Source: Aurantiochytrium sp. KH105 (taxonomy: Eukaryota; Sar; Bigyra; Thraustochytrida; Thraustochytriidae). Taken from it: 64,000 bases of DNA. The DNA is taken from assembly GCA_003116975.1 (NCBI GenBank), contig BGKB01000170.1:83041-147040 (forward strand), in the 5' to 3' direction. Position 1 is the stretch's first letter; every line of letters begins with the position of its first letter. The position numbers and the translations under genes are program-made. Shown here in pieces: positions 1-64,000 of the stretch. The notes under the pieces were generated by a model. It worked only from the letters and a program-made list of their open reading frames with translations, had not been told where the DNA came from and did no database searches.

Positions 1-420
1 ATCTCCAGCATTGATGTCGACCTTTCCTGAAATTAAGAGCGCCTTGAGAACCTCCAGGTCGCCATTTGTCGCAAGAAGAACGAGATTGTTGTCAGACTCG
101 GCAGCCTTTGCGAACGCCGCGTCGCCCAGGTTTATCCCTTCCGCAGCGCTGCTGCTCCCTGCATTCTCGTCATTGTCGTTATCATCCTCGTTTTCATCGA
201 CGCCAACATTGTTCATGCGCTGGGCAAGCGCCGCAAATTCATCGAGAGTGTAGTGCGTGTGCACGACATTTCCATCCTCGCTCTCGACATCATTCTCCTC
301 GGTCATACCGATGACAATCGAGGGGGCTGCGGGCGGCTGTCCTTCCTGCTGCTGCTGCTGCTGCTGCTGTTCTTGCTCAAGATCGCCGCCGGCAGGAGCA
401 GCGGCGCCACCATCCGTCAT
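1..420 (-). CDS. Ankyrin-repeat protein, N-terminal part (runs off window start)
   Basis: Reading the minus strand from the ATG at 420, 140 codons stay open to the window edge, so the 3' part lies outside. The product starts MTDGGAAAPAGGD, then has a polyglutamine run encoded by CAG repeats (plus-strand CTG, about 345-371), an acidic Asp/Glu/Asn-rich stretch, and the start of an ankyrin repeat near residue 105 onward (ESDNNLVLLATNGDLEVLKA, then LLISGKVDINAGD). The pattern of a short helix, G-D-L-E-V-L-K-x-L-L and a following V-D-I-N-x-x-D is the usual ankyrin signature. Ankyrin repeats are protein-interaction scaffolds, so no specific role can be given. The gene is divergent from the SAM-domain gene at 1000. 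The frame and repeat type are clear; full domain content is unknown. Confidence 0.75.
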   Translation of the reverse strand, partial: MTDGGAAAPAGGDLEQEQQQQQQQQEGQPPAAPSIVIGMTEENDVESEDGNVVHTHYTLDEFAALAQRMNNVGVDENEDDNDNDENAGSSSAAEGINLGDAAFAKAAESDNNLVLLATNGDLEVLKALLISGKVDINAGD

Positions 421-999
421 GGCTGCCGACCTTTTCGCTTCGAAAAATTCTCTACTTGCCCGTTCAACCAGACGGGCAACCGAAGTTATGCTGCAGCGCA
501 AGAGCGCTAGCTGAGTCGAGTCGCAAAGCAACGTCCGCAAGCCAACACGCTCGGACACGCTGCGCAGGGCTGGCTGGCCGATGATCCCGATCTGCTGGGC
601 TCGCGTGGAGGGTCTGCTCGAAGAACTGCCACTCATACTGGACTTTACCTCTTCGGGCCCTTTCTTACACGGATAAGAGGCACAACAACGGCTATATGGG
701 AAAGTTGGTGTATGCGGGATCGCCGTGCACGCGAGATGCGAGTCGCGAGACGCGGCCATCAGATTGCGAGGCAGGCGTGCACGCTGTGAGCGAGTGGCGG
801 CCTTTGCTCGGGCGCGCAGGCGCGCAGGCAGGCAGCAAGGAAAGCAAGGAAGGAGGCGTGACAAAAGTAAAGCCCGCCTGGACGTTTGCATCGCCTAGCA
901 GTAGCGCTTGCTTTGCTGTGTGCTGCTCTGCTCTACACTACTCTGATCTGCTCTGATCTGCTCTGAGCTACTCGCCTAGGTTGGCAGACTTTAGCGACA
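421..999. promoter_or_regulatory. Divergent intergenic region between the ankyrin gene and the SAM-domain gene
   Basis: This 579-bp gap separates two start codons facing away from each other, so it should carry both promoters. From about 905 to 965 it holds a pyrimidine-biased CTCTG/ATCTG pentamer tract ending about 35 bases before the ATG at 1000. No TATA box stands out and no gene is seen. Confidence 0.4.
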
Positions 1000-2358
1000 A
1001 TGCCTCGGGGAGCGGCGAGAACGCAGCAGCAGACGAGGCCCTCGGACAAGCTTCGCGAAGAAAGCATGCAAATGGAGTGGAACTTGCATAAACTGCGTAA
1101 CTCGCTCGAGCGCGAGCGTGCCAAGGCTCCGTCCACCAAAGCTGGCGCAGGACCCATTTGGCAAAGCGCGTCGACGAACAAAGGGTCCTTGCGCGCCTTT
1201 GCAAGCGACGTCCGAGGCGGATCGCGATCCCAAGGCACAAAGGGCGCATCATCACGCGCTGCCAAGGGCAACGCAAAAGGCTCGAGTATCTCCTCGACAA
1301 AGCCCAAGAAGCGCATACTTCGTGGCAATGAATGCCCCGAATGGACGAAATCTGATGTGCAACAGTGGCTGCACTCTCTCGGACTTGAAAAATACAAAAA
1401 GATTTTCGCTGAAAATGAGATCGACGGGGCTGTCCTGCTCGAGCTGGGTGTCGACGACCTCGACTATATGAACATAAATGCGCTGGCTCATCGGAAGGCT
1501 CTTCTCAAAGAAGTAGCACGTCTGAAACGCTGCATTGATCTAGGCACTGACGGAAGACCAAGTTCGCGGCAGCTACAGCCCCTTCGTAGCGGCCGTTCCC
1601 AATACGCTGACGCCGGTGCGCACGATGCAGCGCAGTCGAGTCCCCGACAAGTCCCGGTTTCAGCCACAAGCAGCAGTGGTGGAGGCGGGTATCAAGGCGG
1701 ATTATTGGACGAGGCTGCGGAGCACGAGGCCTTCAAACGAGCCGTGGAAGAGTGGCGAAATGGTGGCAGCAGCACAACAAAGGCACAATCGCAGTCGCAA
1801 ACTCGCGCCAAGTCAGCCAAGGATGGATCCACAGGAGATGGGCCTGCACTTCGAGAAATTGTCGTGCAAAGCGCCAGAGGCGGAGCAAATGCTGTCGAGG
1901 GAGAGGGGAAGTCGGATCAGCCTGCCGCCCTTCATGGTGTGCTTGATGAAGAGGCCGAGAGACGCGCATTTCAGGAAGCTGTCCAGGAATGGCGTAATTC
2001 CGGTGGGGCGGCCTCTAGAGTTGATGTTGTTGACTACAAGACGCACAAGCAAGGTGCGCGTGCCAAGCGGTCAGAAAAGGTGCAAGCTATGCTCGAGGCA
2101 TACGAGACAAATCTGAAGAAAAAGAATGCGACATCAGCATCGCTTCCTGAATCTGCATGCCCAGGAAGGCATGCTGGGGAATCAAGTCCGCGCGAAGAAG
2201 AGCGACCGCAAGGGTTCGCGTTCCCTCTCAAGTCTGGTCGCAAAGAAGGTAAGGCAATGGAAGGGAAAGCGAACGAAGAACAAAAACATGGACCACCGCC
2301 GAGTTTGATTCCAGGAAACATTGACGTTTCTGGATGGGACTTTGACGCAGCATTCTGA
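1000..2358 (+). CDS. SAM-domain protein with two DEEAExxAFxxAVxxWR motifs
   Basis: An uninterrupted 452-residue frame from ATG 1000 to TGA 2356. A basic, low-complexity N-terminus (1-110) precedes a sterile alpha motif at about 113-178, recognisable from EWTKSDVQQWLHSLGLEKYK and the later NINALAHRKALL helix. SAM domains mediate protein or RNA binding and often polymerise. Two copies of an about 22-residue motif follow, about 80 residues apart: LLDEAAEHEAFKRAVEEWRN and VLDEEAERRAFQEAVQEWRN. Each is an acidic amphipathic helix ending in WRN, so probably a duplicated docking helix. The rest is Ser/Lys/Arg-rich and likely disordered. No membrane segment or signal peptide is seen. I do not recognise an orthologue. 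The SAM call is firm; the function of the repeated helix is unknown. Confidence 0.85.
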   Translation: MPRGAARTQQQTRPSDKLREESMQMEWNLHKLRNSLERERAKAPSTKAGAGPIWQSASTNKGSLRAFASDVRGGSRSQGTKGASSRAAKGNAKGSSISSTKPKKRILRGNECPEWTKSDVQQWLHSLGLEKYKKIFAENEIDGAVLLELGVDDLDYMNINALAHRKALLKEVARLKRCIDLGTDGRPSSRQLQPLRSGRSQYADAGAHDAAQSSPRQVPVSATSSSGGGGYQGGLLDEAAEHEAFKRAVEEWRNGGSSTTKAQSQSQTRAKSAKDGSTGDGPALREIVVQSARGGANAVEGEGKSDQPAALHGVLDEEAERRAFQEAVQEWRNSGGAASRVDVVDYKTHKQGARAKRSEKVQAMLEAYETNLKKKNATSASLPESACPGRHAGESSPREEERPQGFAFPLKSGRKEGKAMEGKANEEQKHGPPPSLIPGNIDVSGWDFDAAF

Positions 2359-3089
2359 CGGATGACCCGCAGTATGAGCTTGCAAGCGACGCAAACTATT
2401 GAATAATGGTGCCAACATTCATTTTGTCTCTCCGACTCTCCCATTTTCCCTTCTTTCTTTTCTTTTTCCTTTTCATGATTCCTTTTATCTGCAAGGTTCC
2501 TTCTCTGTTCGTAACGGAGGCTTAATGTTGCTGGAAGGCAAGAGTAGCCTTGCAACGAGACTTCAGGGGCAGAGGGGAAAGAGGTGTCCAAGCTCAATTG
2601 ACCAAAATTGCGGAATGCCTATTCTTTAAACTAATGCTACAAGCGCCATAAACGCATTTCCCAAACACTGTTTCAAGCTGCGCCCCGCCGCGTCCGGCAG
2701 AGACAGCCCCTCGCTTTGCTTTCTCGCGCATCGCAGCGCACTTTGGAACCTTACATTCACGATGCCACCGGTGGTGGCTGTCAGTGGATGGCAACAAAGA
2801 AAACGAAGAGAAAAAGACTTGCACGTGCCGGCTGTGGTTCACCAGTCAACAGACTTGCAACAATAGTTTTGCCTATACGGCAGAGCGTCGGCGGAGCGCG
2901 GCGCGACCAATCCCCTTTCGCCGCGCAAGCACCAACGCACCTGGTGCGTTGTCCCCGGCTCCCTTCCTACCTTCCCTCCTCGGGTACCCCTTGGCACTTT
3001 TCAGCGCGACAGGTTCTCTTCAAGTTCTCGAGCTCTCGTGACCTGCTGTCCGCTGCCAAGGCAAACCAGCAAACCTGCAAGATGCGAAC
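2359..3089. other. Intergenic, 3' of the SAM gene and 5' of the TPR gene
   Basis: About 730 bp with no convincing coding frame. It holds a T/C-rich stretch (about 2430-2490) shortly after the SAM gene stop, compatible with a 3' untranslated region, and then the presumed promoter of the TPR gene. Nothing else recognised. Confidence 0.5.
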
Positions 3090-5774
3090 ATGAGCTCGCG
3101 CGACGCCAAGCGCACGCAGCGCCTGAGTAAGGACCGGAGCCAGCGCCTCAGCCAGCGGCAGCTCGAGGCGGTTCCTTTTGACGATGGCAACCCTCGCAGA
3201 TAGTCCCTTCGTCTTGCGCCGAGCCCTGAAGTCGTCCAAGAAGCCGAACGCAAGCTCGTCGCGAGCAATCAGAGCGGCCCGGGGGACGAAGTTTTCCCAG
3301 CCGAGGCCCGCGCCATCATCGATCCTCGTAGCATCTCCTTTCGCGCCGTCAAAGCCATCTACGAAGACGTGCTTAGTGGAGCCTTGGTCCCGGACGTCGA
3401 GCTCTTTGAAGCTTCGCGAGACCTCTCCGAAAAGATCACCATAGGAACAACTATCAAGGTCTCTGAGGAGAACGAGGATGGCTCTCGCGAAGGCCGCGTC
3501 CACTACGCCGATGAGCAAATTGCGTTTATGCCCGGCGAAGACGCCAAAGTAAAAAAACGCTGTGACTGGGCCACCGAGGATATTGCGCAGTACGTAATTC
3601 CTGAACTGATTACAAACGACAAGCAAATCTACCTCCACCATCTTGACGATGCTGATGTGGGTGGCGAGTTCCAGGGCACATTTGTGAGCCAGGCGCGGAA
3701 AACTCGATTCAGAGATCTCGTCTCCGCGCTGGAAGCCCACTTTGGCGATAAGGCGGCGTCCGCCTTTGTCTGGCTCGACATCTTTAGCGCCAACCAGCCA
3801 GAACTCACACGTCGCGACGGAGGTACGCCTGATGAAATGAGAAAGGCCTATGAGGAGTACATGACAGTTGGTCTTCATCGCGCCATTGCCAAGTTTGAGG
3901 AATTGGTGGTGTTTTTTGACCACTGGGACATACCAGCTCCTCTGCAGCGCGCGTGGTGCGTGTGGGAGGTGCTGGGAGCCGTAAAGGCCGACCGGCCTCT
4001 ACGGATTGTCATTACACCAGGTGAGGAGGAAGACTTTGAGGAGCAGCTTCTTGAGAATCCTTATGAGATTGCCAAGATCATGGCAGACAACAATGACATG
4101 CGCAACGCCAAGTGCTACAAAGCTGAAGATAAGAAGATGATTGACGATGCTGTCAGAGAAATCGACGGGGACTTTACAAAGCTAAATATGGTGGTGAACG
4201 ACCGTGTGCGAGAGTGGCATATGCAAATGGCTCGACAAGCAGTCGTCAAAGCACGACAGCGAGAGAATGAAGAGGGTCTGGCGGATATTCTTTGGAGTGC
4301 CGGGGCTCTTTTCAATAGCCAAGGCTTATCAAATGAGGCCTTGACGAATTTCGAGGAAGCGCTGTCGATTCGCAAGGAAATTCCTGGCGACCGGCATCCC
4401 GATGTGGCGACAACTCTCAACAACATCGCCCTAGTGTATCACTCACAAGGCCGCTACGAGGAGGCCTTGGCGAACTTCGAGGAAGCGTCGATTCGCAAGG
4501 AAAGTCTTGGCGACCGGCATCCCGATGTAGCTAACACGCTCAACAACATCGCCGGCGTGTATGACTCACAAGGCCGCTACGAGGAGGCCTTGGCATACTA
4601 CGAGGAAGCGCTGTCGATTCGCAGGGAGAGTCTTGGCGACCGGCATCTCGATGTGGCTGACACGCTCAACGACATCGCCGGCGTGTATGACTCACAAGGC
4701 CGCTACGAAGATGCCTTGGCATACTACGAGGAAGCGCTGTCGATTTGGAGGGAGAGTCTTGGCGACCGGCATCTCGATGTGGCGACCACGCTCAACAACA
4801 TCGCCATCGTGTATGACTCACAAGGCCGCTACGAGGAGGCCTTGGCGTACTACGAGGAAGGTCTTTCCATCAGCAAGGAAAGTCTTGGCGACCGGCATCC
4901 CAATGTGGCGTCCACGCTCAGCGGTATCGCCTCTGTGTATTACTCACAAAGCCGCTACGAGGAGGCCTTGGCGTACTGCGAGGAAGCGCTGTCGATAAAG
5001 AAGGAAAGTCTTGGCGACCGGCATCCCTCTGTGGCGACTACGCTCAACAACATCGCCAATGTGTACAAAGCACAAGGCCGCTGCGAGGCGGCCTTGGCAT
5101 ACTACGAGGAAGCGCTGTCGATTTACAAGAAAAGTCTTGGCGACCGGTATCCCGATGTGGCGACCACGCTCAGCGGTATCGCCTCTGTGTATTACTCACA
5201 AAGCCGCTACGAGGAGGCCTTGGCGTACTACGAGGAAGGTCTTTCCATCAGCAAGGAAAGTCTTGGCGACCGGCATCCCGATGTGGCGACTACGCTCAGC
5301 GGTATCGCCAATGTTCACAAAGCACAAGGCCGCTACGAGGAGGCCTTGGCGTACTACGAGGAAGCGCTGTCGATTTACAAGAAAAGTCTTGGCGACCGGC
5401 ATCCCTCAGTGGCGACCACGCTCAACAACATCGCCAGCGTGTATGACTCACAAGGCCGCTACGAGGAGGCCTTGGCGTACTACGAGGAAGCGCTGTCGAT
5501 TTACAAGGAAAGTCTTGGCGACCGGCATCCCGATGTGGCGACTACGCTCAGTGGTATCGCCAATGTGTATGACTCACAAGGCCGCTACGAGGAGGCCTTG
5601 GCGTACTACGAGGAAGCGCTGTCGATTTACAAGGAAAGTCTTGGCGACCGGCATCCCTATGTGGCGTCCACGCGCAGCAACATGCGAATCACGAGAGAGA
5701 GGATGCAAGCGAACACCAAGAGACGGTTCCCGCTGCAGAAGCTCGCGTGCTTTTGGGGCAAAAAAAAGACGTAA
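3090..5774 (+). CDS. WLDIF/AWCVWE-domain protein with kinesin-light-chain-type TPR array; one in-frame stop near the start
   Basis: From TAG 3201 the frame is open to TAA 5772, but there is no ATG in it before the conserved region; coding-like sequence begins at 3204 (SLRLAPSPEVVQEAERKL). The only upstream in-frame ATG is 3090, separated by the TAG. A candidate intron at 3127-3240 (GTAAGG...CCAAG, 114 bp) would remove it in frame. The N-terminal region has a domain with WLDIFSANQPE and AWCVWEVLG, which in many protist proteins sits before TPRs and resembles a TIR-like fold (inference). Then come ten complete 42-residue TPR units (LGDRHPDVATTLNNIA, SQGRYEEALAYYEEAL) and two degenerate ends. 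One early unit lacks a Leu. TPRs bind partner proteins. Function unknown; scaffold or sensor is plausible. Confidence 0.8.
3127..3240 (+). other. Candidate short intron in the TPR gene
   Basis: GTAAGG at 3127 is a good donor and CCAAG ending at 3240 a weak acceptor. Removal of these 114 bases keeps the 3090 and 3204 frames joined and deletes the in-frame TAG at 3201. The acceptor lacks a pyrimidine tract, unlike the two clear introns in this window, so confidence is low; a base-call error or a true nonsense change are alternatives. Confidence 0.3.
4390..5690 (+). repeat. 126-bp coding tandem repeat (TPR units)
   Basis: About ten near-identical 126-bp units, each one 42-residue TPR. Blocks such as GGCCGCTACGAGGAGGCCTT recur almost unchanged at the DNA level, and neighbouring units share variants (YYSQSRYEEA, YKAQGR) in a mosaic way. 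This suggests recent unit duplication or conversion. Because 126 is a multiple of 3, a shifted plus frame also stays open and gives spurious reading frames at 4561-4998 and 5011-5817. Confidence 0.9.
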
Positions 5775-6150
5775 CACGGGGACAACAACGTTTAAGAATT
5801 CAGGTGATCTTGACTGACAGTGAGCGAGCGCGACATTCGCGAATCCGGATTTCCCGCCACCCCAGCTGGGAATAACAAATTAGATCAAATGAAGAGGGGC
5901 CTTCAAGGCCATCAGCCATGCTCAAATCGTTTAATCTCCTTGATACGAAAATAGTATGGAGTAGCATTTATACCGACCTAATGAGGAGTATTATGTTATA
6001 ACTCAGGTCTGAAACCGGTTTCCTCTTTCCATCTCCCAAGTACTCCCAAGTAGGAGTGCGGATGCATGCATCGACCCGAAATTCGAAAGAGAAAGAAATC
6101 GTACAAAAATGATCATGATGAAAGAAGAAAAAGTCTAGGCGGGGTCAGTC
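5775..6150. other. Convergent intergenic spacer
   Basis: 376 bp between the tail-to-tail TPR and EGF-protein genes. It is AT-richer than the flanks and carries no coding signal. It presumably contains both 3' ends. Confidence 0.6.
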
Positions 6151-7077
6151 TCATGCCTGCACAGCAAGAACATCCTGAAGAGCGCAGTTTTCACCAGCAT
6201 AGCCAGTGAAGCAGTTACACGTTCCCGTTTCGTAATCGCAAATGCCGCGATTTGAACAGTCCACATGACAGAGGTTGCCGGCAGAACCACCATTTACAGC
6301 ATCGTCAGAGATCTCTCCAGTAATAAAGTCTTGTATCTTGTTTTCGCAGTCAGTCTCGTCCTCGTCGGTCATCGGATCGTTGCCGCTCGGACAATGCCGC
6401 TTCTCGCAGTACGTTCCAAAGTACTCAGATAGCTGTGTTTCTCCCGAAGAGAGCCCGACAGTCCACACCGAGTCACAGTAGCAGGCGGTGATCATGTCCT
6501 CGTCCCAGGTTGTGGATAAAGGGTAGCCTCCATATGAAGTGGCCGGCGTAAGTGGCTGCGCGTCAGTCCTGGTGGCTAGTTCTGCAAGAGTGAGACACTG
6601 GCCATGGCCACTGCATGAAAGAGCGTCCTCTTCCTGGGTCATTTTACACGAGCGTCGTTCGCAAGCAGTGCCAGCGTAGCCCTCAAAGCATTTGCACGTG
6701 CCCAACGCGCGGTCACAGTAGCCTGCGTCAGAGCACTCGACTTCGGCATGGGCTTGCGTTGCGCTTGATGGAATATCAGCCCACGATTTCCCAAAGGGGC
6801 AGACCAGCTCTGAGCAGTCTGGCGCCGGGTGTGGCGGCTGCAGTTTCCTTGAGAGCTCCTCGCTGCTCCCGAACCCTTCAAAGCACTGGCACGCCTTGAT
6901 TTGTGACGTACAGAGGCCGTGGCCACTGCACGTGACGAGAACGCCATCCACCATCTTTTGAAACACTGAGCATTCATTCGAAGCTGCCACCCGTCGCGCC
7001 GCCAGCGCCACCGCCAGCAAGACCCAGGTCGTCCTGCGCGCGGCGCGCGCCCCGAGCACCATCGCCGGTCGTCCCAT
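6151..7077 (-). CDS. Secreted EGF-like repeat protein
   Basis: A 308-residue frame from ATG 7077 to TGA 6151. It begins with a signal peptide (arginines, then TTWVLLAVALAARRVAA, cleavage near residue 32). Four cysteine-rich EGF/tenascin-type modules follow: CSGHGLCTSQIKACQCFEGF, ECSDAGYCDRALGTCKCFEG, CSGHGQC with a longer insert to ACYCDSVW, and CSNRGICDYETGTCNCFTGY. The intervening CPFGKSWADIP and CPSGNDPMTDEDETDCENK segments are typical of large stramenopile EGF families, some of which are flagellar-hair or wall proteins. There is no transmembrane segment or anchor, so it is predicted to be extracellular. Exact role unknown. Confidence 0.85.
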   Translation of the reverse strand: MGRPAMVLGARAARRTTWVLLAVALAARRVAASNECSVFQKMVDGVLVTCSGHGLCTSQIKACQCFEGFGSSEELSRKLQPPHPAPDCSELVCPFGKSWADIPSSATQAHAEVECSDAGYCDRALGTCKCFEGYAGTACERRSCKMTQEEDALSCSGHGQCLTLAELATRTDAQPLTPATSYGGYPLSTTWDEDMITACYCDSVWTVGLSSGETQLSEYFGTYCEKRHCPSGNDPMTDEDETDCENKIQDFITGEISDDAVNGGSAGNLCHVDCSNRGICDYETGTCNCFTGYAGENCALQDVLAVQA

Positions 7078-8162
7078 TTCTGCTCTGCTCTGCTCTGGCC
7101 TCGCGTCTGGCGTTGGGAACTCACTATATCATACGAGGAAGAAAGCGGCCCAACGGTCTCAGGCTCGCCGCCATAAGTACTGAGGGTCTACTCCTTAAAA
7201 GAGACCTAACGATGCCGCCGTGCCGCGGCGCAAGGCTTGATGGCGCAAGTGCACCGGGCGGCTGCGCAAGTGGCGCACACGCGCAGAGTTCACTTGCGGC
7301 GCGGTGTGCAAGTGCGAGGTTTGTGCAGCCACAGCCAGCCATGCAAGGCTAGCTGACCGCCCAGGTATACTAGCTTGCTCCGAGGCCTTGCAGGCAGCAC
7401 TGCTAGCTCGTGGCTGTCGTCGGAGTCCGCGTCCGAGTTCGTTGTTGGCGTTGGCGTTGTGGTGGAGCCGCAGCCGCAGCTGCCGGCATGTCGCTGTCGC
7501 AGCAGCTGCAGGTCGAGCCGAAGAAGGACGGGAATGAAGCAACCAGGATCAGAAGGCGAAACGAACTCCCAGAGAGGAAACGCAGGCCTAGAACTACACA
7601 CGCCATCATCGCCCATGATTAGAAAGCAGTTAGAGTCGCCCGGCAGGAAGGAAGGAAGGCGCGTTCGCACGAAGAACTTGAACTTGAGGCAGCAAAAGGG
7701 AAAGGAAAAGAACAAGCTGCCAGCCGGTCGGCTGTCTGGCTGGCCGAATAGGAATAAATAATAAATAAAAATAGAAGAATAAAAACGCAAGCGAAGCGGG
7801 AAAGAAAGCAGCGAGCAGCAAAGAGAGAAAGCACAAGTCGATCATCGCCTGATCGATCGATCGATCGCTCGATCGCTCGGCCGGCGACCGCGCGATCCAT
7901 CCGAGCGCCTCCGAGACGCGCGCACCCGCGCGGCGCAGCGGCGGAGAGAGGGAGGCGGCGCAGGCGCGGCAGGCGCGGCGCGGCGCGGCGCGGCCAGGCC
8001 GGAGCGCCGGCGGCCAGACGGCGCAATTGAGACGCAGCGGGTGCCGGGAAGCGCCGAGAAGGGACCCGACGCGACGCGCGCGCGCGAGAGCAGCAGCGGC
8101 AGGAGGAGGAGGAGCAGCAGCAGCGGCGGCAGCAGCAGGAGAAGGAGCCGCCGGCCGAAGCC
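7078..8162. promoter_or_regulatory. Divergent intergenic region with simple repeats
   Basis: About 1.1 kb between divergent starts. Right before the EGF-protein ATG lies a TCTGC pentamer run (7078-7097), and a TATA-like CTATATCATA lies at 7126-7135. Farther on are a GATCGATC microsatellite (about 7852-7880) and a very GC-rich GCGGC tract (about 7930-8150) directly before the ATG at 8163. Several overlapping open frames here are compositional artefacts; no gene is supported. Confidence 0.45.
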
Positions 8163-10184
8163 ATGAGCAATCCCTTCGGAGAGCCCGGCGCGCCGCAGGC
8201 CGCCGCCGGACAGACGCCGTACACCGGGTACCAACAGCCGCAGCAGCCGCAGCAGCAGCAGCAGCATGTGCAGCAGCAACAGCAGCCGCAACAGCAGCCG
8301 CCCCAGCAACAGCAACACGGGCGAGGCGCCCCGCCCCCGCCCCCGAGCTCTGCGCAGAACGCGGCAAAGAAAAATTGGCAAGGTAACTTCGGTTCCGACC
8401 AGATCCGCGCGAATGTGACGGCCTCCATCATGAAGGAACAATCGATCGTCGTGCCGACGATGTCGGATAGCATGCTTCAAGAGTTTAACAAACGCAACAT
8501 TGAGCGCATGCAACGCATGAAGGTAGGCACCACGGAGGAAAAGGCTGCCGCAGCTCCAGCGCCAGCGCCAGCGCCAGCGGCCACCTCAAATCCCTTTGAC
8601 CAGGTCGAGGCATCCGCGCCGACAAGCATCACCGAGGCACTTCCTCAGTACGCTACACCACAGCAGCAGCAGCAACCAGCGCCCACGGCCCGCAATCGTG
8701 TGGAGGAGGACCCTCAGCTTCTTGGCATCACCATTGGGTTCCTTCGACGTCACTACGATCACGCGATGCAGACGGGTGCTCAGCCGGCAACGGTGCAGGA
8801 GCTAGAAGACCACATCCGGGCCATTACGGGCTTTGGATGGCCCACGTACTGGCAGTCTGTGCATGGTCCTGTTCTCGACTTTACGCTTCGCCATCCAGAA
8901 TGCCTTGCGCTTATCGATAATCATTTCGTTGTTCTCAGGGAGCACGAAGCTGACGCGAGAGCGCGCTTCGCAAGCTCATGGACCACGATGCCTCTCAATA
9001 TGATGCAGCAGCAGCAGCACCAACAGCAGCCCCAAATGCAGCATCCACCGATGGATGCCTATGGCGGGCAAGGAGGCTACTCACATCAGGAGCAACCGCA
9101 ACCTGACTATAGCGCCTATTATCAACAGCAGCAGCCTCCCGCAGCATACGAGGGAAACCCTTATGGTTATGATACCAACCAAAACCCGTACGGGGCCGCA
9201 CCAGGTTATGGCCAGCAGCAGCAACATCAGCCCTCTGCGTACGCGAGCGGCTATCAGCAGCAGCCAGACATCGGCGCCTCGAGACCCATGTCACAGCAAA
9301 TGTCGGCGCCCCCCGTCAACGGTGGACTCGACGATGGCTGGGTGCTCTTTGACAATGATTCGGACCTCAATGCCCCCATTGCGAATCCGTTCGGGACGCC
9401 TGCCTTTGGCGACGATCTGCCGTGGGCCTCCAGTGGTTACGGAGCCGAAGATCCTCTCGCCGTTTTCAACACTGCAGACAACGCAGACGCAGCAGCAATC
9501 CGCGAAGAGGAAGAACGCAAGGCCGCACGCAAGGCCAAGAGGAAGGAAGACCGCCGCAAGAAAAAGGAACAAGAGTCCGAGGATGAAAAGCTCGCGCGCA
9601 GACTGCAAGAGGAGGAGGACGCGCGCGCCGCTGCCGCTGCTTCCCGGTCTGCTCAGAGTAGCAACCCTCGCGCCAGCACTGGCGGCTCCGCGCTTACGTC
9701 AAGTCGTGTCAACAGTGGCGCTGTCAGCACCAACCGCGTTGCGCTTACGCATGTCGAGGTGCGCGAGTTGGCAGAGGAGGAAATTGGCAAGGATAATATC
9801 CGTATTCTTGCAGGCTTTTCAGTGACCAAGTTTGGTCGTGAAGGACGTCCTCACCAGCGCAAAATGTGGATCAACAGCGCTCTGACGCATTTGGCGTGGG
9901 AGAGCTCTCAGTATGACGGCTCTCATCGTGGTCTTGAACTCAAACAGGTGGTTGGCATTCGCATCGGTGAGATGACGCCTACGATTCGTCGCAGCACCAA
10001 GGACGCCCGCAAGGTCCGCAGCTTGTGTTTCAGTCTCGAGACGCAAGCTCGAACCCTTGATCTGCAGGCTTGTTCTGTCATCCAGCGTGATGCCCTTGCG
10101 GCGGCTCTCAAGAAGGCGGTCGAGTTCAACCAGCGCCACAAGCCACGGCGGGTCGACAAGTACCGGACAGAGCTCTTCATCTAG
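8163..10184 (+). CDS. Gln-rich protein with three NPF motifs and a C-terminal PH-like domain
   Basis: A 673-residue frame from ATG 8163 to TAG 10182. The N-terminal half is Gln/Pro-rich. Three Asn-Pro-Phe motifs occur: SNPFGE (residue 3), SNPFDQ (about 143) and ANPFGT (about 408). NPF is the ligand of EH domains in endocytic adaptors. Between them is a folded-looking segment (about 178-285, EDPQLLGITIGFLRRHYDHA to LREHEADARARFASSW) that I do not recognise. A charged helix EEERKAARKAKRKEDRRKKK and DEKLARRLQEEED precede a C-terminal domain (about 535-660): VTKFGREGRPHQRKMWI, LTHLAWES, VVGIRIGEMTP, SLCFSLETQARTLDLQA. That pattern matches PH domains of the phospholipase C type. Likely a membrane-trafficking or endocytic adaptor (inference). 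Confidence 0.85.
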   Translation: MSNPFGEPGAPQAAAGQTPYTGYQQPQQPQQQQQHVQQQQQPQQQPPQQQQHGRGAPPPPPSSAQNAAKKNWQGNFGSDQIRANVTASIMKEQSIVVPTMSDSMLQEFNKRNIERMQRMKVGTTEEKAAAAPAPAPAPAATSNPFDQVEASAPTSITEALPQYATPQQQQQPAPTARNRVEEDPQLLGITIGFLRRHYDHAMQTGAQPATVQELEDHIRAITGFGWPTYWQSVHGPVLDFTLRHPECLALIDNHFVVLREHEADARARFASSWTTMPLNMMQQQQHQQQPQMQHPPMDAYGGQGGYSHQEQPQPDYSAYYQQQQPPAAYEGNPYGYDTNQNPYGAAPGYGQQQQHQPSAYASGYQQQPDIGASRPMSQQMSAPPVNGGLDDGWVLFDNDSDLNAPIANPFGTPAFGDDLPWASSGYGAEDPLAVFNTADNADAAAIREEEERKAARKAKRKEDRRKKKEQESEDEKLARRLQEEEDARAAAAASRSAQSSNPRASTGGSALTSSRVNSGAVSTNRVALTHVEVRELAEEEIGKDNIRILAGFSVTKFGREGRPHQRKMWINSALTHLAWESSQYDGSHRGLELKQVVGIRIGEMTPTIRRSTKDARKVRSLCFSLETQARTLDLQACSVIQRDALAAALKKAVEFNQRHKPRRVDKYRTELFI

Positions 10185-11189
10185 ACAGGCCAGCGAGTGC
10201 TATCGAGATGCAAACGCCAGTATGTACCAGGTCACCGAGACTTGGACGATCTTGTGCTGCGCGCTTGGCGCTCAGGATTCCTAGAGGAGTGACGAGGCTC
10301 CATCCCCTCCTTCTTTACCGCTCCGCCCTCCTCTCCTCTCTCCCTATCTCCCTCTCCTTGATTCCATTGGTTGAATAAGCATTTTTCTCCCCTGTCTCCA
10401 TTCTATCAATCTGGCCCTCTCTGGAAGCTTGGCATGTCGTCACATCAGTATGACATCATATATCGAAAAGCTCAGCAAGCAGTCAGCCAGGCGATCATTC
10501 CCGCTCTTCCCCATCATGGTCAGTCACAGCCCCTCCTCCTGCTCCCAAAAATTGACACTATGAAGCAGTTTTCCGGACGCCTCGACCGGCCCCTCTACGA
10601 TTTTGACCCTTCGGCCCTCCTCCCCAGGCCCGTACAATCCGCCCATCCATCACCCAGTCAATGTAGTAGTAAGACTGACTGGCAGTGATTAGGAGAAGTA
10701 ACGGTCAAGCAAAGATAGAGAGAACAGCAAGACAGAGAGAGACTCGACCCAAGGGGATCGAGCTGTGGGAAGGTGGGACTTTACTCGGGACCCCGCAGGC
10801 GGACAGAATTGGACCGGGGAAGGTTGGTTTTGCGAGCGAAGCAGCAAATCAAAGCAACGCACCGCAACACAACGCAAAAGGAGGCAAAGTGAAAATTGTA
10901 GTAAGATGAAGTCAGGTTGACCCGCTGCCCGAGCCGATGTGCAACTGACGAGCTGACTTTGAGCGCAGCATCCCCAGCCAAGCCAAAGCAAGCCGACCTT
11001 GACGCATTTCAGTTCTTGCACTGACCGAAAGAACAGAATAGCACACCTGCTGCCTAGTTGGCATTTGATTTTTCAGGGTCAATTGGCTTGCAAAACCACA
11101 ACGCGCTCTTTGCACGCGAACAAGACACGATATAACAAGGCAAGGAATTGAAGACCGTTTTGCTTGCTGCAAGAAAAGAAACTCGAACC
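10185..11189. other. Intergenic region before the EF-hand/coiled-coil pair
   Basis: About 1 kb with no convincing gene. A CT-rich stretch (10300-10360) after the PH-protein stop is compatible with a 3' end. A purine-rich segment (10690-10900) and the presumed promoter of the next gene follow. Confidence 0.5.
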
Positions 11190-12581
11190 ATGGCTACTGA
11201 AGTAATGGCTTCCCCCGACCCAAGCGAGGAAACAACCTCGTTCTCACTCGAAGATGACACGAAACTTCTCAAGGAGCTCAATGCCAAGCCGTACAAGGCC
11301 CAGGCCGTTTGGTTTCTCAATGCCTTCTGGAAAAAGGGACCTGCATTTGGCGACAACATCGACGAGGCCGAAAAGGTCTGGACCTACCACAAATCTTGCG
11401 TCGAGCTTGACCCCAAGTCTGAAGAAGGAAACGAGCTCGACGAGATGAAGGCGCACATTCTTCTCGAGCGCACCGAAGGCGCGCTTACCGTTCGTGAGCT
11501 GCGCGAACGTCTCAAGAGCATCGATCTTGACTTCAACAAGTATGTCAGTCTTACCGAATACCTCGTGACAAGCTACAATGTCGACTGGCGCGAGCTCGTG
11601 CATGCCCCGCAGGGCGAGGTAGACGAGGCCAAGCTGTCTCTCGCCCAGGACAAGGTCGAGGAGGCCAAGCAGGCCATCGCTGACTGCGAGGCACGCGCCA
11701 AGGAGGCCAAGGCTGCTGAGCGTGAGGCCGTTGCTTCCGAGGCCCAAGCCAAGAAGAACGAAGAGAGCGCCAAGGCCTCCGAGGCCGAAGCCGTCGAAGC
11801 GGACGCTGTTGCGCAGCGTGCAGCCCAGAGCGCCAAAGACCAAGAGTCCAAAGCCTTCCAGGAAGAAGAAGCGTCCAAGGAAGCCGAGACCAAGGCCGTC
11901 AAGCTCGCCGAGGAGCAGGTCGCCGTCCAGAAGCAAGTCGAAGAGGCCCTGGAGACTGTCAAGCGCGAAGAAAAGGCCTTCAACGACGAGCTTGCGGCTC
12001 TCGAGGCCGCCGCCAACGACGAGTCCTCGGGCATTGTCGCCAGAAACAAGGCCAAGAACGAGCTCGCGCAGCTTCAGCAGACGGATCCTATTCCGCTTCA
12101 ACGCGCCAAGATCAGCCAAGAGGCCGTGGTACGTCGTCAAGAGCGAGCCACGAAGTCTGCGGCGAGCGCACGTGTGGCCGCCGAGTCTGCACGTGTTCAG
12201 GCCGAGGAATCGCGCAAGGAAGCGGTGGTGAGCCGCGAGCGCGCTGAGGATGCTGCGTGCCAGGCGACGTCGCGTCGTCGCAGCGCTGAAGAGGATGCCG
12301 CAACGGCCTCTTCGGCCCGCGAGAAGGCCGAGGAAGATCGTGCTGCAGCCGAAAAGTTCCGTGAGGAGGCAAACATTGCCTTGCAAACGTCAACGGAGGC
12401 CTTTCAGGCCGCACAAGCTTACCTTGAAAAAGTCAAGCGCGAATGTGCTGGTGCGGGCAAGGGCAAGCTGTGGTGGCTGGACCGCGAGCTGGAGGAGGCC
12501 AAGAAGTACATGTCCCCGGCGCAGCTTGCTCGCCTCCAGGCTGCGCCTGCGCTCAAGGAGGACCAAGTCGTCTCTGCCTGA
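11190..12581 (+). CDS. EF-hand / alanine-rich coiled-coil protein, paralogue A
   Basis: Start chosen at ATG 11190 (ACCATGG context), giving 463 residues to TGA 12579. The N-terminal domain (about 25-140) is helical and contains one canonical EF-hand loop, DLDFNKYVSLTE (D-x-D-x-N-x-Y-x-S-x-x-E), preceded by the helix TVRELRERLKSI. The family-like blocks AQAVWFLNAFWKKGPAFGDN and ELDEMKAHILLERTEG come first. Residues about 150-430 form a long Ala/Glu/Lys coiled coil with repeats such as KASEAEAVEADAVAQRAAQS. The C-terminus has the conserved block GKLWWLDRELEEAKKYMSPA. It is predicted to be a cytoplasmic, elongated, possibly calcium-responsive structural protein. The gene is the first of a tandem pair. 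I do not recognise a named orthologue. Confidence 0.85.
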   Translation: MATEVMASPDPSEETTSFSLEDDTKLLKELNAKPYKAQAVWFLNAFWKKGPAFGDNIDEAEKVWTYHKSCVELDPKSEEGNELDEMKAHILLERTEGALTVRELRERLKSIDLDFNKYVSLTEYLVTSYNVDWRELVHAPQGEVDEAKLSLAQDKVEEAKQAIADCEARAKEAKAAEREAVASEAQAKKNEESAKASEAEAVEADAVAQRAAQSAKDQESKAFQEEEASKEAETKAVKLAEEQVAVQKQVEEALETVKREEKAFNDELAALEAAANDESSGIVARNKAKNELAQLQQTDPIPLQRAKISQEAVVRRQERATKSAASARVAAESARVQAEESRKEAVVSRERAEDAACQATSRRRSAEEDAATASSAREKAEEDRAAAEKFREEANIALQTSTEAFQAAQAYLEKVKRECAGAGKGKLWWLDRELEEAKKYMSPAQLARLQAAPALKEDQVVSA

Positions 12582-13161
12582 TCGGTTGTTCAGTCTTACA
12601 TTCATTCAATCATTCACAATCAATGCTTTGTTCTCTACTACACCCAGTCATTCTCTATCGATTTTCTAAATCCGCGCTTCGTGCCATGCGCGGCAAACGG
12701 CATTTCTCCTCGTCACGCACGTCCGCCTTGGTTGACTTTGAGTTCTCGAACTCTTGAATGTAAAATGAGTGCGTCGCGCCGCCCCCGACCCACTCTCTCC
12801 CTTATTTATCTCCCACCCCCCGTCCCTCCACCCACCTTTTCTTCCACCAAAGAGAGATGACAGATCGCAAATCGCAGTCGAAAGATTTTATTTTTTTTGG
12901 GGGGGGGGGGAGCTTTGGTCCGCCTTGCGTCGGTGAACTTGCGCAAGCAATGTACTTTGCAGATTTGAGAAAAAGGTGTGCAAACAATCGAATTTACTTC
13001 TACGAGTCGCTCGGAGGCCTTGAAAAGCGCGCCCAGGCGCGTTTTCGAGGCACAACGCCTTTGCATCGGTCCAAGTTCAGGTTATCTGGATCCCAAACAG
13101 ATCCCTTTCTTCCGCCTCATTCAAGCTCATTCCAAGCAAATTTCATCTTCCGGCAGGCATC
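12582..13161. other. Spacer between tandem paralogues, with a T-run/G-run junction
   Basis: 580 bp between the two paralogues. It includes a T-rich run (12886-12898, one A) joined to twelve G (12899-12910). Sequence identity between the paralogues does not extend into this spacer or their 5' flanks, so only the coding part is shared. Promoter of paralogue B is presumed here. Confidence 0.55.
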
Positions 13162-14634
13162 ATGGCCACCGAGATTCTTGCCCCAGCGGCAACGCCGGAC
13201 GCAGCCGGCGCAGGAAATCAAGATGACCTTGCCCTGCTCAAGGCGCTCAACGCCAAGCCTTACAAGGCCCAGGCCGTTTGGTTTCTCAATGCCTTCTGGA
13301 AAAAGGGACCTGCATTTGGCGACAACATCGACGAGGCCGAAAAGGTCTGGACCTACCACAACTCTTGCGTCGAGCTTGACCCCAAGTCTGAAGAAGGAAA
13401 CGAGCTCGACGAGATGAAGGCGCACATTCTTCTCGAGCGCACCGAAGGCGCGCTTACCGTTCGTGAGCTGCGCGAACGCCTCAAGAGCATCGATCTTGAC
13501 TTCAACAAGTACGTCAGTCTTACCGAATACCTCGTGACAAGCTACAATGTCGACTGGCGCGAGCTTGTACACGCGCCGCAGGGCGAGGTGGACGAGGCCA
13601 AGCTGTCTCTCGCCCAGGACAAGGTCGAGGAGGCCAAGCAGGCCATCGCTGACTGCGAGGCACGCGCCAAGGAGGCCAAGGCTGCCGAGCATGAGGCCGT
13701 TGCTTCCGAGGCCCAAGCCAAAAAGAACGAAGAGAGCGCCAAGGCCTCTGAGGCCGAAGCCAAAGAGAAGGAAGCAGAAGCCAAAGCCTCAGAAGCCGAA
13801 GCCGTCGAAGCGGACGCTGTTGCGCAGCGTGCAGCCCAGAGCGCCAAAGACCAAGAGTCCAAAGCCTTCCAGGAAGAAGAAGCGTCCAAGGAAGCCGAGA
13901 CCAAGGCCGTCAAGCTCGCCGAGGAGCAGGTCGCCGTCCAGAAGCAAGTCGAAGAGGCCCTGGAGACTGTCAAGCGCGAAGAAAAGGCCTTCAACGACGA
14001 GCTTGCGGCTCTCGAGGCCGCCGCCAACGACGAGTCCTCGGGCATTGTCGCCAGAAACAAGGCCAAGAACGAGCTCGCGCAGCTTCAACAGACGGATCCT
14101 ATTCCGCTTCAACGCGCCAAGATCAGCCAAGAGGCCGTGGTACGTCGTCAAGAGCGAGCCACAAAGTCTGCGGCGAGCGCACGTGTGGCCGCCGAGTCTG
14201 CACGTGTTCAGGCCGAGGAATCGCGCAAGGAAGCGGTGGTGAGCCGCGAGCGCGCCGAGGATGCTGCGTGCCAGGCGACGTCGCGTCGTCGCAGCGCCGA
14301 GGAAGACGCCGCACAGGCCTCCTCGGCTCGTGCAAGCGCCGAAGAGGATGCCGAGAGCGCCTCGAACGCTCGCGAAAGCGCCGAAAAGGCGCGTGAGCAG
14401 GCCGAGGCCGCGCGCGAGAGCGCCAACACAGCTTTGCAAACATCGACGGAAGCTTTCCAGGCTGCCCAGGCGTATCTTGAGCAGGTCAAGCGCGAATGCT
14501 CCGGTGCCGGTAAGGGCAAACTGTGGTGGCTGGACCGCGAGCTGGAGGAGGCCAAGAAGTACATGTCTCCGGCACAGCTCGCTCGTCTCCAGGCCGCGCC
14601 TGCGCTCAAGGAGGACCAGGTTGCCAGTGCTTAA
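13162..14634 (+). CDS. EF-hand / alanine-rich coiled-coil protein, paralogue B
   Basis: 490 residues from ATG 13162 to TAA 14632. From about residue 27 it is nearly identical to paralogue A, including the EF-hand loop DLDFNKYVSLTE and the C-terminal GKLWWLDRELEEAKKYMSPA block. It differs by a 14-residue insertion in the coiled coil (AKEKEAEAKASEAE), a second 14-residue expansion near the end (around AEEDAESASNARESAEKARE), and an unrelated first 20 residues (MATEILAPAATPDAAGAGNQ). Both insertions are two heptads long, so the coiled-coil register is kept. Near-perfect DNA identity across about 1 kb, bounded by diverged ends, points to recent tandem duplication or ongoing gene conversion. Function unknown as for A. 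Confidence 0.85.
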   Translation: MATEILAPAATPDAAGAGNQDDLALLKALNAKPYKAQAVWFLNAFWKKGPAFGDNIDEAEKVWTYHNSCVELDPKSEEGNELDEMKAHILLERTEGALTVRELRERLKSIDLDFNKYVSLTEYLVTSYNVDWRELVHAPQGEVDEAKLSLAQDKVEEAKQAIADCEARAKEAKAAEHEAVASEAQAKKNEESAKASEAEAKEKEAEAKASEAEAVEADAVAQRAAQSAKDQESKAFQEEEASKEAETKAVKLAEEQVAVQKQVEEALETVKREEKAFNDELAALEAAANDESSGIVARNKAKNELAQLQQTDPIPLQRAKISQEAVVRRQERATKSAASARVAAESARVQAEESRKEAVVSRERAEDAACQATSRRRSAEEDAAQASSARASAEEDAESASNARESAEKAREQAEAARESANTALQTSTEAFQAAQAYLEQVKRECSGAGKGKLWWLDRELEEAKKYMSPAQLARLQAAPALKEDQVASA

Positions 14635-14886
14635 GTGCACATCTCCCGATTTGCGCCCGCCCCCACATGTCCAAGCATGGCGGAAAGGAAGTGATAGCGG
14701 ATCCCCTTCCTCGTGCGTCTTGAAATGAACTTGGTCCTTCGCGCCAGGTCAACTCATCAGCAAAAAGTTATAAAAGCCTGTAAAAAAAAAGATTTCCTCG
14801 CACGTTTACGGAGAAGGAAAGCTCAGGTTGGCAGTTCAGCAAAACGGAAAGAGTTTCCGAGAAAGAGTTAGTAAGAGATAGCGTTT

Positions 14887-15873
14887 TCAGAGACCCTTGC
14901 TGTAATAGACCTCGCCCTGAGGCGAGGGGCACTTTGCACGAAGCTCGGGCTCAAGATCGGATATGGCAAGAGTCCCGCGTTCGCGGAACAGACTCAGGGA
15001 AAGAGGCAGACCAAGCATAAAGCAGCACGATACAAGAGTAGCCTGTGCGGCAATGCGTAGCCCGGGTTTCTGCTTGACGGCGGGGATGAGCTTCTCGGTG
15101 GCCATGAGCAATAGCGGTGAGAGAACGAGAATGGGCACAGGAAGCACAACGCGCGTCACAGCCGTCTCCGCCAGCGCCTTCTTGGCCGCCATGACAGACT
15201 GACCCAGTTCTTTGCCGACTTCGTCAAAGACGGTAATGCCACTTTCGAGCTCCATGCGCCGCATAAAGCCCACATTGAGAATATTGGCCGAGGCAACAGC
15301 AATAAACGGCACAAATCGCTGCAAAACGGGTGCACGCAGGCGCTTCACCACACGGTCCATAATGAGTGAGACGGTAATCGCCGATGAGACCGCCACGGTG
15401 TAACTCGTGGCAATGTCCTTGGTACTCGAAGGCGCCGACATGTTCCGATTTGAGTAGTTCACGGCCGCATTGTGGCTCTGGTTGGCCCATTGCCAAAACA
15501 CATTTTGCGCCGGGGTCTGCGCGAGTAGCATGCCCACAACAATGGGCGTGCCAAAGGGCACAAAGCCTGACATGCGAAAGGGGGGCAGGATCGCCTCGCC
15601 CGAATCAGGGTGCAGGGTGCTCCGGACAATTTTCCGCGCCTTCCAGAGCTCGTCATCCGAGGGTTGTTCGTACCCGACTTCGCGCGACTTGAACTTTTCG
15701 AGCATGTCTTGCGCTTCATCGACGGAAATGCCAAAAAAGTACTTTGGCAGCAGCGTGCGTGGGTCCACCTGGTTCACGAACTTGAGGAGGCGCCCCGCAA
15801 AGACCTCCTGGTCGAACTCATCCTTCTCCAGCGAGAAGTTCTTGGCTCGCAGCCTCTCCACGGCAGCTTGCAT
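14887..15873 (-). CDS. Sideroflexin (mitochondrial amino-acid transporter family)
   Basis: Start chosen at ATG 15873, giving 328 residues, the family's normal length; the frame is open further upstream but only with non-ATG codons. Hallmarks are present: HPDSGE (residues 88-93), the invariant block FWQWANQSHNAAVNYSNRN (about 126-144), and ASANILNVGFMRRMELESGI. Several hydrophobic segments follow (VVLPVPILVLSPLLLM, TLVSCCFMLGLPLSLSLF). Sideroflexins are inner mitochondrial membrane carriers; SFXN1 transports serine for one-carbon metabolism. The C-terminus reads EVYYSKGL, matching the usual E-x-x-x-x-N/S-K-G-L ending. The gene is divergent from DPH4 across about 465 bp. Substrate cannot be deduced from sequence. 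Confidence 0.95.
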   Translation of the reverse strand: MQAAVERLRAKNFSLEKDEFDQEVFAGRLLKFVNQVDPRTLLPKYFFGISVDEAQDMLEKFKSREVGYEQPSDDELWKARKIVRSTLHPDSGEAILPPFRMSGFVPFGTPIVVGMLLAQTPAQNVFWQWANQSHNAAVNYSNRNMSAPSSTKDIATSYTVAVSSAITVSLIMDRVVKRLRAPVLQRFVPFIAVASANILNVGFMRRMELESGITVFDEVGKELGQSVMAAKKALAETAVTRVVLPVPILVLSPLLLMATEKLIPAVKQKPGLRIAAQATLVSCCFMLGLPLSLSLFRERGTLAISDLEPELRAKCPSPQGEVYYSKGL

Positions 15874-16338
15874 GTTCACCCCCTGCTCGAAGTCTCCACG
15901 CGAGCCGCGCGATTTGCCTCCTCCCGCTTGCGAGCCCCAATTGCGCCTTTGCAGGCAGCGATCGATCGGCGCGTCGAGGTCGGATGTTTGGGGGCGGCAC
16001 AAGCAAGGGTCGCCCTGGCTGGGCGTCGCGAGGCCGCAAGTGAGTTATGGGCCCGGTGTAAGCGGACTATCGGCCGCGGCTCCACTTGTTCGCCTCGGAT
16101 TCTGCACTTGCGCGCACTCTACGCGGCTGCGGCAGACGCGCAGCGCTCGCAAGGCTCGTGCCAGCCACGGAATTGCGGTCGCGCGCACGTCCCGGGCGAC
16201 CTAGCCGCCTTCTTCGTGCGCCAGGACTGCCTCGAGGCCGCGCTCGCCGCGGAGGAAGAGAACTGCGAGGCGCGGCGCAGACGACGGCACGCGCCGCCAA
16301 GGTCTTGCTCGGGCTGCAGGCCTGCCGGGGACGCGAGG
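15874..16338. promoter_or_regulatory. Divergent spacer between sideroflexin and DPH4
   Basis: 465 GC-rich bases between facing-away starts. Open frames run through it on both strands but begin only with non-ATG codons, so I treat it as shared 5' flank. No core promoter motif is obvious. Confidence 0.45.
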
Positions 16339-16949
16339 ATGGCGACGGAGACACCTGCAGCAGCGACGGGAACGGCGACGAGCGACTTGTACGAGGTGTT
16401 GGACGTCGAGCGCGGGGCCACGCAGGCGGAGCTGCGACAGCGTTATCGAGAACTGGCGCTCGAACTGCATCCGGACAAAAATGTCGGGCAAGGTGGTGAT
16501 GCAACGCGGTTCGTGGCACTGCAAGAGGCGTGGGCTGTGCTGAGCGACGAGGCGGAGCGCCGGGCATACGACGCGCGGCTGCAGGCCGCTGAGGCCCCAG
16601 CGGCTGCGGCGGCTGAGATCGACATTGATGATCTTGCATGGGACGGCGTCGCAAAGTCCTTTGTCCATACATGTCGATGTAGCGACATGGTGCACGTCAC
16701 GGAGGCTGATCTCGACAAGGTAAGTTATTGTTTCTTTCGTGCATGAAAAGAAAGAGGAGTGGGCCGGGCGCCCTGCTTCTTTGTTTCATGGTCCGCCCAC
16801 TCACGCGCAGTTCCCCATGATTTCTTGATCTTTGCCTTTTTTCTTATTTACAGGGTTGTGAAATCTTTGAGTGTCCAAGCTGCTCGCTGCGCATTCGCGT
16901 CGTCTTCCAGGTCAGCAACGATCAAGAAGACGACGATGAACGCGAGTGA
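16339..16949 (+). CDS. DPH4: Diphthamide biosynthesis protein 4 (DNAJC24-like, J domain plus CSL zinc finger)
   Basis: Two exons, 16339-16719 and 16854-16949, encode 158 residues, close to human DNAJC24 size. Residues about 15-80 form a J domain (DLYEVLDVERGATQAELRQR) with the Hsp70-activating HPD at 44-46. After an Ala linker comes the CSL zinc finger of the DPH3/DPH4 type: IDIDDLAWD, CRC (Cys112, Cys114), and, only after splicing, CEIFECPSCSLRIRVVFQ with Cys134 and Cys137. Reading through the intron would lose the second zinc pair, which confirms the splice. DPH4 is an iron-binding J protein supporting the radical enzyme that starts diphthamide synthesis on eEF2. The gene is convergent with TELO2, 117 bp apart. 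Confidence 0.93.
16720..16853 (+). other. Spliceosomal intron in DPH4
   Basis: 134 bases, GTAAGT donor at 16720 and TTTACAG acceptor ending at 16853 after a T-rich tract. Phase 0. Splicing restores the second CxxC of the zinc finger. Confidence 0.93.
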
Positions 16950-17066
16950 GGGCCCCGTAGATTATCCGGGACGCCCAAGCGCAAGTTAAATTTCTTCTGT
17001 GAATGCCTGCCATGTGCGACATGGAAATGAAAATGAAGAAGTGTAATGTAAACTATCATTTGTGAC

Positions 17067-19802
17067 TTATGACACGTTCGAGTTTGCGGGCGAAAGCATG
17101 CGCAGCAGAAGGCCAGCCTGTTCGCGACAAGGCGGATCGGTGTCTCGCGCTGCGACTTTTGCAGCCCACTCGCGGGCATCTCCGAGATTGGCAATCCAGT
17201 CGTCGTCGTTCGCAAGTACCGAAGGGGGCACCACGAATAGAACCTGGGCAAGCGCAAAGAGCGCGGAGCGTCGGACTTGCGCATCATCGTGCTCGCGACA
17301 TCCCCAAAGTAGTCGGAATAGTGCTCGTCCCATGCGAGCAATGTCTGGCGCATGCTGCGCAGCCGCAAGAATGGACCCGAGAGCATAGAGAAATTTGGCA
17401 AGAACGATGGGTTCCCGCATTCCTGGTGTGTTGATCGCCCCGAGTCCGCCGTTCAGGAGCGGGAAGAAGAAAATTGAGCCTGCAAGCCCAGCAAACCGAC
17501 TCTTGTGCTCTGCCGGCAGAGGCCGGCGCCGCTGCCCCCAGCGCCGCGTCACCCGTCCCACAGGTTGCTGCACGGGAAGGTCTGTCCCGGCAGCTTTTGC
17601 ACCTTCATGCTCGCTACTTGTGGCAGATGGTGGCTTTTGAAGAGCCTGTGCACCCTGCACGAGTGCCTCCAAGGCGCTTGTGCGGAGCGATATGAAGGTG
17701 GCCCGTTCCTGGGTCGCTTCGGCAATGAGGACTCCAGTGGCTGCGCTCGGGGCCTCAACCACCAAGGCCACCAGCGCTTCCATACGGCGCTCCGCAAACC
17801 CACGCATGCTGAATCTATTCTCTCCGTGTACAAGAACATGCGCAAGTTCTGCTGCGCCCACCTCAAGATCGGCTGGACGCCTGCGAATGAGATCTGCAAG
17901 TCCCACGAGGCAGGTCTGGAATTTAACGTGGTCCTTATCGTCTTGCAAAGCCTGAACAGCGTCGTGCAAGTACGCAGGCATGAGTGAGGGATCGACTTCA
18001 GGCCCGTCATCAACTGTCTTGTCCTGATGTCGCGAGTCCGCGACACCTTCTTCGTCATCACTGTCTACCTCGCTGTTGGCCTCATTTCCCTCCTCGTCAT
18101 CATCGTCGTCGTCGTCGTCGCTACTGTCTTCCCAAATATTGTACGATTTTTCCGCTGGCGCCTGCACCTTTTCGTTCGCCACGTGATCATCACCTGGCAG
18201 ATTTTCCAAAGTCGACTGGGAGTGACTTTGATTGCTTACCGAATCAGGGGCCTCCTCGGCCTCGGAGCTCTTGCCATCCTCGACGACAGGACTGGCAATA
18301 TAAAAGGCATCGCCTGGTGGCGCATACGTAAATCCTTGAAGCGCGTCAACTTCTTCGAAGCGAAGCGCATGGCCAGGGCTTGAGAGGCGCGATATGTGAA
18401 CAGCAATGAGCATGCCAAGGACGCGAATTTTACTCTCTGCAACTTCCAAGTAATGCTGCACTCCCGTAATCACTCGTGGGAGGAGCCCCGAACGGGAAAT
18501 CTCTTTATCGTCCATCAAAGAGATCACGTTGTACAGGGCGCCGCTGACATGTGACAGCGTTTCTACATCGCTGCCGATGACAAAGGCGCGATCGCTCCAG
18601 ATACTTGCCACGTGTCGTGCACGTTCCACAAAGAGTTTCCCCACGCCGATCTCTTTGTCTGGGCCATCGTTGAATTTGCCAATGTTTTGCGAGGTGTGAA
18701 GCATGTGTCTGACAAGGCCCCATAGCACATTACGTGGCACTGTCCGTGGACGAAGAAGAAGTTTGCGGAAAGCAAAGTCCTGGGCGTGACCCGGGTCCTT
18801 GACAAGAGCCTCGGGAAAGACACACGCCACGAAGGCGGCCAGCGTTTCCGGATCATCGATGCCAGCTTGTTCGAGTTTCCTCGCGCCAAAGGACAACAGC
18901 GCCTTCCACAGGGTCTCGCGCAACGAGAGGCCAAGAGTAGACATAGCATCGGTTGAAAGTGTCGAGTTGATAAATCCCTTTGCGTCAGGTCCGGTCAAGA
19001 CCGCCTTGGCTACAGCCGAAGCCCGCCCAATACCCACGAGCTTTGCAATGAATTCTCCGCGAAAAGAACCAGACAAAAGAGGAAGGGCCATTGCTTCTGG
19101 TGATGATGACGCGAGCAAAGCCCGAGCGAGATGGTCGAAATAGCTATTCGGGCGCAGTGCATGCGGCTTGGGAGCAAGAGGCCCGCACAAAAAGTCTGGG
19201 AGACTAGCGAGCGCCTGCACCAAAACACCAACCATTTGCGATGCTTGCGCGGCATTTGCAAGGTCGACCCAAACCGTCGAACTCACGAGAGCAGGCGAGA
19301 TCAGTTTCGATGCACGAGCAAAACTCGTGCGTGCTGCTGTCGCCTCAGCACCTCCTCGCCAACTAGAGGCAAGCAAGCTGAGTCGTTGTTCATGCAACCC
19401 TTGCTGGTTGTGTTGCTGACCTCTGGTCGCGGTCGCGAGGCATCTGTGGCACGCTATAAAGGCCGCGAGACGAGCGCCTGCGTTTGGAGAGGTCTCCTCC
19501 TCCTCCTCCTCCTCCTCGCGTATCTCCTCGCTTGCTTGGGACAATGTGACACGATAGACTCTATCCATGCGCTGGTGCTCGTCCTGGTTCATGACGGCCT
19601 CGAAGGCGCCAAGAATCTGCAAGAGCCGCGCGGCGAGCGCGGCAAAGGCCGAGACCCATCGCGCGTCCAGCGAGGCCGTCTCATGCCGCGCCACCTCGAG
19701 GCTTCGCAGCGCTGCGACGGCCTCAGTCACGAGCGGGCCGTCCGAGCTCTCTGCCGCCCGCGCGCGCTCCAGCGCCGCCACGCGCTCCCGCGCCTCCTCC
19801 AT
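17067..19802 (-). CDS. TELO2: TELO2 / Tel2 telomere-length-regulation protein
   Basis: 911 residues from ATG 19802 to TAA 17067. The long alpha-helical N-terminal region is weakly conserved. An acidic linker (about 555-590, eight consecutive Asp in EDSSDDDDDDDDEEGNEAN) precedes the conserved C-terminal domain (about 605-911): PAYLHDAVQALQDDKDHVKF, GLADLIRRRPADLEVGAAEL, RMEALVALVVEAPSA. The signature VGRVTRRWGQRRRPLP, RFAGLAGSIFFFPLLNG then follows. Tel2 with Tti1 and Tti2 forms the TTT cochaperone complex that stabilises PI3K-like kinases (mTOR, ATM, ATR) with Hsp90. In animals the acidic linker carries CK2 sites that recruit R2TP; the S-S-D-D-D cluster here could do the same (inference). Length fits the family. 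Confidence 0.9.
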   Translation of the reverse strand: MEEARERVAALERARAAESSDGPLVTEAVAALRSLEVARHETASLDARWVSAFAALAARLLQILGAFEAVMNQDEHQRMDRVYRVTLSQASEEIREEEEEEEETSPNAGARLAAFIACHRCLATATRGQQHNQQGLHEQRLSLLASSWRGGAEATAARTSFARASKLISPALVSSTVWVDLANAAQASQMVGVLVQALASLPDFLCGPLAPKPHALRPNSYFDHLARALLASSSPEAMALPLLSGSFRGEFIAKLVGIGRASAVAKAVLTGPDAKGFINSTLSTDAMSTLGLSLRETLWKALLSFGARKLEQAGIDDPETLAAFVACVFPEALVKDPGHAQDFAFRKLLLRPRTVPRNVLWGLVRHMLHTSQNIGKFNDGPDKEIGVGKLFVERARHVASIWSDRAFVIGSDVETLSHVSGALYNVISLMDDKEISRSGLLPRVITGVQHYLEVAESKIRVLGMLIAVHISRLSSPGHALRFEEVDALQGFTYAPPGDAFYIASPVVEDGKSSEAEEAPDSVSNQSHSQSTLENLPGDDHVANEKVQAPAEKSYNIWEDSSDDDDDDDDEEGNEANSEVDSDDEEGVADSRHQDKTVDDGPEVDPSLMPAYLHDAVQALQDDKDHVKFQTCLVGLADLIRRRPADLEVGAAELAHVLVHGENRFSMRGFAERRMEALVALVVEAPSAATGVLIAEATQERATFISLRTSALEALVQGAQALQKPPSATSSEHEGAKAAGTDLPVQQPVGRVTRRWGQRRRPLPAEHKSRFAGLAGSIFFFPLLNGGLGAINTPGMREPIVLAKFLYALGSILAAAQHAPDIARMGRALFRLLWGCREHDDAQVRRSALFALAQVLFVVPPSVLANDDDWIANLGDAREWAAKVAARDTDPPCREQAGLLLRMLSPANSNVS

Positions 19803-20508
19803 CTCGGCAAGGAATGAGGTCTGCGACTCCGAGCCCTTGCAATCGGCCTTTACCTTTTATGGTGATCCAAGGCCCTTGAGATCAGCCAGTCAAGACAAGG
19901 TCATGGATGATGGTGACAGACAGTGGAAGCCTCGCGACGGACTCCGGCAAGAGAGCCTTGGCTGCGCTAGGAGATCAAGCTGCGAAGCACACCGCAGCAG
20001 AAGCACCTTGTGGATGTGCTGGTGATTTCTCTGATCAAGATCAGCCAGATGCTCGTATGTATGTATGTATGTATGTATGTTTGATGATGAAAAAGGCGCA
20101 GAAGCACGCGGCATGCCTATCCAATGGGAAGCAGGAGATGTGCATGGGTGACCCGCAGCCCAGGCCAGCGCAGCCCGTTCAGCTGCGTGCAGGCCGCCGA
20201 CATCGACAGCGCGCAGCCCGTGTGTGATCGCCGCCTCGCGTGTTCCTCTCCTCACCCCAAGGCCGCGCCTCCTGCCGCGCCTCGAACCTCCTCGCCAGCA
20301 GCAGCTCCCGGCCCTTTCCGCCGCGGCAGGCTGCCGCTGTCCCCTTTCTCTTCTCTTCGCTTCGCTTCGCAGTCAGTGCAGGTTCCGCAGGATCCGCGCG
20401 TCCGTCGTGCGCCGCGGCGGCCAGCAGCCCGCGCAGAGCGGGGCGGAGCAGAGCCCGGAGACGCGCAGCCGCGGCCCTGCGCAGCGCGGCGCGGCGCGGC
20501 GCGGCGGC
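19803..20508. promoter_or_regulatory. Divergent spacer between TELO2 and FAD-SelD
   Basis: About 700 bp between divergent starts. It contains a TATG microsatellite (20055-20080) and becomes extremely GC-rich (GCGGCGCGGC runs) toward the ATG at 20509. Open frames in it lack ATG starts. No gene supported. Confidence 0.45.
20055..20080 (+). repeat. (TATG)n microsatellite
   Basis: About six copies of the tetramer, in the TELO2/FAD-SelD divergent spacer. Confidence 0.95.
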
Positions 20509-23364
20509 ATGGGCGCGGCGTGGAGCTGCGCGGCGTGGCTGGCGCGGGGCCTGCGGCGCGCGCCGCTGAGCCCGTTCTGGCCGGACTGGGCCTGCGAGGC
20601 GGCGCGCGCGGCGGCGGCGCAGCCCTGGGCGGCGCGAGCCCGGGCGCGCGCGGGCGGGGGCGGCCGCGCGGGGGGCGNCGCCGCCAAGGGGCTGGCCGCC
20701 GCGCTCGGCGGATTGGCGGCGCTCTTTTCAAACCGCTGGCCGGCCGCCGCGCTGGGGCTGGGCCTGCTGCGCGCGGCAGACGCGCTTGGCGGCGGCCACG
20801 CGGCGGCCGAGGCGGGCGCGGCGGAGGCGGCGGCGGCGGCAGGGCCCATGCGCGTGTTCTCGCCCGCGGCCGCGCTGAGGTCGCAGGCGGCCGCCTCGAG
20901 GGGCGCCGGGGCGATGATGGGCGCGGCGGCGAACGGCGCGGGCCCCGTGAGCCGCGACCTCGTGCTGGTGGGCGGCGGGCACGCCCACGCGTTCGTGGTC
21001 AAGAACATGGGCATGAAGCCCGAGCCCGGGCTGGCCGTGACTCTCATCACACCGCAGGTGGACACGCCGTACTCGGGGATGCTGCCAGGGCACATCGCCG
21101 GCCAGTACGAAAGGGAGGAGTGCCACATCGACCTCGTGCGGCTCTGCCAGTTCGGAGGCGTGCGGCTCGTGATCGCCTCGGCGACGTCCATCGATCTCGA
21201 TCAGAAACTCGTGCACGTCGACGACCCGGAGCGGCCCCCCATCCGCTACGATGTCTTGTCCATCGACATTGGGTCCGCTCCGCAGATCAAGGACAGCGCC
21301 TTGTCCCACGCCGACGCCAGCCTTGTGGCAACGCCGGTCAAGCCGATCTGGCAGTTTTCTGAGCGCTGGGACGCCCTCGTGCGCTCCATCGAGTCCCGTG
21401 TTCAGGCAAGCGAGGAGCAGAGAGAAGAAGATGATGATCAAGCACAAGCACAAGCACAAGCACAAGGAGGAGCCGGGGCAGAGTCGGGCTCAGCCAAGAT
21501 TGACGAGCTCACGATTGGCGTGGTCGGTGCAGGCGCAGGCGGCGTCGAGCTCGCGCTCTCGATGCAGTATCGCCTCGAGGGGCTCTCTTCACAGCACTTC
21601 AAAATCAAGTTCGTGCTCTTCAGCAACAAAAAAGTAGTGTGTCCCTCGCACAGCCGCGCCGTACAGAAAAAGTTTGCACGCATCCTCGAGGAGCGCGGGG
21701 TGAGCGTCGTCTACAACTTTGAGGTGGTGGGCATTGAAGAAAGCCGTCTCCGTGCAGCCGATGGGCGCATTGTCAATGTTGACGAGTGCATCTGGTGCAC
21801 GAGCGCACGTACGCAAGACTGGATGGGAGGTTCTGGTTTGGCTGTCGATAACGGCGGCTTTGTTCGAGTCAAACAAACCTTGGAGAGCGAGTCGACGCCC
21901 AACGTCTTTGCAGCTGGCGACTGCGCCAACATGCTCGACCACCCGCGTCCCAAGGCTGGCGTCTTCGCCGTGCGTCAGGGACCTCCCCTGGCGGCCAATC
22001 TGCGCCGCGCCGTTCGGAACCTGAGTCTCCCCGCCTCGGCTTCTCCCGAGACGCTCGAGGAGTACATTCCTCAAAAATCCTTTCTTGGGCTCATCGGGAC
22101 TGGGCGTCCTTACTGCGTTGCCTCTCGGGGCGAGATTGCCCTCGAGGGCAAGTGGCTATGGAAAATGAAGGACTACATTGATCGCAAATGGATGGCAGGA
22201 TTTACCACCCAGCTGCCAATCATGGCCGGTGAAAGCCACAATGTCGGCGCTGGAGAGGGCACCGAGGAGAATCAGAGCCTCGAGGCCTTGACTCAGGCAT
22301 CTCTCATGCGATGCGGCGGCTGCGGCGCCAAGGTTGGCAAGTCTGTTCTCGATCGGGTTGTGCAGAATCTCAATCCGCCCACACGGGCCGAGGTCGAAGT
22401 CGGCCTTGACCATCCAGACGATTGTGCCGTCGTTCAATTTGACTCGGCGCATGATGATGCCCCCAAAGTTGTGCAGACGGTCGACTTTTTCCGCTCTTTT
22501 GTGAACGACCCCTATATCTTTGGCCAAATTGCGGCCAATCATGCGCTTAGTGACTGCCATGCCATGTGCGCCGAGGCCGTAACCGCAATGGCGATTGCCG
22601 TTGTTCCCTTTGCGGCAGAAAGGGTCGTGGAGGGCACGCTCACGCAGCTCATGGCGGGCGCAAACACAGCTCTTCGGGACAGCAATTGCGCTCTCGTCGG
22701 GGGCCACTCGTGCGAAGGCAAGGACCTTGCTCTTGGACTTTCGGTTAGTGGCGTCGTTCAGCCTGGACAGCGCATTCTCACCAAGGGGGGCGTTCTTGCT
22801 GGCGATGCGCTCATTGTCACCAAGCCTGTGGGCACAGGCACGCTTTTCGCTGCGAACATGCGCGTTTTGGCCAAAGGTGCCTGGGTCGAGGGCGCCATCA
22901 AGAGCATGTTAGTGTCGAACAAGGACGCGGCGCTGCTGGCGCGCGACCATGATGCAACTGCGTGCACGGATATCACGGGCTTTGGTCTCATTGGCCACCT
23001 AGTCGAGATGATGCAAGCCAGTGACCCAAGCCTGATGGCTACTGTACAAGCCGAGGACGTTCCCATGCTCGAGGGTGCCGCAGAGTGCGTCGAGGCGGGC
23101 ATCTTTTCGTCACTGCAACTGCAGAACACGCGTTTGCGTCGAGCGATTGCCAATCATGCAGAAGCGGCGGCTGCTCATCCTGCATTGTATCCGCTTCTCT
23201 ATGATCCGCAAACCTCTGGCGGTCTTCTTATATCGGTGCCGTCTGCAAAGGCACAAGATCTTGTCAGTGCGCTACGCGAAAGCGGTTATCCGCAAGCAAA
23301 CATTGTCGGCGTTGTTGAGGCGGAAAGTGAGAGTGCGCCCGGCCAGCAAGTTAAAGTGTTGTGA
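20509..23364 (+). CDS. FAD-dependent oxidoreductase fused to selenide, water dikinase (SelD)
   Basis: The first in-frame ATG of the long open frame is 20509, giving 951 residues. The first 140 residues are Ala/Arg/Gly-rich, with MGAAWSCAAWLARGLRRAP resembling an organelle presequence. An N at 20678 falls in codon 57. Residues about 148-520 are a pyridine-nucleotide-disulfide/NDH-2-like oxidoreductase: FAD motif LVLVGGGHAHAF, second dinucleotide site TIGVVGAGAGGVELA, and FAD-ribityl motif NVFAAGDCANM. Residues about 600-951 are SelD: RCGGCGAKVG with catalytic-type Cys605 and Lys608, DDCAVV, ANHALSDCHAM, LVGGHSCEGKDLAL, DITGFGLIGH, DPQTSGGLL. SelD makes selenophosphate from selenide and ATP for Sec-tRNA. 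The active residue is Cys, not Sec. The fusion is known in bacteria and some algae; the oxidoreductase may supply reduced selenium (inference). Confidence 0.93.
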   Translation: MGAAWSCAAWLARGLRRAPLSPFWPDWACEAARAAAAQPWAARARARAGGGGRAGGXAAKGLAAALGGLAALFSNRWPAAALGLGLLRAADALGGGHAAAEAGAAEAAAAAGPMRVFSPAAALRSQAAASRGAGAMMGAAANGAGPVSRDLVLVGGGHAHAFVVKNMGMKPEPGLAVTLITPQVDTPYSGMLPGHIAGQYEREECHIDLVRLCQFGGVRLVIASATSIDLDQKLVHVDDPERPPIRYDVLSIDIGSAPQIKDSALSHADASLVATPVKPIWQFSERWDALVRSIESRVQASEEQREEDDDQAQAQAQAQGGAGAESGSAKIDELTIGVVGAGAGGVELALSMQYRLEGLSSQHFKIKFVLFSNKKVVCPSHSRAVQKKFARILEERGVSVVYNFEVVGIEESRLRAADGRIVNVDECIWCTSARTQDWMGGSGLAVDNGGFVRVKQTLESESTPNVFAAGDCANMLDHPRPKAGVFAVRQGPPLAANLRRAVRNLSLPASASPETLEEYIPQKSFLGLIGTGRPYCVASRGEIALEGKWLWKMKDYIDRKWMAGFTTQLPIMAGESHNVGAGEGTEENQSLEALTQASLMRCGGCGAKVGKSVLDRVVQNLNPPTRAEVEVGLDHPDDCAVVQFDSAHDDAPKVVQTVDFFRSFVNDPYIFGQIAANHALSDCHAMCAEAVTAMAIAVVPFAAERVVEGTLTQLMAGANTALRDSNCALVGGHSCEGKDLALGLSVSGVVQPGQRILTKGGVLAGDALIVTKPVGTGTLFAANMRVLAKGAWVEGAIKSMLVSNKDAALLARDHDATACTDITGFGLIGHLVEMMQASDPSLMATVQAEDVPMLEGAAECVEAGIFSSLQLQNTRLRRAIANHAEAAAAHPALYPLLYDPQTSGGLLISVPSAKAQDLVSALRESGYPQANIVGVVEAESESAPGQQVKVL
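20678..20678. other. Ambiguous base in the GC-rich N-terminal region of FAD-SelD
   Basis: One N in a run of G/C in codon 57 of the fusion gene. Frame is kept on both sides if it is one base, but by analogy with 40420 it could hide a gap. Confidence 0.6.
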
Positions 23365-23518
23365 GCAAGTCTCAAATGGCTGGCGACGTCAAGTACGCGT
23401 GTGCTTTCTCTCTTTCTCTGCGCACGGGAATGTCTTCTCTCCCTCGTCTTTTTCATTAAAGATTTATTTTCTCTTGGATGGAATAGCTGGAATTTCGGGG
23501 TTGGTCGAAGGCTCCCTG

Positions 23519-23797
23519 TTATTGATTTGAAGTCGCACGATGCTCTTCGACGGCGCCAATGAGAAAGGTGATCGGGTCTTCTGGCTGCTCGACGACTATC
23601 CTTTCGTACAAATCCTGAAGAATTTTATTGCAGCCACTTGACTTGACATAGGCTTCCATCTCGCCAAGTGCCGTTTGCGTTGCTTCAACAACGCCACCTC
23701 CCGGAGCTGCTGTGCGTGCGGCCTCAAGCGCGGTTGCGTACTTCTCCTCCTTTTCCTCGCTCTTGCTTTCTGACATTTTCTTTCCTGGCGGTGACAT
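23519..23797 (-). CDS. Small protein with RIIa/Dpy-30-like dimerisation motif
   Basis: 92 residues from ATG 23797 to the stop at 23519. The N-terminal third is Lys/Glu-rich (SESKSEEKEEKYATALE). Residues about 55-85 read KILQDLYERIVVEQPEDPIT then FLIGAVEE. The L-x-x-L-Y-x-R-I-x-x-x-x-P-x-D-P-I-x-F-L pattern is that of the RIIa/Dpy-30 X-type four-helix dimerisation fold, found in PKA regulatory subunits, some adenylate kinases and ciliary radial-spoke proteins. No other domain fits in the length, so it may be a stand-alone docking or dimerisation subunit. It converges with FAD-SelD (155 bp) and diverges from the Mpo1-like gene. The coding call depends on this motif alone. Confidence 0.7.
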   Translation of the reverse strand: MSPPGKKMSESKSEEKEEKYATALEAARTAAPGGGVVEATQTALGEMEAYVKSSGCNKILQDLYERIVVEQPEDPITFLIGAVEEHRATSNQ

Positions 23798-24525
23798 TGG
23801 GAGACTTTAATTTGGCGCTCGCTCGTTCTCTTCTGCTCTCTGCTCGATCGACTCGCCTGCGCACGAGGCGATCTCGAATCCAGACAATGGCAGCTTGCTC
23901 CCGCGCCCCCGCTGCACGTACAGGCAGGCAGGCTGGCAGTCAGTCAGTCAGTCATTCAGACAGATGTTCGCCAGAAAGCCCCCAGCTTGTTGCGGCGGCC
24001 AGCTCTGGTGGCAGTCCGGGCATTCGATTCCGTAACGGCAACAAACACAGCAAATCAATCTCAAGTGAAATATCAGCACTCTTGCGCAGCGGCAGACTGT
24101 TGTGGCTTCAAAGCGAAGACGAGACATCCTTCCCTCTTGATGTCGCTGTCGCGCTTTCTGCAAGACCTCCCGCATACCGCGCCTTATCGTACGTCAATAC
24201 GTGTGCGCGAGCCAATGTCGCACCAAGCCATAGCCAGCTTGCGCTGGGTGCTCTCCTCGTATTACATACTAAGGCGGCAGTAGGAGTCACTAGTATCATC
24301 AGAGGATAGGAAAGAGGCTCCTCACTACAAGTCGGGACGTGACACCACGACGGGCAGATCGCGTTCACCGAGTACTCGCTGCAACCCCGAGCCCAATTCG
24401 CGCACCAAAGGTGCTAGCGCCCTGCCACGCCGCGCCACGCCACGCCGCGCACGCCACGCCACGCCGCGCCGCGCCGCGGACGCGAGAAGGAGTGAAAAGA
24501 GCAAAGGAACCGGACGAACAGCAAG
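23798..24525. promoter_or_regulatory. Divergent spacer between the RIIa-like and Mpo1-like genes
   Basis: About 730 bp with GGCA and GTCA short tandem repeats (about 23920-23955) and a CGCCACGC-rich tract (about 24420-24480) ahead of the Mpo1-like ATG. No gene is supported. Confidence 0.45.
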
Positions 24526-25179
24526 ATGGGCAATGGCCTCTCGACGACGGGAGACAAGGCGGCGTCCGTATTTATTGCGACCCTCGTGGGCTCTGCGCTG
24601 GCGACGCCGGACCTCTTTGACCTGAAGAAGCAGTTCGCCTTTTATGCCTCGTACCACACGGACTGGCACAACCAGCTCGTCCATTTTGGCTGCATCTGGC
24701 CCATCCTGTGGACGACCTGCGCCATGCTGCACAAGACGTCCCCGATTTTCGGGCCCGCTACGAAAAAGGATGGCGAAGAAAGCAAGTCTTTGCAAACCAA
24801 CTGGGCCACGGTCGCCTCGATTCTCTACGCTGGATACTACTTTCTGATGGACGAGACCGTGGGCCGCGTGGCCTCCGCCATGGTGGTGGCAACGTACTTC
24901 ACCTCGGGATGGTGGGTGAACAGCGACCCCAAGAATTTCAAGCGCGCTTTTGGCATTCACGTTCTCGCCTGGGTTGCCCAGTTCCTTGCTCATCGCTTTT
25001 GCGAGGGCCGCGCTCCTGCGCTCTTTGATAACCTGTCTCAGGCGCTTCTCATGGCGCCCCTCTTTGTTGTATTTGAAGGAGCTCACATGCTTGGCTTTCG
25101 CCAAGAATTTTTCGCCGAGGTGCGCGAGCTCGTTGCGGCAAATGTAATGGCTTTTCGTTTGCAGGGCGGCGGCAACTGA
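24526..25179 (+). CDS. Mpo1-like (DUF962 / YGL010W family) ER membrane dioxygenase
   Basis: 217 residues from ATG 24526 to TGA 25177. The family signature is the N-terminal block FAFYASYHTDWHNQLVHFGC with His44, His48 and His53, then membrane segments around CIWPILWTTCAML and TVASILYAGYYFLM. The second block is GIHVLAWVAQFLAHRFCEGR, then ALFDNLSQALLMAPLFVVFE. In yeast Mpo1 conserved histidines coordinate Fe2+ for oxidation of 2-hydroxy fatty acids from phytosphingosine breakdown, yielding odd-chain acids. The His pattern here is consistent with that activity. Predicted to be an ER multi-pass protein. An AATAAA at 25288 is a candidate poly(A) signal. The gene is convergent with bestrophin. Confidence 0.88.
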   Translation: MGNGLSTTGDKAASVFIATLVGSALATPDLFDLKKQFAFYASYHTDWHNQLVHFGCIWPILWTTCAMLHKTSPIFGPATKKDGEESKSLQTNWATVASILYAGYYFLMDETVGRVASAMVVATYFTSGWWVNSDPKNFKRAFGIHVLAWVAQFLAHRFCEGRAPALFDNLSQALLMAPLFVVFEGAHMLGFRQEFFAEVRELVAANVMAFRLQGGGN

Positions 25180-25595
25180 GTCGGCCACAAAAAGTTACCA
25201 GATCCTCCAACGGGCAAGCTCAGGTCCTCGAGCGTCCGTCAGTCTCTTCTTTTGCATTCTTCCTTCCATCCATGCATGCATTCCTAAAATAAAAAAATCA
25301 TCATCGCACAGTCACGTGCAATGCTACGCAGCGCTGCCTCGCTGAAAATGACAGAGGCCAAGCCTAGTTCATGCCGCATGCGAGAAAGCGCGGTTCATAC
25401 CAACACATCTATATATATATCTCCATTTTGAGTCAAGGTGTCTTCATGATCTTCCTTTGTATTCTAGACTAGCCTATGATAGTGCAGTCGATCGGCACCG
25501 CGCCGCAACACGCTGCGCTGCCCCGTCAAATCTTGAAGAAGAAGGAGAAAAAGAAGAAGAACGAAAGCGATCGTGGAGCGAGCAATCAAGGCAAC
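25180..25595. other. Convergent spacer between the Mpo1-like and bestrophin genes
   Basis: 416 bp between two 3' ends, AT-richer than the genes, with an ATATATATAT stretch near 25412-25421. No gene seen. Confidence 0.55.
25288..25293 (+). terminator. Candidate poly(A) signal AATAAA
   Basis: AATAAA about 110 bases after the Mpo1-like stop codon. It is only a short motif match; whether this organism uses AATAAA is not shown here. Confidence 0.3.
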
Positions 25596-27266
25596 TTACT
25601 CGCTCTTTATTTCAATTGTCGACTCCAAGTCGGTCTCTTCAGCCTGGTCTGGGCTGTCAGTAGCTTCACTCTTAATATGGTCATCCGCATGAGCTCTGTG
25701 CCTCTTGTCTTTCTTCTTGTGTTTCTTGTGCTTTTTGTGTCTCTTTGCCGCTCCCTCGTCCTCCTCATCATTCTTGCGGCCAGCGTCACTAACATTCGTG
25801 TGAGCATTGTTCTGCTGTGCAGCGCTGTCAGGCCCATTCACAAGATCCAAAACGGGCTGACTGTTGCTGTCGCTCTCCGTGTTGGCCTCCTCTGACTTTC
25901 CGTCTTTGCTATCAGCACTGGCCAGATCGTCGTTCATCAAGTTCGAGTCGTCTTCGTCGACAGAGCCAACAATGTATTCTTTGAGCATGGGATCCACGGC
26001 GTCGAGGGCGCCAGAATTGTGGCCCAAAATGTCCGCCTGACTCGATTGAAGGGGCATTGACATGGCAGGACTTGGCGTCGCGTCGGGAGAGGTTGTAGTG
26101 CGTCGCTTGTGCGAGAATGACGCAATCACCATGGCCTTGACTTGGGCGCGCTTAATTTTTTCGTCGAGCGCGTGGCGCTTCTTCTGCGCCATCTTTGAGG
26201 CGTAGAGAATTGAGTTGGGTTTGAACCAGCGATCGGAAATGTGCATAATCTGGTCCATGATCGCAGCTGTATAGGCCCCCAACGGAAGGTCGTTCGGATC
26301 GTCGTCAAAGGGATTCTCCATTTGGCCTGCAAGCTTGGCGAGTCCGTTCAGCACACAGCTACACACTGTGCAAATGACGGCCACGGAGATGGGATTCCAC
26401 TTGTCGCTAAGAAGCGAAAAAGGGAGCGAGCCTAGAAACAGAAAAATGACAAGATCCAGAAATACACGATACATGTCCGGAATTGGCGTGTCTTTGATGC
26501 GCAGACAGCTTCCGAAGCACTCGTTGAGCGCCTGGATCTTTGGTTCTAACACGAGATTGACTGTGGAGGCTGGAATGGTGCCCTCATTCATCATCATTAC
26601 CACCGTGCCGGACATGAGGTCCAGAATGGCGAGCGCGCGATCTTGCGCCGAGTGCTGCAGCACGTACTCAAGGTCGAGCTCACTTAAAATGAGTTTGAGC
26701 TCTTTACGATCGAATTCGTACTCTCCTCGCAAGCAATTTTTCATGGCAATGGGAAAGGCGATCGAGTACATGGCAAAGGACATGGACGTTGGCTTGCTGT
26801 GGTTGTAGGCTAGGACGGAGCGGACGAGATCGCGAGAGACGGTGGTGAGCCTTCCCCAAGCGCTCCTGCCTTCCCACCATCGAAGCATGCCTTCTCGCTG
26901 CCGGAATGCAACCATGAGGCCGACGACCCAGCCGAGAATGTCAACGTATCCCATGGACTCGGCCAAGTTTTCGCTGCCCATAAGTGTGAATTGTGCGTAG
27001 GAGGCGATGCCGCAGTGGTACAGCGCAAAGGTGAGCACTCGCAACTGTGCAAATAGATCCCAGACGCCCTTGAGCGAGAGCATCGTTGAGGGCTTTTGAT
27101 CGCGCGCCTTGAGCAGCTTTCTGTCTACATGCGCAATGGTGTGCTTGGCCTCATTGATTTCCCGCGTTATTTTTGTTGTGTTCGCGCGGGTAAGGATCAC
27201 TTGCCCCATGGGCGAGACGGCGGACGATGCCGTCCGGTAGCGCTTGGCGCTCGTGCGCGTCGCCAT
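25596..27266 (-). CDS. Bestrophin-family anion channel
   Basis: 556 residues from ATG 27266 to TAA 25596. The core (about 55-370) matches bestrophin/UPF0187: VWDLFAQLRVLTFALYHCGI, the signature AFRQREGMLRWWEGRSAWGR (F-R...R-W-x-E-G-R-x-x-W), VFLDLVIFLFLGSLPFSLLS, and MENPFDDDPNDLPL, the acidic ENPF segment that in bestrophins forms the Ca2+ clasp. Bestrophins are pentameric chloride/bicarbonate channels. The C-terminal tail (about 380-556) is acidic and polar and ends with a Lys/His cluster (KRHKKHKKHKKKDKRHRAHA), probably disordered. Location could be plasma membrane or organelle; no clear presequence is seen. The start is supported by a stop-free frame and a plausible context. Confidence 0.9.
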   Translation of the reverse strand: MATRTSAKRYRTASSAVSPMGQVILTRANTTKITREINEAKHTIAHVDRKLLKARDQKPSTMLSLKGVWDLFAQLRVLTFALYHCGIASYAQFTLMGSENLAESMGYVDILGWVVGLMVAFRQREGMLRWWEGRSAWGRLTTVSRDLVRSVLAYNHSKPTSMSFAMYSIAFPIAMKNCLRGEYEFDRKELKLILSELDLEYVLQHSAQDRALAILDLMSGTVVMMMNEGTIPASTVNLVLEPKIQALNECFGSCLRIKDTPIPDMYRVFLDLVIFLFLGSLPFSLLSDKWNPISVAVICTVCSCVLNGLAKLAGQMENPFDDDPNDLPLGAYTAAIMDQIMHISDRWFKPNSILYASKMAQKKRHALDEKIKRAQVKAMVIASFSHKRRTTTSPDATPSPAMSMPLQSSQADILGHNSGALDAVDPMLKEYIVGSVDEDDSNLMNDDLASADSKDGKSEEANTESDSNSQPVLDLVNGPDSAAQQNNAHTNVSDAGRKNDEEDEGAAKRHKKHKKHKKKDKRHRAHADDHIKSEATDSPDQAEETDLESTIEIKSE

Positions 27267-29240
27267 CGTGCCTGCTCGTGTGCTTACCTGCCTGCCTGAC
27301 TGACTGACGGACTGATTGACCTCTCGCTAGGCTTATACAGCCCGTGAGCGTCAACCAACCAGACTTTGGTGTTCGACTTGCTCCTATTACAAATGAAGAG
27401 GTTTGCACGTGTCGTCACGTCACTGTAAGAGTATATTCGATTCTTCGCCTCGCCTCGCCTCATCAAAATGCTTCTATGCCGACAACTTGAAAGCCGGTAG
27501 ATCACTGTCTGTCAATTGCAACCACCTATTGGAAGCGAGACCTTGGCGCTCCATACTCAAAGAACTAAAAAAAGTGCGGGGCAAAGCAGAGGGGTGGACG
27601 TCATTGCTTCGTCAGCCAGACAAGTAGCGATCTTTCCTTTCTCTGCTTTTTCTGATATTTTTTGGCTTGATCGGGTTGATCGATCAACCGACCACCGCCA
27701 CCGAGCCTCAAGTGCGCAGAGATCGCCAGACTCTCTGACCAAAAGTACAGCACAGCACAGCACAGCACAGCACAGCACAGCACAGCACAGCACAGCTCCA
27801 GTCGACGCAGCTCCGCTCAGCTCGGCCCCTTGCCCGGCCCAGCATCAAGTCACAGTTCGCCATCGAAGGAGCTCGGGCGGCCTTCCTCTTTTCCAACGGA
27901 CACGTGTGCGCTCTTGTTCCTGTGTCTTGTTTCCATCTTCCCCCCTTTCGAGCTGCCACTGCTGCTACTACCAGACCGCACGACGTATGAAGTCGCGTTG
28001 CGCAGAAAAGCGGCGACCCGCCACCGCAGCGACGACTTCACTGCCTGGTTCCTACCCGTTCTGGCCGGGGATCCCGGCGGCATCCGAACTTGACGGAGAG
28101 ACAGAGAGAGAGAGACACAGAGAGACGAGAGCAAAGCGCAAACGGGGACTCCGGCCGGCGCGGCGCGGTGCAGGGTACGCGCGGAGGGCGAGGGCGAGGG
28201 CGGGGGCGGGGGCGAGGACGGCAGCAGCCAGACGGACGGCCCGTCGCTCGCGAGCGCGACCGGGCCTCGAGTCTGCCGGCTCGGTCGAGGCGAGGCTGCG
28301 AGATGGATGCTTCGATTCAAGGTGATTGAAATGATTCGATTTGCTTTTGGATTGGAGCTCGCCGCGCCAGGCGAAGACGACCTCGCGCGCGCGCGCAGGG
28401 CGGGCGATGGGTGGGCCAAGGGACGTAGGCTCGGGCGGCGCAGGCTTTGGCGGCACGACGGGCTGGTGGGCTTTGCGTTGTCCTGTGCTTGCTCGCTTGC
28501 GCGAAAGCAGGCACAGAACGAACGAACGCCCGGCTTGGCGCATTCAACAAGGGTTCCAGGAAATGAACAGTGACGCTAGTCGCGCCACACGGCGCGGCTG
28601 GACCGGTGGCAAGGTCCAAAATCGAAGGTAGCGGCCGTCCGTCTTTGGAGGCACGCCAGCCTCACGTCGAGCCGCGCGTAGCCGCGGGCGCGGGGGCGCC
28701 TTGGGGTCTCTGTGCTCGTTGGCTGCGTCTTCTCCTCCTCCCTTTTTGGCGTGGAGAAGCAGGCTCTCCGTTTTTTGGTTATACTTCATTGTGTTTGTAT
28801 TCCAAGAAGCGAAGCCGTCAGCCGGGCGGCGCCGCAAGCGCCTCACCTTCCGTTGCCCTCCCATCACTTTTTGCCCATGTCCCGCGTCGCAGCAACGCGC
28901 AAAGTCTCTCGTCAATGCGGCGACAACCTGCTGTGCAAGAGAGAGGAGTGGAGAAAGCGACGCGTGTTGTTGGACGCTCGCACAGGGTCCACGCCTTGCT
29001 CTGGCAATCGAACTGACGTGGGAAAAAGTACTACTACACGCGCGCAGCTGGAAAAAAGAAAGAAAGAAAGAAAGAAAAGGACGGAAGGCAGGCAGGCATA
29101 GACGGCACAGCGAGAGTGGAGGACAAGCCTCGTGTGCAGGAAAGATGTTGAGCGAAATGCAGAGACGGAAAACTTTTATAACAAGAGGATCAAACGATGG
29201 GGCCAGATTGTTTTGTAGTCTTTCCTTATTCGTCAGTCAG
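27267..29240. other. Long intergenic region upstream of bestrophin, rich in simple repeats
   Basis: Almost 2 kb between the bestrophin start and the 3' end of the CHO2-PmtA gene. Open frames exist (for example 27516-28325) but are driven by repeats and lack recognisable domains. It contains a GCCT/GACT tetramer tract at 27286-27312, the perfect ACAGC repeat, an AGAGAG tract (28096-28125) and a GAAA tract (about 29055-29080). It may hold the bestrophin promoter and 5' UTR or a non-coding gene; I see no decisive signal. Confidence 0.45.
27747..27796 (+). repeat. (ACAGC)10 minisatellite
   Basis: Ten uninterrupted pentamer copies, 50 bases, about 480 bp upstream of the bestrophin start codon. 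Confidence 0.97.
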
Positions 29241-31805
29241 TTAGCGCGAGCCAGTCTGTTTCTCGCATCGGTACACGAAGGCAGGTGGTAGGTTCGCCCA
29301 GACAATGTTGGAGCGCTCGACTTTTTCAAATGTCTCGTCAAGCAGTGCCTTAAAGTTCTGCCCCGCAGGCAAGACGAGACCTTGGAGGTAGGCAAAGGTG
29401 CAGAACCGCCCGCCCGGCCGCAACGAGGCGTAGACGGCCAAGAGAATCTTTCGCTGCAAGCTCTTCGGAAAAATCGCCCAGGGAAGTCCGCTGATGACCG
29501 TGTCGGCGTGGTGGAGGCCGCGCTCGTGCAGGGCGTCAACGATCCGTTCTGCAGATTCGAGCAAGAATGCGTCCTTGTGGTCAGGAAAACGGTCACACAG
29601 ACGGTCGACAAACTCCTTGGACAGCTCAAAGGCCAAATATGTGGCGTTCTTGGATGTACTGAGACGCTTGAGGATGACCGCGGTAAAGGGGCCGGTTCCA
29701 GGTCCAAGCTCAACCACGACTGAATTATCGCCAAGGTCCATTGTGTCGCACATGGCTTCGGCAAGCTGTTCCGAGCTCGGGGCGAGGGCGCCCGTCTCGA
29801 CGGGATGTTTGACCCAATTCGCAAGGAACAAGGCTGTCTCGCTGCGACGGATCTCGCTTACCTTTGAGACAATGGCGCGGCCCAAAGCTGTAGATTCGGT
29901 GCGTACCTGCTGTTTGTAGACTGCACGCAAGTGCGGCTTCTCGATGACGTTGAGGAAGGCAATCATGATACCGTGACCCAGAATGGCAACCGCGAGAACT
30001 TCGGGGGAAGACGCGAGGACAGCGAGCCCGTACATCCAGAGGTGACCCAGATATGTATCGGGGTTGTTGAGGTAGCGGTAGAGGCCATCGTACGTGGGCG
30101 CAGGGCCGGCGGCGCTGTTCAGACGGGCTGGTGGCAAGAAGAAGTCGCCGTAGAATGTTCCAAAGTCCCCCATAACCTGATAGCAGGCCCCATGTGCCCA
30201 AAGCGCCACGACAACGAGGAAGACCCCCAGCATGACTTGGCAGGCAACCCCTGCAGTCAGTACATTGTCTGGCACGTGTACGAAGCGGATCGCGCACATG
30301 ATGAAGCTCGACGTCTCAAGGCCGCCAAAGAGAAGGTAAATACGCTTCCAATTCTCGAATGCCTGGACGCGGGATCGCCCGGCAGCCTGGTAGTGTCGCG
30401 TCCAGCGTTTGTCCTTTTCCTGGCCAATGAGGATAAGTCCCTTGATGAGGGCCGAGGCCAGTCGGACCCCCACGGCAATGAGAATCATGGGCATTTGGCC
30501 CTCAAAGGGGCCGCCCGGAAACGAGCCCACCCAAACGGAGCTGATAAAGAGGCAAATGGAGAGGATCAAGAGCACATCGGCAGCGCGATATATATCAAAG
30601 TGGCGCAGCAAGTAAATGTAAGAAGTTCCGACGAGGGTGACGTCGTGAATGACGCCGTCGCGCATAGCCTCCATCTCGGCGTGCAAGAGCGAATTTCCGC
30701 TGCCATAGAGCTCGTCCACGTGGGGCGCTTCAATCAGGATGAGAAAGATGAGCTGAGAAAAGTGGAAGCCCATCGCACAGGCCAGGACCTGGTAGCTACG
30801 CGACAACAGGGCGCAGCCATACATCCAGCCGTACCCGACCGTGTACATGGGATGCGGAAAGAGTGCAAAGACGCCGGCGTACGTGAGCTCCATCGTGCCT
30901 GTGCGCAGAAAGAAAAAATCGAACCAGAACCACGCAGGATCGCCCGCGTGCGCCATGGCTGCAACTTTTCCGCCCAGGCTTGCGATGACGAGGACGACGC
31001 CGACGAGATCGATCAACGGGCTGAGCAGGGGCCAATCGAAGGTGGGACGTTCCTGGAAGCCGTAGCTCACGGCCATGAGTGTGAATGCAAGCACGTCGTT
31101 GCTTTCGACCATAATAACAAAGCTGCGAAAGGCGACCCAGGCCGCGAAAGAAGGCGGGAGCCGGGCATTGTTGATGACCTCGTGATCGTTGGGCATGGTG
31201 CTGCGGAGCACGCCGCTCCAAAAGGTGTTTTCCGGAGAAAAAGGCCGACGCCGCACGCGGGTGATCCACTGCGTGAGGAAATTCTCCTTGCTTTCCTTGC
31301 GCAGCAACCAGCCCACGCCACCGTTGTACATGAGTCGCCACATACAAGCCACGACGAGGATGATGAAGGGCTGATTGGCCCACACGACCGTGCAAAAAAT
31401 CGACGTGAGAAATCCAAGATACGCCAGGAGCGACGGCAGTGTGTACCATTTGCGAAAGAGCGAATGGGAAAGGGAGTGCGTGGCAGGCACGTCAAAGACG
31501 CGCTGGCCATCAAGGGTGATGCCCACGTCGTGTTGCGGGGCTACAATCTTTCTGGCGGCGATGCGCTTGGCGCGCGGAATGCTTTTCTCTTCGCTTTCGC
31601 TTGATTCTTTCTTCTCTTTCCAGTACTCTCCGGACATGGTGGCGTCCTCCTCGCTGCTGTTCCTCGACCTGAGCATGCGCGCGTGGAGCGCGTTGTCGAT
31701 CCTTTCGGATTCTTCGCCATCTTCAAAAGCGGAGAGATCTGTCTGTGACGAATCGCCCGTGGACCAAAAGCTTCCGCCGTTTTCGGTGCTTCCGCGACGC
31801 CGCAT
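29241..31805 (-). CDS. CHO2-type phosphatidylethanolamine N-methyltransferase fused to a PmtA-type soluble methyltransferase
   Basis: 854 residues from ATG 31805 to TAA 29241. After an acidic, Ser-rich N-terminus (1-95), residues about 110-640 are a polytopic CHO2-like region with two methyltransferase modules: FALFPHPMYTVGYGWMYGCA with LIEAPHVDELYG, and YRYLNNPDTYLGHLWMYGLA with VIEKPHLRAVYKQQVRTES. These are hallmark elements of yeast Cho2, which methylates PE to monomethyl-PE in the ER. Instead of Cho2's usual C-terminus, residues about 661-854 form a class I SAM methyltransferase resembling bacterial PmtA: WVKHPVETGALAPSSEQLAE, SAM motif VVELGPGTGPFT (about 697-708), and VISGLPWAIFPKSLQRKILL, then LRPGGRFCTFAYLQG. 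A single polypeptide could therefore carry out several methylations to phosphatidylcholine (inference). No frameshift or stop separates the parts. Confidence 0.88.
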   Translation of the reverse strand: MRRRGSTENGGSFWSTGDSSQTDLSAFEDGEESERIDNALHARMLRSRNSSEEDATMSGEYWKEKKESSESEEKSIPRAKRIAARKIVAPQHDVGITLDGQRVFDVPATHSLSHSLFRKWYTLPSLLAYLGFLTSIFCTVVWANQPFIILVVACMWRLMYNGGVGWLLRKESKENFLTQWITRVRRRPFSPENTFWSGVLRSTMPNDHEVINNARLPPSFAAWVAFRSFVIMVESNDVLAFTLMAVSYGFQERPTFDWPLLSPLIDLVGVVLVIASLGGKVAAMAHAGDPAWFWFDFFFLRTGTMELTYAGVFALFPHPMYTVGYGWMYGCALLSRSYQVLACAMGFHFSQLIFLILIEAPHVDELYGSGNSLLHAEMEAMRDGVIHDVTLVGTSYIYLLRHFDIYRAADVLLILSICLFISSVWVGSFPGGPFEGQMPMILIAVGVRLASALIKGLILIGQEKDKRWTRHYQAAGRSRVQAFENWKRIYLLFGGLETSSFIMCAIRFVHVPDNVLTAGVACQVMLGVFLVVVALWAHGACYQVMGDFGTFYGDFFLPPARLNSAAGPAPTYDGLYRYLNNPDTYLGHLWMYGLAVLASSPEVLAVAILGHGIMIAFLNVIEKPHLRAVYKQQVRTESTALGRAIVSKVSEIRRSETALFLANWVKHPVETGALAPSSEQLAEAMCDTMDLGDNSVVVELGPGTGPFTAVILKRLSTSKNATYLAFELSKEFVDRLCDRFPDHKDAFLLESAERIVDALHERGLHHADTVISGLPWAIFPKSLQRKILLAVYASLRPGGRFCTFAYLQGLVLPAGQNFKALLDETFEKVERSNIVWANLPPAFVYRCEKQTGSR

Positions 31806-33203
31806 CTTTCTTCGCTGCCTCGACGGTCGACCGGATCTCCCGCGCCCTGAGGCTTGCTGCGCGCTTGTTCGCTTGTCAAGATTACCGAGCAGAGGAGCTG
31901 GCTTGTCACGACAACGAGGCGACGCGGCTTTTTCTACAGTCTGTCTCCCTGCCGCCAGACGGCGGCGCTATGGCGCGCGTGTGTTCCACGAAGGAGGCGC
32001 ACTGCTCCTTACACTCGCCGAGGCTGTAGGCTAGCCAGGGCCGCCAATCTCTGCGCGCCGGCGCGGAGCGGGCGGGCGCGAGCGGCGGTACGAAGCGTCT
32101 TTGCCCGTATGTATCTCCAGCCTGTGCCGCCCACTTATACTTGTTCGTCTTGCTGCTTGTGTCTGTCTGCCCCTTGCCTCTTTTTCTATTCCCTACCCTA
32201 CTACCCACCCACCTACCCACCTTGACTACGACTACGACTGCGACCTCAAGTATACCTGCTTGCGTGCGTGCTTGCTTGCTTGCGTGCTTGCGTGCTTGCG
32301 TGCTTGCCCCCGCGTGGAGGCGAGGCAAGGCGAGCCCGAAATCAAGGATGCGTGTGCGCAAGCGCCGTGTCTGCCTTCTACCCCTCTTGGCCTTCCGAGT
32401 CACCGCGCTGCGACGCCAATGCTGGCCGGCGCAGCGCGGCGCGACGCGGTAGCGCCCCCTCACGCTCACGCGTGTGTGCGCAGCGCGAGGAGGGCCACCT
32501 CACTGGCAGCAAGCTAGAGCAGCTAGCCTATAGGCTTGCTAACTGGAAAATACTAGACAGGAAAAGGGCAACGCCGACCGACCGGTCCTCGGCCTGGCGG
32601 TCCTTCGCGGGCGGGGCAGCGCCGCTAGGCCTGGCCTGGTCTAGCCTGGCGTGACTGCCCTAGCGCGCGCGGACGGCGGACGGAGCAGAAGAAGAGCGGA
32701 CCGTGGAGAGGATCGAGACCGGGTTCTTGCGGCCAGTGTTGGGGTTTTGCCTTTTGCGTCCCGCGCGGCGGCGACCTTGCTCCCCGAGGAAAATTCAAAG
32801 ACTGCTGCCTGCAGGCAGTGCTTTGGGACGAACTCCGCAGGGACTCGCCAGCAGCGCAGCTGGCCGGCCGCAAGTGCATTTTCGGCAGCCGGCACTACCG
32901 AAGTGGACAATCAAACCAACCCACCAATGTCAACAAAAAAGGGTGGTCGTCAAATGCTCCAACTTACTTTTGTCGATAGTAGTAGGCCTATACTATAAGC
33001 TATACTTCTCTTTCTATTGTTTTCTCTCTCTCTCTCTGTCATGATCTCTCTCGCTCTCCCTATCAGCAGGATAGCTTGGCTAACCGTCGCGGTAAGGAAG
33101 CGGCGCGAGCTCGCCGAGACATCTTGCTAACACGCGAGCTTGCGGTGACGCCGCTGCTGCTGCTGCTGCTGCTGCTGCTACCGCGGCTGCTCCTGGCGAA
33201 ATT
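31806..33203. promoter_or_regulatory. Divergent spacer between CHO2-PmtA and GCP6-like genes
   Basis: About 1.4 kb. Includes a GCTT/GCGT microsatellite (about 32258-32312), a GC-rich central part and CT repeats (about 33026-33060) before the GCP6-like ATG. No coding region supported. Confidence 0.45.
32258..32312 (+). repeat. Interrupted (GCTT/GCGT)n microsatellite
   Basis: Alternating TGCT and TGCG tetramers in the 5' flank shared by the CHO2-PmtA and GCP6-like genes. Confidence 0.85.
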
Positions 33204-36200
33204 ATGGAGGCCGACGTGCGGCGCAGCGTCCGTGCGCTCGGTGCGACGCAGGGCGCAGGGAACGCGCGTTGCGCTGAGGAGACCTTTTTTGGCGGTCTCT
33301 GGGCTGCGCGACATGCCGCCAAGGCAGCAAACCTTGACGACGACGACGACGACGAAGGACAGAGACGAGACCTTGAAGAAGACGGCAATCATGCCAGTGA
33401 GAGCGAATGGCGTGAAAAGAGGAATGCAAGACGCGCGAATGAGATTCTTCGTGCCTTCGAATTCAACTTCAGACGCGAGGGTCACGCGAGAGCTGCAGAA
33501 ACCCTCGACGCATGCCTCGAATATCTTGGCACCTCGTATACAGGGGATGCGCTCCCCAGTGTGCTCACACTCCTTTCCATGCTAGCGAGATCGTATTCAG
33601 AAGATCCTGTGTCTCATTCGAGCCGGCGCGAAAGATCTCCCTCGCAGGTGATCCTCTCGGATACTGCGGACCGCCTTCTTGCAGCATCAAGCGCTATCGC
33701 TCACGGGCACGCATCTCTCGCCCCCCAAGCATCTCAAATGTCGATGAATAGTGAAGCGCCAGGTATGGACCCCAGTCTCATTCGCACAGTTTCCCTCACG
33801 CCGAGTGCTCAACGGCTTTTGGGCACATCCACCGACGGTCCCGCAACGACCTTGCGTCTGCGCGTCCAGACCCGGACGCCAGCCTCTGAGCTCAAGCGCT
33901 ATCCTTTGCTGCCTTTTGATGAGACTTCATGGGCCGAGGCTGCGGAGAATGGATCCCAAGTCTTTAGGCGACTCCAGGGCGAAAATGACATCACCGAAGA
34001 GGAACAGTGGAACCCTTCGATGAATCTCGAAAGATTAACCATGGACCCGACATCCAGGCCAGCGAGGGAAAGTGATCCCCAGAACGTGGACGAAAATTTT
34101 GGAAATGCGCCCGGAAATATGTGTGCAGATTTCTTGGAGCCACTGCCGTCCAAAGATTGTCTTCTCGGCGCGCTCGTATCCCAGACGCGAAGTACCCTTT
34201 CCGAGGTGAACATCACCTTGTCTTTGCCTGAGCTTGACACCGAATATGACGGATTTGCCCCAGACCCGCTCGGGTTAAAAATCGCACAAGATCGACACCT
34301 AGCATCCCTGAAACAACAGCGGAATAAGGGGAAACGAACTGTACCGGGGGCGGCGGAAAGAAAGCTGAGGTATCCTCAAGATGCCTCTGAAATTCTCGAT
34401 GAAAGAGCCAGTTCGTCTGATTCTCTGCTTTGTGAAGTTCGCTGGCCTCCCGAAGAGGACCTCTGGCTTCGTCTCGCCCACACGGCGCACCCGCTGCCTC
34501 CACGGCTGCTATTGGGCTGGGAGGAGGAAGTTGCGGCAAGCTTCGAGACCAGTGTTCCTCACGACGAGTGCTTGAAGGCTCTACAATACAGCTCGCACGC
34601 GGTTCTCTCTTCGGAACGGGGGCCAATGTGGCTCGAACATCTCATTCAACACAGCGGGCGATTTGAAAGGTCGCGAGGTGCTGCTGTAATCACCGCGCAA
34701 GAATTGCAAAGAGACCTTGTCTACGCGCTGCTTGGAGTTCCCAGCCGCTCATTCGAGCTGCACACAGACCCGCTTCGACTCGAGCCCTGCGAAACCCGGC
34801 TGCTTGCCGGCACTGTCGAAGGTCTTGGCGCTGTGCTCGACCAAGTGGCCGCCTGCGGCTCGACTTACCTTGCACTCGCCAACCTTTGCAAAGGAGATCC
34901 TATTCTACCCGAAGCCGAGGTTGCAGAAGTCGTGGTGGAGCGAATTGACGCGCATCTCTTGGCGCATCAACGTCGCGTGGGTCTTCTCTTTCAGAGCGCT
35001 TCGCAATCTGAGCACGACGCAATTTCCCTTTTGGAGATCTCTCATCGAATCGAAATGTCTCTGGCGCCACCTCTTCGTCGTTTACGTGCTCTCTTCGCCG
35101 TGCCTCGCGCTTCCGTGACCACAATCCAGATGCTTGAGCATTTTCACGCCTCAGCGCTCGCAAGTGGTGCGTCTCTTCGCTCAATGGAACGTGGGATGCT
35201 TTGGTGCTGTCTCGAACGCGTCGTCGACGTTCTTGCAGGCTGGAGCTTTGGAGGCGCGGACGCCTTCGAGCATTTTGATGGGTGCTTTTTCCGTCATGCA
35301 ATCACCGGAGACGAAGCCTCGAGCAAGGATGGCAGCTCTCCGTCTCACGAAGCCTTGTTGGCAGCGGTGACCGAGAAGCGGCTTCTCTACGCTTTGCATC
35401 TCCCTTCCTTTTGCAAGTCGTCCTTGCGGGGAGTCTCGAGTCCGTCGCTCGCACGCAGAGCCACACGGTGTGGCGCCTTGCTCCGCTTGCTTCGTGGCAT
35501 GCCAAACTGCGCCGAGCTCTACGAATTGTGCACGCGAAAGACCGATCAGGACGCTTTTCGCCTCGATGCCTTGCGCGCAGGGAACGGGGCGAATGCAATT
35601 TTCTTGCAAAAAGTCCTGCACGAGTCCAGCGAACGCAAACAGCACTTAATTGCCAAGGTTGCGGAGCATTGCAACGAGTCCGAAAAGAAACGCTTCCTCG
35701 AGCAGGAAGCTCGGCGCAAGGAGGCATGGAAGGTTATTGAGGATTCGCGCATTGCAGCTGAAGCCGTCAACGCGCGGTTCATTGCTCGCAGTGAGGAAGA
35801 GCAGCGCCGCATCGAAGCTGAGCGAAAGGCTCAGCTTGAAGAGTTTCGCGCCGCTGCGGAGGATGCAAAATCGGCCAAGGTTCGCGCGCGGCTCGAGAAA
35901 CAACGCCAAGAGCGTGAGGAGCAGCCCCGGGATTTAACCTCGCCTATTTCCGATGAGCAACGCACCGAGGCAGAACACTATCTGCTCGAGCAGTTCGAAC
36001 GTCTTGCGCAAGAACAGGCCGAACAAGGAGGGGTCCTTGATGCCAAACTTGCCGCTGCCAAACATGAGCTCGAAACAAAGCTGGCCTCTTTGCAAACTGC
36101 GAGTCAGGATTCCTTTCAGCGTTCTGACGCCACGACTTCAGTGGTTGTGCAGCAGCCCCCAGGCGGGCACTCCGTGGCCGCCTCTCTCCTTTACGGCAAT

Positions 36201-38660
36201 GAAAACGCTACAGGACGAAGTCGCTCGGCTGTGCATATTGTTGGACGTGCCGAAGACGGCATCGACGCTCGCGCGGCTATTTCCAATGAGCCATTGGCTC
36301 GTGATCACGGCGTGAAGACTTCTGTACACATTGTTAACCACGCTGAAGAAGGCGCAGATGCTCGCGCCGCTATCTCAAATGAACCTCTTCCCGCAGATGT
36401 AGATGCACGTTCCTCAGTACAGATCGTGAAGCGAGACAAAGAAGAAGGAGTCGATGCTCGAGCGGCCATTTCCGACGAACCTCTCGCTTCCAGCACAAAT
36501 GCGCGAACTTCCGTTCAGATTGTCAAACGAGACAAAGAAGAAGGCGCCGACGCTCGAGCGGCAATTTCCGACGAGCCTCTCGCTTTTAGTCCAAACGCGC
36601 GGACCTCCGTTCAGATTGTCAAGCGAGACAAAGAAGAAGGCGCAGATGCTCGAGCGACCATCTCCGACGAGCCTCTCGCTACCAGTCCAAATGCGCGAAC
36701 TTCCGTTCAGATTGTTAGACGAGACAAAGAAGAAGGCGCCGACGCTCGAGCGGCAATTTCCGACGAGCCTCTCGCTTCTAGTCAAAACGCGCGAACTTCC
36801 GTTCAGATTGTCAAGCGAGACAAAGAAGAAGGCGCAGATGCTCGAGCGGCCATCTCCGACGAGCCTCTCGCTTCCAGTCCAAATGCGCGAACTTCCGTTC
36901 AAATCGTGAAGCGAGACAAAGAAGAAGGAATCGATGCTCGAGCGACCATCTCCGACGAGCCTCTCGCTTCCAGTTCAAATGCGCGGACTTCAGTTCAGAT
37001 TGTCAAGCGAGACAAAGAAGAAGGCGCCGATGCTCGAGCGGCCATCTCCGACGAGCCTCTCGCTTCCAGTCCAAATGCGCGAACTTCCGTTCGCATCGTC
37101 AAGCGAGACAAAGAAGAAGGCGTCGATGCCCGCGCGGCGATCTCTGACGAGCCTCTCGCTGCCGGTGTTAATCCACGACCAACAGTGCACATTGTTGGTA
37201 GCGTTTCCCCTCAAGCGTCCAAAACAGCAAAGCCGTCTGTCAGAGTCCAGCAAAGCCCAGGAGGCGAGACATCCTTTGTTTTCGGCGTGCATCCCGACGC
37301 CACGCGTCCTGCGGTGCAAGTGAACCAGCCAGCAGGAGGTCACAGCAGCATCGAGGCGCTAATGACGCGGACGAACCGGTCCAAATCTGAGGAATCTGAG
37401 CGCGATGCCATGGAAAGCCTTGCGCGCCGCCAGAAAACAGTGCGCCGCATCCGCGACGCGATGGTCTCTGCCAAGCCTTTACGGTATGGAGATGCGATTC
37501 TTTCCGATGTAGAAGAATGCAGACAGCCACCCGGCGGTGCAGCCAAGCAGGAAATATTAGATTCGCTGGAAGACCTGGGCTGCGACGATGCGCCATGTGG
37601 CGCTCTTGATGCAGCTATTGAGCTCGCCGTAGTTGAACCGCTTCTGCAACAGTGTGATCTCGTCGAAGCGACCTTTGTGGCGGTGGTTGTGCGCCAGTCC
37701 AATGTCTTGGAGGCGCTGGACGGCGTACGAAGTACGATCCTCATGGCACAAGGCGACCTTTACAACGGAATCGTCGATCGCCTGTATGAGATGCGTTTGC
37801 GCGACGGCGACCTTCGGCATCGCAAGGGCAGGGTTCTGCAAGAAGTCTTCGCGTCAGAGGCAGACGGGCTTGCTTTGACGGAGCGACCGTTTGCAAGCCG
37901 CTTTCACTATGCGGTCGACGTCACATGTGAGGCCGCTCACAGCGGACACTCAGAGTTTTCAAAATTTGCCTTTGTAGATGCACAGTACGAACTACATTGG
38001 CCTCTGTCCTTTATCGTGCGCGAGCAGGACAAGGCGGCATATCCGCAAATTCACCGCTTTCTCCTTCAACTCAAGTATGCTGGGGCACTGGTGCGCAGAG
38101 TTTGGACGCGACTATGTGCAACCAAAGCGCTAGGACGTCTCCCCGTTCTCACGTGGCTGTCAACGCGATGGCACCAGGTTCGGAACCTCATATCGAACCT
38201 TGAAGACTACCTCATGACCACTCTACTGACGGAACACTGGGCTGCGATGCAGGCAGCCTTTGGCGCTCCTTGTGCATCTTTCCGGCACCCGCATGAGTTG
38301 CAAGAGATTCATCATCGATTTGTAGAAGCGGCTATGCGTACATGCTTTTTGGATGGCTCGAATGTCTCAAAGGTGCTTCACGAATGCGTGAGCCGCGCAA
38401 TGGAGCGCACCGATGCGCTCGCGCGGCACAGTCTCCACCTGCTCGATGAGCTACTCGACGGCGCAGAGACAAATGTGCAGCGACGCGAGGACATCAAAGT
38501 ACCGCGAGAGCTAGAGCAGGCTTGGCGCGAGTTCAGCAAAACGCAGACGTTCTTACTGCGCACCGTGCAATCGTACTCGCGTAGCGCACTCTCCTCTGAC
38601 GGTGCGGCGCAACGCATTCTCGTGCACTTGAACTTTAATTGCTTTTTCTCGAGCGCCTAG
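33204..38660 (+). CDS. GCP6-like gamma-tubulin complex component with repeat array
   Basis: 1818 residues from ATG 33204 to TAG 38658, a size close to vertebrate TUBGCP6. The N-terminal Spc97/98 (GCP) domain starts near residue 490: AVITAQELQRDLVYALLGVP, then SRSFELHTD. A helical coiled coil follows (about 815-915, KKRFLEQEARRKEAWKVIED and EEEQRRIEAERKAQLEEF). An insert (about 1008-1330) holds about ten 32-residue repeats. The C-terminal gamma-tubulin-binding domain spans about 1456-1818 (DAAIELAVVEPLLQQCDLVE, GDLYNGIVDRLYEMRL, PLSFIVREQDKAAYPQIHRF, WHQVRNLISNLEDYLMTTLL). GCP6 nucleates the gamma-tubulin ring complex. The long insert between the two GCP domains, with tandem repeats, is the architecture of GCP6 rather than GCP2-5. 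Four PGG motifs flank the array and recall microtubule-binding motifs of SPIRAL1/Jupiter-type proteins (inference). Confidence 0.88.
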   Translation: MEADVRRSVRALGATQGAGNARCAEETFFGGLWAARHAAKAANLDDDDDDEGQRRDLEEDGNHASESEWREKRNARRANEILRAFEFNFRREGHARAAETLDACLEYLGTSYTGDALPSVLTLLSMLARSYSEDPVSHSSRRERSPSQVILSDTADRLLAASSAIAHGHASLAPQASQMSMNSEAPGMDPSLIRTVSLTPSAQRLLGTSTDGPATTLRLRVQTRTPASELKRYPLLPFDETSWAEAAENGSQVFRRLQGENDITEEEQWNPSMNLERLTMDPTSRPARESDPQNVDENFGNAPGNMCADFLEPLPSKDCLLGALVSQTRSTLSEVNITLSLPELDTEYDGFAPDPLGLKIAQDRHLASLKQQRNKGKRTVPGAAERKLRYPQDASEILDERASSSDSLLCEVRWPPEEDLWLRLAHTAHPLPPRLLLGWEEEVAASFETSVPHDECLKALQYSSHAVLSSERGPMWLEHLIQHSGRFERSRGAAVITAQELQRDLVYALLGVPSRSFELHTDPLRLEPCETRLLAGTVEGLGAVLDQVAACGSTYLALANLCKGDPILPEAEVAEVVVERIDAHLLAHQRRVGLLFQSASQSEHDAISLLEISHRIEMSLAPPLRRLRALFAVPRASVTTIQMLEHFHASALASGASLRSMERGMLWCCLERVVDVLAGWSFGGADAFEHFDGCFFRHAITGDEASSKDGSSPSHEALLAAVTEKRLLYALHLPSFCKSSLRGVSSPSLARRATRCGALLRLLRGMPNCAELYELCTRKTDQDAFRLDALRAGNGANAIFLQKVLHESSERKQHLIAKVAEHCNESEKKRFLEQEARRKEAWKVIEDSRIAAEAVNARFIARSEEEQRRIEAERKAQLEEFRAAAEDAKSAKVRARLEKQRQEREEQPRDLTSPISDEQRTEAEHYLLEQFERLAQEQAEQGGVLDAKLAAAKHELETKLASLQTASQDSFQRSDATTSVVVQQPPGGHSVAASLLYGNENATGRSRSAVHIVGRAEDGIDARAAISNEPLARDHGVKTSVHIVNHAEEGADARAAISNEPLPADVDARSSVQIVKRDKEEGVDARAAISDEPLASSTNARTSVQIVKRDKEEGADARAAISDEPLAFSPNARTSVQIVKRDKEEGADARATISDEPLATSPNARTSVQIVRRDKEEGADARAAISDEPLASSQNARTSVQIVKRDKEEGADARAAISDEPLASSPNARTSVQIVKRDKEEGIDARATISDEPLASSSNARTSVQIVKRDKEEGADARAAISDEPLASSPNARTSVRIVKRDKEEGVDARAAISDEPLAAGVNPRPTVHIVGSVSPQASKTAKPSVRVQQSPGGETSFVFGVHPDATRPAVQVNQPAGGHSSIEALMTRTNRSKSEESERDAMESLARRQKTVRRIRDAMVSAKPLRYGDAILSDVEECRQPPGGAAKQEILDSLEDLGCDDAPCGALDAAIELAVVEPLLQQCDLVEATFVAVVVRQSNVLEALDGVRSTILMAQGDLYNGIVDRLYEMRLRDGDLRHRKGRVLQEVFASEADGLALTERPFASRFHYAVDVTCEAAHSGHSEFSKFAFVDAQYELHWPLSFIVREQDKAAYPQIHRFLLQLKYAGALVRRVWTRLCATKALGRLPVLTWLSTRWHQVRNLISNLEDYLMTTLLTEHWAAMQAAFGAPCASFRHPHELQEIHHRFVEAAMRTCFLDGSNVSKVLHECVSRAMERTDALARHSLHLLDELLDGAETNVQRREDIKVPRELEQAWREFSKTQTFLLRTVQSYSRSALSSDGAAQRILVHLNFNCFFSSA
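36226..37197 (+). repeat. 96-bp coding tandem repeat (32-residue units) in the GCP6-like gene
   Basis: About ten units; the central eight are almost identical. Each reads roughly SVQIVKRDKEEGADARAAIS then DEPLASSPNART; the spacing of GTTCAGATTGTC copies (36513, 36609) is exactly 96 bases. The outer units are diverged (SAVHIVGRAEDG, TVHIVGSVS), a pattern expected of internal expansion. Confidence 0.95.
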
Positions 38661-38866
38661 GCCTAGTCCAGTCAAGATGAATCGTTTTATGTGATGATAC
38701 GGGCATAAACCTCTGATATTGTGGTTGTAAACATACGTATGACCACGCGCGTAGGCCTTGCAGGACTTGAGAAGCAGCTTTTGCAGATTCCTTAATGGTT
38801 TGTAGTAGGCGAGTCAAAATTTTCTCTTGTCTTATAAAGAAAGCCTGTGCCTGCTTTTCATTGGCG

Positions 38867-41207
38867 TCAAGCTTCGAGTTCGGCCAAAAAGGCCTTAACC
38901 TGCGGGGCTTCATTGTTGACGCGATCAATGCGAGCTTGGACAGTCTCGATCGCGGTGCCAAGAGCCTGAGCAGCTGCACCCTTTTCATGCGTCTCAAAGA
39001 ATGCGGAGACCTCGTCCAGTTCGGACTGCGTTCGAAGTCCTCGAACTGTGCCGCCAAGAAAAGCGCCCCACTGAAAGCCAATCGATCCGTACTTGGCAAA
39101 AATTCTCTCGTATTCTGTCGAGATGTGCTCCCACATGAGCTTGGAGGCCTTGTGGGAGCTTGCGCAGAGCGTATGCACAACGAGAGCCAAATCCTGCGCA
39201 CGAATCTGGTCGCTGACCGCGTACTCGACAACGCGCTCAACGAGTGCGTCATGCTGGGCAAAGCTTGCAAGGGTCGCGAGCAGGTCTCGCTTCTCCTCCG
39301 CGGCGAGACTCGTCTCGCCCTGCACAAAGCGGTCATTGAGGAGCTCGTAGAGCTCAACTGGTGCCGCCTCGTCTTTTGCAGCAAGCTGGAATACTGCGAG
39401 TCGCACATTGGCAGGAATTGGCTTGGCGCTGCCGCCATCAGCCGCATAGTGAGCTTTGGTGAGCGCAACAGCCTTGTCAAACAATGACTCGTCGTTGTCC
39501 GGAAGTGCCGACGCCGGCGCTAGCGCAAGTGTCTTGAGGACTGCCACGCGCAGATTGATCTTTGCCATGGACTCCTCGCCCTCTTCCGGGGCAAGGAGAG
39601 CAACCTCATCCATGATGGGCTTGCAGCAAGGCACGATGAGCTTGCGCGCAAACTCCTCAAAGAAGGATTCGTCGCGATAAAGTTGCGCAAGACTTTGAAG
39701 GCGAAGCGTAAGCTCGCGAAGCACAGCAGGGTCCTTTTCGGTCAGTTTCGGCATGAGCCCGAGAAAGAGACGCAGAGGCACAGCCAGAGGCGAGTAGCCG
39801 GACACCGCACAGTAAAAGGCGTCGCGGACTAAACCGAGTCTATCCGTATTGGAAAGGCCCAAATCGCTTGGATCCGACGAGCCAATTGGCGCAGTCGCGT
39901 CCTGGCGCGCAGCCATTTGATCAAGGAGACGGGTCCATTGGGACTCGGTATAGCAGACGCGGTAGAAACCACTCATGTCAGCGTTGAGATTGAACCACTG
40001 ACCAGCCTTGTCGAGTGCAGTGAGCTCGGCGGATAGACTCGCCCACGCGTCGGGCGAGTCGAGAGTCTTTCGCGTTTGGGCTGTTTCGCCACCTGCTCGG
40101 ATCTTCATGGGAACGATCCAGCGAGCGTCATCAGCGCTGGCGCTCTTTGTGGGGCTGTACAAAAAACGCTCTTGATGCGCTTGGATGGACCCCTCCTTCT
40201 CTGTAAGAATCACTACGGGGTAGCCTTCCGCAGTCGTCCAGGCATCCATGAGAGAGGTGATCTCGCCGCTGGCCACGGTGTCTGCGTTGGCCTCCTCGAT
40301 GCATGTGAGGAGGTCGCTAAGTTCGGCGTTCTCATAGGCGTGACGCTCGAGGTACTTGCGGATGCCCTGCATGAAAACGTCATGGCCCAGGAAAGATTCA
40401 AGCATTCGAATGATTGAGGNGCAGCGGGTAGTCGACGCCGTATTCATGCTCGTAAAAGTCAAGAGCCTTGCACGCAACGTCGAGGGCAAATTGCCCCTCG
40501 CGCGAACGTCCCAGGGGGACGTACACGGAGCCGAGGACGCCGCGCTGACTGTAGCCCGTAACGACATCAAACTCGCCGACGACGATTGCGAGCAAATACG
40601 TGCTCATTTTGGGCGTTGGCGCAAAGCGCCAGAGCTTGGTTCCGGCCTCTTGTACAGTGTTGGTCTCCACAACGGGGGTGTTGCTAATACAGAGTCGATC
40701 GGCCGGAGCCGTGACCGTGAGTTCGAAGACGGCCTTGAGGGCTGGATCGTCAAAGCAAGGGAAGGCTCTGCGCGCATCGGTGGCTTCAAACTGAGTGACG
40801 GCCATGCAACGGCGCTCTCCCGAGCTTGTCGAATAGAAGGAGCGGTACAAGCCTGCGAGGCAGTCGGTGAGCTTGCCCTCGAACGCAATCGTGACGTGCG
40901 TCGGGCTCTGCGAGGCAATGTCGTCTTCGAACCGAAAAGAGACGATTTCCTGACTTGCATCGATGCTCGTTTCCACAGAGGTCTTTTTCGAGCCTTCGAT
41001 GAGAGCCGTGGCCCCACTGGGGAACTCGAGCTCTTTGGCATGGAGAACGAGCAAGGTGCCCGAATCTTCTTGAGCGCGATAGCTCGTGGCAGCCTCCACC
41101 TCAATGTCAACGCTTCCGCGGAATTCATACGCTTCAAGGTCAATCGCCACGTTTAGCGTGTATTTTTTCGGCGTGAGCCAGCGCTTGGGGTCGTTATCGA
41201 GCCGCAT
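38867..41207 (-). CDS. M1-family (puromycin-sensitive-type) aminopeptidase, broken at an N
   Basis: Start chosen at ATG 41207 (MRLDNDPKRWLTPKKYTLNV); the frame reaches 40421 with 262 codons, then an N at 40420 shifts to another frame that runs to 38867 (516 more residues). The N-terminal part has M1 features: AVTQFEATDARRAFPCFDDP, ALKAVFELTVTAP, and STYLLAIVVGEFD up to YGVDYPL. The second part resumes at SIIRMLESFLGHDVFMQGIR and then carries the ERAP1-C-like helical domain. The GAMEN substrate-binding motif and the HExxH...E zinc site, which lie between these points in all M1 peptidases, are absent. Roughly 130 codons are missing, most simply because the N stands for an assembly gap. Cytosolic peptide trimming is the usual role. 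It is convergent with the GCP6-like gene. Confidence 0.9.
40420..40420. other. Ambiguous base marking a probable assembly gap
   Basis: A single N lies exactly where the M1 aminopeptidase loses its catalytic core and changes frame. A true one-base ambiguity cannot explain the missing domain. Confidence 0.8.
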
Positions 41208-41707
41208 CCTGTCCTCCCCTTTCCCTTTCTTCACTAAAGGTTATGTGCTTCTTGGCCGCCGCTGCCGTTGCTGCCGCTGATTCTGCTGCTACTGCGCCGC
41301 CCTGCGCTGCCTTAAGCTTCTGCTGCCGCTGCTGCTGCTGCGTGGTGCAAGATACACTGCGCGAGGCTGGGTAACAGGATTTGCTCGCAAGGATCTCTCG
41401 CTTTTTGTCTCTTGCCTTGCCATGCTTCGACTTCTAGTAAATCGAGTATAAGTGATCAACGGCAGGCCCTGCATCTGCCTAGTTGCAGGCCAAGTAGGCA
41501 AGCCAGGCAAGAAGGCAATAAGGCAAGCCGCGCGCGGCTGCGAGGTTGTGTGCGAGCAAGCGAGCAAGCGAGCGCGGGAGTGCGTGGTAGGCGACGCACG
41601 CAGGCGAGGTCGCGAGGTTGCGAGCGAAGGTAGCCAAGGTCGATCCTGAGAACGCTCCATTGTGGGGCAGAGCGACGCAAAAAAGGAGAGAGTCCTTGGA
41701 TAGATAA
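41208..41707. promoter_or_regulatory. Divergent spacer between M1 aminopeptidase and TFIIE-alpha
   Basis: 500 bp with GCTGCC/GCTGCT short repeats (41250-41340) near the aminopeptidase start and GCGAGCAAGC tracts (about 41545-41575). TATAAG at 41448 is the only TATA-like word noticed. No gene. Confidence 0.45.
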
Positions 41708-42230
41708 ATGGCGGAGCAGCACCCCAAACTCCTTGTCCGCACGGTGGGGCGCGCGTTCTACGATGACGATGTGGTAATGGTGCTGGACGCGCTGACACGC
41801 GACCCTTACCTTATCGATTTCGAGAAAGCTGGACGATCTCCTTTGGAGGAGAAATTCGGGCTGCAGTCAAAGCAGGTGCGGCGCTCGCTCATGGTGCTTT
41901 ATGAGGACTGCTTGATCGAAAAGTACGTGCGAAAATGGCGTGCTCCCGACGCGCCAAAAGGAACCCGACGCAGAAACCACATTTTCTACTACATCAACTA
42001 CAGTCATTTTGTCAAGCTCGTTCGACTGCGACTACATTTTATGCGAAAGTTGATCGATCAGAAGGAGGGCGAGCAGACCACCTCCAGGGCCATGTATGTG
42101 TGCCCGCGGTGTAAAATTGAGTACGATTTGCTTACGGCAGTGGCTTGTCAGGATGAGGAGACGGGTATGTTCTTTTGTCAGCGATGCAAGGATGACCTCG
42201 ACGAGCACGTTTTGCTCGAGGAAATTGGGT

Positions 42231-42261
<31 letters not shown>

Positions 42262-43168
42262 CGCGTCTTTGTCAGCACTAAACCCACCGTCGATAAAGTC
42301 TGAACCAGGAAGCGGAAAAGCCAATGGAGGAGGAGGAGGACAGCCGTCCAAAGCAAAGTCATTGCGAGAAAAACGCGACGAGCAAATGAAAGAGGAGCCC
42401 GGACTCCGTCTTGGTATCGAAGACATTCTGGTTCGCATTGACAATTTCCCGGTGCCGCCACCTCACAATCATCCCAGTGACCATCTTGATAATGCAGAAG
42501 ATGCCTATCGGGAAAAGGTTGAAGAGGAAAAGTACGGTCCGGGTGCAGGGGGTCGCGGTGCTTCGCGCCAGGGCCTCAGCTTTAATGAGGCCGGTCAAGC
42601 GGTGCGCGTGCAAATTATCTCCTATCCTGATGCAGATGACCTTACAGACGGCCAGCCGAGCGACGCGGTCGATGTCGTGGAGGAAGAGGTCTCAGGAGGA
42701 CAGCTCCCTGCCTGGATGCAAACAGACGTTTCCGGAAATGTATCTTCGAATGCAATTCAGGACGCCAAGGAGAGGCAACAGAAGCGCGGCCGTTTGGGCG
42801 GCGCCTCTGTTGGCGGGGTTGGAAATGGGCTCGGTGGCGCTGCCGCTTTGCTCGAGCGCCAAGAGGGCAATCGCTCAAGCTCCCTTGACCTTGAGCCATT
42901 TCCTAAGCTGCGACGCACCGAGAGCGAGCAGCATTTGGATTCGGTCCGCGAGCAGACTCTTCAGGAGACACGAGTTACTGTGCGAGGCGTTAGCAAACCG
43001 CTGAGTGAAATCACCGAGCAAGATGAAAACAAAATGACCAAGAGTGAGTATGCCGACTATTTGGACAAGTGGGAAAAGGTGGCGCGATGGGATGGGACTC
43101 GTCGACCGAGCGACATCACGGACGAGGATGAGGCCAGCGACGAGGCTATCGCCATGGACTTCTTCTAA
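41708..43168 (+). CDS. Transcription initiation factor IIE alpha subunit
   Basis: 486 residues from ATG 41708 to TAA 43166. Residues 1-105 are the TFE/TFIIE-alpha winged helix (MVLDALTRDPYLIDFEKA, LQSKQVRRSLMVLYEDCLIE, FYYINYSHFVKLVRLRLHFM). A zinc ribbon follows, with YVCPRC (Cys132, Cys135) and FFCQRC (Cys157, Cys160). A poly-Ser run encoded by TCC repeats (about 42233-42262) begins a long disordered middle. The acidic C-terminus contains EITEQDENKMTKSEYADYLD and ITDEDEASDEAIAMDFF. TFIIE-alpha recruits and regulates TFIIH at RNA polymerase II promoters. The order of domains and length fit the family. It diverges from the M1 gene and converges with the EF-hand gene. Confidence 0.93.
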
Positions 43169-43447
43169 TCGCTCATCTTTCTAATATATAGCGTCGCGAG
43201 CTTTTCGATAAGGGCTGAGCTGGTCTCTTCGCGGTGCTACAATTTGTTCATTCATTTTCGTGGAGTGTCACGTTTGGCTCGCAGTTGGGCTGGTCATGCG
43301 TCGACACGCTTAGCCACGCGTCAACGCGCTTTGTCCGATCAAACTTTTGATTGTGAGATGAATCACAGACGAGAGGATCGTCTGATTCGCATCTTTCGGC
43401 CTCGCTCGCAGATCCGCCTTTACGTTCTGAATTTGAAATCTTATTTT

Positions 43448-44183
43448 TCAACTCATCATCATTGAAATGTACTCTGTGTAGTTGAAGAGTCCGTTCGAGT
43501 CTGTCTCAAGCTGACGAAGGAGCTCCTGGACCTGATCCTTATTGACACGATCTGAGCAATAGTCGAGCAAGACACGCTCCAAGCACTCAGGTTTAATAAG
43601 GCCTGGCGTGGCGTCGCCTGCAAAAAAGGAAAAGGCATTGCGCACCTGGTCTGGCGTGTAGGCTGCCTTGACACGTCGCGACATGACGGCAACGAATTCC
43701 TCGAAATCGATCTCTGTTGTGCAACTTGGCGTCAGCTCCTCTTCCTTTCTCAATTTTGACATAGAAAAAAAAAACATCCACAAGCAACGCTCGTGCTCTC
43801 TCTCTCTTTCTCTCTCTCTCTCCTCTTCCGTCTCTGCCCCCCTTTGAGCTTCTCCCTTTTTCTCACTTACCTCCATTACTATCTTGATCAATCTCGTTGA
43901 TCATGAGGTCGATTTCTTCCTGACTGGCATTGATGCCGAGTGTGTCCATGAGATCGCCAAGCTCGGAATTGCTAATGGATCCGCCACCGTCTCGGTCGAC
44001 TAGATTGAAGATCTCGCGATATTCAGCGAGTTCTTCCTCGCTGAGGTCTTCGGCACTGCGTACAGTAAAAGGCGAACTCTCGAGGCTGGAGAGAATACCC
44101 GTTTCGGCCGCGGCCTCGCCATCCGCTTCTGTGCGTTGCTCGTCTTCGCCCTCGCGCTCAGCGTCTACCGTACCATCAGGCAT
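43448..44183 (-). CDS. Centrin/calmodulin-like EF-hand protein, two exons
   Basis: Exon 1 is 44183-43871 and exon 2 is 43713-43448 on the minus strand, giving 192 residues. Start chosen at ATG 44183. After an acidic N-terminal extension (1-45), four EF-hands are seen. EF1 loop is DRDGGGSISNSE (63-74). EF2 loop DQDSNGEIDFEE (99-110) is complete only after splicing, which proves the junction. EF3 (GDATPGLIKPE region) and EF4 (ETDSNGLFNYTE) lack key first ligands and probably do not bind Ca2+. The C-terminus is EYISMMMS. Centrins bind at basal bodies and calmodulins are general sensors; two degenerate C-terminal sites and the N-terminal extension make the subfamily uncertain. It converges with TFIIE-alpha and diverges from the MFS gene. 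Confidence 0.88.
43714..43870 (-). other. Spliceosomal intron in the EF-hand gene
   Basis: 157 bases on the minus strand: GTAAGT donor from 43870 and ACAACAG acceptor ending at 43714. Phase 1. It contains a GA-rich microsatellite (CT on the plus strand, about 43796-43832). Splicing rebuilds the EF2 calcium loop. Confidence 0.92.
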
Positions 44184-44876
44184 GTTTGGTTCCCTGGCCC
44201 ACAAGCTTGCCAAAGACAGCCGCAGCCTTGTGCGCGCTCCGAGCGCTTTCTCGAACCCTGCGCAGCGCGCCTTCACAGCGCACGTGCGGACGCTGTTGCG
44301 CCGGTGCGCTGGTGCCCTCGCTCCTCCCAAACGAAGGAGTCGCGGGCAGGACGTTCTGTAGTCTGCGGGGCGAATGGTCCCGATGAACGTCACGCTCGTC
44401 GCACAGCCCGGCAGCGCTTTCCGAGAGCCTCTGCGCTGAGGCTGCGAATGTTGAACGGATAACCTGCGGCCCGCGACGTCGACTCGGCGAGTGAAAATGC
44501 GTTGCGCTCTCTCCACCAAAACGCGTTGCGCTGGCTCCTGGACTCTTCGTCGCCTTCACGTTTGTTTGCCTTTTCAGCACGTCCGTCTCTCAATCACACA
44601 GTGTGGCAGCGGCAGCCAAGCAAAGTCCATTGCGAGACGCCTCGCAGCTCGGAGAGACGATCGATCGTCGCGGCGAAGCGCAGAGGCCGGCGACCCCGCG
44701 CGAGGGTTGCGCGACGCTGCGGCGCGACGCGCGGAGATCCGCAGCTGTCGCTCGCCCCGAAGCGAACGAAGCCCCCGCGCAAGCCCGGCAGCAGTGGCAG
44801 CAGAAGCAGCCCGGCCCTTCGAGTCGCCCTTGGACTCGAGGTCGGCGAGGTGACGACGCTCCACGAATACGGCACG
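44184..44876. promoter_or_regulatory. Divergent spacer between the EF-hand and MFS genes
   Basis: About 690 GC-rich bases. The MFS frame is open leftward to about 44502 but has no ATG before 44877, so this is treated as 5' flank. No core motif recognised. Confidence 0.45.
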
Positions 44877-46451
44877 ATGCTGGAGGGCGAGCAGCGGGCG
44901 CAGGCGCGCGGGCGGGCCTCCACGGAGGGAGACGCGCTCTTAACAGAGGATGCGGCGCAGCGACGGCACTTGATAAGCGGCGTGAGCCCTCTCGAGATGG
45001 ACCAAGACTGTGAGCCGACGACGCCTGGGCCAGGTGGCGGCGGGGCTGGCACGAAGACAGCCCGAGGCCACGCGCGAAGTTTGCTCTCCCTTGGCTACGA
45101 TCTGCGGCTGCAGCTGCTGAGCGCCGGAATTTACGCATATATTGCCTCAAGCAAGGCTGTGACGTTTTTGCCGTTCATTCGGACATCGATTGAGTGCGAG
45201 AGCGATCAACCTGCAGTGGATCGCCATAGCTCGCACTGGAGCGGGTCCACAGCATGCACAGACCTCGGCCTCGTGGCGCGAGACGCGCAATATATGAAGG
45301 GCTGGGCAGAGGGTCTCGACCAGGGCTTCCACTGCGTCGCTCTGCCCTTGCTCGGGCATGCGATTGACTGTTATGGGCGGCGCTGGGGTGTTCTTGTGGG
45401 CATGCTGGGTGTCTTTGCACAATGCGCCTTTTTCTTTGTTGCTGCATCATTCGGTGCCGGCAATCTTGCGGATGCCCTCATCATCATGGGCTCCATCGTG
45501 CAGGGTTTGACGGGGATTTACATGGCAGCGGTGAACGCTTCGCTGCGGGACACCCAGCTTGCTGCTTCGAAGGCAAATGATGAAGGCTCGGAGGCGCACG
45601 CTTTTGGTGCTCTGCAGCTGACGCAAGGGTCCTTTGCAGCACTGGCAGTGGCTGTCGTCACAGGAGGCGTAATTGCGCAGAACCTTGAGTCGTACACAAG
45701 TGTTTGGTTCGGGTACGCAATGCTTGCGGCTGTGTCCAGCGTGGCCCTGTACATGGGCTTCCCTGAGACGCTCGCGGAGCGGCAGACGTGGCAGTGGCAC
45801 AAAGCGAGTCCTCTTCGCCTTGTGGATCTGGTGTGGGTAGATTCCTCTCAGCGTTGGGTGGCTGTCATGATGTTCTTCCTTGTATTCTCGCTGAGCTCGC
45901 ATGCCACGCTGCAAGCATTCACGATTGCCACCTATCATTGGTCTCAAACCAAGTCGACGGTGGCGCTCATGCCTCTGGCGCCTATAGTTCTGCTAAGCAT
46001 GGGTGCGGCCCTCTTTATCGTCCCTCGATTTTCTCCTCAAAATGTGCTCATGGGCACATTTGTCTTTCTCGACGTGGCGTCGGTCCTCTTTTGTTTTGCC
46101 GGTGTTGGGCCGATCTTTGTATTTGTGGGCGCTGGCTTCTTGCTCGCCACGGCAGGAGCTATTCCTACGATTATGCAGATTATTGCTAGTTTGGCTGGTC
46201 CAGACGAGGTCGGCCAATTCCTTGCCAACATGGGTGCGATCTCGCTGGCTGCTGTGGCCCTCGGTAATGTGTTCTTTGGCTTTGTCTTTCGCACCTTTCC
46301 AAAAGTCCCGGAGCTCTCTTTTCTTCTCGCTGCTCCGTTCATGTTTATCGCAACGTACTGTGCTCTCAAGGCCAAACGGGTGTTTGACGATCTTGACGAG
46401 AGGCGGCGTGACCAAGTGCCTTTGGGCAATGGCGAGGGAGTTTCTCCGTAA
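44877..46451 (+). CDS. Major facilitator superfamily transporter
   Basis: 524 residues from ATG 44877 to TAA 46449. After a hydrophilic N-terminus (1-70), about twelve hydrophobic segments are arranged in two halves. The MFS motif A between TM2 and TM3 is visible as GHAIDCYGRRWGVLVGMLG (G-x-x-x-D-x-x-G-R-R pattern). A Cys-containing loop precedes it (TSIECESDQ...TACTDLGL). The central loop (ETLAERQTWQWHKASP) is followed by the second six-helix bundle (WVAVMMFFLVFSLSSHATLQ, MPLAPIVLLSMGAALFIV). The pattern recalls tetracycline-resistance/hippocampus-abundant-transcript-like carriers, but the substrate is not deducible. The C-terminus is short and charged. It is followed in tandem by EMC7. Confidence 0.85.
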   Translation: MLEGEQRAQARGRASTEGDALLTEDAAQRRHLISGVSPLEMDQDCEPTTPGPGGGGAGTKTARGHARSLLSLGYDLRLQLLSAGIYAYIASSKAVTFLPFIRTSIECESDQPAVDRHSSHWSGSTACTDLGLVARDAQYMKGWAEGLDQGFHCVALPLLGHAIDCYGRRWGVLVGMLGVFAQCAFFFVAASFGAGNLADALIIMGSIVQGLTGIYMAAVNASLRDTQLAASKANDEGSEAHAFGALQLTQGSFAALAVAVVTGGVIAQNLESYTSVWFGYAMLAAVSSVALYMGFPETLAERQTWQWHKASPLRLVDLVWVDSSQRWVAVMMFFLVFSLSSHATLQAFTIATYHWSQTKSTVALMPLAPIVLLSMGAALFIVPRFSPQNVLMGTFVFLDVASVLFCFAGVGPIFVFVGAGFLLATAGAIPTIMQIIASLAGPDEVGQFLANMGAISLAAVALGNVFFGFVFRTFPKVPELSFLLAAPFMFIATYCALKAKRVFDDLDERRRDQVPLGNGEGVSP

Positions 46452-47094
46452 CACTAGACATGCATTTATTGTGTTTTATGTACTCCAGCTTCTTTACCCT
46501 TTTACTTTTTCTTGGATCCCATGATGGTAGCCTCGTTGCTGGCCTTATCCTCGTCTTTGATGTCTCACTCGGCGGACGAGTGCCATCCCATCGCGCCACC
46601 TTTATCTTTTCTTTTTTCCATTTGGAGCAAGCAAGGTTTACCTCATTCTTCCTCTCCGAGAAACAAGACCATCTGGCCCGTCGTGCCACGTTGCGTTTCG
46701 TCTGACTGACTGGCGCAGCTACATGGGCTTGACTAACCCAACCTACTGTAAGCCCAAGGCTGAGCCCTGCAGACTGTCACCAGTCCCAATCTGCAGTGGC
46801 AGCTGTGTGCTGTCTCGCCCCTTTTGCCTTCTGTTGCCTTTTGCCTTTCTGGAGGCTTCTGCTCTGCTCTGCTCTGCTCTGCTCTGCTCTACGGCTGCTC
46901 CATCGCTCAGTAGAATCAAAAATAGCCGCCGCCACCTGGCCGCTACGCCGCCACGTCTGCCGGCCCCCACCGCGCCGCTGTAGGCCTGAGATATCGCGGA
47001 GCACGCCTTCGCGCGCGCGCGCCCCGTGGTCGCCTCGTCGCCTTGCCGCAGCCGCGACCGCGCTACGCGGCGAAAGGCGGAGACGGCCAAAACA
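46452..47094. promoter_or_regulatory. Tandem intergenic region with GCTCT pentamers upstream of EMC7
   Basis: 640 bp containing the MFS 3' end and the EMC7 promoter. A (GCTCT)6 tract lies at 46861-46890, about 205 bp before the EMC7 ATG. No gene. Confidence 0.45.
46861..46890 (+). repeat. (GCTCT)6 repeat
   Basis: Six perfect pentamers in the 5' flank of EMC7, similar to tracts before other genes in the window. Confidence 0.95.
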
Positions 47095-47751
47095 ATGACG
47101 ACGACGACGACAGCGCCGCCGCGAGGATGGCGCGCAGTGCTGGCGCTCGCGGCCGCGCTCGTGGTGTGCCTGAGCGCATGCGTCCAGGTCGCCGCGGGCG
47201 AATCCGCGTCGAGTGGCTTCGACGTGCTTGGCTACGTGAAGGGCGACTCGCCAGAACTGTCTTCGACGTCGCTCCTCGTGGATGGCAAGACCGTGGGTGT
47301 GGTGCGCAAGGACGGGAGCTTTGTTTTGCGCGACATTCCCGCCGGAACGTATTCGCTCGAGGTGGGATCAACAACGTATTCGTACCCGCTGTATCTTTTG
47401 AATGTGGGGGAGTCTGGCCGTATCAGCGCTCAGTTCTGGGTTGGCAAGAAGCGCAGAGAGCTGCAGCACCCTCTGCGTCTCGAGCCCTATGGTGAGCAAA
47501 ACTACTTTGAGCCTCGCAAGACTATCAGCATTGGTTCCCTTTTTATGAACCCAATGCTTCTCATGATGGCAGCCATGATGGGATTCATGTTCCTGGTTCC
47601 CAAATTGCAAGAGGGCATGGACCCGGAAGAACTCAAGAAGATGCAAGAGGACATGCGCAAGCAGCAGCTTGATCAGCCAGACCCGCAGAAGCTGCTTGGG
47701 TCCATGTTCGGAGGTGGATCTTCGGCTGCGGACGATTCTGATTCCGATTAG
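47095..47751 (+). CDS. EMC7: ER membrane protein complex subunit 7
   Basis: Start chosen at ATG 47095, giving 218 residues. A signal peptide (about 1-37, VLALAAALVVCLSACVQVAA) is followed by a lumenal beta-sandwich (about 40-140): FDVLGYVKGDSPELSSTSLL, VVRKDGSFVLRDIPAGTYSL, YLLNVGESGRISAQFW. The conserved block YFEPRKTISIGSLFMNPMLL leads into a transmembrane segment (LMMAAMMGFMFLVPKL), then the cytosolic tail MDPEELKKMQEDMRKQ and an acidic end. This is the full EMC7 pattern and usual length. The EMC inserts tail-anchored and multipass proteins into the ER. It is convergent with GUF1. Confidence 0.93.
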   Translation: MTTTTTAPPRGWRAVLALAAALVVCLSACVQVAAGESASSGFDVLGYVKGDSPELSSTSLLVDGKTVGVVRKDGSFVLRDIPAGTYSLEVGSTTYSYPLYLLNVGESGRISAQFWVGKKRRELQHPLRLEPYGEQNYFEPRKTISIGSLFMNPMLLMMAAMMGFMFLVPKLQEGMDPEELKKMQEDMRKQQLDQPDPQKLLGSMFGGGSSAADDSDSD

Positions 47752-48281
47752 ATAGCTTGCTTATCTGCTTTGGGCCCACCCGATGGACGTGTCTTGTATT
47801 TCAAGTCACGTCCCACGCTTTGTCTTCACTCGCATACCTTCCATCTAAGAGCTTTATGCTCAAGCTCAAGCTCAGACTTGAGCTCAGGTAACGCAGAATG
47901 GACTCCGCTGTTTCCTTTCTTGCGAGATAATGACAAGGTTTATCAATGTAGGGCATGTCACTGTCGATCTATCAATCGATCGATTGACTGATCGGTCGCT
48001 GAAAGGGAAACAATTCACGTCGTAGCGCCTATCGCACAAGCAAAATCTGTCTCTTCTTTTTTTTCCTTTTTTCTGTTTCCATCTAAGATGTAGTATACAA
48101 CATTCAAAGTTTGTCCTTGGTTATTTCTCCAGGTGAAAGTCACAATGTTCTTATAGAAGAACATATGAATGGACCGAAGGAGCATGATGCTTCGTCAAGG
48201 CGCATACGCCCCTCCCCCGCCTCTTCCCCCTTCTCTTTCAACACCCACCAAGGGCGCCTCGAAGGGGGGTCAAGCGGTTGC
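47752..48281. other. Convergent spacer between EMC7 and GUF1
   Basis: 530 bp between two 3' ends. Contains AAGCTCAAGCTC short repeats (47858-47887) and ATCGATCGAT-type repeats (about 47967-47985). No gene. Confidence 0.55.
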
Positions 48282-50348
48282 TCACTTGTCGTCGCGCTCA
48301 TTCATTGCGTAAAAGGCAGACTGCGGAAGCTCAACATTGCCGACAGACTTCATCTTCTTCTTGCCTGCCTTTTGCTTTTCGAGAAGTTTGCGCTTGCGCG
48401 ACATATCGCCTCCGCCGACAGTCTTGCCAGACTTGGTAAGCACATCTTTGCGAAACGGCGGAATGCGCTCGCGCGCGATAATTTTGGGTCCACTAGCGGC
48501 CTGAATGACAATTTCAAACTGCTGACGCGCAATCACCGACCGTAGCTTTTGTGCGACGGCTCGACCACGACGAGCAGCCACGGAACGATGTGCAACGAAG
48601 GCAAGCGCGTCCACGGCATTACCGTTGACGAGAATATCTACCTTGGTGATATCTGCGACCCGAGGCGGGGCCTCCTCATACTCGAGAGAGGCAAATCCGC
48701 TTGTGACGGTTTTGAGAACATCGTGGAGGTCGACAATGACCTCCTGCCACGGAACATCGTGCTTGATTACGACCCGCGTCTCGTCCATGTGATCCACTCG
48801 TGTCTGAACACCGCGACGTTCCTTGAAGACACGAAAGATCTCGCCCATGTACTCGATGGGAGCAATAACGGTGGTGTGGGCCATGGGTTCCAAATACTGT
48901 TCAACCATTTCCTTGGGAGGCAACTGCGCAGGGATATCCGCACGAACACGCTCGTCCGTGCCCCGCATATCAGCCCAATATGGCACTGCCGGGGCTGTGG
49001 CGATAATTTCCGTGCCAAACTCATCCTCAAGACGCTGAAAGAAAACCTCCATGTGAAGCTTGCCGAGAAAACCCATGAGGAAACCATTGCCAAGAGCTCC
49101 GCTTGTCTCGGGTCGCATCGCCACGCTCGAGTCGTTCAGAAGAAGGCGTTCGAGCGATTTGCGCAGCTCGTCAAAGTCGCCGCCATCAAGTGGAAAAATA
49201 CTCGCATACACTTTGGGTGTGGACCGTACCTTGCGAGCTTCGAGGGTTTCTTCGTCCTGAGTGAGACCGTCGAGGTGGTCAGAAATTGCGTCGCCCACTC
49301 GTGCCAAGGAGCTGTCTTTGATGTTGCCAAACATGAAGCCTACCTGGCCTTGGCGCAGCGCTGAACAGACCATGGGTTGGGGGACCAGCATGCCAACCTC
49401 TTGGACCTGGAAGCCTTGTGAGCGCTTTTGCCCAAGAGCCTGTGAGTCAGTGAAAAATTCCTGGCCCACTTGCAGAGTGCCCTTTTCCACGTAGACGAGG
49501 CAAACCACGCCCATGTAGCGATCGTACCAACTGTCAAAGATGAGCCCGCTCATTGTGTGTTTCGCGACAGGAGGAGAGGCCGCATTTTCTTCGGCCGTTA
49601 TTGCCTGCAGGGGCAGCGCTTGTGCGTCTGGAGGGGGCGGTAGGCGCTTAATGACGGCGGGCAAGATCTCGTCGCAGCCCTCTCCCGTTTTGGCACTGGT
49701 CCAGATCACTTCGTCTTCGGGTATGCCGAAAACCTGCTCGATTTGCTCGAGCGAAGTGGCGGGATCCGAATGACTGAGGTCAAGCTTAGTGAGCACGGGA
49801 ATAATTTGTAGTCCTGCGTCGCGCGCAAGGTTGTAATTCGCGAGTGTTTGCGCCTGCACGCCTTGCGTAGAATCCACGAGGAGAAGGGCGCCTTGGCAGG
49901 CCTGCAGGCTTCGCTTGACCTCATAGTCAAAGTCAACGTGGCCCGGAGTGTCGACAAGATTAAGAAGATGGTCGTCGAAAACCATTGAGGCTGTTCGTGC
50001 CTTGACGGTGATCCCTCGCTCGCGTTCAACCTTGAGATCATCGAGCACCTGGCGCTCGCCGCCCTCGGCAAGTTCGAGATTGCCAGCGATCTCTAAGAGC
50101 TTGTCTGCGAGAGAAGACTTGCCATGATCTACGTGGGCGGCAATGACGAAATTGCGCATGCGCTCGCGTGGGATGCTCGCAGCCTGATCCACCACCGAGA
50201 TCACTTCCTTTGGCCCCTTCGAGGACGACGAGCTCGAGGCCATGCGGACGTGTCTCGGCAGCAGGCGCTCCGACATCTCCGCTGCGACGCAGGTGACCCA
50301 CGCCTTTTCGAGACATCGGGCTCGCATCTGAGCTGTCCAGGCGCGCAT
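48282..50348 (-). CDS. GUF1: Translation elongation factor 4 (GUF1/LepA), probably mitochondrial
   Basis: Start chosen at ATG 50348, giving 688 residues. The first about 45 residues (MRAWTAQMRARCLEKAW...RLLPRHVRMASS) are basic, polar and poor in acids, fitting a mitochondrial presequence. GTPase motifs: G1 AHVDHGKS (71-78), G2 region ERERGITVKA, G3 DTPGHVDF, and G4 TKLD (187-190) instead of the usual NKxD. Downstream domains II, III, V and the LepA-specific C-terminal domain are present (GLIFDSWYDRYMGVVCLVYV, GFLGKLHMEVFFQRLEDEFG, KDVLTKSGKTVGGGDMSRKR, KLLEKQKAGKKKMKSVGNVE). EF4 acts on stalled or misassembled ribosomes in organelles. The full EF4 domain order rules out EF-G. Confidence 0.93.
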   Translation of the reverse strand: MRAWTAQMRARCLEKAWVTCVAAEMSERLLPRHVRMASSSSSSKGPKEVISVVDQAASIPRERMRNFVIAAHVDHGKSSLADKLLEIAGNLELAEGGERQVLDDLKVERERGITVKARTASMVFDDHLLNLVDTPGHVDFDYEVKRSLQACQGALLLVDSTQGVQAQTLANYNLARDAGLQIIPVLTKLDLSHSDPATSLEQIEQVFGIPEDEVIWTSAKTGEGCDEILPAVIKRLPPPPDAQALPLQAITAEENAASPPVAKHTMSGLIFDSWYDRYMGVVCLVYVEKGTLQVGQEFFTDSQALGQKRSQGFQVQEVGMLVPQPMVCSALRQGQVGFMFGNIKDSSLARVGDAISDHLDGLTQDEETLEARKVRSTPKVYASIFPLDGGDFDELRKSLERLLLNDSSVAMRPETSGALGNGFLMGFLGKLHMEVFFQRLEDEFGTEIIATAPAVPYWADMRGTDERVRADIPAQLPPKEMVEQYLEPMAHTTVIAPIEYMGEIFRVFKERRGVQTRVDHMDETRVVIKHDVPWQEVIVDLHDVLKTVTSGFASLEYEEAPPRVADITKVDILVNGNAVDALAFVAHRSVAARRGRAVAQKLRSVIARQQFEIVIQAASGPKIIARERIPPFRKDVLTKSGKTVGGGDMSRKRKLLEKQKAGKKKMKSVGNVELPQSAFYAMNERDDK

Positions 50349-52937
50349 TATCGCATACGTATACTCCACGTCAACGTGCTGCGCCACGTCGCTGCAGCCA
50401 GCAGCAGCCAGTCGACCAGCCACCCAGCCAGCAAGCTAACTTTGTCCTCATCAGAGGTGGTAGGCAGTAAGACAGGCTGGTATTTGAGCGAGCGCTCTGC
50501 GTGCACTCGCCGGCTCCTTCTTTGCCAATGCCGGCGAGACGCGCTGTCTCCATGCTCATAACTTTTGTCTGCATCCGCCGATCCACCACCGCAGACATGC
50601 TACAGGTTGAGCAAAGCGTGGTCCCCGATTGATGATGCGGACCTTCCTTGGTGCTGGGATGATGGCTGGGCTGAGAACAATAGTCACAGCCCCAAGCCAT
50701 CGAACACAGCGGGCAGAGCGCCGCTGACCAGCCGAGCGGTCGGCAATTGACGTGAATAAGGGCTCGCGACTTGATAAAGACGTGCAGCGTTGGGTGTAGC
50801 TTACCTGGCTGTTGTGCGATGCAATACGAATAACCTCCTTGCGCCACGCGGACGTGGAGATGCAGCGGCTCCCATACTCGTAAAGCCCGAAGCGGGACAA
50901 AGCGAGTCTGGCACTTTTTGTTTGGCCCGGAACGGGACGCTTCCTCGCTCGGCCATCTTTCGACTAACAGAGTCGAATACTCTCACGCTGCTCGACAGCT
51001 ACGCGGAAAAGCGAAATAGAAATGTCGCCAGCCAGCAGCATGGTCATTTCACAGTCAAATGTTGCTAGTGAATCCTCGAGTCATTCTAAAAGCCTGCGAG
51101 AGATCAGTCTGAAGCCTGCAAGCGAACAGTTTTGAACATCTCTGCCTATGCTGACTGCCGTTGATCCAGCCGCCAGTTTTTTTGGGGGGTGGGTGGGGGG
51201 GGGGGACTGCCAGCGATCAGTTCTCTTTGAACTCGGGGCTGACTCACTGTCAGAGCATACAAGCGATCCGTTCATGTGCAGTGTAGACGCATTCGCCAAC
51301 TTGCAATTTCCATGACGTAGGCTCCCAGTACGACAAGAATCATGGAGAAACATCTTGTCATGAAAAGACAAATGGGGTCGGCTCGGCCCGGCTTGCATGC
51401 CGTGATGGGAAAAACATACGGCCGCGGCCCCAAATACAGCCGAAAGTACGAGGCCAAAGCGTGGGCGCTCGTGCGTTTTCATGCAGCCTGCGACTGTCTT
51501 GCGCCAGGGACGGATCCCTTGCGGCCGATTGCAAATGGTGTTGCGTTCCTGCGAAAGGGGGACGATTCGGCCGCTCGAGCAAAACGAAGAGGTCCCATAT
51601 CCCCACAGTGGGCCGCAAGACTACAATTTTCCCCTTATTTTCACACCATTGGACAATCCGGCAGGCTGGTTGGCCCGTTGGCTGGCTGGCAAGGGAGCTC
51701 CGGGGTCCCTGGGGCTTGCAGACGTTCAGAACCGATGGGCGACGTTTGCCCTCCCTCCCTCCCTCCCCCTTTCTCTCTCCCCTTCCCGCCGCATGAATCC
51801 CAAGCGCAAACAGGTGGGGCGTCGAGGCGAGGCTTGGCTTGGGCGACGACAACGCAAATGAGTCCGCTTTGACCGACCTGCCGCGCGCTACAGTTGACAG
51901 ACAACGTGTTACTAGGCGGCTGCGGCGCGGGATCAGACGCGAAGCACTGCAGAGCGACTGTGCTGTGTCGAACAGGCTTGGGACAGCTTTCCCAATGTCT
52001 GTCTGCTGAGAGCCTTGTCTTATGGCATTGTCCGTCCGTCATCGTGCCATCACTGCCTTGGTTTGCTCTTTGCATGGGGATGAGAAGGATTGGCCCCTCG
52101 GGGAGTGTGCCTGCCTTCCACTCCCTGTCTGGAATGGCACGCAGCGCACGAGGAACCTGCCAGCGCGAAAGCTTGCGAGCTCACACAAACACCCGACAAG
52201 GAACAAGAAAAGGGCATCAGCTAGCGTTGACAATGAGCACTGCGAAGAGTTTTTTGAGTGAAAAAGAGTGCGGGTTCTCCGCTCGAGTCCGCGAATGGGT
52301 GCCCCGTCAACTCCGCCGACCCACGTTGCTCCGTAGGGACGGAAGATGTCGACTCTGGCCAAGGGCAAGAACTCACCATGGCCGTGGAGTACGTGGACAA
52401 TAAACCCTAGTTGTGCACTAAAGGCCAATTGCCCCACCATCACGGGCGGATAAAAACACAATGGACGCTGTTGGAGCCTTGGGACTTGGCAAAAAAAAGT
52501 GCGACGCGCGGAACATCAAAGGAACGCGCATGACGCAGGTCTCAAAAGCTTGTTGCCTTGAAACGTGGTGCTTGGACCAGACACGGGATTGAACTGAAAT
52601 ATTCTGGACTGAAACGTCCAAAGGCTCCACAACGAGCAGGATTTTCTGGGCTGAGCAGCTCTTGGACCTCCGGCGGCATCCTCGGGAATCCAGGCCCGAA
52701 GTCCCGTGGTGTTACGACGCGATCGCCCCAAGTCCCATTGGGGTCAGCCGCCCGGACTCCTCTCATCTGGCCGCACACGCTGCCAGCTGTACATCGTAAA
52801 GGAGAGAGCCCTTGGAGGCAATCCCAAATTCTCAGTGTTGAATTTGGAGGGGGGAGGGTTGCGTGCCACCGTGGTCCAGGTGTGTTTGCGTTGCGTCTCC
52901 ACTCGTAGAAAGGGTTCGCCGTGCAGATTAGGATCAA
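50349..52937. promoter_or_regulatory. Long divergent spacer between GUF1 and the myosin-like gene
   Basis: About 2.6 kb without a supported gene. It holds a T7/G-rich tract (51177-51205), CCCT repeats (about 51753-51770) and several overlapping open frames without recognisable domains. A minus-strand open stretch at 52542-52900 reads fairly protein-like but continues antisense into the myosin gene; I do not accept it. Presumed promoters at both ends. Confidence 0.4.
51177..51205 (+). repeat. T-run joined to G-rich tract (G-quadruplex-capable)
   Basis: Seven T followed by G6-T-G3-T-G11. Enough G-runs for an intramolecular quadruplex on the plus strand. A similar T/G junction occurs at 12886-12910. 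Confidence 0.8.
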
Positions 52938-55900
52938 ATGAGGTGGGTTTCGAGACCCGTTCCGAGCACCAGCGGCCATGCGGACTGCGTCGTGATCGAC
53001 GGCGAGAACAACGACGTCGATGAGGTGTCCCCGGGGCCACTGATGCGCAAAAAGTACTCGCTGGAACGTCGCTGGATGTTGGGCGCTGTGCTTCATGATC
53101 AGGACTCCATTTGCGGCTCGAGCGAGGAGCTCGTGTGGCTCAAGCTCAAGAACGGCAACGTGGTTGCCGCCCGAATCTCGGATGTTTTGCACGCAAATCA
53201 TAGCGCAGACGTAAGGTCTTGCACGGACCTTGCGACGCTGGAGCATCTCCACCTCCCTGCCGCCACGCGCGCGTTGCAAGAGGCGAGTGCCCAAGGCACG
53301 CGCGCCATTTTTGCGGGCGACACGCTGGTGTACCTTGCAAGTAACGAAACGTGCAGCAACAAGAAAGGAAAGGGGCTCTTGGCCACGCTCGAGCGAAGTG
53401 GACCCATTCTCGAATATGCTGATGCAGTGCGAATGACCATGCATGCAAAGCAGGAAAATCAGATCATTCTCGTGACGGGCCCCTCTGGCACCGGAAAGAC
53501 CAAGGCTGCCGAAGAGCTTGCACGTGCGCTAATGACGGGAAATTCCTGCTTGCGTCGAGGAACCACTGCGGCCTGCAGGGTGATGCAAGTGTTTACATCT
53601 TCGATGGATGCTCGGGGATCGTTGCGGTCGCGAGCGCTCGTAACAGCTGAAATTAGCTATGCTTCGACCGGGGATTCTCTGTCGCGCGCGCCATGTGCGT
53701 CGCAGGTGAGTGCAGTATTTTTTGAGCCCTGGCGAGCGACAACTTGCATTCCAGAGGAGAGTCTGGCCGTCTTACGGCTGATGAGCACCAGTCTGGATGC
53801 GGATTCTTGTGCTCGCCTCGGCCTGGAGCCGTCTTTACAGTGCAGCATTGACGCCACAAGTCAAAAGGAGTCGGACTTGATGGCACATTTGATGGAGGAT
53901 ATGGAGACTGCGGGTCTTGACGTGGCTGACCGTCTGCACATTTTTTCAACACTGGCTGCTGTCCTCCATTTGGGCAAGCTTTCCTTTATCCAGCGTAGTG
54001 ACGGCCGCGTTGTCGTTGCGGCGCCTCGACGAGGGCTTCGCGGGCGGACTCGTCCACGCTCAACCGGATCGAGTTTTTTGTTGAGGAGAAGCACCAGCAG
54101 TTCTTCCTTCAAGTGGCAGGCTCCGATGCAGGAGGACAAGGGCAAAGTGAGCCCAGGCATTCCAATGAGTGGGCCATCAAAGGCTTCTCATGCTTCCCTT
54201 TTGCCACCTGCGGCGTTGTCCAGCAGCACCAGCAGCACCAGCACCAGCACCAGCACCAGCACCAGCACCAGCAGCGGCAGCGGCAGCGGCAGCGGCGTAG
54301 ACTTTGGTTCATCGGGCCTCAGCAAGGTGCACTCTGAGAGCGCCAAGGGCCAAATGTCATCGATACTGATGCTGAAAAGGCATTCGCGCAGCTCGCGGGG
54401 ACCGTGGACGGAAAATTTACTACCACAGCGCAAGGTGACTCAAAATGGTCATGCACTGGTGCTCCGAGAATCCGAACCTATTCTACGACGCCACGGGAGT
54501 GGTCCACTGCGGCGCCGACCTACCGGTCTGGGGGGGCATCAGTCTGCCGAAGACGTTCTCGTCGCTGGTGGTGAACGAAGGCTTTCCGCCCTAGGTCAGT
54601 TGCAGGGAACCCCATTGGAGAAGGCAGCCTTTTTGCTGGGCCTCGAGACGGCGGTACTTGAGGACGCGCTCTGTGTGGGCACAAAGGACCCTGCAATGGG
54701 TGAGCACAAGGCGCGAGCTCTGGCCAGGTCCGTGTTTTGGGGCGTCTTGCGCTGGGTGGAGGAGCGCGTCAACCAAAAGCTGGGCGAGCTCGAACCGCTC
54801 ACCAATGGCACGCGCTCTGTAACCATTGTGGATTGTCTTCCTGCTGCTGCTGATCGTGAGCACGGCGGAATTGACGAATCGCGACCCTTTGAGAATACGT
54901 TGGCTGATGCGGTGGGCGTCGCAATCGAGCACGATATTTTTGATCACGCGGTGCTGGGCAAGACGGCGCATGGAACATCTTACCCCATGGAAGTATTGTT
55001 TGGAAGCATTGCTGGCGGCGGTCTCTTGGCAAGACTCGAGGACGAATTTGCGGATACGGCAAACTATCGCGGGCACACGGGTCACGGTGAAAGAGTTTCG
55101 GCAAGCAGTTCTCGAGAAGCGGAGCATGAGATGATGTCGCGCACCGCTTCGATGTCAATGTCTTCGGCATCGACCGAGGCCTCATCGTCGTCGATGTCAT
55201 CTTTGCTTGGCCTCCACCGCCAGGAAGATTTTCTTGACCACGTGGAGTTTCAGGAGCATCGCATTTCGGGGCCTGAGAATGCGTATGTTGCTGCGCATGA
55301 GGGCGACTTTGCAGAGAAGAATCAGCTTGGACACTGGCAGTCGCTCTTGGCCAAGAGCGCGCAGCAGTTCACCAAGGAGCTGCGTCTTCCTGAAAAGTCT
55401 CAAGTCGTGACGCTCTATCGACGGGATGTGGGTAGGCTCGTGTCGTGGCTCATGGACTATGACGTGAATGTTCATTTTGTGCGCTGCATTCGAGCAGAGG
55501 ATTCCAAGCTTGCGGCAACGGAGGCCCTTTTCATGAAGAAAAAGTCCAGCGCGTTTGAGGTCGGCTCCTGCTGCCTGCAGGGTGTCATGAAGCAAGTAGC
55601 GGACAGCAAGCTCGTGGAAGTGGCGCGAAAACACCGCGCTGGGCGCTTTCTCCACTCCGTTTCCGTGCAGTCGATCTTGCAGCCATACCGAGCTCACTTG
55701 CCACTGGCGGACCTCCGCCGTGATTCTCAGACCGTAGTGGAGGGGATCCTTTATGCACTTGGCATGGACAAGGCCTTTATCCAGATTGGTCCAAAAGATG
55801 CGGCTTACAGCTGTCGATCCATCCACACGATGCAATCGCTGCTGCGGCCAAGCGAAGAGCAATTGGCGCAGATGAGGGCCGCGCGGATACGCGCGTCTTG

Positions 55901-56231
55901 GCGAAGCTGCCTGGCTGTCGCGAGGGCGTGCTCACACTTTTTGACAATGTTCAAAGCAAGCAGACAGCGGAGCGAGGCCGCAACGACGATCAATCGGCTG
56001 GCACGTCGCGTGGCACGTTCCGAGATTATGCTACGGCGCGTGCAGGCTGCGAGGGTCATTCAACGCTCGCTGCGTCGTTTTCGAGCCTGCAAGCACGCTC
56101 GAGCCCATCTGAATGAGCTTCGCACGTTTGCACGCGTCAAGGCTGCGAAGCGAGCCATTCGCGTGCGCGCGCGAGAGACAGCACTTTTCCTACGGCGTCG
56201 GTCGTCCTCTTCCGGTTCCACTTCACAATAG
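52938..56231 (+). CDS. Highly divergent myosin-like motor protein with C-terminal IQ-like helices
   Basis: 1097 residues; ATG 52938 is the first after an in-frame TAG at 52929. Residues about 45-90 resemble the myosin N-terminal SH3-like domain (WMLGAVLHDQD, LVWLKLKNGNVVAARISDVL). The P-loop GPSGTGKT (181-188) matches GESGAGKT in form. LHIFSTLAAVLHLGKLSF, the LEKAAFLLGLETAVLEDALC block and VHFVRCIRAEDSKLAATEAL (with LQGVMKQVADSKLVEVARKH) correspond in order to known motor landmarks. Yet switch I (NxNSSRFGK) is replaced by DARGSLRSRALV and switch II (DIxGFE) by VDCLPAAAD. Large low-complexity inserts occur, including a Ser/Thr run (about 428-453). The end has basic IQ-like helices (AARVIQRSLRRFRACKHARA). 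ATPase activity is doubtful; an actin-binding scaffold or pseudo-motor is plausible. Confidence 0.82.
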   Translation: MRWVSRPVPSTSGHADCVVIDGENNDVDEVSPGPLMRKKYSLERRWMLGAVLHDQDSICGSSEELVWLKLKNGNVVAARISDVLHANHSADVRSCTDLATLEHLHLPAATRALQEASAQGTRAIFAGDTLVYLASNETCSNKKGKGLLATLERSGPILEYADAVRMTMHAKQENQIILVTGPSGTGKTKAAEELARALMTGNSCLRRGTTAACRVMQVFTSSMDARGSLRSRALVTAEISYASTGDSLSRAPCASQVSAVFFEPWRATTCIPEESLAVLRLMSTSLDADSCARLGLEPSLQCSIDATSQKESDLMAHLMEDMETAGLDVADRLHIFSTLAAVLHLGKLSFIQRSDGRVVVAAPRRGLRGRTRPRSTGSSFLLRRSTSSSSFKWQAPMQEDKGKVSPGIPMSGPSKASHASLLPPAALSSSTSSTSTSTSTSTSTSSGSGSGSGVDFGSSGLSKVHSESAKGQMSSILMLKRHSRSSRGPWTENLLPQRKVTQNGHALVLRESEPILRRHGSGPLRRRPTGLGGHQSAEDVLVAGGERRLSALGQLQGTPLEKAAFLLGLETAVLEDALCVGTKDPAMGEHKARALARSVFWGVLRWVEERVNQKLGELEPLTNGTRSVTIVDCLPAAADREHGGIDESRPFENTLADAVGVAIEHDIFDHAVLGKTAHGTSYPMEVLFGSIAGGGLLARLEDEFADTANYRGHTGHGERVSASSSREAEHEMMSRTASMSMSSASTEASSSSMSSLLGLHRQEDFLDHVEFQEHRISGPENAYVAAHEGDFAEKNQLGHWQSLLAKSAQQFTKELRLPEKSQVVTLYRRDVGRLVSWLMDYDVNVHFVRCIRAEDSKLAATEALFMKKKSSAFEVGSCCLQGVMKQVADSKLVEVARKHRAGRFLHSVSVQSILQPYRAHLPLADLRRDSQTVVEGILYALGMDKAFIQIGPKDAAYSCRSIHTMQSLLRPSEEQLAQMRAARIRASWRSCLAVARACSHFLTMFKASRQRSEAATTINRLARRVARSEIMLRRVQAARVIQRSLRRFRACKHARAHLNELRTFARVKAAKRAIRVRARETALFLRRRSSSSGSTSQ
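54226..54297 (+). repeat. In-frame CAGCAC/CAGCGG repeat in the myosin-like gene
   Basis: About 70 bases of CAGCACCAG then CAGCGG units, read in frame as Ser-Thr and Ser-Gly repeats inside a motor-domain insert. Confidence 0.9.
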
Positions 56232-57139
56232 TCTTGCGTATATTATTTCGTACACTTTTTGTCTTTTCGTCTCGAGAGCAGCTTGAGCTTGATACCTCCT
56301 TTTCTTTTTGAAGTAGACGGAGGAGGTAGATCATGTCAAGCAATGAAGTGTTTTTTTGCATTTCCGGAAATAAAAAATGATGATGTTCATGTCTTGCTTG
56401 ATGTTTTCGAGAATGGTTTGGATCTCGTCTCAGCTTTGTAGAAAGATAATCACCAAAGAAGCGCTCGACGCTGATATCCAATTCACACGAGGATAAGACT
56501 CGTCCCTTTTTGTTTTGGGCGAAAGCCAACGAGTTGCTTTTTCGACTGCTGCATGCGTCTCATGCTTCTTGAAATGGGACATGTTGCCATGCGAGACAGC
56601 GCTGCTTCCCCCCCCCTGTCTTCCTCTATAGAATTCCTGCTCTTTCTCTCCACAATTGGGTTGGACCTATCGCCATTTCTGCAACAGTAGGAGTCAGCCC
56701 TCCCCCCAAAAAAAGCAACTTTTACTTGGATTGTGTGATCACGTTCTCCTGCTCCACTTGTTTTCAAACCACCACCCAGAAAAACCGGATTTCTTGACGT
56801 GGTAGGCCAGCGATACCTGCATTGGCTCACTAACTGTAAGCCCTTGGCGACTCGAACTTGAGAAGCACACTCGTAACCGTCACTGTTGAGACCGTTCTCA
56901 AAAGTTGAGAGCGCTCCCAGTCACCCCACTTTCTTTCATTCTAGAGTCAATCAGACATCGATCCGCGAGACGGCGACAGGGACTCGGCTGTGGCGCGCGC
57001 GTGGCAGACCCGAGGGGACGAGGCGCTTGGCCCCAAGCCGGTCGTGGGGCGCGAGACACGTACCGCTCGCCGCGTGCGCGTGGACCTTGCCGCCATCGGG
57101 GACCCAAGGTTTGCCCGGCTTGTGACCGTGTGTAAGCAA

Positions 57140-58582
57140 GAGCAAGAAAGAGCAAGCAAGAGCAAGCAAAAGCAAGTAAAAGCAAGCAAGCCCTCCCTCC
57201 CTCCCTCCCCTCGCGCTTGGTTGAGCCTGGCGGAGACGCTGCACGGGCACGGTCTGAGCGCGCGCGGCGGGCTGACGAGTTCCCGAGCCGCAACGCTGGC
57301 AATCAGGCAGGCTCAGGAGGCCCTGGGAGCGCCTTCGCTGGTTCGTTCGTTGCTTGCTTGCTTGCTTGCTTGCTTGACTGGTTCGTTCGTCGGAGCTGGC
57401 TGGCAGCTACCTGCAGCTAGCTGGCTGCCAGTCGGTCAGGCAACGAGCGCATCCTCCGTGCCCGTCGAGGACTGCCGCCGCGGTCGCGCAGCAGCGTCTG
57501 CGTGCGTGTGTCCGTCTCTGTCTGTCTTCCTTTCATTCCTCATCGCGAGCCCCTCGTTTCGGGTCTCTTTCGCGTCGCGTCGCGTCGCGTCGTGTCGCGT
57601 CGCATCGCAGCTGCAGGGCTGCGTGCTGCTTGCGGAGAGGAGAGGAGGGCGCCGCCGTTCGTTCGGCACGCCAGCCTCGCTGCGCGGCGTCGCCGACCGA
57701 CCGACCGCAGCGGGACCAGACCGGCCACTCGGCCTCGCTGCTCCTTTTCTCTGCTCTGCTCAGCTCTGCTCTGCTCTGCTCTGCTCTGTGCTTTGGTTGA
57801 TCTGCTGGCAGCTGCTTCACGGAGGGAGGGAACGCCGCGCCTCGGTTCGTCGTCGTCTCGCTGGCCGCCGCCTCCTCTCCTCTCCTCTCCGCTCCTTGGA
57901 GTGCCTTGCCGGCCTCCTCGCCGTTCATCGACCGCGCCGCCGCATCACGCAGCGCGGTGCTTGCTTGCTTGCTTGCTTGCTGGCTGGCTTGCTTGCTCTC
58001 TATCTTCTCTCTCCGGGCCGCCGAAAGACTCGAGCCCGTGGCGGCAGAAGGAAGGAAGGAAGGAACTTGGAAGGCCTGAGAGAAAGAAAGAAAGGAAGAA
58101 AGGAAGTCAGAAAGGCCGACAGCCGTGACTCGAGCGAGCCCCGCTTGCCTGAGCCTGCGTGCGTGCGTGCGTGCGAGCGTGCGTTGCGTGCGTGCGTGCG
58201 AGCCTGGCTGGCTGGCTGGCTGGCTGGCGCGTGTCTCTCTGCTCGCGTTGACGCTGCTGCTGCTGCAGGCCAATCAGGCAAGCTCCACTTCCAGCAAGCA
58301 GGCCAGCAAGGAGACAAGCAAAGCGCCTGCGGCCATCGCGGGCGTCCATTTTCGATCTCCGAGTCTCATCTCATCTCTCTCTCTCTCTCATCACACGCGC
58401 ACTCACACACACGCGGTCTCTCTCCCTCCCTCCTGCCTCCCTCTCCCTGCTTGCGCCTAGTCATTCCATCCGGTCAGCCTCCCCCGGAAAGCAAGGAAGC
58501 CAAGGCAAGGCAGGGCAAGCCAAGGCAAGTAGAAGGCGAAACAGGACTTGCAGGACAGTCAATCCGGAGTCCATCCATCCAT

Positions 58583-58619
<37 letters not shown>

Positions 58620-59410
58620 CAGCAAGCAAGCCAGCAAGCAACCTATCGCAGTCCCACTGTCTGTCACTCCGTCAGTCAGTCAAGTGGAGTCAGCAGCAGC
58701 CAGCCAGGTCCGTGGCGGGCCGCCATCATTCTGATCTAATCTCCCCTCCCTCCCTCTCTGTCTGTCTGTGTCTGGCAATCAAGCAGGGCAGCAGTGTAGC
58801 AGCAGGCATCGCAAGCAGCGAGCGCAGGCGAACAAACCTCCAGCCGGCCCGGCCTTTTCTTTCTTTCTTTCTTTCTTTCTTTTTCTTTCTTTCCCTCCCT
58901 GTTTCTTCAAGTTGCTTGCTCGCGAGCCAAGCAAGCCAAGGAGCAAACCCAGCCCCGCCGCCGCGAGGGACGGCCGGAGGAGAGGGGACGCGGAGCACAG
59001 CTGCGCAGCGCACTCTGCCCGCCCGCCCCCGCGAGCTGCCTGCCTGCCTGCCTGCCTGCCGAGCCCGCGCGAGCGAGCGCTTCGCTTCGCTTCACGAGCG
59101 ACCGAGGCCGGCTGAGCGACGGCGCTCCAGCAAGCCCAGCAGTCCAGTCCATCCAGTCCGAGTCCAGCAGATCGCTAGCCCGCGTGCCAGAGCGCGTGCT
59201 GCTCTGCCCCGCTCCGCTCCGCTCTGCTCTGCTCTGCAGGCAGAGGCAGGCAGAGGCAGGCAGAGGCAGGCAGAGGCAGGCAGGGGCGCGAGCTGCGCAG
59301 GGGCGCCGCCGCGGAGCGCCTCCCTGCGACGGTCGACACGAACGAACCGCGGCGGCGGTGGCTCGCGTGCGCGAACATCAATCCCTCCCTCCCTCCCTCC
59401 ATCATCCATC
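57140..59410 (+). repeat. Cluster of at least a dozen different microsatellites
   Basis: Dense tetranucleotide and pentanucleotide repeats, mostly purine- or pyrimidine-biased in blocks, directly upstream of the GPCR start at 59473. Confidence 0.9.
59236..59284 (+). repeat. GGCAGGCAGA decamer tandem repeat
   Basis: Four to five copies of a ten-base unit about 190 bases before the GPCR ATG. Confidence 0.9.
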
Positions 59411-59472
59411 ATCCACGCCAACACTCACTCCTCAGACCAGAGATAGGGAACGCGCCAGCAAAGGAGGAGACG

Positions 59473-61983
59473 ATGCCCCCCGTGGCCGCGACGCGGAGGG
59501 CCCGTGCGCGCCTCGGCAGCGCAGCCGTCACAGTGGTCGCGGCGCTCGCTCTGGCGCAGCAAACCCTCGCCGTGGACCCGGCCGACCTCGACTACGGCTA
59601 CGAAATATGCATGTACGAGCAAGAGTGCACGACCCCGCGCGCAGGCTGGGTCCGCTTCGGCATCGCCGGCGAGTACGTCTATAGCTCCAGCGAGTGGGCC
59701 GCAAACTATACCTTTACCTGCGACGAAGACACCTTTGGCAGCGACCCCTTCCCAGGCAGAACCGGCGAGTCTTGCTCCCTGAGCGAGCCGGACGACACAC
59801 CGTACCCTACCGTCTCCCCGACGGCCTATCCCAGCGTGGCGCCCACGCCCGAGCCTACCCAACGCCCCACGACCAAGCGACCGACGCCTCAGCCCACGCC
59901 CCAGCCCACGCCCAAGCCCACGGACCCGCCCACCAACCGGCCAACCGAGGCGCCCGTGGCGCCCGTGGCGTACCCCACGCCCAAACCCACGTACAGACCT
60001 ACCACGGGGGCCCCGACAACCGCGACCCCGACCACGCTCCGGCCCACGGGATCGCCCACCCAAGACCCAGACGTGGTCTGCCCGCTCAACAAAGATGAGG
60101 CTCTCTGCGACGCCATGGACAACCTCTGCGACTGGGACGCCACGACCAGCGCCTGCGTCGCGGCAGGATCCATCGAGGAGACCGCGGCCCCGACCTCGGT
60201 CGGCAGCTCCGGGCTTGGCTGGGTCGCCATCCTCGCCACCAACATTGCCATCGTCGGCATTGTGCTCGCGCTCTCGGCTCTCATCTTCATTCACATTCAC
60301 AGGGACAAACCCGTCATTCAGCTCAGCCAGCTCCTCTTTCTCAAGCTGCTCTGCGTCGGCGGCATCTTCGTCAACACGAGCATCTTCCCCAGCGCCTTTG
60401 AGCCCGAGTCCGCGGCGGTCTGCATCGCCCGCAAGTGGTGGTTCGATCTCGCCTTCACCTTTACCATGGCCGTCCTCTTGCTCAAGATCTGGCGCGTCTG
60501 GCGCGTCTTTTACGGTCCCGGCGACGCATCCCACATTACCGACATGTTCTTGCTCAAGATCATTGCGCTCCTCGTAGCCATCGACGTTGTCTTGCTCATT
60601 CTCTGGACCGCCATCGAGCCCCCCGTCTCATACTTTAACGAGGACATGGGCGCCTACGACTGCGAGTCCACGGGCGTGGGCTACGTCATGCTCATCATCT
60701 CGTACATTTTCCTCGGAGCCCTGGTGGTGCTCGGCGTCGTTCTCGCCTTTCGAGTGCGCAACCTAGGCAGCGTGCTCGGCGAGTCGAAGCAGATCTTCTT
60801 CATTGTCAACAACGTCCTCGTCTTTGGCATCTTCAACATCATTGTCTCGGTTCTCGCCGAAACCTCGTACGAACTCCGCGTCCTGCTCTTTGCCTTTACC
60901 GTCTTTTGGTGCACCGCCGTCGGTCTCGTCGTGCTGCTCTTTGCAAAGTACGAAAAGTTCTCCATGACCCGCGAGGAGATCCTCTTTGCGGCCACCGAAA
61001 ACAACAAGTCGACTCGCTCCGCCGGCGCCAGCAACAACACGGGACCCGCGGGCACAGACTACAACACTGGAGCCTCGCGGCCTTCGGGGCCCTCGGGGCC
61101 TTCGGGAAACACCGGCTTTGTCGCCAAGCAGGAGATCCTCCAGGCCTCCTCGAACAACGCGTCGCGCGCCACTCTGAACCGTCAGGGATCCAAGCACCAC
61201 TCGCCAGAACGCCCGCAGCAGGACACAGGCTACATTACGCCCCCAGAGGTTGGCTTGTACCCGCGCGGGGAATACGAGGGTGCCGGCAGCCAGCGTTACC
61301 TTGGAGGCGCCCGCACCACGCTCGAGCCCCCCGTGGACGAGCGCGACATCTTTGCAACCTATAACACCCGATCATACACGGACAATGCGCGCGCGGTCCA
61401 TGTGCCCTTTCGCGACAATTCAGAGCGCATGAGTGTCGGCTCTGGAGCTGCCAGCAACTCTTCGAGCCATGCAAGCAACCTGCAACCCCATCCGCAGCAC
61501 CATCGTCAGCGCAGCAGCGGCGCCGGATCCTCCACGAACAACAGCTCTACGCCGCCGCTGTCCATTTCGCGGCGTAACTCGGACTCCTACTCGCGCGATA
61601 TTAGCTTGCGCATGGGAGAGCGCTCGCAGGGGGCGGCGTCCTCGTCCACCGCTGCTGGCGGCGGACTCGGCGCAAGCGCGGGAACCTCATTTTCCTTTCC
61701 CAACAGCGCTGAGCTCGCATCGCATGCCAAGGCTGCTGCGCCCAAGGCAACCGCGCCCACCTCGCCGCCTCCAGTGGCCTCGGCTTCTTCGTCTGCTGGC
61801 GAGGCTAAGACAAGTCGCCCTGCCAACTCCAAGGCGGCCACCGTCATTGCCAATGGCTTCAAAATTGGCGAGGTTGGTAGCTGGGAAGAATACGTCCATC
61901 GCGAGACGGGCGAGTCCTTTTGGGTTAGCGTCGAGACGGGCGATATCTCCAGCTCGCCTCCCAAGGAAGTTGATCTGGCCTAA
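59473..61983 (+). CDS. Class C (GABA-B-like) G-protein-coupled receptor with Pro-Thr stalk and WW-like tail
   Basis: 836 residues from ATG 59473 to TAA 61981. A signal peptide (about 1-34, AAVTVVAALALAQQTLA) leads to a short Cys-containing ectodomain (CMYEQECTTP, FTCDEDTFG), then a Pro/Thr-rich stalk (about 115-198, PTPQPTPQPTPKPTDPPT), probably O-glycosylated, and a Cys motif CPLNKDEALCDAMDNLCDWD. Seven hydrophobic segments span about 246-492, with class C features: HRDKPVIQLSQLLFLKLLCV after TM1, CIARKWWFDLAFTFTMAVLL and LLKIWRVWRVF around TM3, and FRVRNLGSVLGESKQIFFIV before TM6. No Venus-flytrap ligand domain is present. The long cytosolic tail is Ser/Asn/Gly-rich and ends with a WW-like module (803-836, SWEEYVHRETGESFW, TGDISSSPP). 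Ligand unknown. Confidence 0.88.
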   Translation: MPPVAATRRARARLGSAAVTVVAALALAQQTLAVDPADLDYGYEICMYEQECTTPRAGWVRFGIAGEYVYSSSEWAANYTFTCDEDTFGSDPFPGRTGESCSLSEPDDTPYPTVSPTAYPSVAPTPEPTQRPTTKRPTPQPTPQPTPKPTDPPTNRPTEAPVAPVAYPTPKPTYRPTTGAPTTATPTTLRPTGSPTQDPDVVCPLNKDEALCDAMDNLCDWDATTSACVAAGSIEETAAPTSVGSSGLGWVAILATNIAIVGIVLALSALIFIHIHRDKPVIQLSQLLFLKLLCVGGIFVNTSIFPSAFEPESAAVCIARKWWFDLAFTFTMAVLLLKIWRVWRVFYGPGDASHITDMFLLKIIALLVAIDVVLLILWTAIEPPVSYFNEDMGAYDCESTGVGYVMLIISYIFLGALVVLGVVLAFRVRNLGSVLGESKQIFFIVNNVLVFGIFNIIVSVLAETSYELRVLLFAFTVFWCTAVGLVVLLFAKYEKFSMTREEILFAATENNKSTRSAGASNNTGPAGTDYNTGASRPSGPSGPSGNTGFVAKQEILQASSNNASRATLNRQGSKHHSPERPQQDTGYITPPEVGLYPRGEYEGAGSQRYLGGARTTLEPPVDERDIFATYNTRSYTDNARAVHVPFRDNSERMSVGSGAASNSSSHASNLQPHPQHHRQRSSGAGSSTNNSSTPPLSISRRNSDSYSRDISLRMGERSQGAASSSTAAGGGLGASAGTSFSFPNSAELASHAKAAAPKATAPTSPPPVASASSSAGEAKTSRPANSKAATVIANGFKIGEVGSWEEYVHRETGESFWVSVETGDISSSPPKEVDLA

Positions 61984-64000
61984 TTCGATAGAATGCTTCG
62001 TTGGGACAGAATGCAAGGGAGATTGAGAGGGGCTCAAGGGAGAGAGGGCGGGAAATTCCCATTTCATTCTGCAATTGGTTCGCTCGACGACCGCATTGAT
62101 TTACCTACCACCACGTTCAGTTCCATCCTCCATTAGTCAACATTTGCTTTCTGTGGTTCTCGTGAGAAAATGCCAATTCGTCAAAACCAAGCTAGCTAGC
62201 AATCTTATGATGACGTCCATGCCCCATCCTCCTTTCCTCCTTTATGGCCACACCGTCGAAACGTGGGGCGGAAATGAGAGAGATAGGAGATAAATGTGTG
62301 TAACATCTGTGCTCTTCTTGACTTTTTTATGTATGTTTTGCAGCGCATGCCAGCCATTGCGACCCATTCATTACCTTTTCTTCTATCTGTCGACCCGCCC
62401 AGCCGGCCAGCAAATTCAATCAACTTACATGTGGCTGCGACGAGTCAGTTGGCGGGGTTTTCGCCATGCTTGCAACAAATTTGGTTTCCTTCTTCTTTGC
62501 AGACGCTCGTTGTCTTCTTACTACAATTGTTGCTGTAGATCTTGTCGCAAAACATTCATAGTTGCTGCTCCGCTGACAAGAGCTATGCCGGTCGACTTGC
62601 CGCAGTTCTCGGTGGTGGGCTCGTTGCAACCAAGAAGACAGAGTGATGTCGATTCGAAATAATCAATCAACCGTCGCAGACTTCAGATCTGAACCCGTCA
62701 TCCCAAGATTCATTCATACAACTGGTATCAGCGAACAGTATTTGCGGATCCTCTTCCCTCTTCTCCCTCGCTCCCTGGCTCCTACTACTATGTCGAGCCG
62801 CGCACGCACTCGAAAAGCAAGCTTGCCGATCGAGTGAGAACATTGATTGATTGCGGTAAGTTATAAAATGCAGGTCCTAAGGTACGGTACTGCCGTTTGG
62901 GTTCGTACGGACCTCGACCCATCTTGATCTCGCTTATCATAAGAATCGATTGGGAATACACCGATCTGAGCTGATTAAAAATCAATTGGAAACTGAGCTG
63001 TAAGCACTCCTTCCTTGACAGTTCCTTTTGAAACGCAAAGACGCAATGCAAGGCTCATCTTCTTTTCATTCCATTTTTTCAACGATAAGCGGAAGCAAGG
63101 TGGGCCCAATCCTTGACAGACAACGTGGAGACAGTCTGTACAGGCCGCCAGAACTGCGGTGTCGACAAACTGGCTTCCGTAACACGCCACGTTTTGTAAA
63201 TGGGTGTATCAAGCAGCTCGTTGCGATTTCCCGGACGAACGCGCAGGGCTAGTGCCACCACGCAAGCACTCAACCGGGCGCAAGTCTCCCGACTTGTCTT
63301 GTTGCTCACCAGGCAAGGAAGAAAGAAAATGCTGAAGCTCGATCAGATTGTTGATGTACCAAAATCTCTCAAAAGCTGAAGCACATTGGTGTCCTAAATT
63401 GCACATGAAAGATGCGAATTATCGGCGTGTTTTCACGTTCACTCTCAATATGATGAACGAATAATCCACAGCTGGGTCGTTTGGGTCATCAGCCATTCTG
63501 AATAGTAATAGACGAACAAGCAAGTAAGCCTTGCGCAACATGCAACCCGTTCTGCTTCTCGTGAAGAAAGAAAGGGACAACTCTCTCTATCTCGTCAGCT
63601 GGTGCCCAAAAAAACTCTGCAGAGAAGCACGATTTCGTAAAAAATCATATCCAAAAGTGATATTACGGCGCCTAGTTATCCCCATCATGAGCATGAAGCC
63701 ATCTGATATGTACATGATGTAAAAGCTTATTTCAATTTTTTAACACGGAGTTCGCGAGTAAAGTGCCACCTGGCCTCTCCTTCTCCGAAGGCCTCCTGGG
63801 CATCAGCCCTGTGCGGCTTTGCTTCGATCCGCGCGCGGCTGCGGCAGCGTGCCCGCGCCCCCGGGGGAGGACGCCGGCCGGAAGGGCGCGGGCGTGCGGG
63901 CCGTCCCTGCAAAGTTGCTTCGGCCCGGCAAAGACCTAATCAGCAGCTAATCATCAGCAAGCATCTTAGGGAACAAGCAGGCAGAACCGGGACCTGCGAG
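61984..64000. other. Terminal intergenic region without a clear gene
   Basis: About 2 kb, AT-richer than most of the window up to 63760. Short open frames (62294-62662, 63531-63722) have no recognisable domain. A small, very GC-rich minus-strand open segment at about 63727-63938 might be a terminal exon of a gene beyond the window. Confidence 0.4.
63727..63938 (-). other. Possible 3' terminal exon of an unseen gene
   Basis: On the minus strand, open from just after an AG near 63939 to a stop at 63727. The translation is Arg/Pro/Ala-rich and ends ARWHFTRELRVKKLK. GC content is far above the flanks. No ATG start and no known domain; low confidence. Confidence 0.2.

Follow-up and report, generated by a model that had tools for sequence, protein, structure and literature searches.

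The methylation of PE has at least two biochemical answers, since the PEMT/Cho2 proteins and PmtA are independent solutions to one reaction. Fungal Cho2 is a large polytopic protein; its two PEMT repeats carry HP...YxxG and E-x-PH motifs, the second repeat having NNP in place of HP. The last 300 or so residues are not known to form a class I methyltransferase. In yeast, Cho2 makes MMPE from PE.

For the bacterial enzymes, PMC12139422 describes Agrobacterium PmtA (AtPmtA) as running PE to PC. Its Asp106 contacts the adenine, and the D106A mutant is almost inactive, while Y161A and Y161F lower the activity. Bradyrhizobium PmtA (BdPmtA) has Gly and Phe at two positions of the groove and gives mainly MMPE. 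The AtPmtA mutant I159F accumulates MMPE and forms less PC, and the BdPmtA mutant F161I yields more DMPE and PC. BdPmtX1 converts MMPE to DMPE and PC, and some Pmt proteins carry out all three steps (PMC12139422).

The locus described here unites both kinds of enzyme. It lies in a stretch of 64,000 nucleotides from Aurantiochytrium sp. KH105 (contig BGKB01000170.1, positions 83,041 to 147,040), called the window below. One open frame of 854 codons and a stop encodes a Cho2-like protein in which the place of the fungal C-terminal region is taken by a methyltransferase of bacterial type. The parts are of known kinds, and their combination is a domain architecture that we did not find described. 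A preliminary description knew of no earlier account of the architecture, and no Cho2-PmtA or Cho2-OlsG fusion was found in the literature searched, which comprised the available text of papers including PMC8590670, PMC12139422, PMC12493201, PMC9530390, PMC10864609, PMC8779180 and PMC4928187, and few subscription papers.

The Cho2-type half and the junction

Table 1. Parts of the fusion gene and their positions in the window.
Feature	Positions	Strand	Remark
Whole fusion gene	29241..31805	-	single intact frame, 854 aa
First PEMT (PF04191) repeat, aa 267-369	30699..31007	-	64.3 bits; motifs FPHPMYTVGYGWMYG and IEAPH
Second PEMT (PF04191) repeat, aa 523-632	29910..30239	-	86.3 bits; motifs NNPDTYLGHLWMYG and IEKPH
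Predicted helix aa 640-666, between last hydrophobic stretch and soluble domain	29808..29888	-	structure model
C-terminal class I methyltransferase domain, OlsG/PmtA-like, aa 648-854	29244..29864	-	NF041658 and NF045881 matches, fold
SAM-binding motif E699-L-G-P-G-T-G705	29691..29711	-	equals AtPmtA E/DXGXGXG 58-64
F804-A-Y806, equivalents of groove Phe and catalytic Tyr	29388..29396	-	AtPmtA I159 and Y161

Residues 1 to about 110 of the fusion protein are polar, after which hydrophobic stretches extend across aa 122-623. The whole protein matches the Pfam PEMT family with an E-value of 4.8e-38, through two repeats that lie in one polytopic chain, as in Cho2-type proteins (Table 1). The repeats are 31% identical to each other over 129 columns (E 9e-13). 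The first carries HPMYTVGYGWMYG and IEAPH, so that both the HP and the E-x-PH motif are kept; the second keeps E-x-PH but has NNP where the first has HP. We take this motif pattern to be that of fungal Cho2. No match to a solved structure was found by sequence for aa 1-647.

The two halves join slightly upstream of position 29825, where the junction had been proposed. Matches to the NF041658 and NF045881 models start with aa 656 (about 29840). The alignment of some bacterial relatives reaches back to aa 648 (29864), where the query itself began. The predicted helix at the join has low model confidence, with block means of pLDDT between 51 and 74 over aa 641-670. An 18-residue stretch from aa 638, where the pLDDT is likewise low, has a hydrophobic moment of 0.451, the 97th percentile of the fusion protein. 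The model of the full-length protein has a mean pLDDT of 51.8, with almost all of the Cho2 half below 50, and gives no arrangement of the halves.

Authenticity of the fusion and its surroundings

A frame of this kind could be produced by an assembly that joined two genes, or by a bacterial contaminant, and the bacterial type of the C-terminal domain would fit such an origin. However, a second copy of the whole frame (L011) is present on another contig (C78), with equal length and no indels over 2565 coding bases. The copies differ by 55 substitutions, 49 of them at codon position 3; the ten that fall in codons 641 and later are all of this kind, and the protein of aa 648-854 is identical in both copies. 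Gapless coding substitutions therefore run across the join in two contigs that agree. The surroundings of the copies are 94% identical over 5467 columns. Since five further locus pairs of the genome (two PEMT-family, one ICMT, two choline kinase) are likewise 92-97% identical over kilobases, we read the two fusion copies as haplotypes, that on C78 presumably being the other haplotype. In the 76 Mb assembly the C-terminal domain has two matches at E ≤0.001 among the best three candidates scored, namely the window and C78 copies. The codon-usage distance between the halves is 0.360, and random splits average 0.367 (56% of 1000 splits gave an equal or larger distance), a uniformity as expected for a long-settled gene. 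The adjoining genes encode a bestrophin-family protein (25599-27266), whose family occurs in bacteria and fungi, on one side and a gamma-tubulin complex protein (33204-38657) on the other. More distant genes of the window encode TELO2, a LepA-type GTPase and a class C 7TM protein. In view of the gapless second copy, the uniform codon usage and the eukaryote-type genes on both sides, misassembly or contamination is an unlikely source of the fusion, and we consider it very improbable indeed. The single frame linking a Cho2-like region to a class I methyltransferase, as claimed in the preliminary description, is thus borne out by the same frame in the C78 copy.

The window contains a second fusion gene, a frame of 1046 aa at 20224-23361 on the plus strand in which AIRS and AIRS_C domains, of the selenide water dikinase type, come after a pyridine nucleotide-disulphide oxidoreductase domain. 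A further plus-strand frame of 801 aa (3369-5771) encodes a TPR array with ten stretches of TPR_12 and also matches the nephrocystin-3 TPR domain model. Elsewhere in the genome there are very large one-frame PKS/FAS-like genes, with open frames of 4476 codons on contigs C44 and C141 and of 5831 or 5708 codons on C56 and C27, each with several phosphopantetheine-binding sites. An examination of the PP-binding arrays did not reveal the tandem array known from thraustochytrids, no light-harvesting family turned up, and a search by rRNA pattern yielded nothing.

Family and fold of the C-terminal domain

With the whole protein as query, aa 656-848 match the model for planctomycete OlsG, an ornithine lipid N-methyltransferase (NF041658, E 2e-27), and that for PmtA (NF045881, E 5.9e-14). 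The values are 1e-28 and 2.7e-15 when aa 636-854 are used. The domain alone scores 100.5 bits with OlsG, the best-scoring named model across it, and 56.5 bits with PmtA, far under the cut-off of 350 bits in the first case and under that of 250 bits in the second. General Pfam methyltransferase models also match only below their cut-offs. The OlsG cut-off separates little, since it is passed by none of 149 genomes drawn from the phylum of a genome (G002) whose locus L030 is titled Rubripirellula; nor was a true OlsG reference above the cut-off found in nine host genomes. The domain had been described as PmtA-like. Its place in the PmtA/OlsG superfamily stands, but a PmtA proper would have to pass a cut-off that it does not reach, and OlsG scores higher. 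By its model scores it belongs to an OlsG/PmtA-like subfamily in which we found no characterised member, and is neither PmtA proper nor OlsG.

A structure model of the domain from 40 aligned sequences has a mean pLDDT of 92.0. In a Foldseek search of the PDB, chains of Agrobacterium PmtA (9ko3) occupy ranks 1-3 of 1985 matches with E up to 10. Their E-values are 2.4e-11 to 6.7e-11 and their TM scores by target 0.80-0.82; the next entry, 4pon, has E 9.5e-9. With 1246 PDB matches at E ≤0.001 and AtPmtA first, the modelled domain has a class I SAM-dependent methyltransferase fold. The sequence profile of the 40-sequence alignment also finds 9ko3 first in the PDB (E 5.9e-26, the next match 1.3e-10). 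The fusion domain thus shares with Agrobacterium and Bradyrhizobium PmtA the fold, the SAM motif, the catalytic Tyr and NxPP. It differs from them in being fused to a membrane protein, in having Ser at the place of D106 and in an identity of only 24-26% in the fold alignment.

Predicted active site

Residues of AtPmtA taken from PMC12139422 were mapped onto the fusion domain via the profile alignment and counted over 118 relatives. E58 corresponds to E699 (E in 118 of 118), E84 to E727 (E in 115), A107 to A752 (A in 94), A128 to G773 (G in 110), I159 to F804 (F in 108) and Y161, the catalytic Tyr, to Y806 (Y in 113). Asp106 is replaced by Ser751; Ser is found here in 50 and Asp in 40 of the 118 relatives, the three PmtA-like plasmid rows having Asp. 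Among the features expected of PmtA, the SAM motif and the equivalents of E84 and Tyr161 are therefore present, but Asp106 is not. The SAM motif, Tyr and NxPP are common to nearly all relatives. In the most OlsG-like row (L128, 159 bits) the places of G773, F804 and Y806 are taken by Cys, Val and Met.

As aligned, G773, F804 and Y806 match the set of BdPmtA rather than that of AtPmtA. Since the fusion carries this groove set, formation of MMPE from PE would be the main activity of the C-terminal domain, if PE is its substrate. The groove set is a weak guide to the product, because Gly and Phe are the common state among the relatives, and the case for MMPE is further weakened by Ser751 and by the better OlsG score.

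Relatives and origin of the domain

Relatives were sought in plasmid records, in bacterial and archaeal species genomes and in viral collections. Among plasmid records, 196 had a tblastn match, and the best of these, in Nonomuraea gerenzanensis, was 46.6% identical. A profile scan of the species genomes, which used one motif pattern and so misses members lacking it, yielded at least 594 candidate stretches, of which at least 535 encode relatives. The best 80 of these were kept. Their sources include Planctomycetota, Verrucomicrobiota, Lentisphaerota, Actinomycetota and Acidobacteriota, and their identity to the fusion domain is 39-48%, the top identities (44-48%) being to bacterial proteins. 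Across 39 aligned rows, the identity is 37-48% along most of the domain's length. The free-standing OlsG/PmtA-like methyltransferases, among them those of Planctomycetota, Verrucomicrobiota, Lentisphaerota and Actinomycetota, mostly share the groove residues of the fusion. Two records titled archaeal, one of them Woesearchaeota, also hold an OlsG/PmtA-like methyltransferase (L062 and L071), with 40-41% identity to the fusion domain. Within up to 3 kb on either side of the 80 best loci, nothing resembling Cho2 or Opi3 was found, the two best Cho2 scores there having E-values of 0.64 and 0.78. The viral collections gave no match to the C-terminal domain or the Cho2 half, and phage records none to the whole protein.

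In a quick tree of 119 rows the fusion domain pairs with a protein from a Victivallaceae MAG (SH-aLRT 94). Victivallaceae were considered as the donor and set aside, as the pair is absent from a careful tree of 49 rows, which leaves the place of the fusion domain unsettled. Grouping with Actinomycetota is not rejected in the 49-row tree (p-AU 0.381), nor is grouping with three PmtA-like plasmid proteins (p-AU 0.284). No single donor is supported. Judged from the relatives found in bacterial, archaeal and plasmid records, the C-terminal domain is bacterial in type, with transfer into the eukaryote as the simplest reading. The horizontal acquisition considered in the preliminary description, for which a comparison with bacterial profiles and a tree had been proposed, therefore remains likely, whereas neither the 119-row nor the 49-row tree fixes a donor.

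Other lipid methylation genes

Two further small PEMT-family genes occur in the genome, each on two contigs (L012/L013 and L014/L015), with PF04191 scores of 41.9 bits for L012 and 37.9 bits for L014. They share the PEMT family with the fusion but have a single PEMT domain, with none of class I in the scanned frame. From their size and an HPQYLG motif we take both to be of the Opi3 type. Another match to PF04191 is an ICMT gene (L016). Two genes of choline kinase type are present as well, both of them on two contigs, with four of eight matches over the cut-off. A partner for the later methylations and probably a CDP-choline route are thus encoded. It had been suggested that the fusion could take PE to PC without an Opi3-type partner, and that a search for separate Opi3/PEMT genes would bear on this. 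With two such genes present, the fusion need not perform the whole path or replace Opi3, and the suggestion is not favoured. The genome has no match to PF13444, the family of OlsB-type acyltransferases. According to PMC12493201, eukaryotes lack ornithine lipids.

Possible functions of the fusion protein

From the fusion itself, the predicted fold of its domain, the conserved residues and the other PEMT-family genes, we infer a location, an activity, the step catalysed and a direction of transfer. A bacterial-type class I lipid methyltransferase of the OlsG/PmtA superfamily would have been captured as the C-terminal end of a eukaryotic polytopic Cho2-type enzyme. The Cho2 part would lie in the membrane, presumably that of the ER, and hold the soluble domain at the membrane face, with the predicted helix replacing the amphipathic anchor of PmtA itself. 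SAM and substrate motifs are kept in both halves, and both point to conversion of PE to MMPE, after which the two small PEMT-family enzymes would carry MMPE to PC. Two catalysts for the entry step are proposed because yeast Cho2 makes MMPE and the soluble domain has the Gly and Phe groove of BdPmtA. That the chain holds two working but unrelated PE methyltransferases, a eukaryotic membrane-embedded one and a soluble one of bacterial type obtained by gene capture, which act at the membrane surface on one methylation step or on consecutive ones, has in our view close to an even chance. The narrower proposal, in which both catalyse the first step and the small PEMT enzymes finish the path, is the reading we prefer, though it is put forward somewhat more tentatively.

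The two active sites could instead divide the path from PE through MMPE and DMPE to PC, the Cho2 half acting first and the C-terminal domain in the later steps. Two sites on one chain could pass the lipid along, and PMC12139422 describes Pmt proteins that do all three steps as well as BdPmtX1, which acts on MMPE. Yet F804 corresponds to F161 of BdPmtA, and it is the I159F exchange in AtPmtA that leads to accumulation of MMPE with less PC (PMC12139422). Such a division would also be superfluous beside the two small PEMT-family genes, and we regard it as unlikely.

It is also rather improbable that the C-terminal domain methylates another amino lipid, of the ornithine type or with some other amine head group, with the Cho2 half as a mere tether. 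OlsG as the best named model (100.5 versus 56.5 bits) and Ser at the D106 position would agree with this. However, the genome is without a PF13444 match, eukaryotes are reported to have no ornithine lipids (PMC12493201), the most OlsG-like row differs from the fusion at all three of G773, F804 and Y806, and the partner domain is of a PE methyltransferase family. The redundancy of two catalysts for one step, together with NNP in the place of HP in repeat 2, could indicate that one half only is catalytic, either because the Cho2 repeats are a scaffold or because the C-terminal domain binds SAM to regulate Cho2. Fungal Cho2 has the same NNP, repeat 1 retains both HP and E-x-PH and repeat 2 retains E-x-PH, and the soluble domain keeps the SAM motif, Tyr and NxPP of nearly all its relatives and shows no amino acid difference between the copies. 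We therefore assign a low probability to a single catalytic half.

As a protein with two unrelated catalysts for PE methylation, the fusion would bear on the rewiring of PC synthesis by gene capture and on the role of the many uncharacterised OlsG/PmtA-like proteins of bacteria. It would also represent a natural tether that places a soluble lipid methyltransferase on a membrane. The occurrence of both kinds in one chain makes it possible to ask directly why two chemistries for one step are retained in a cell.
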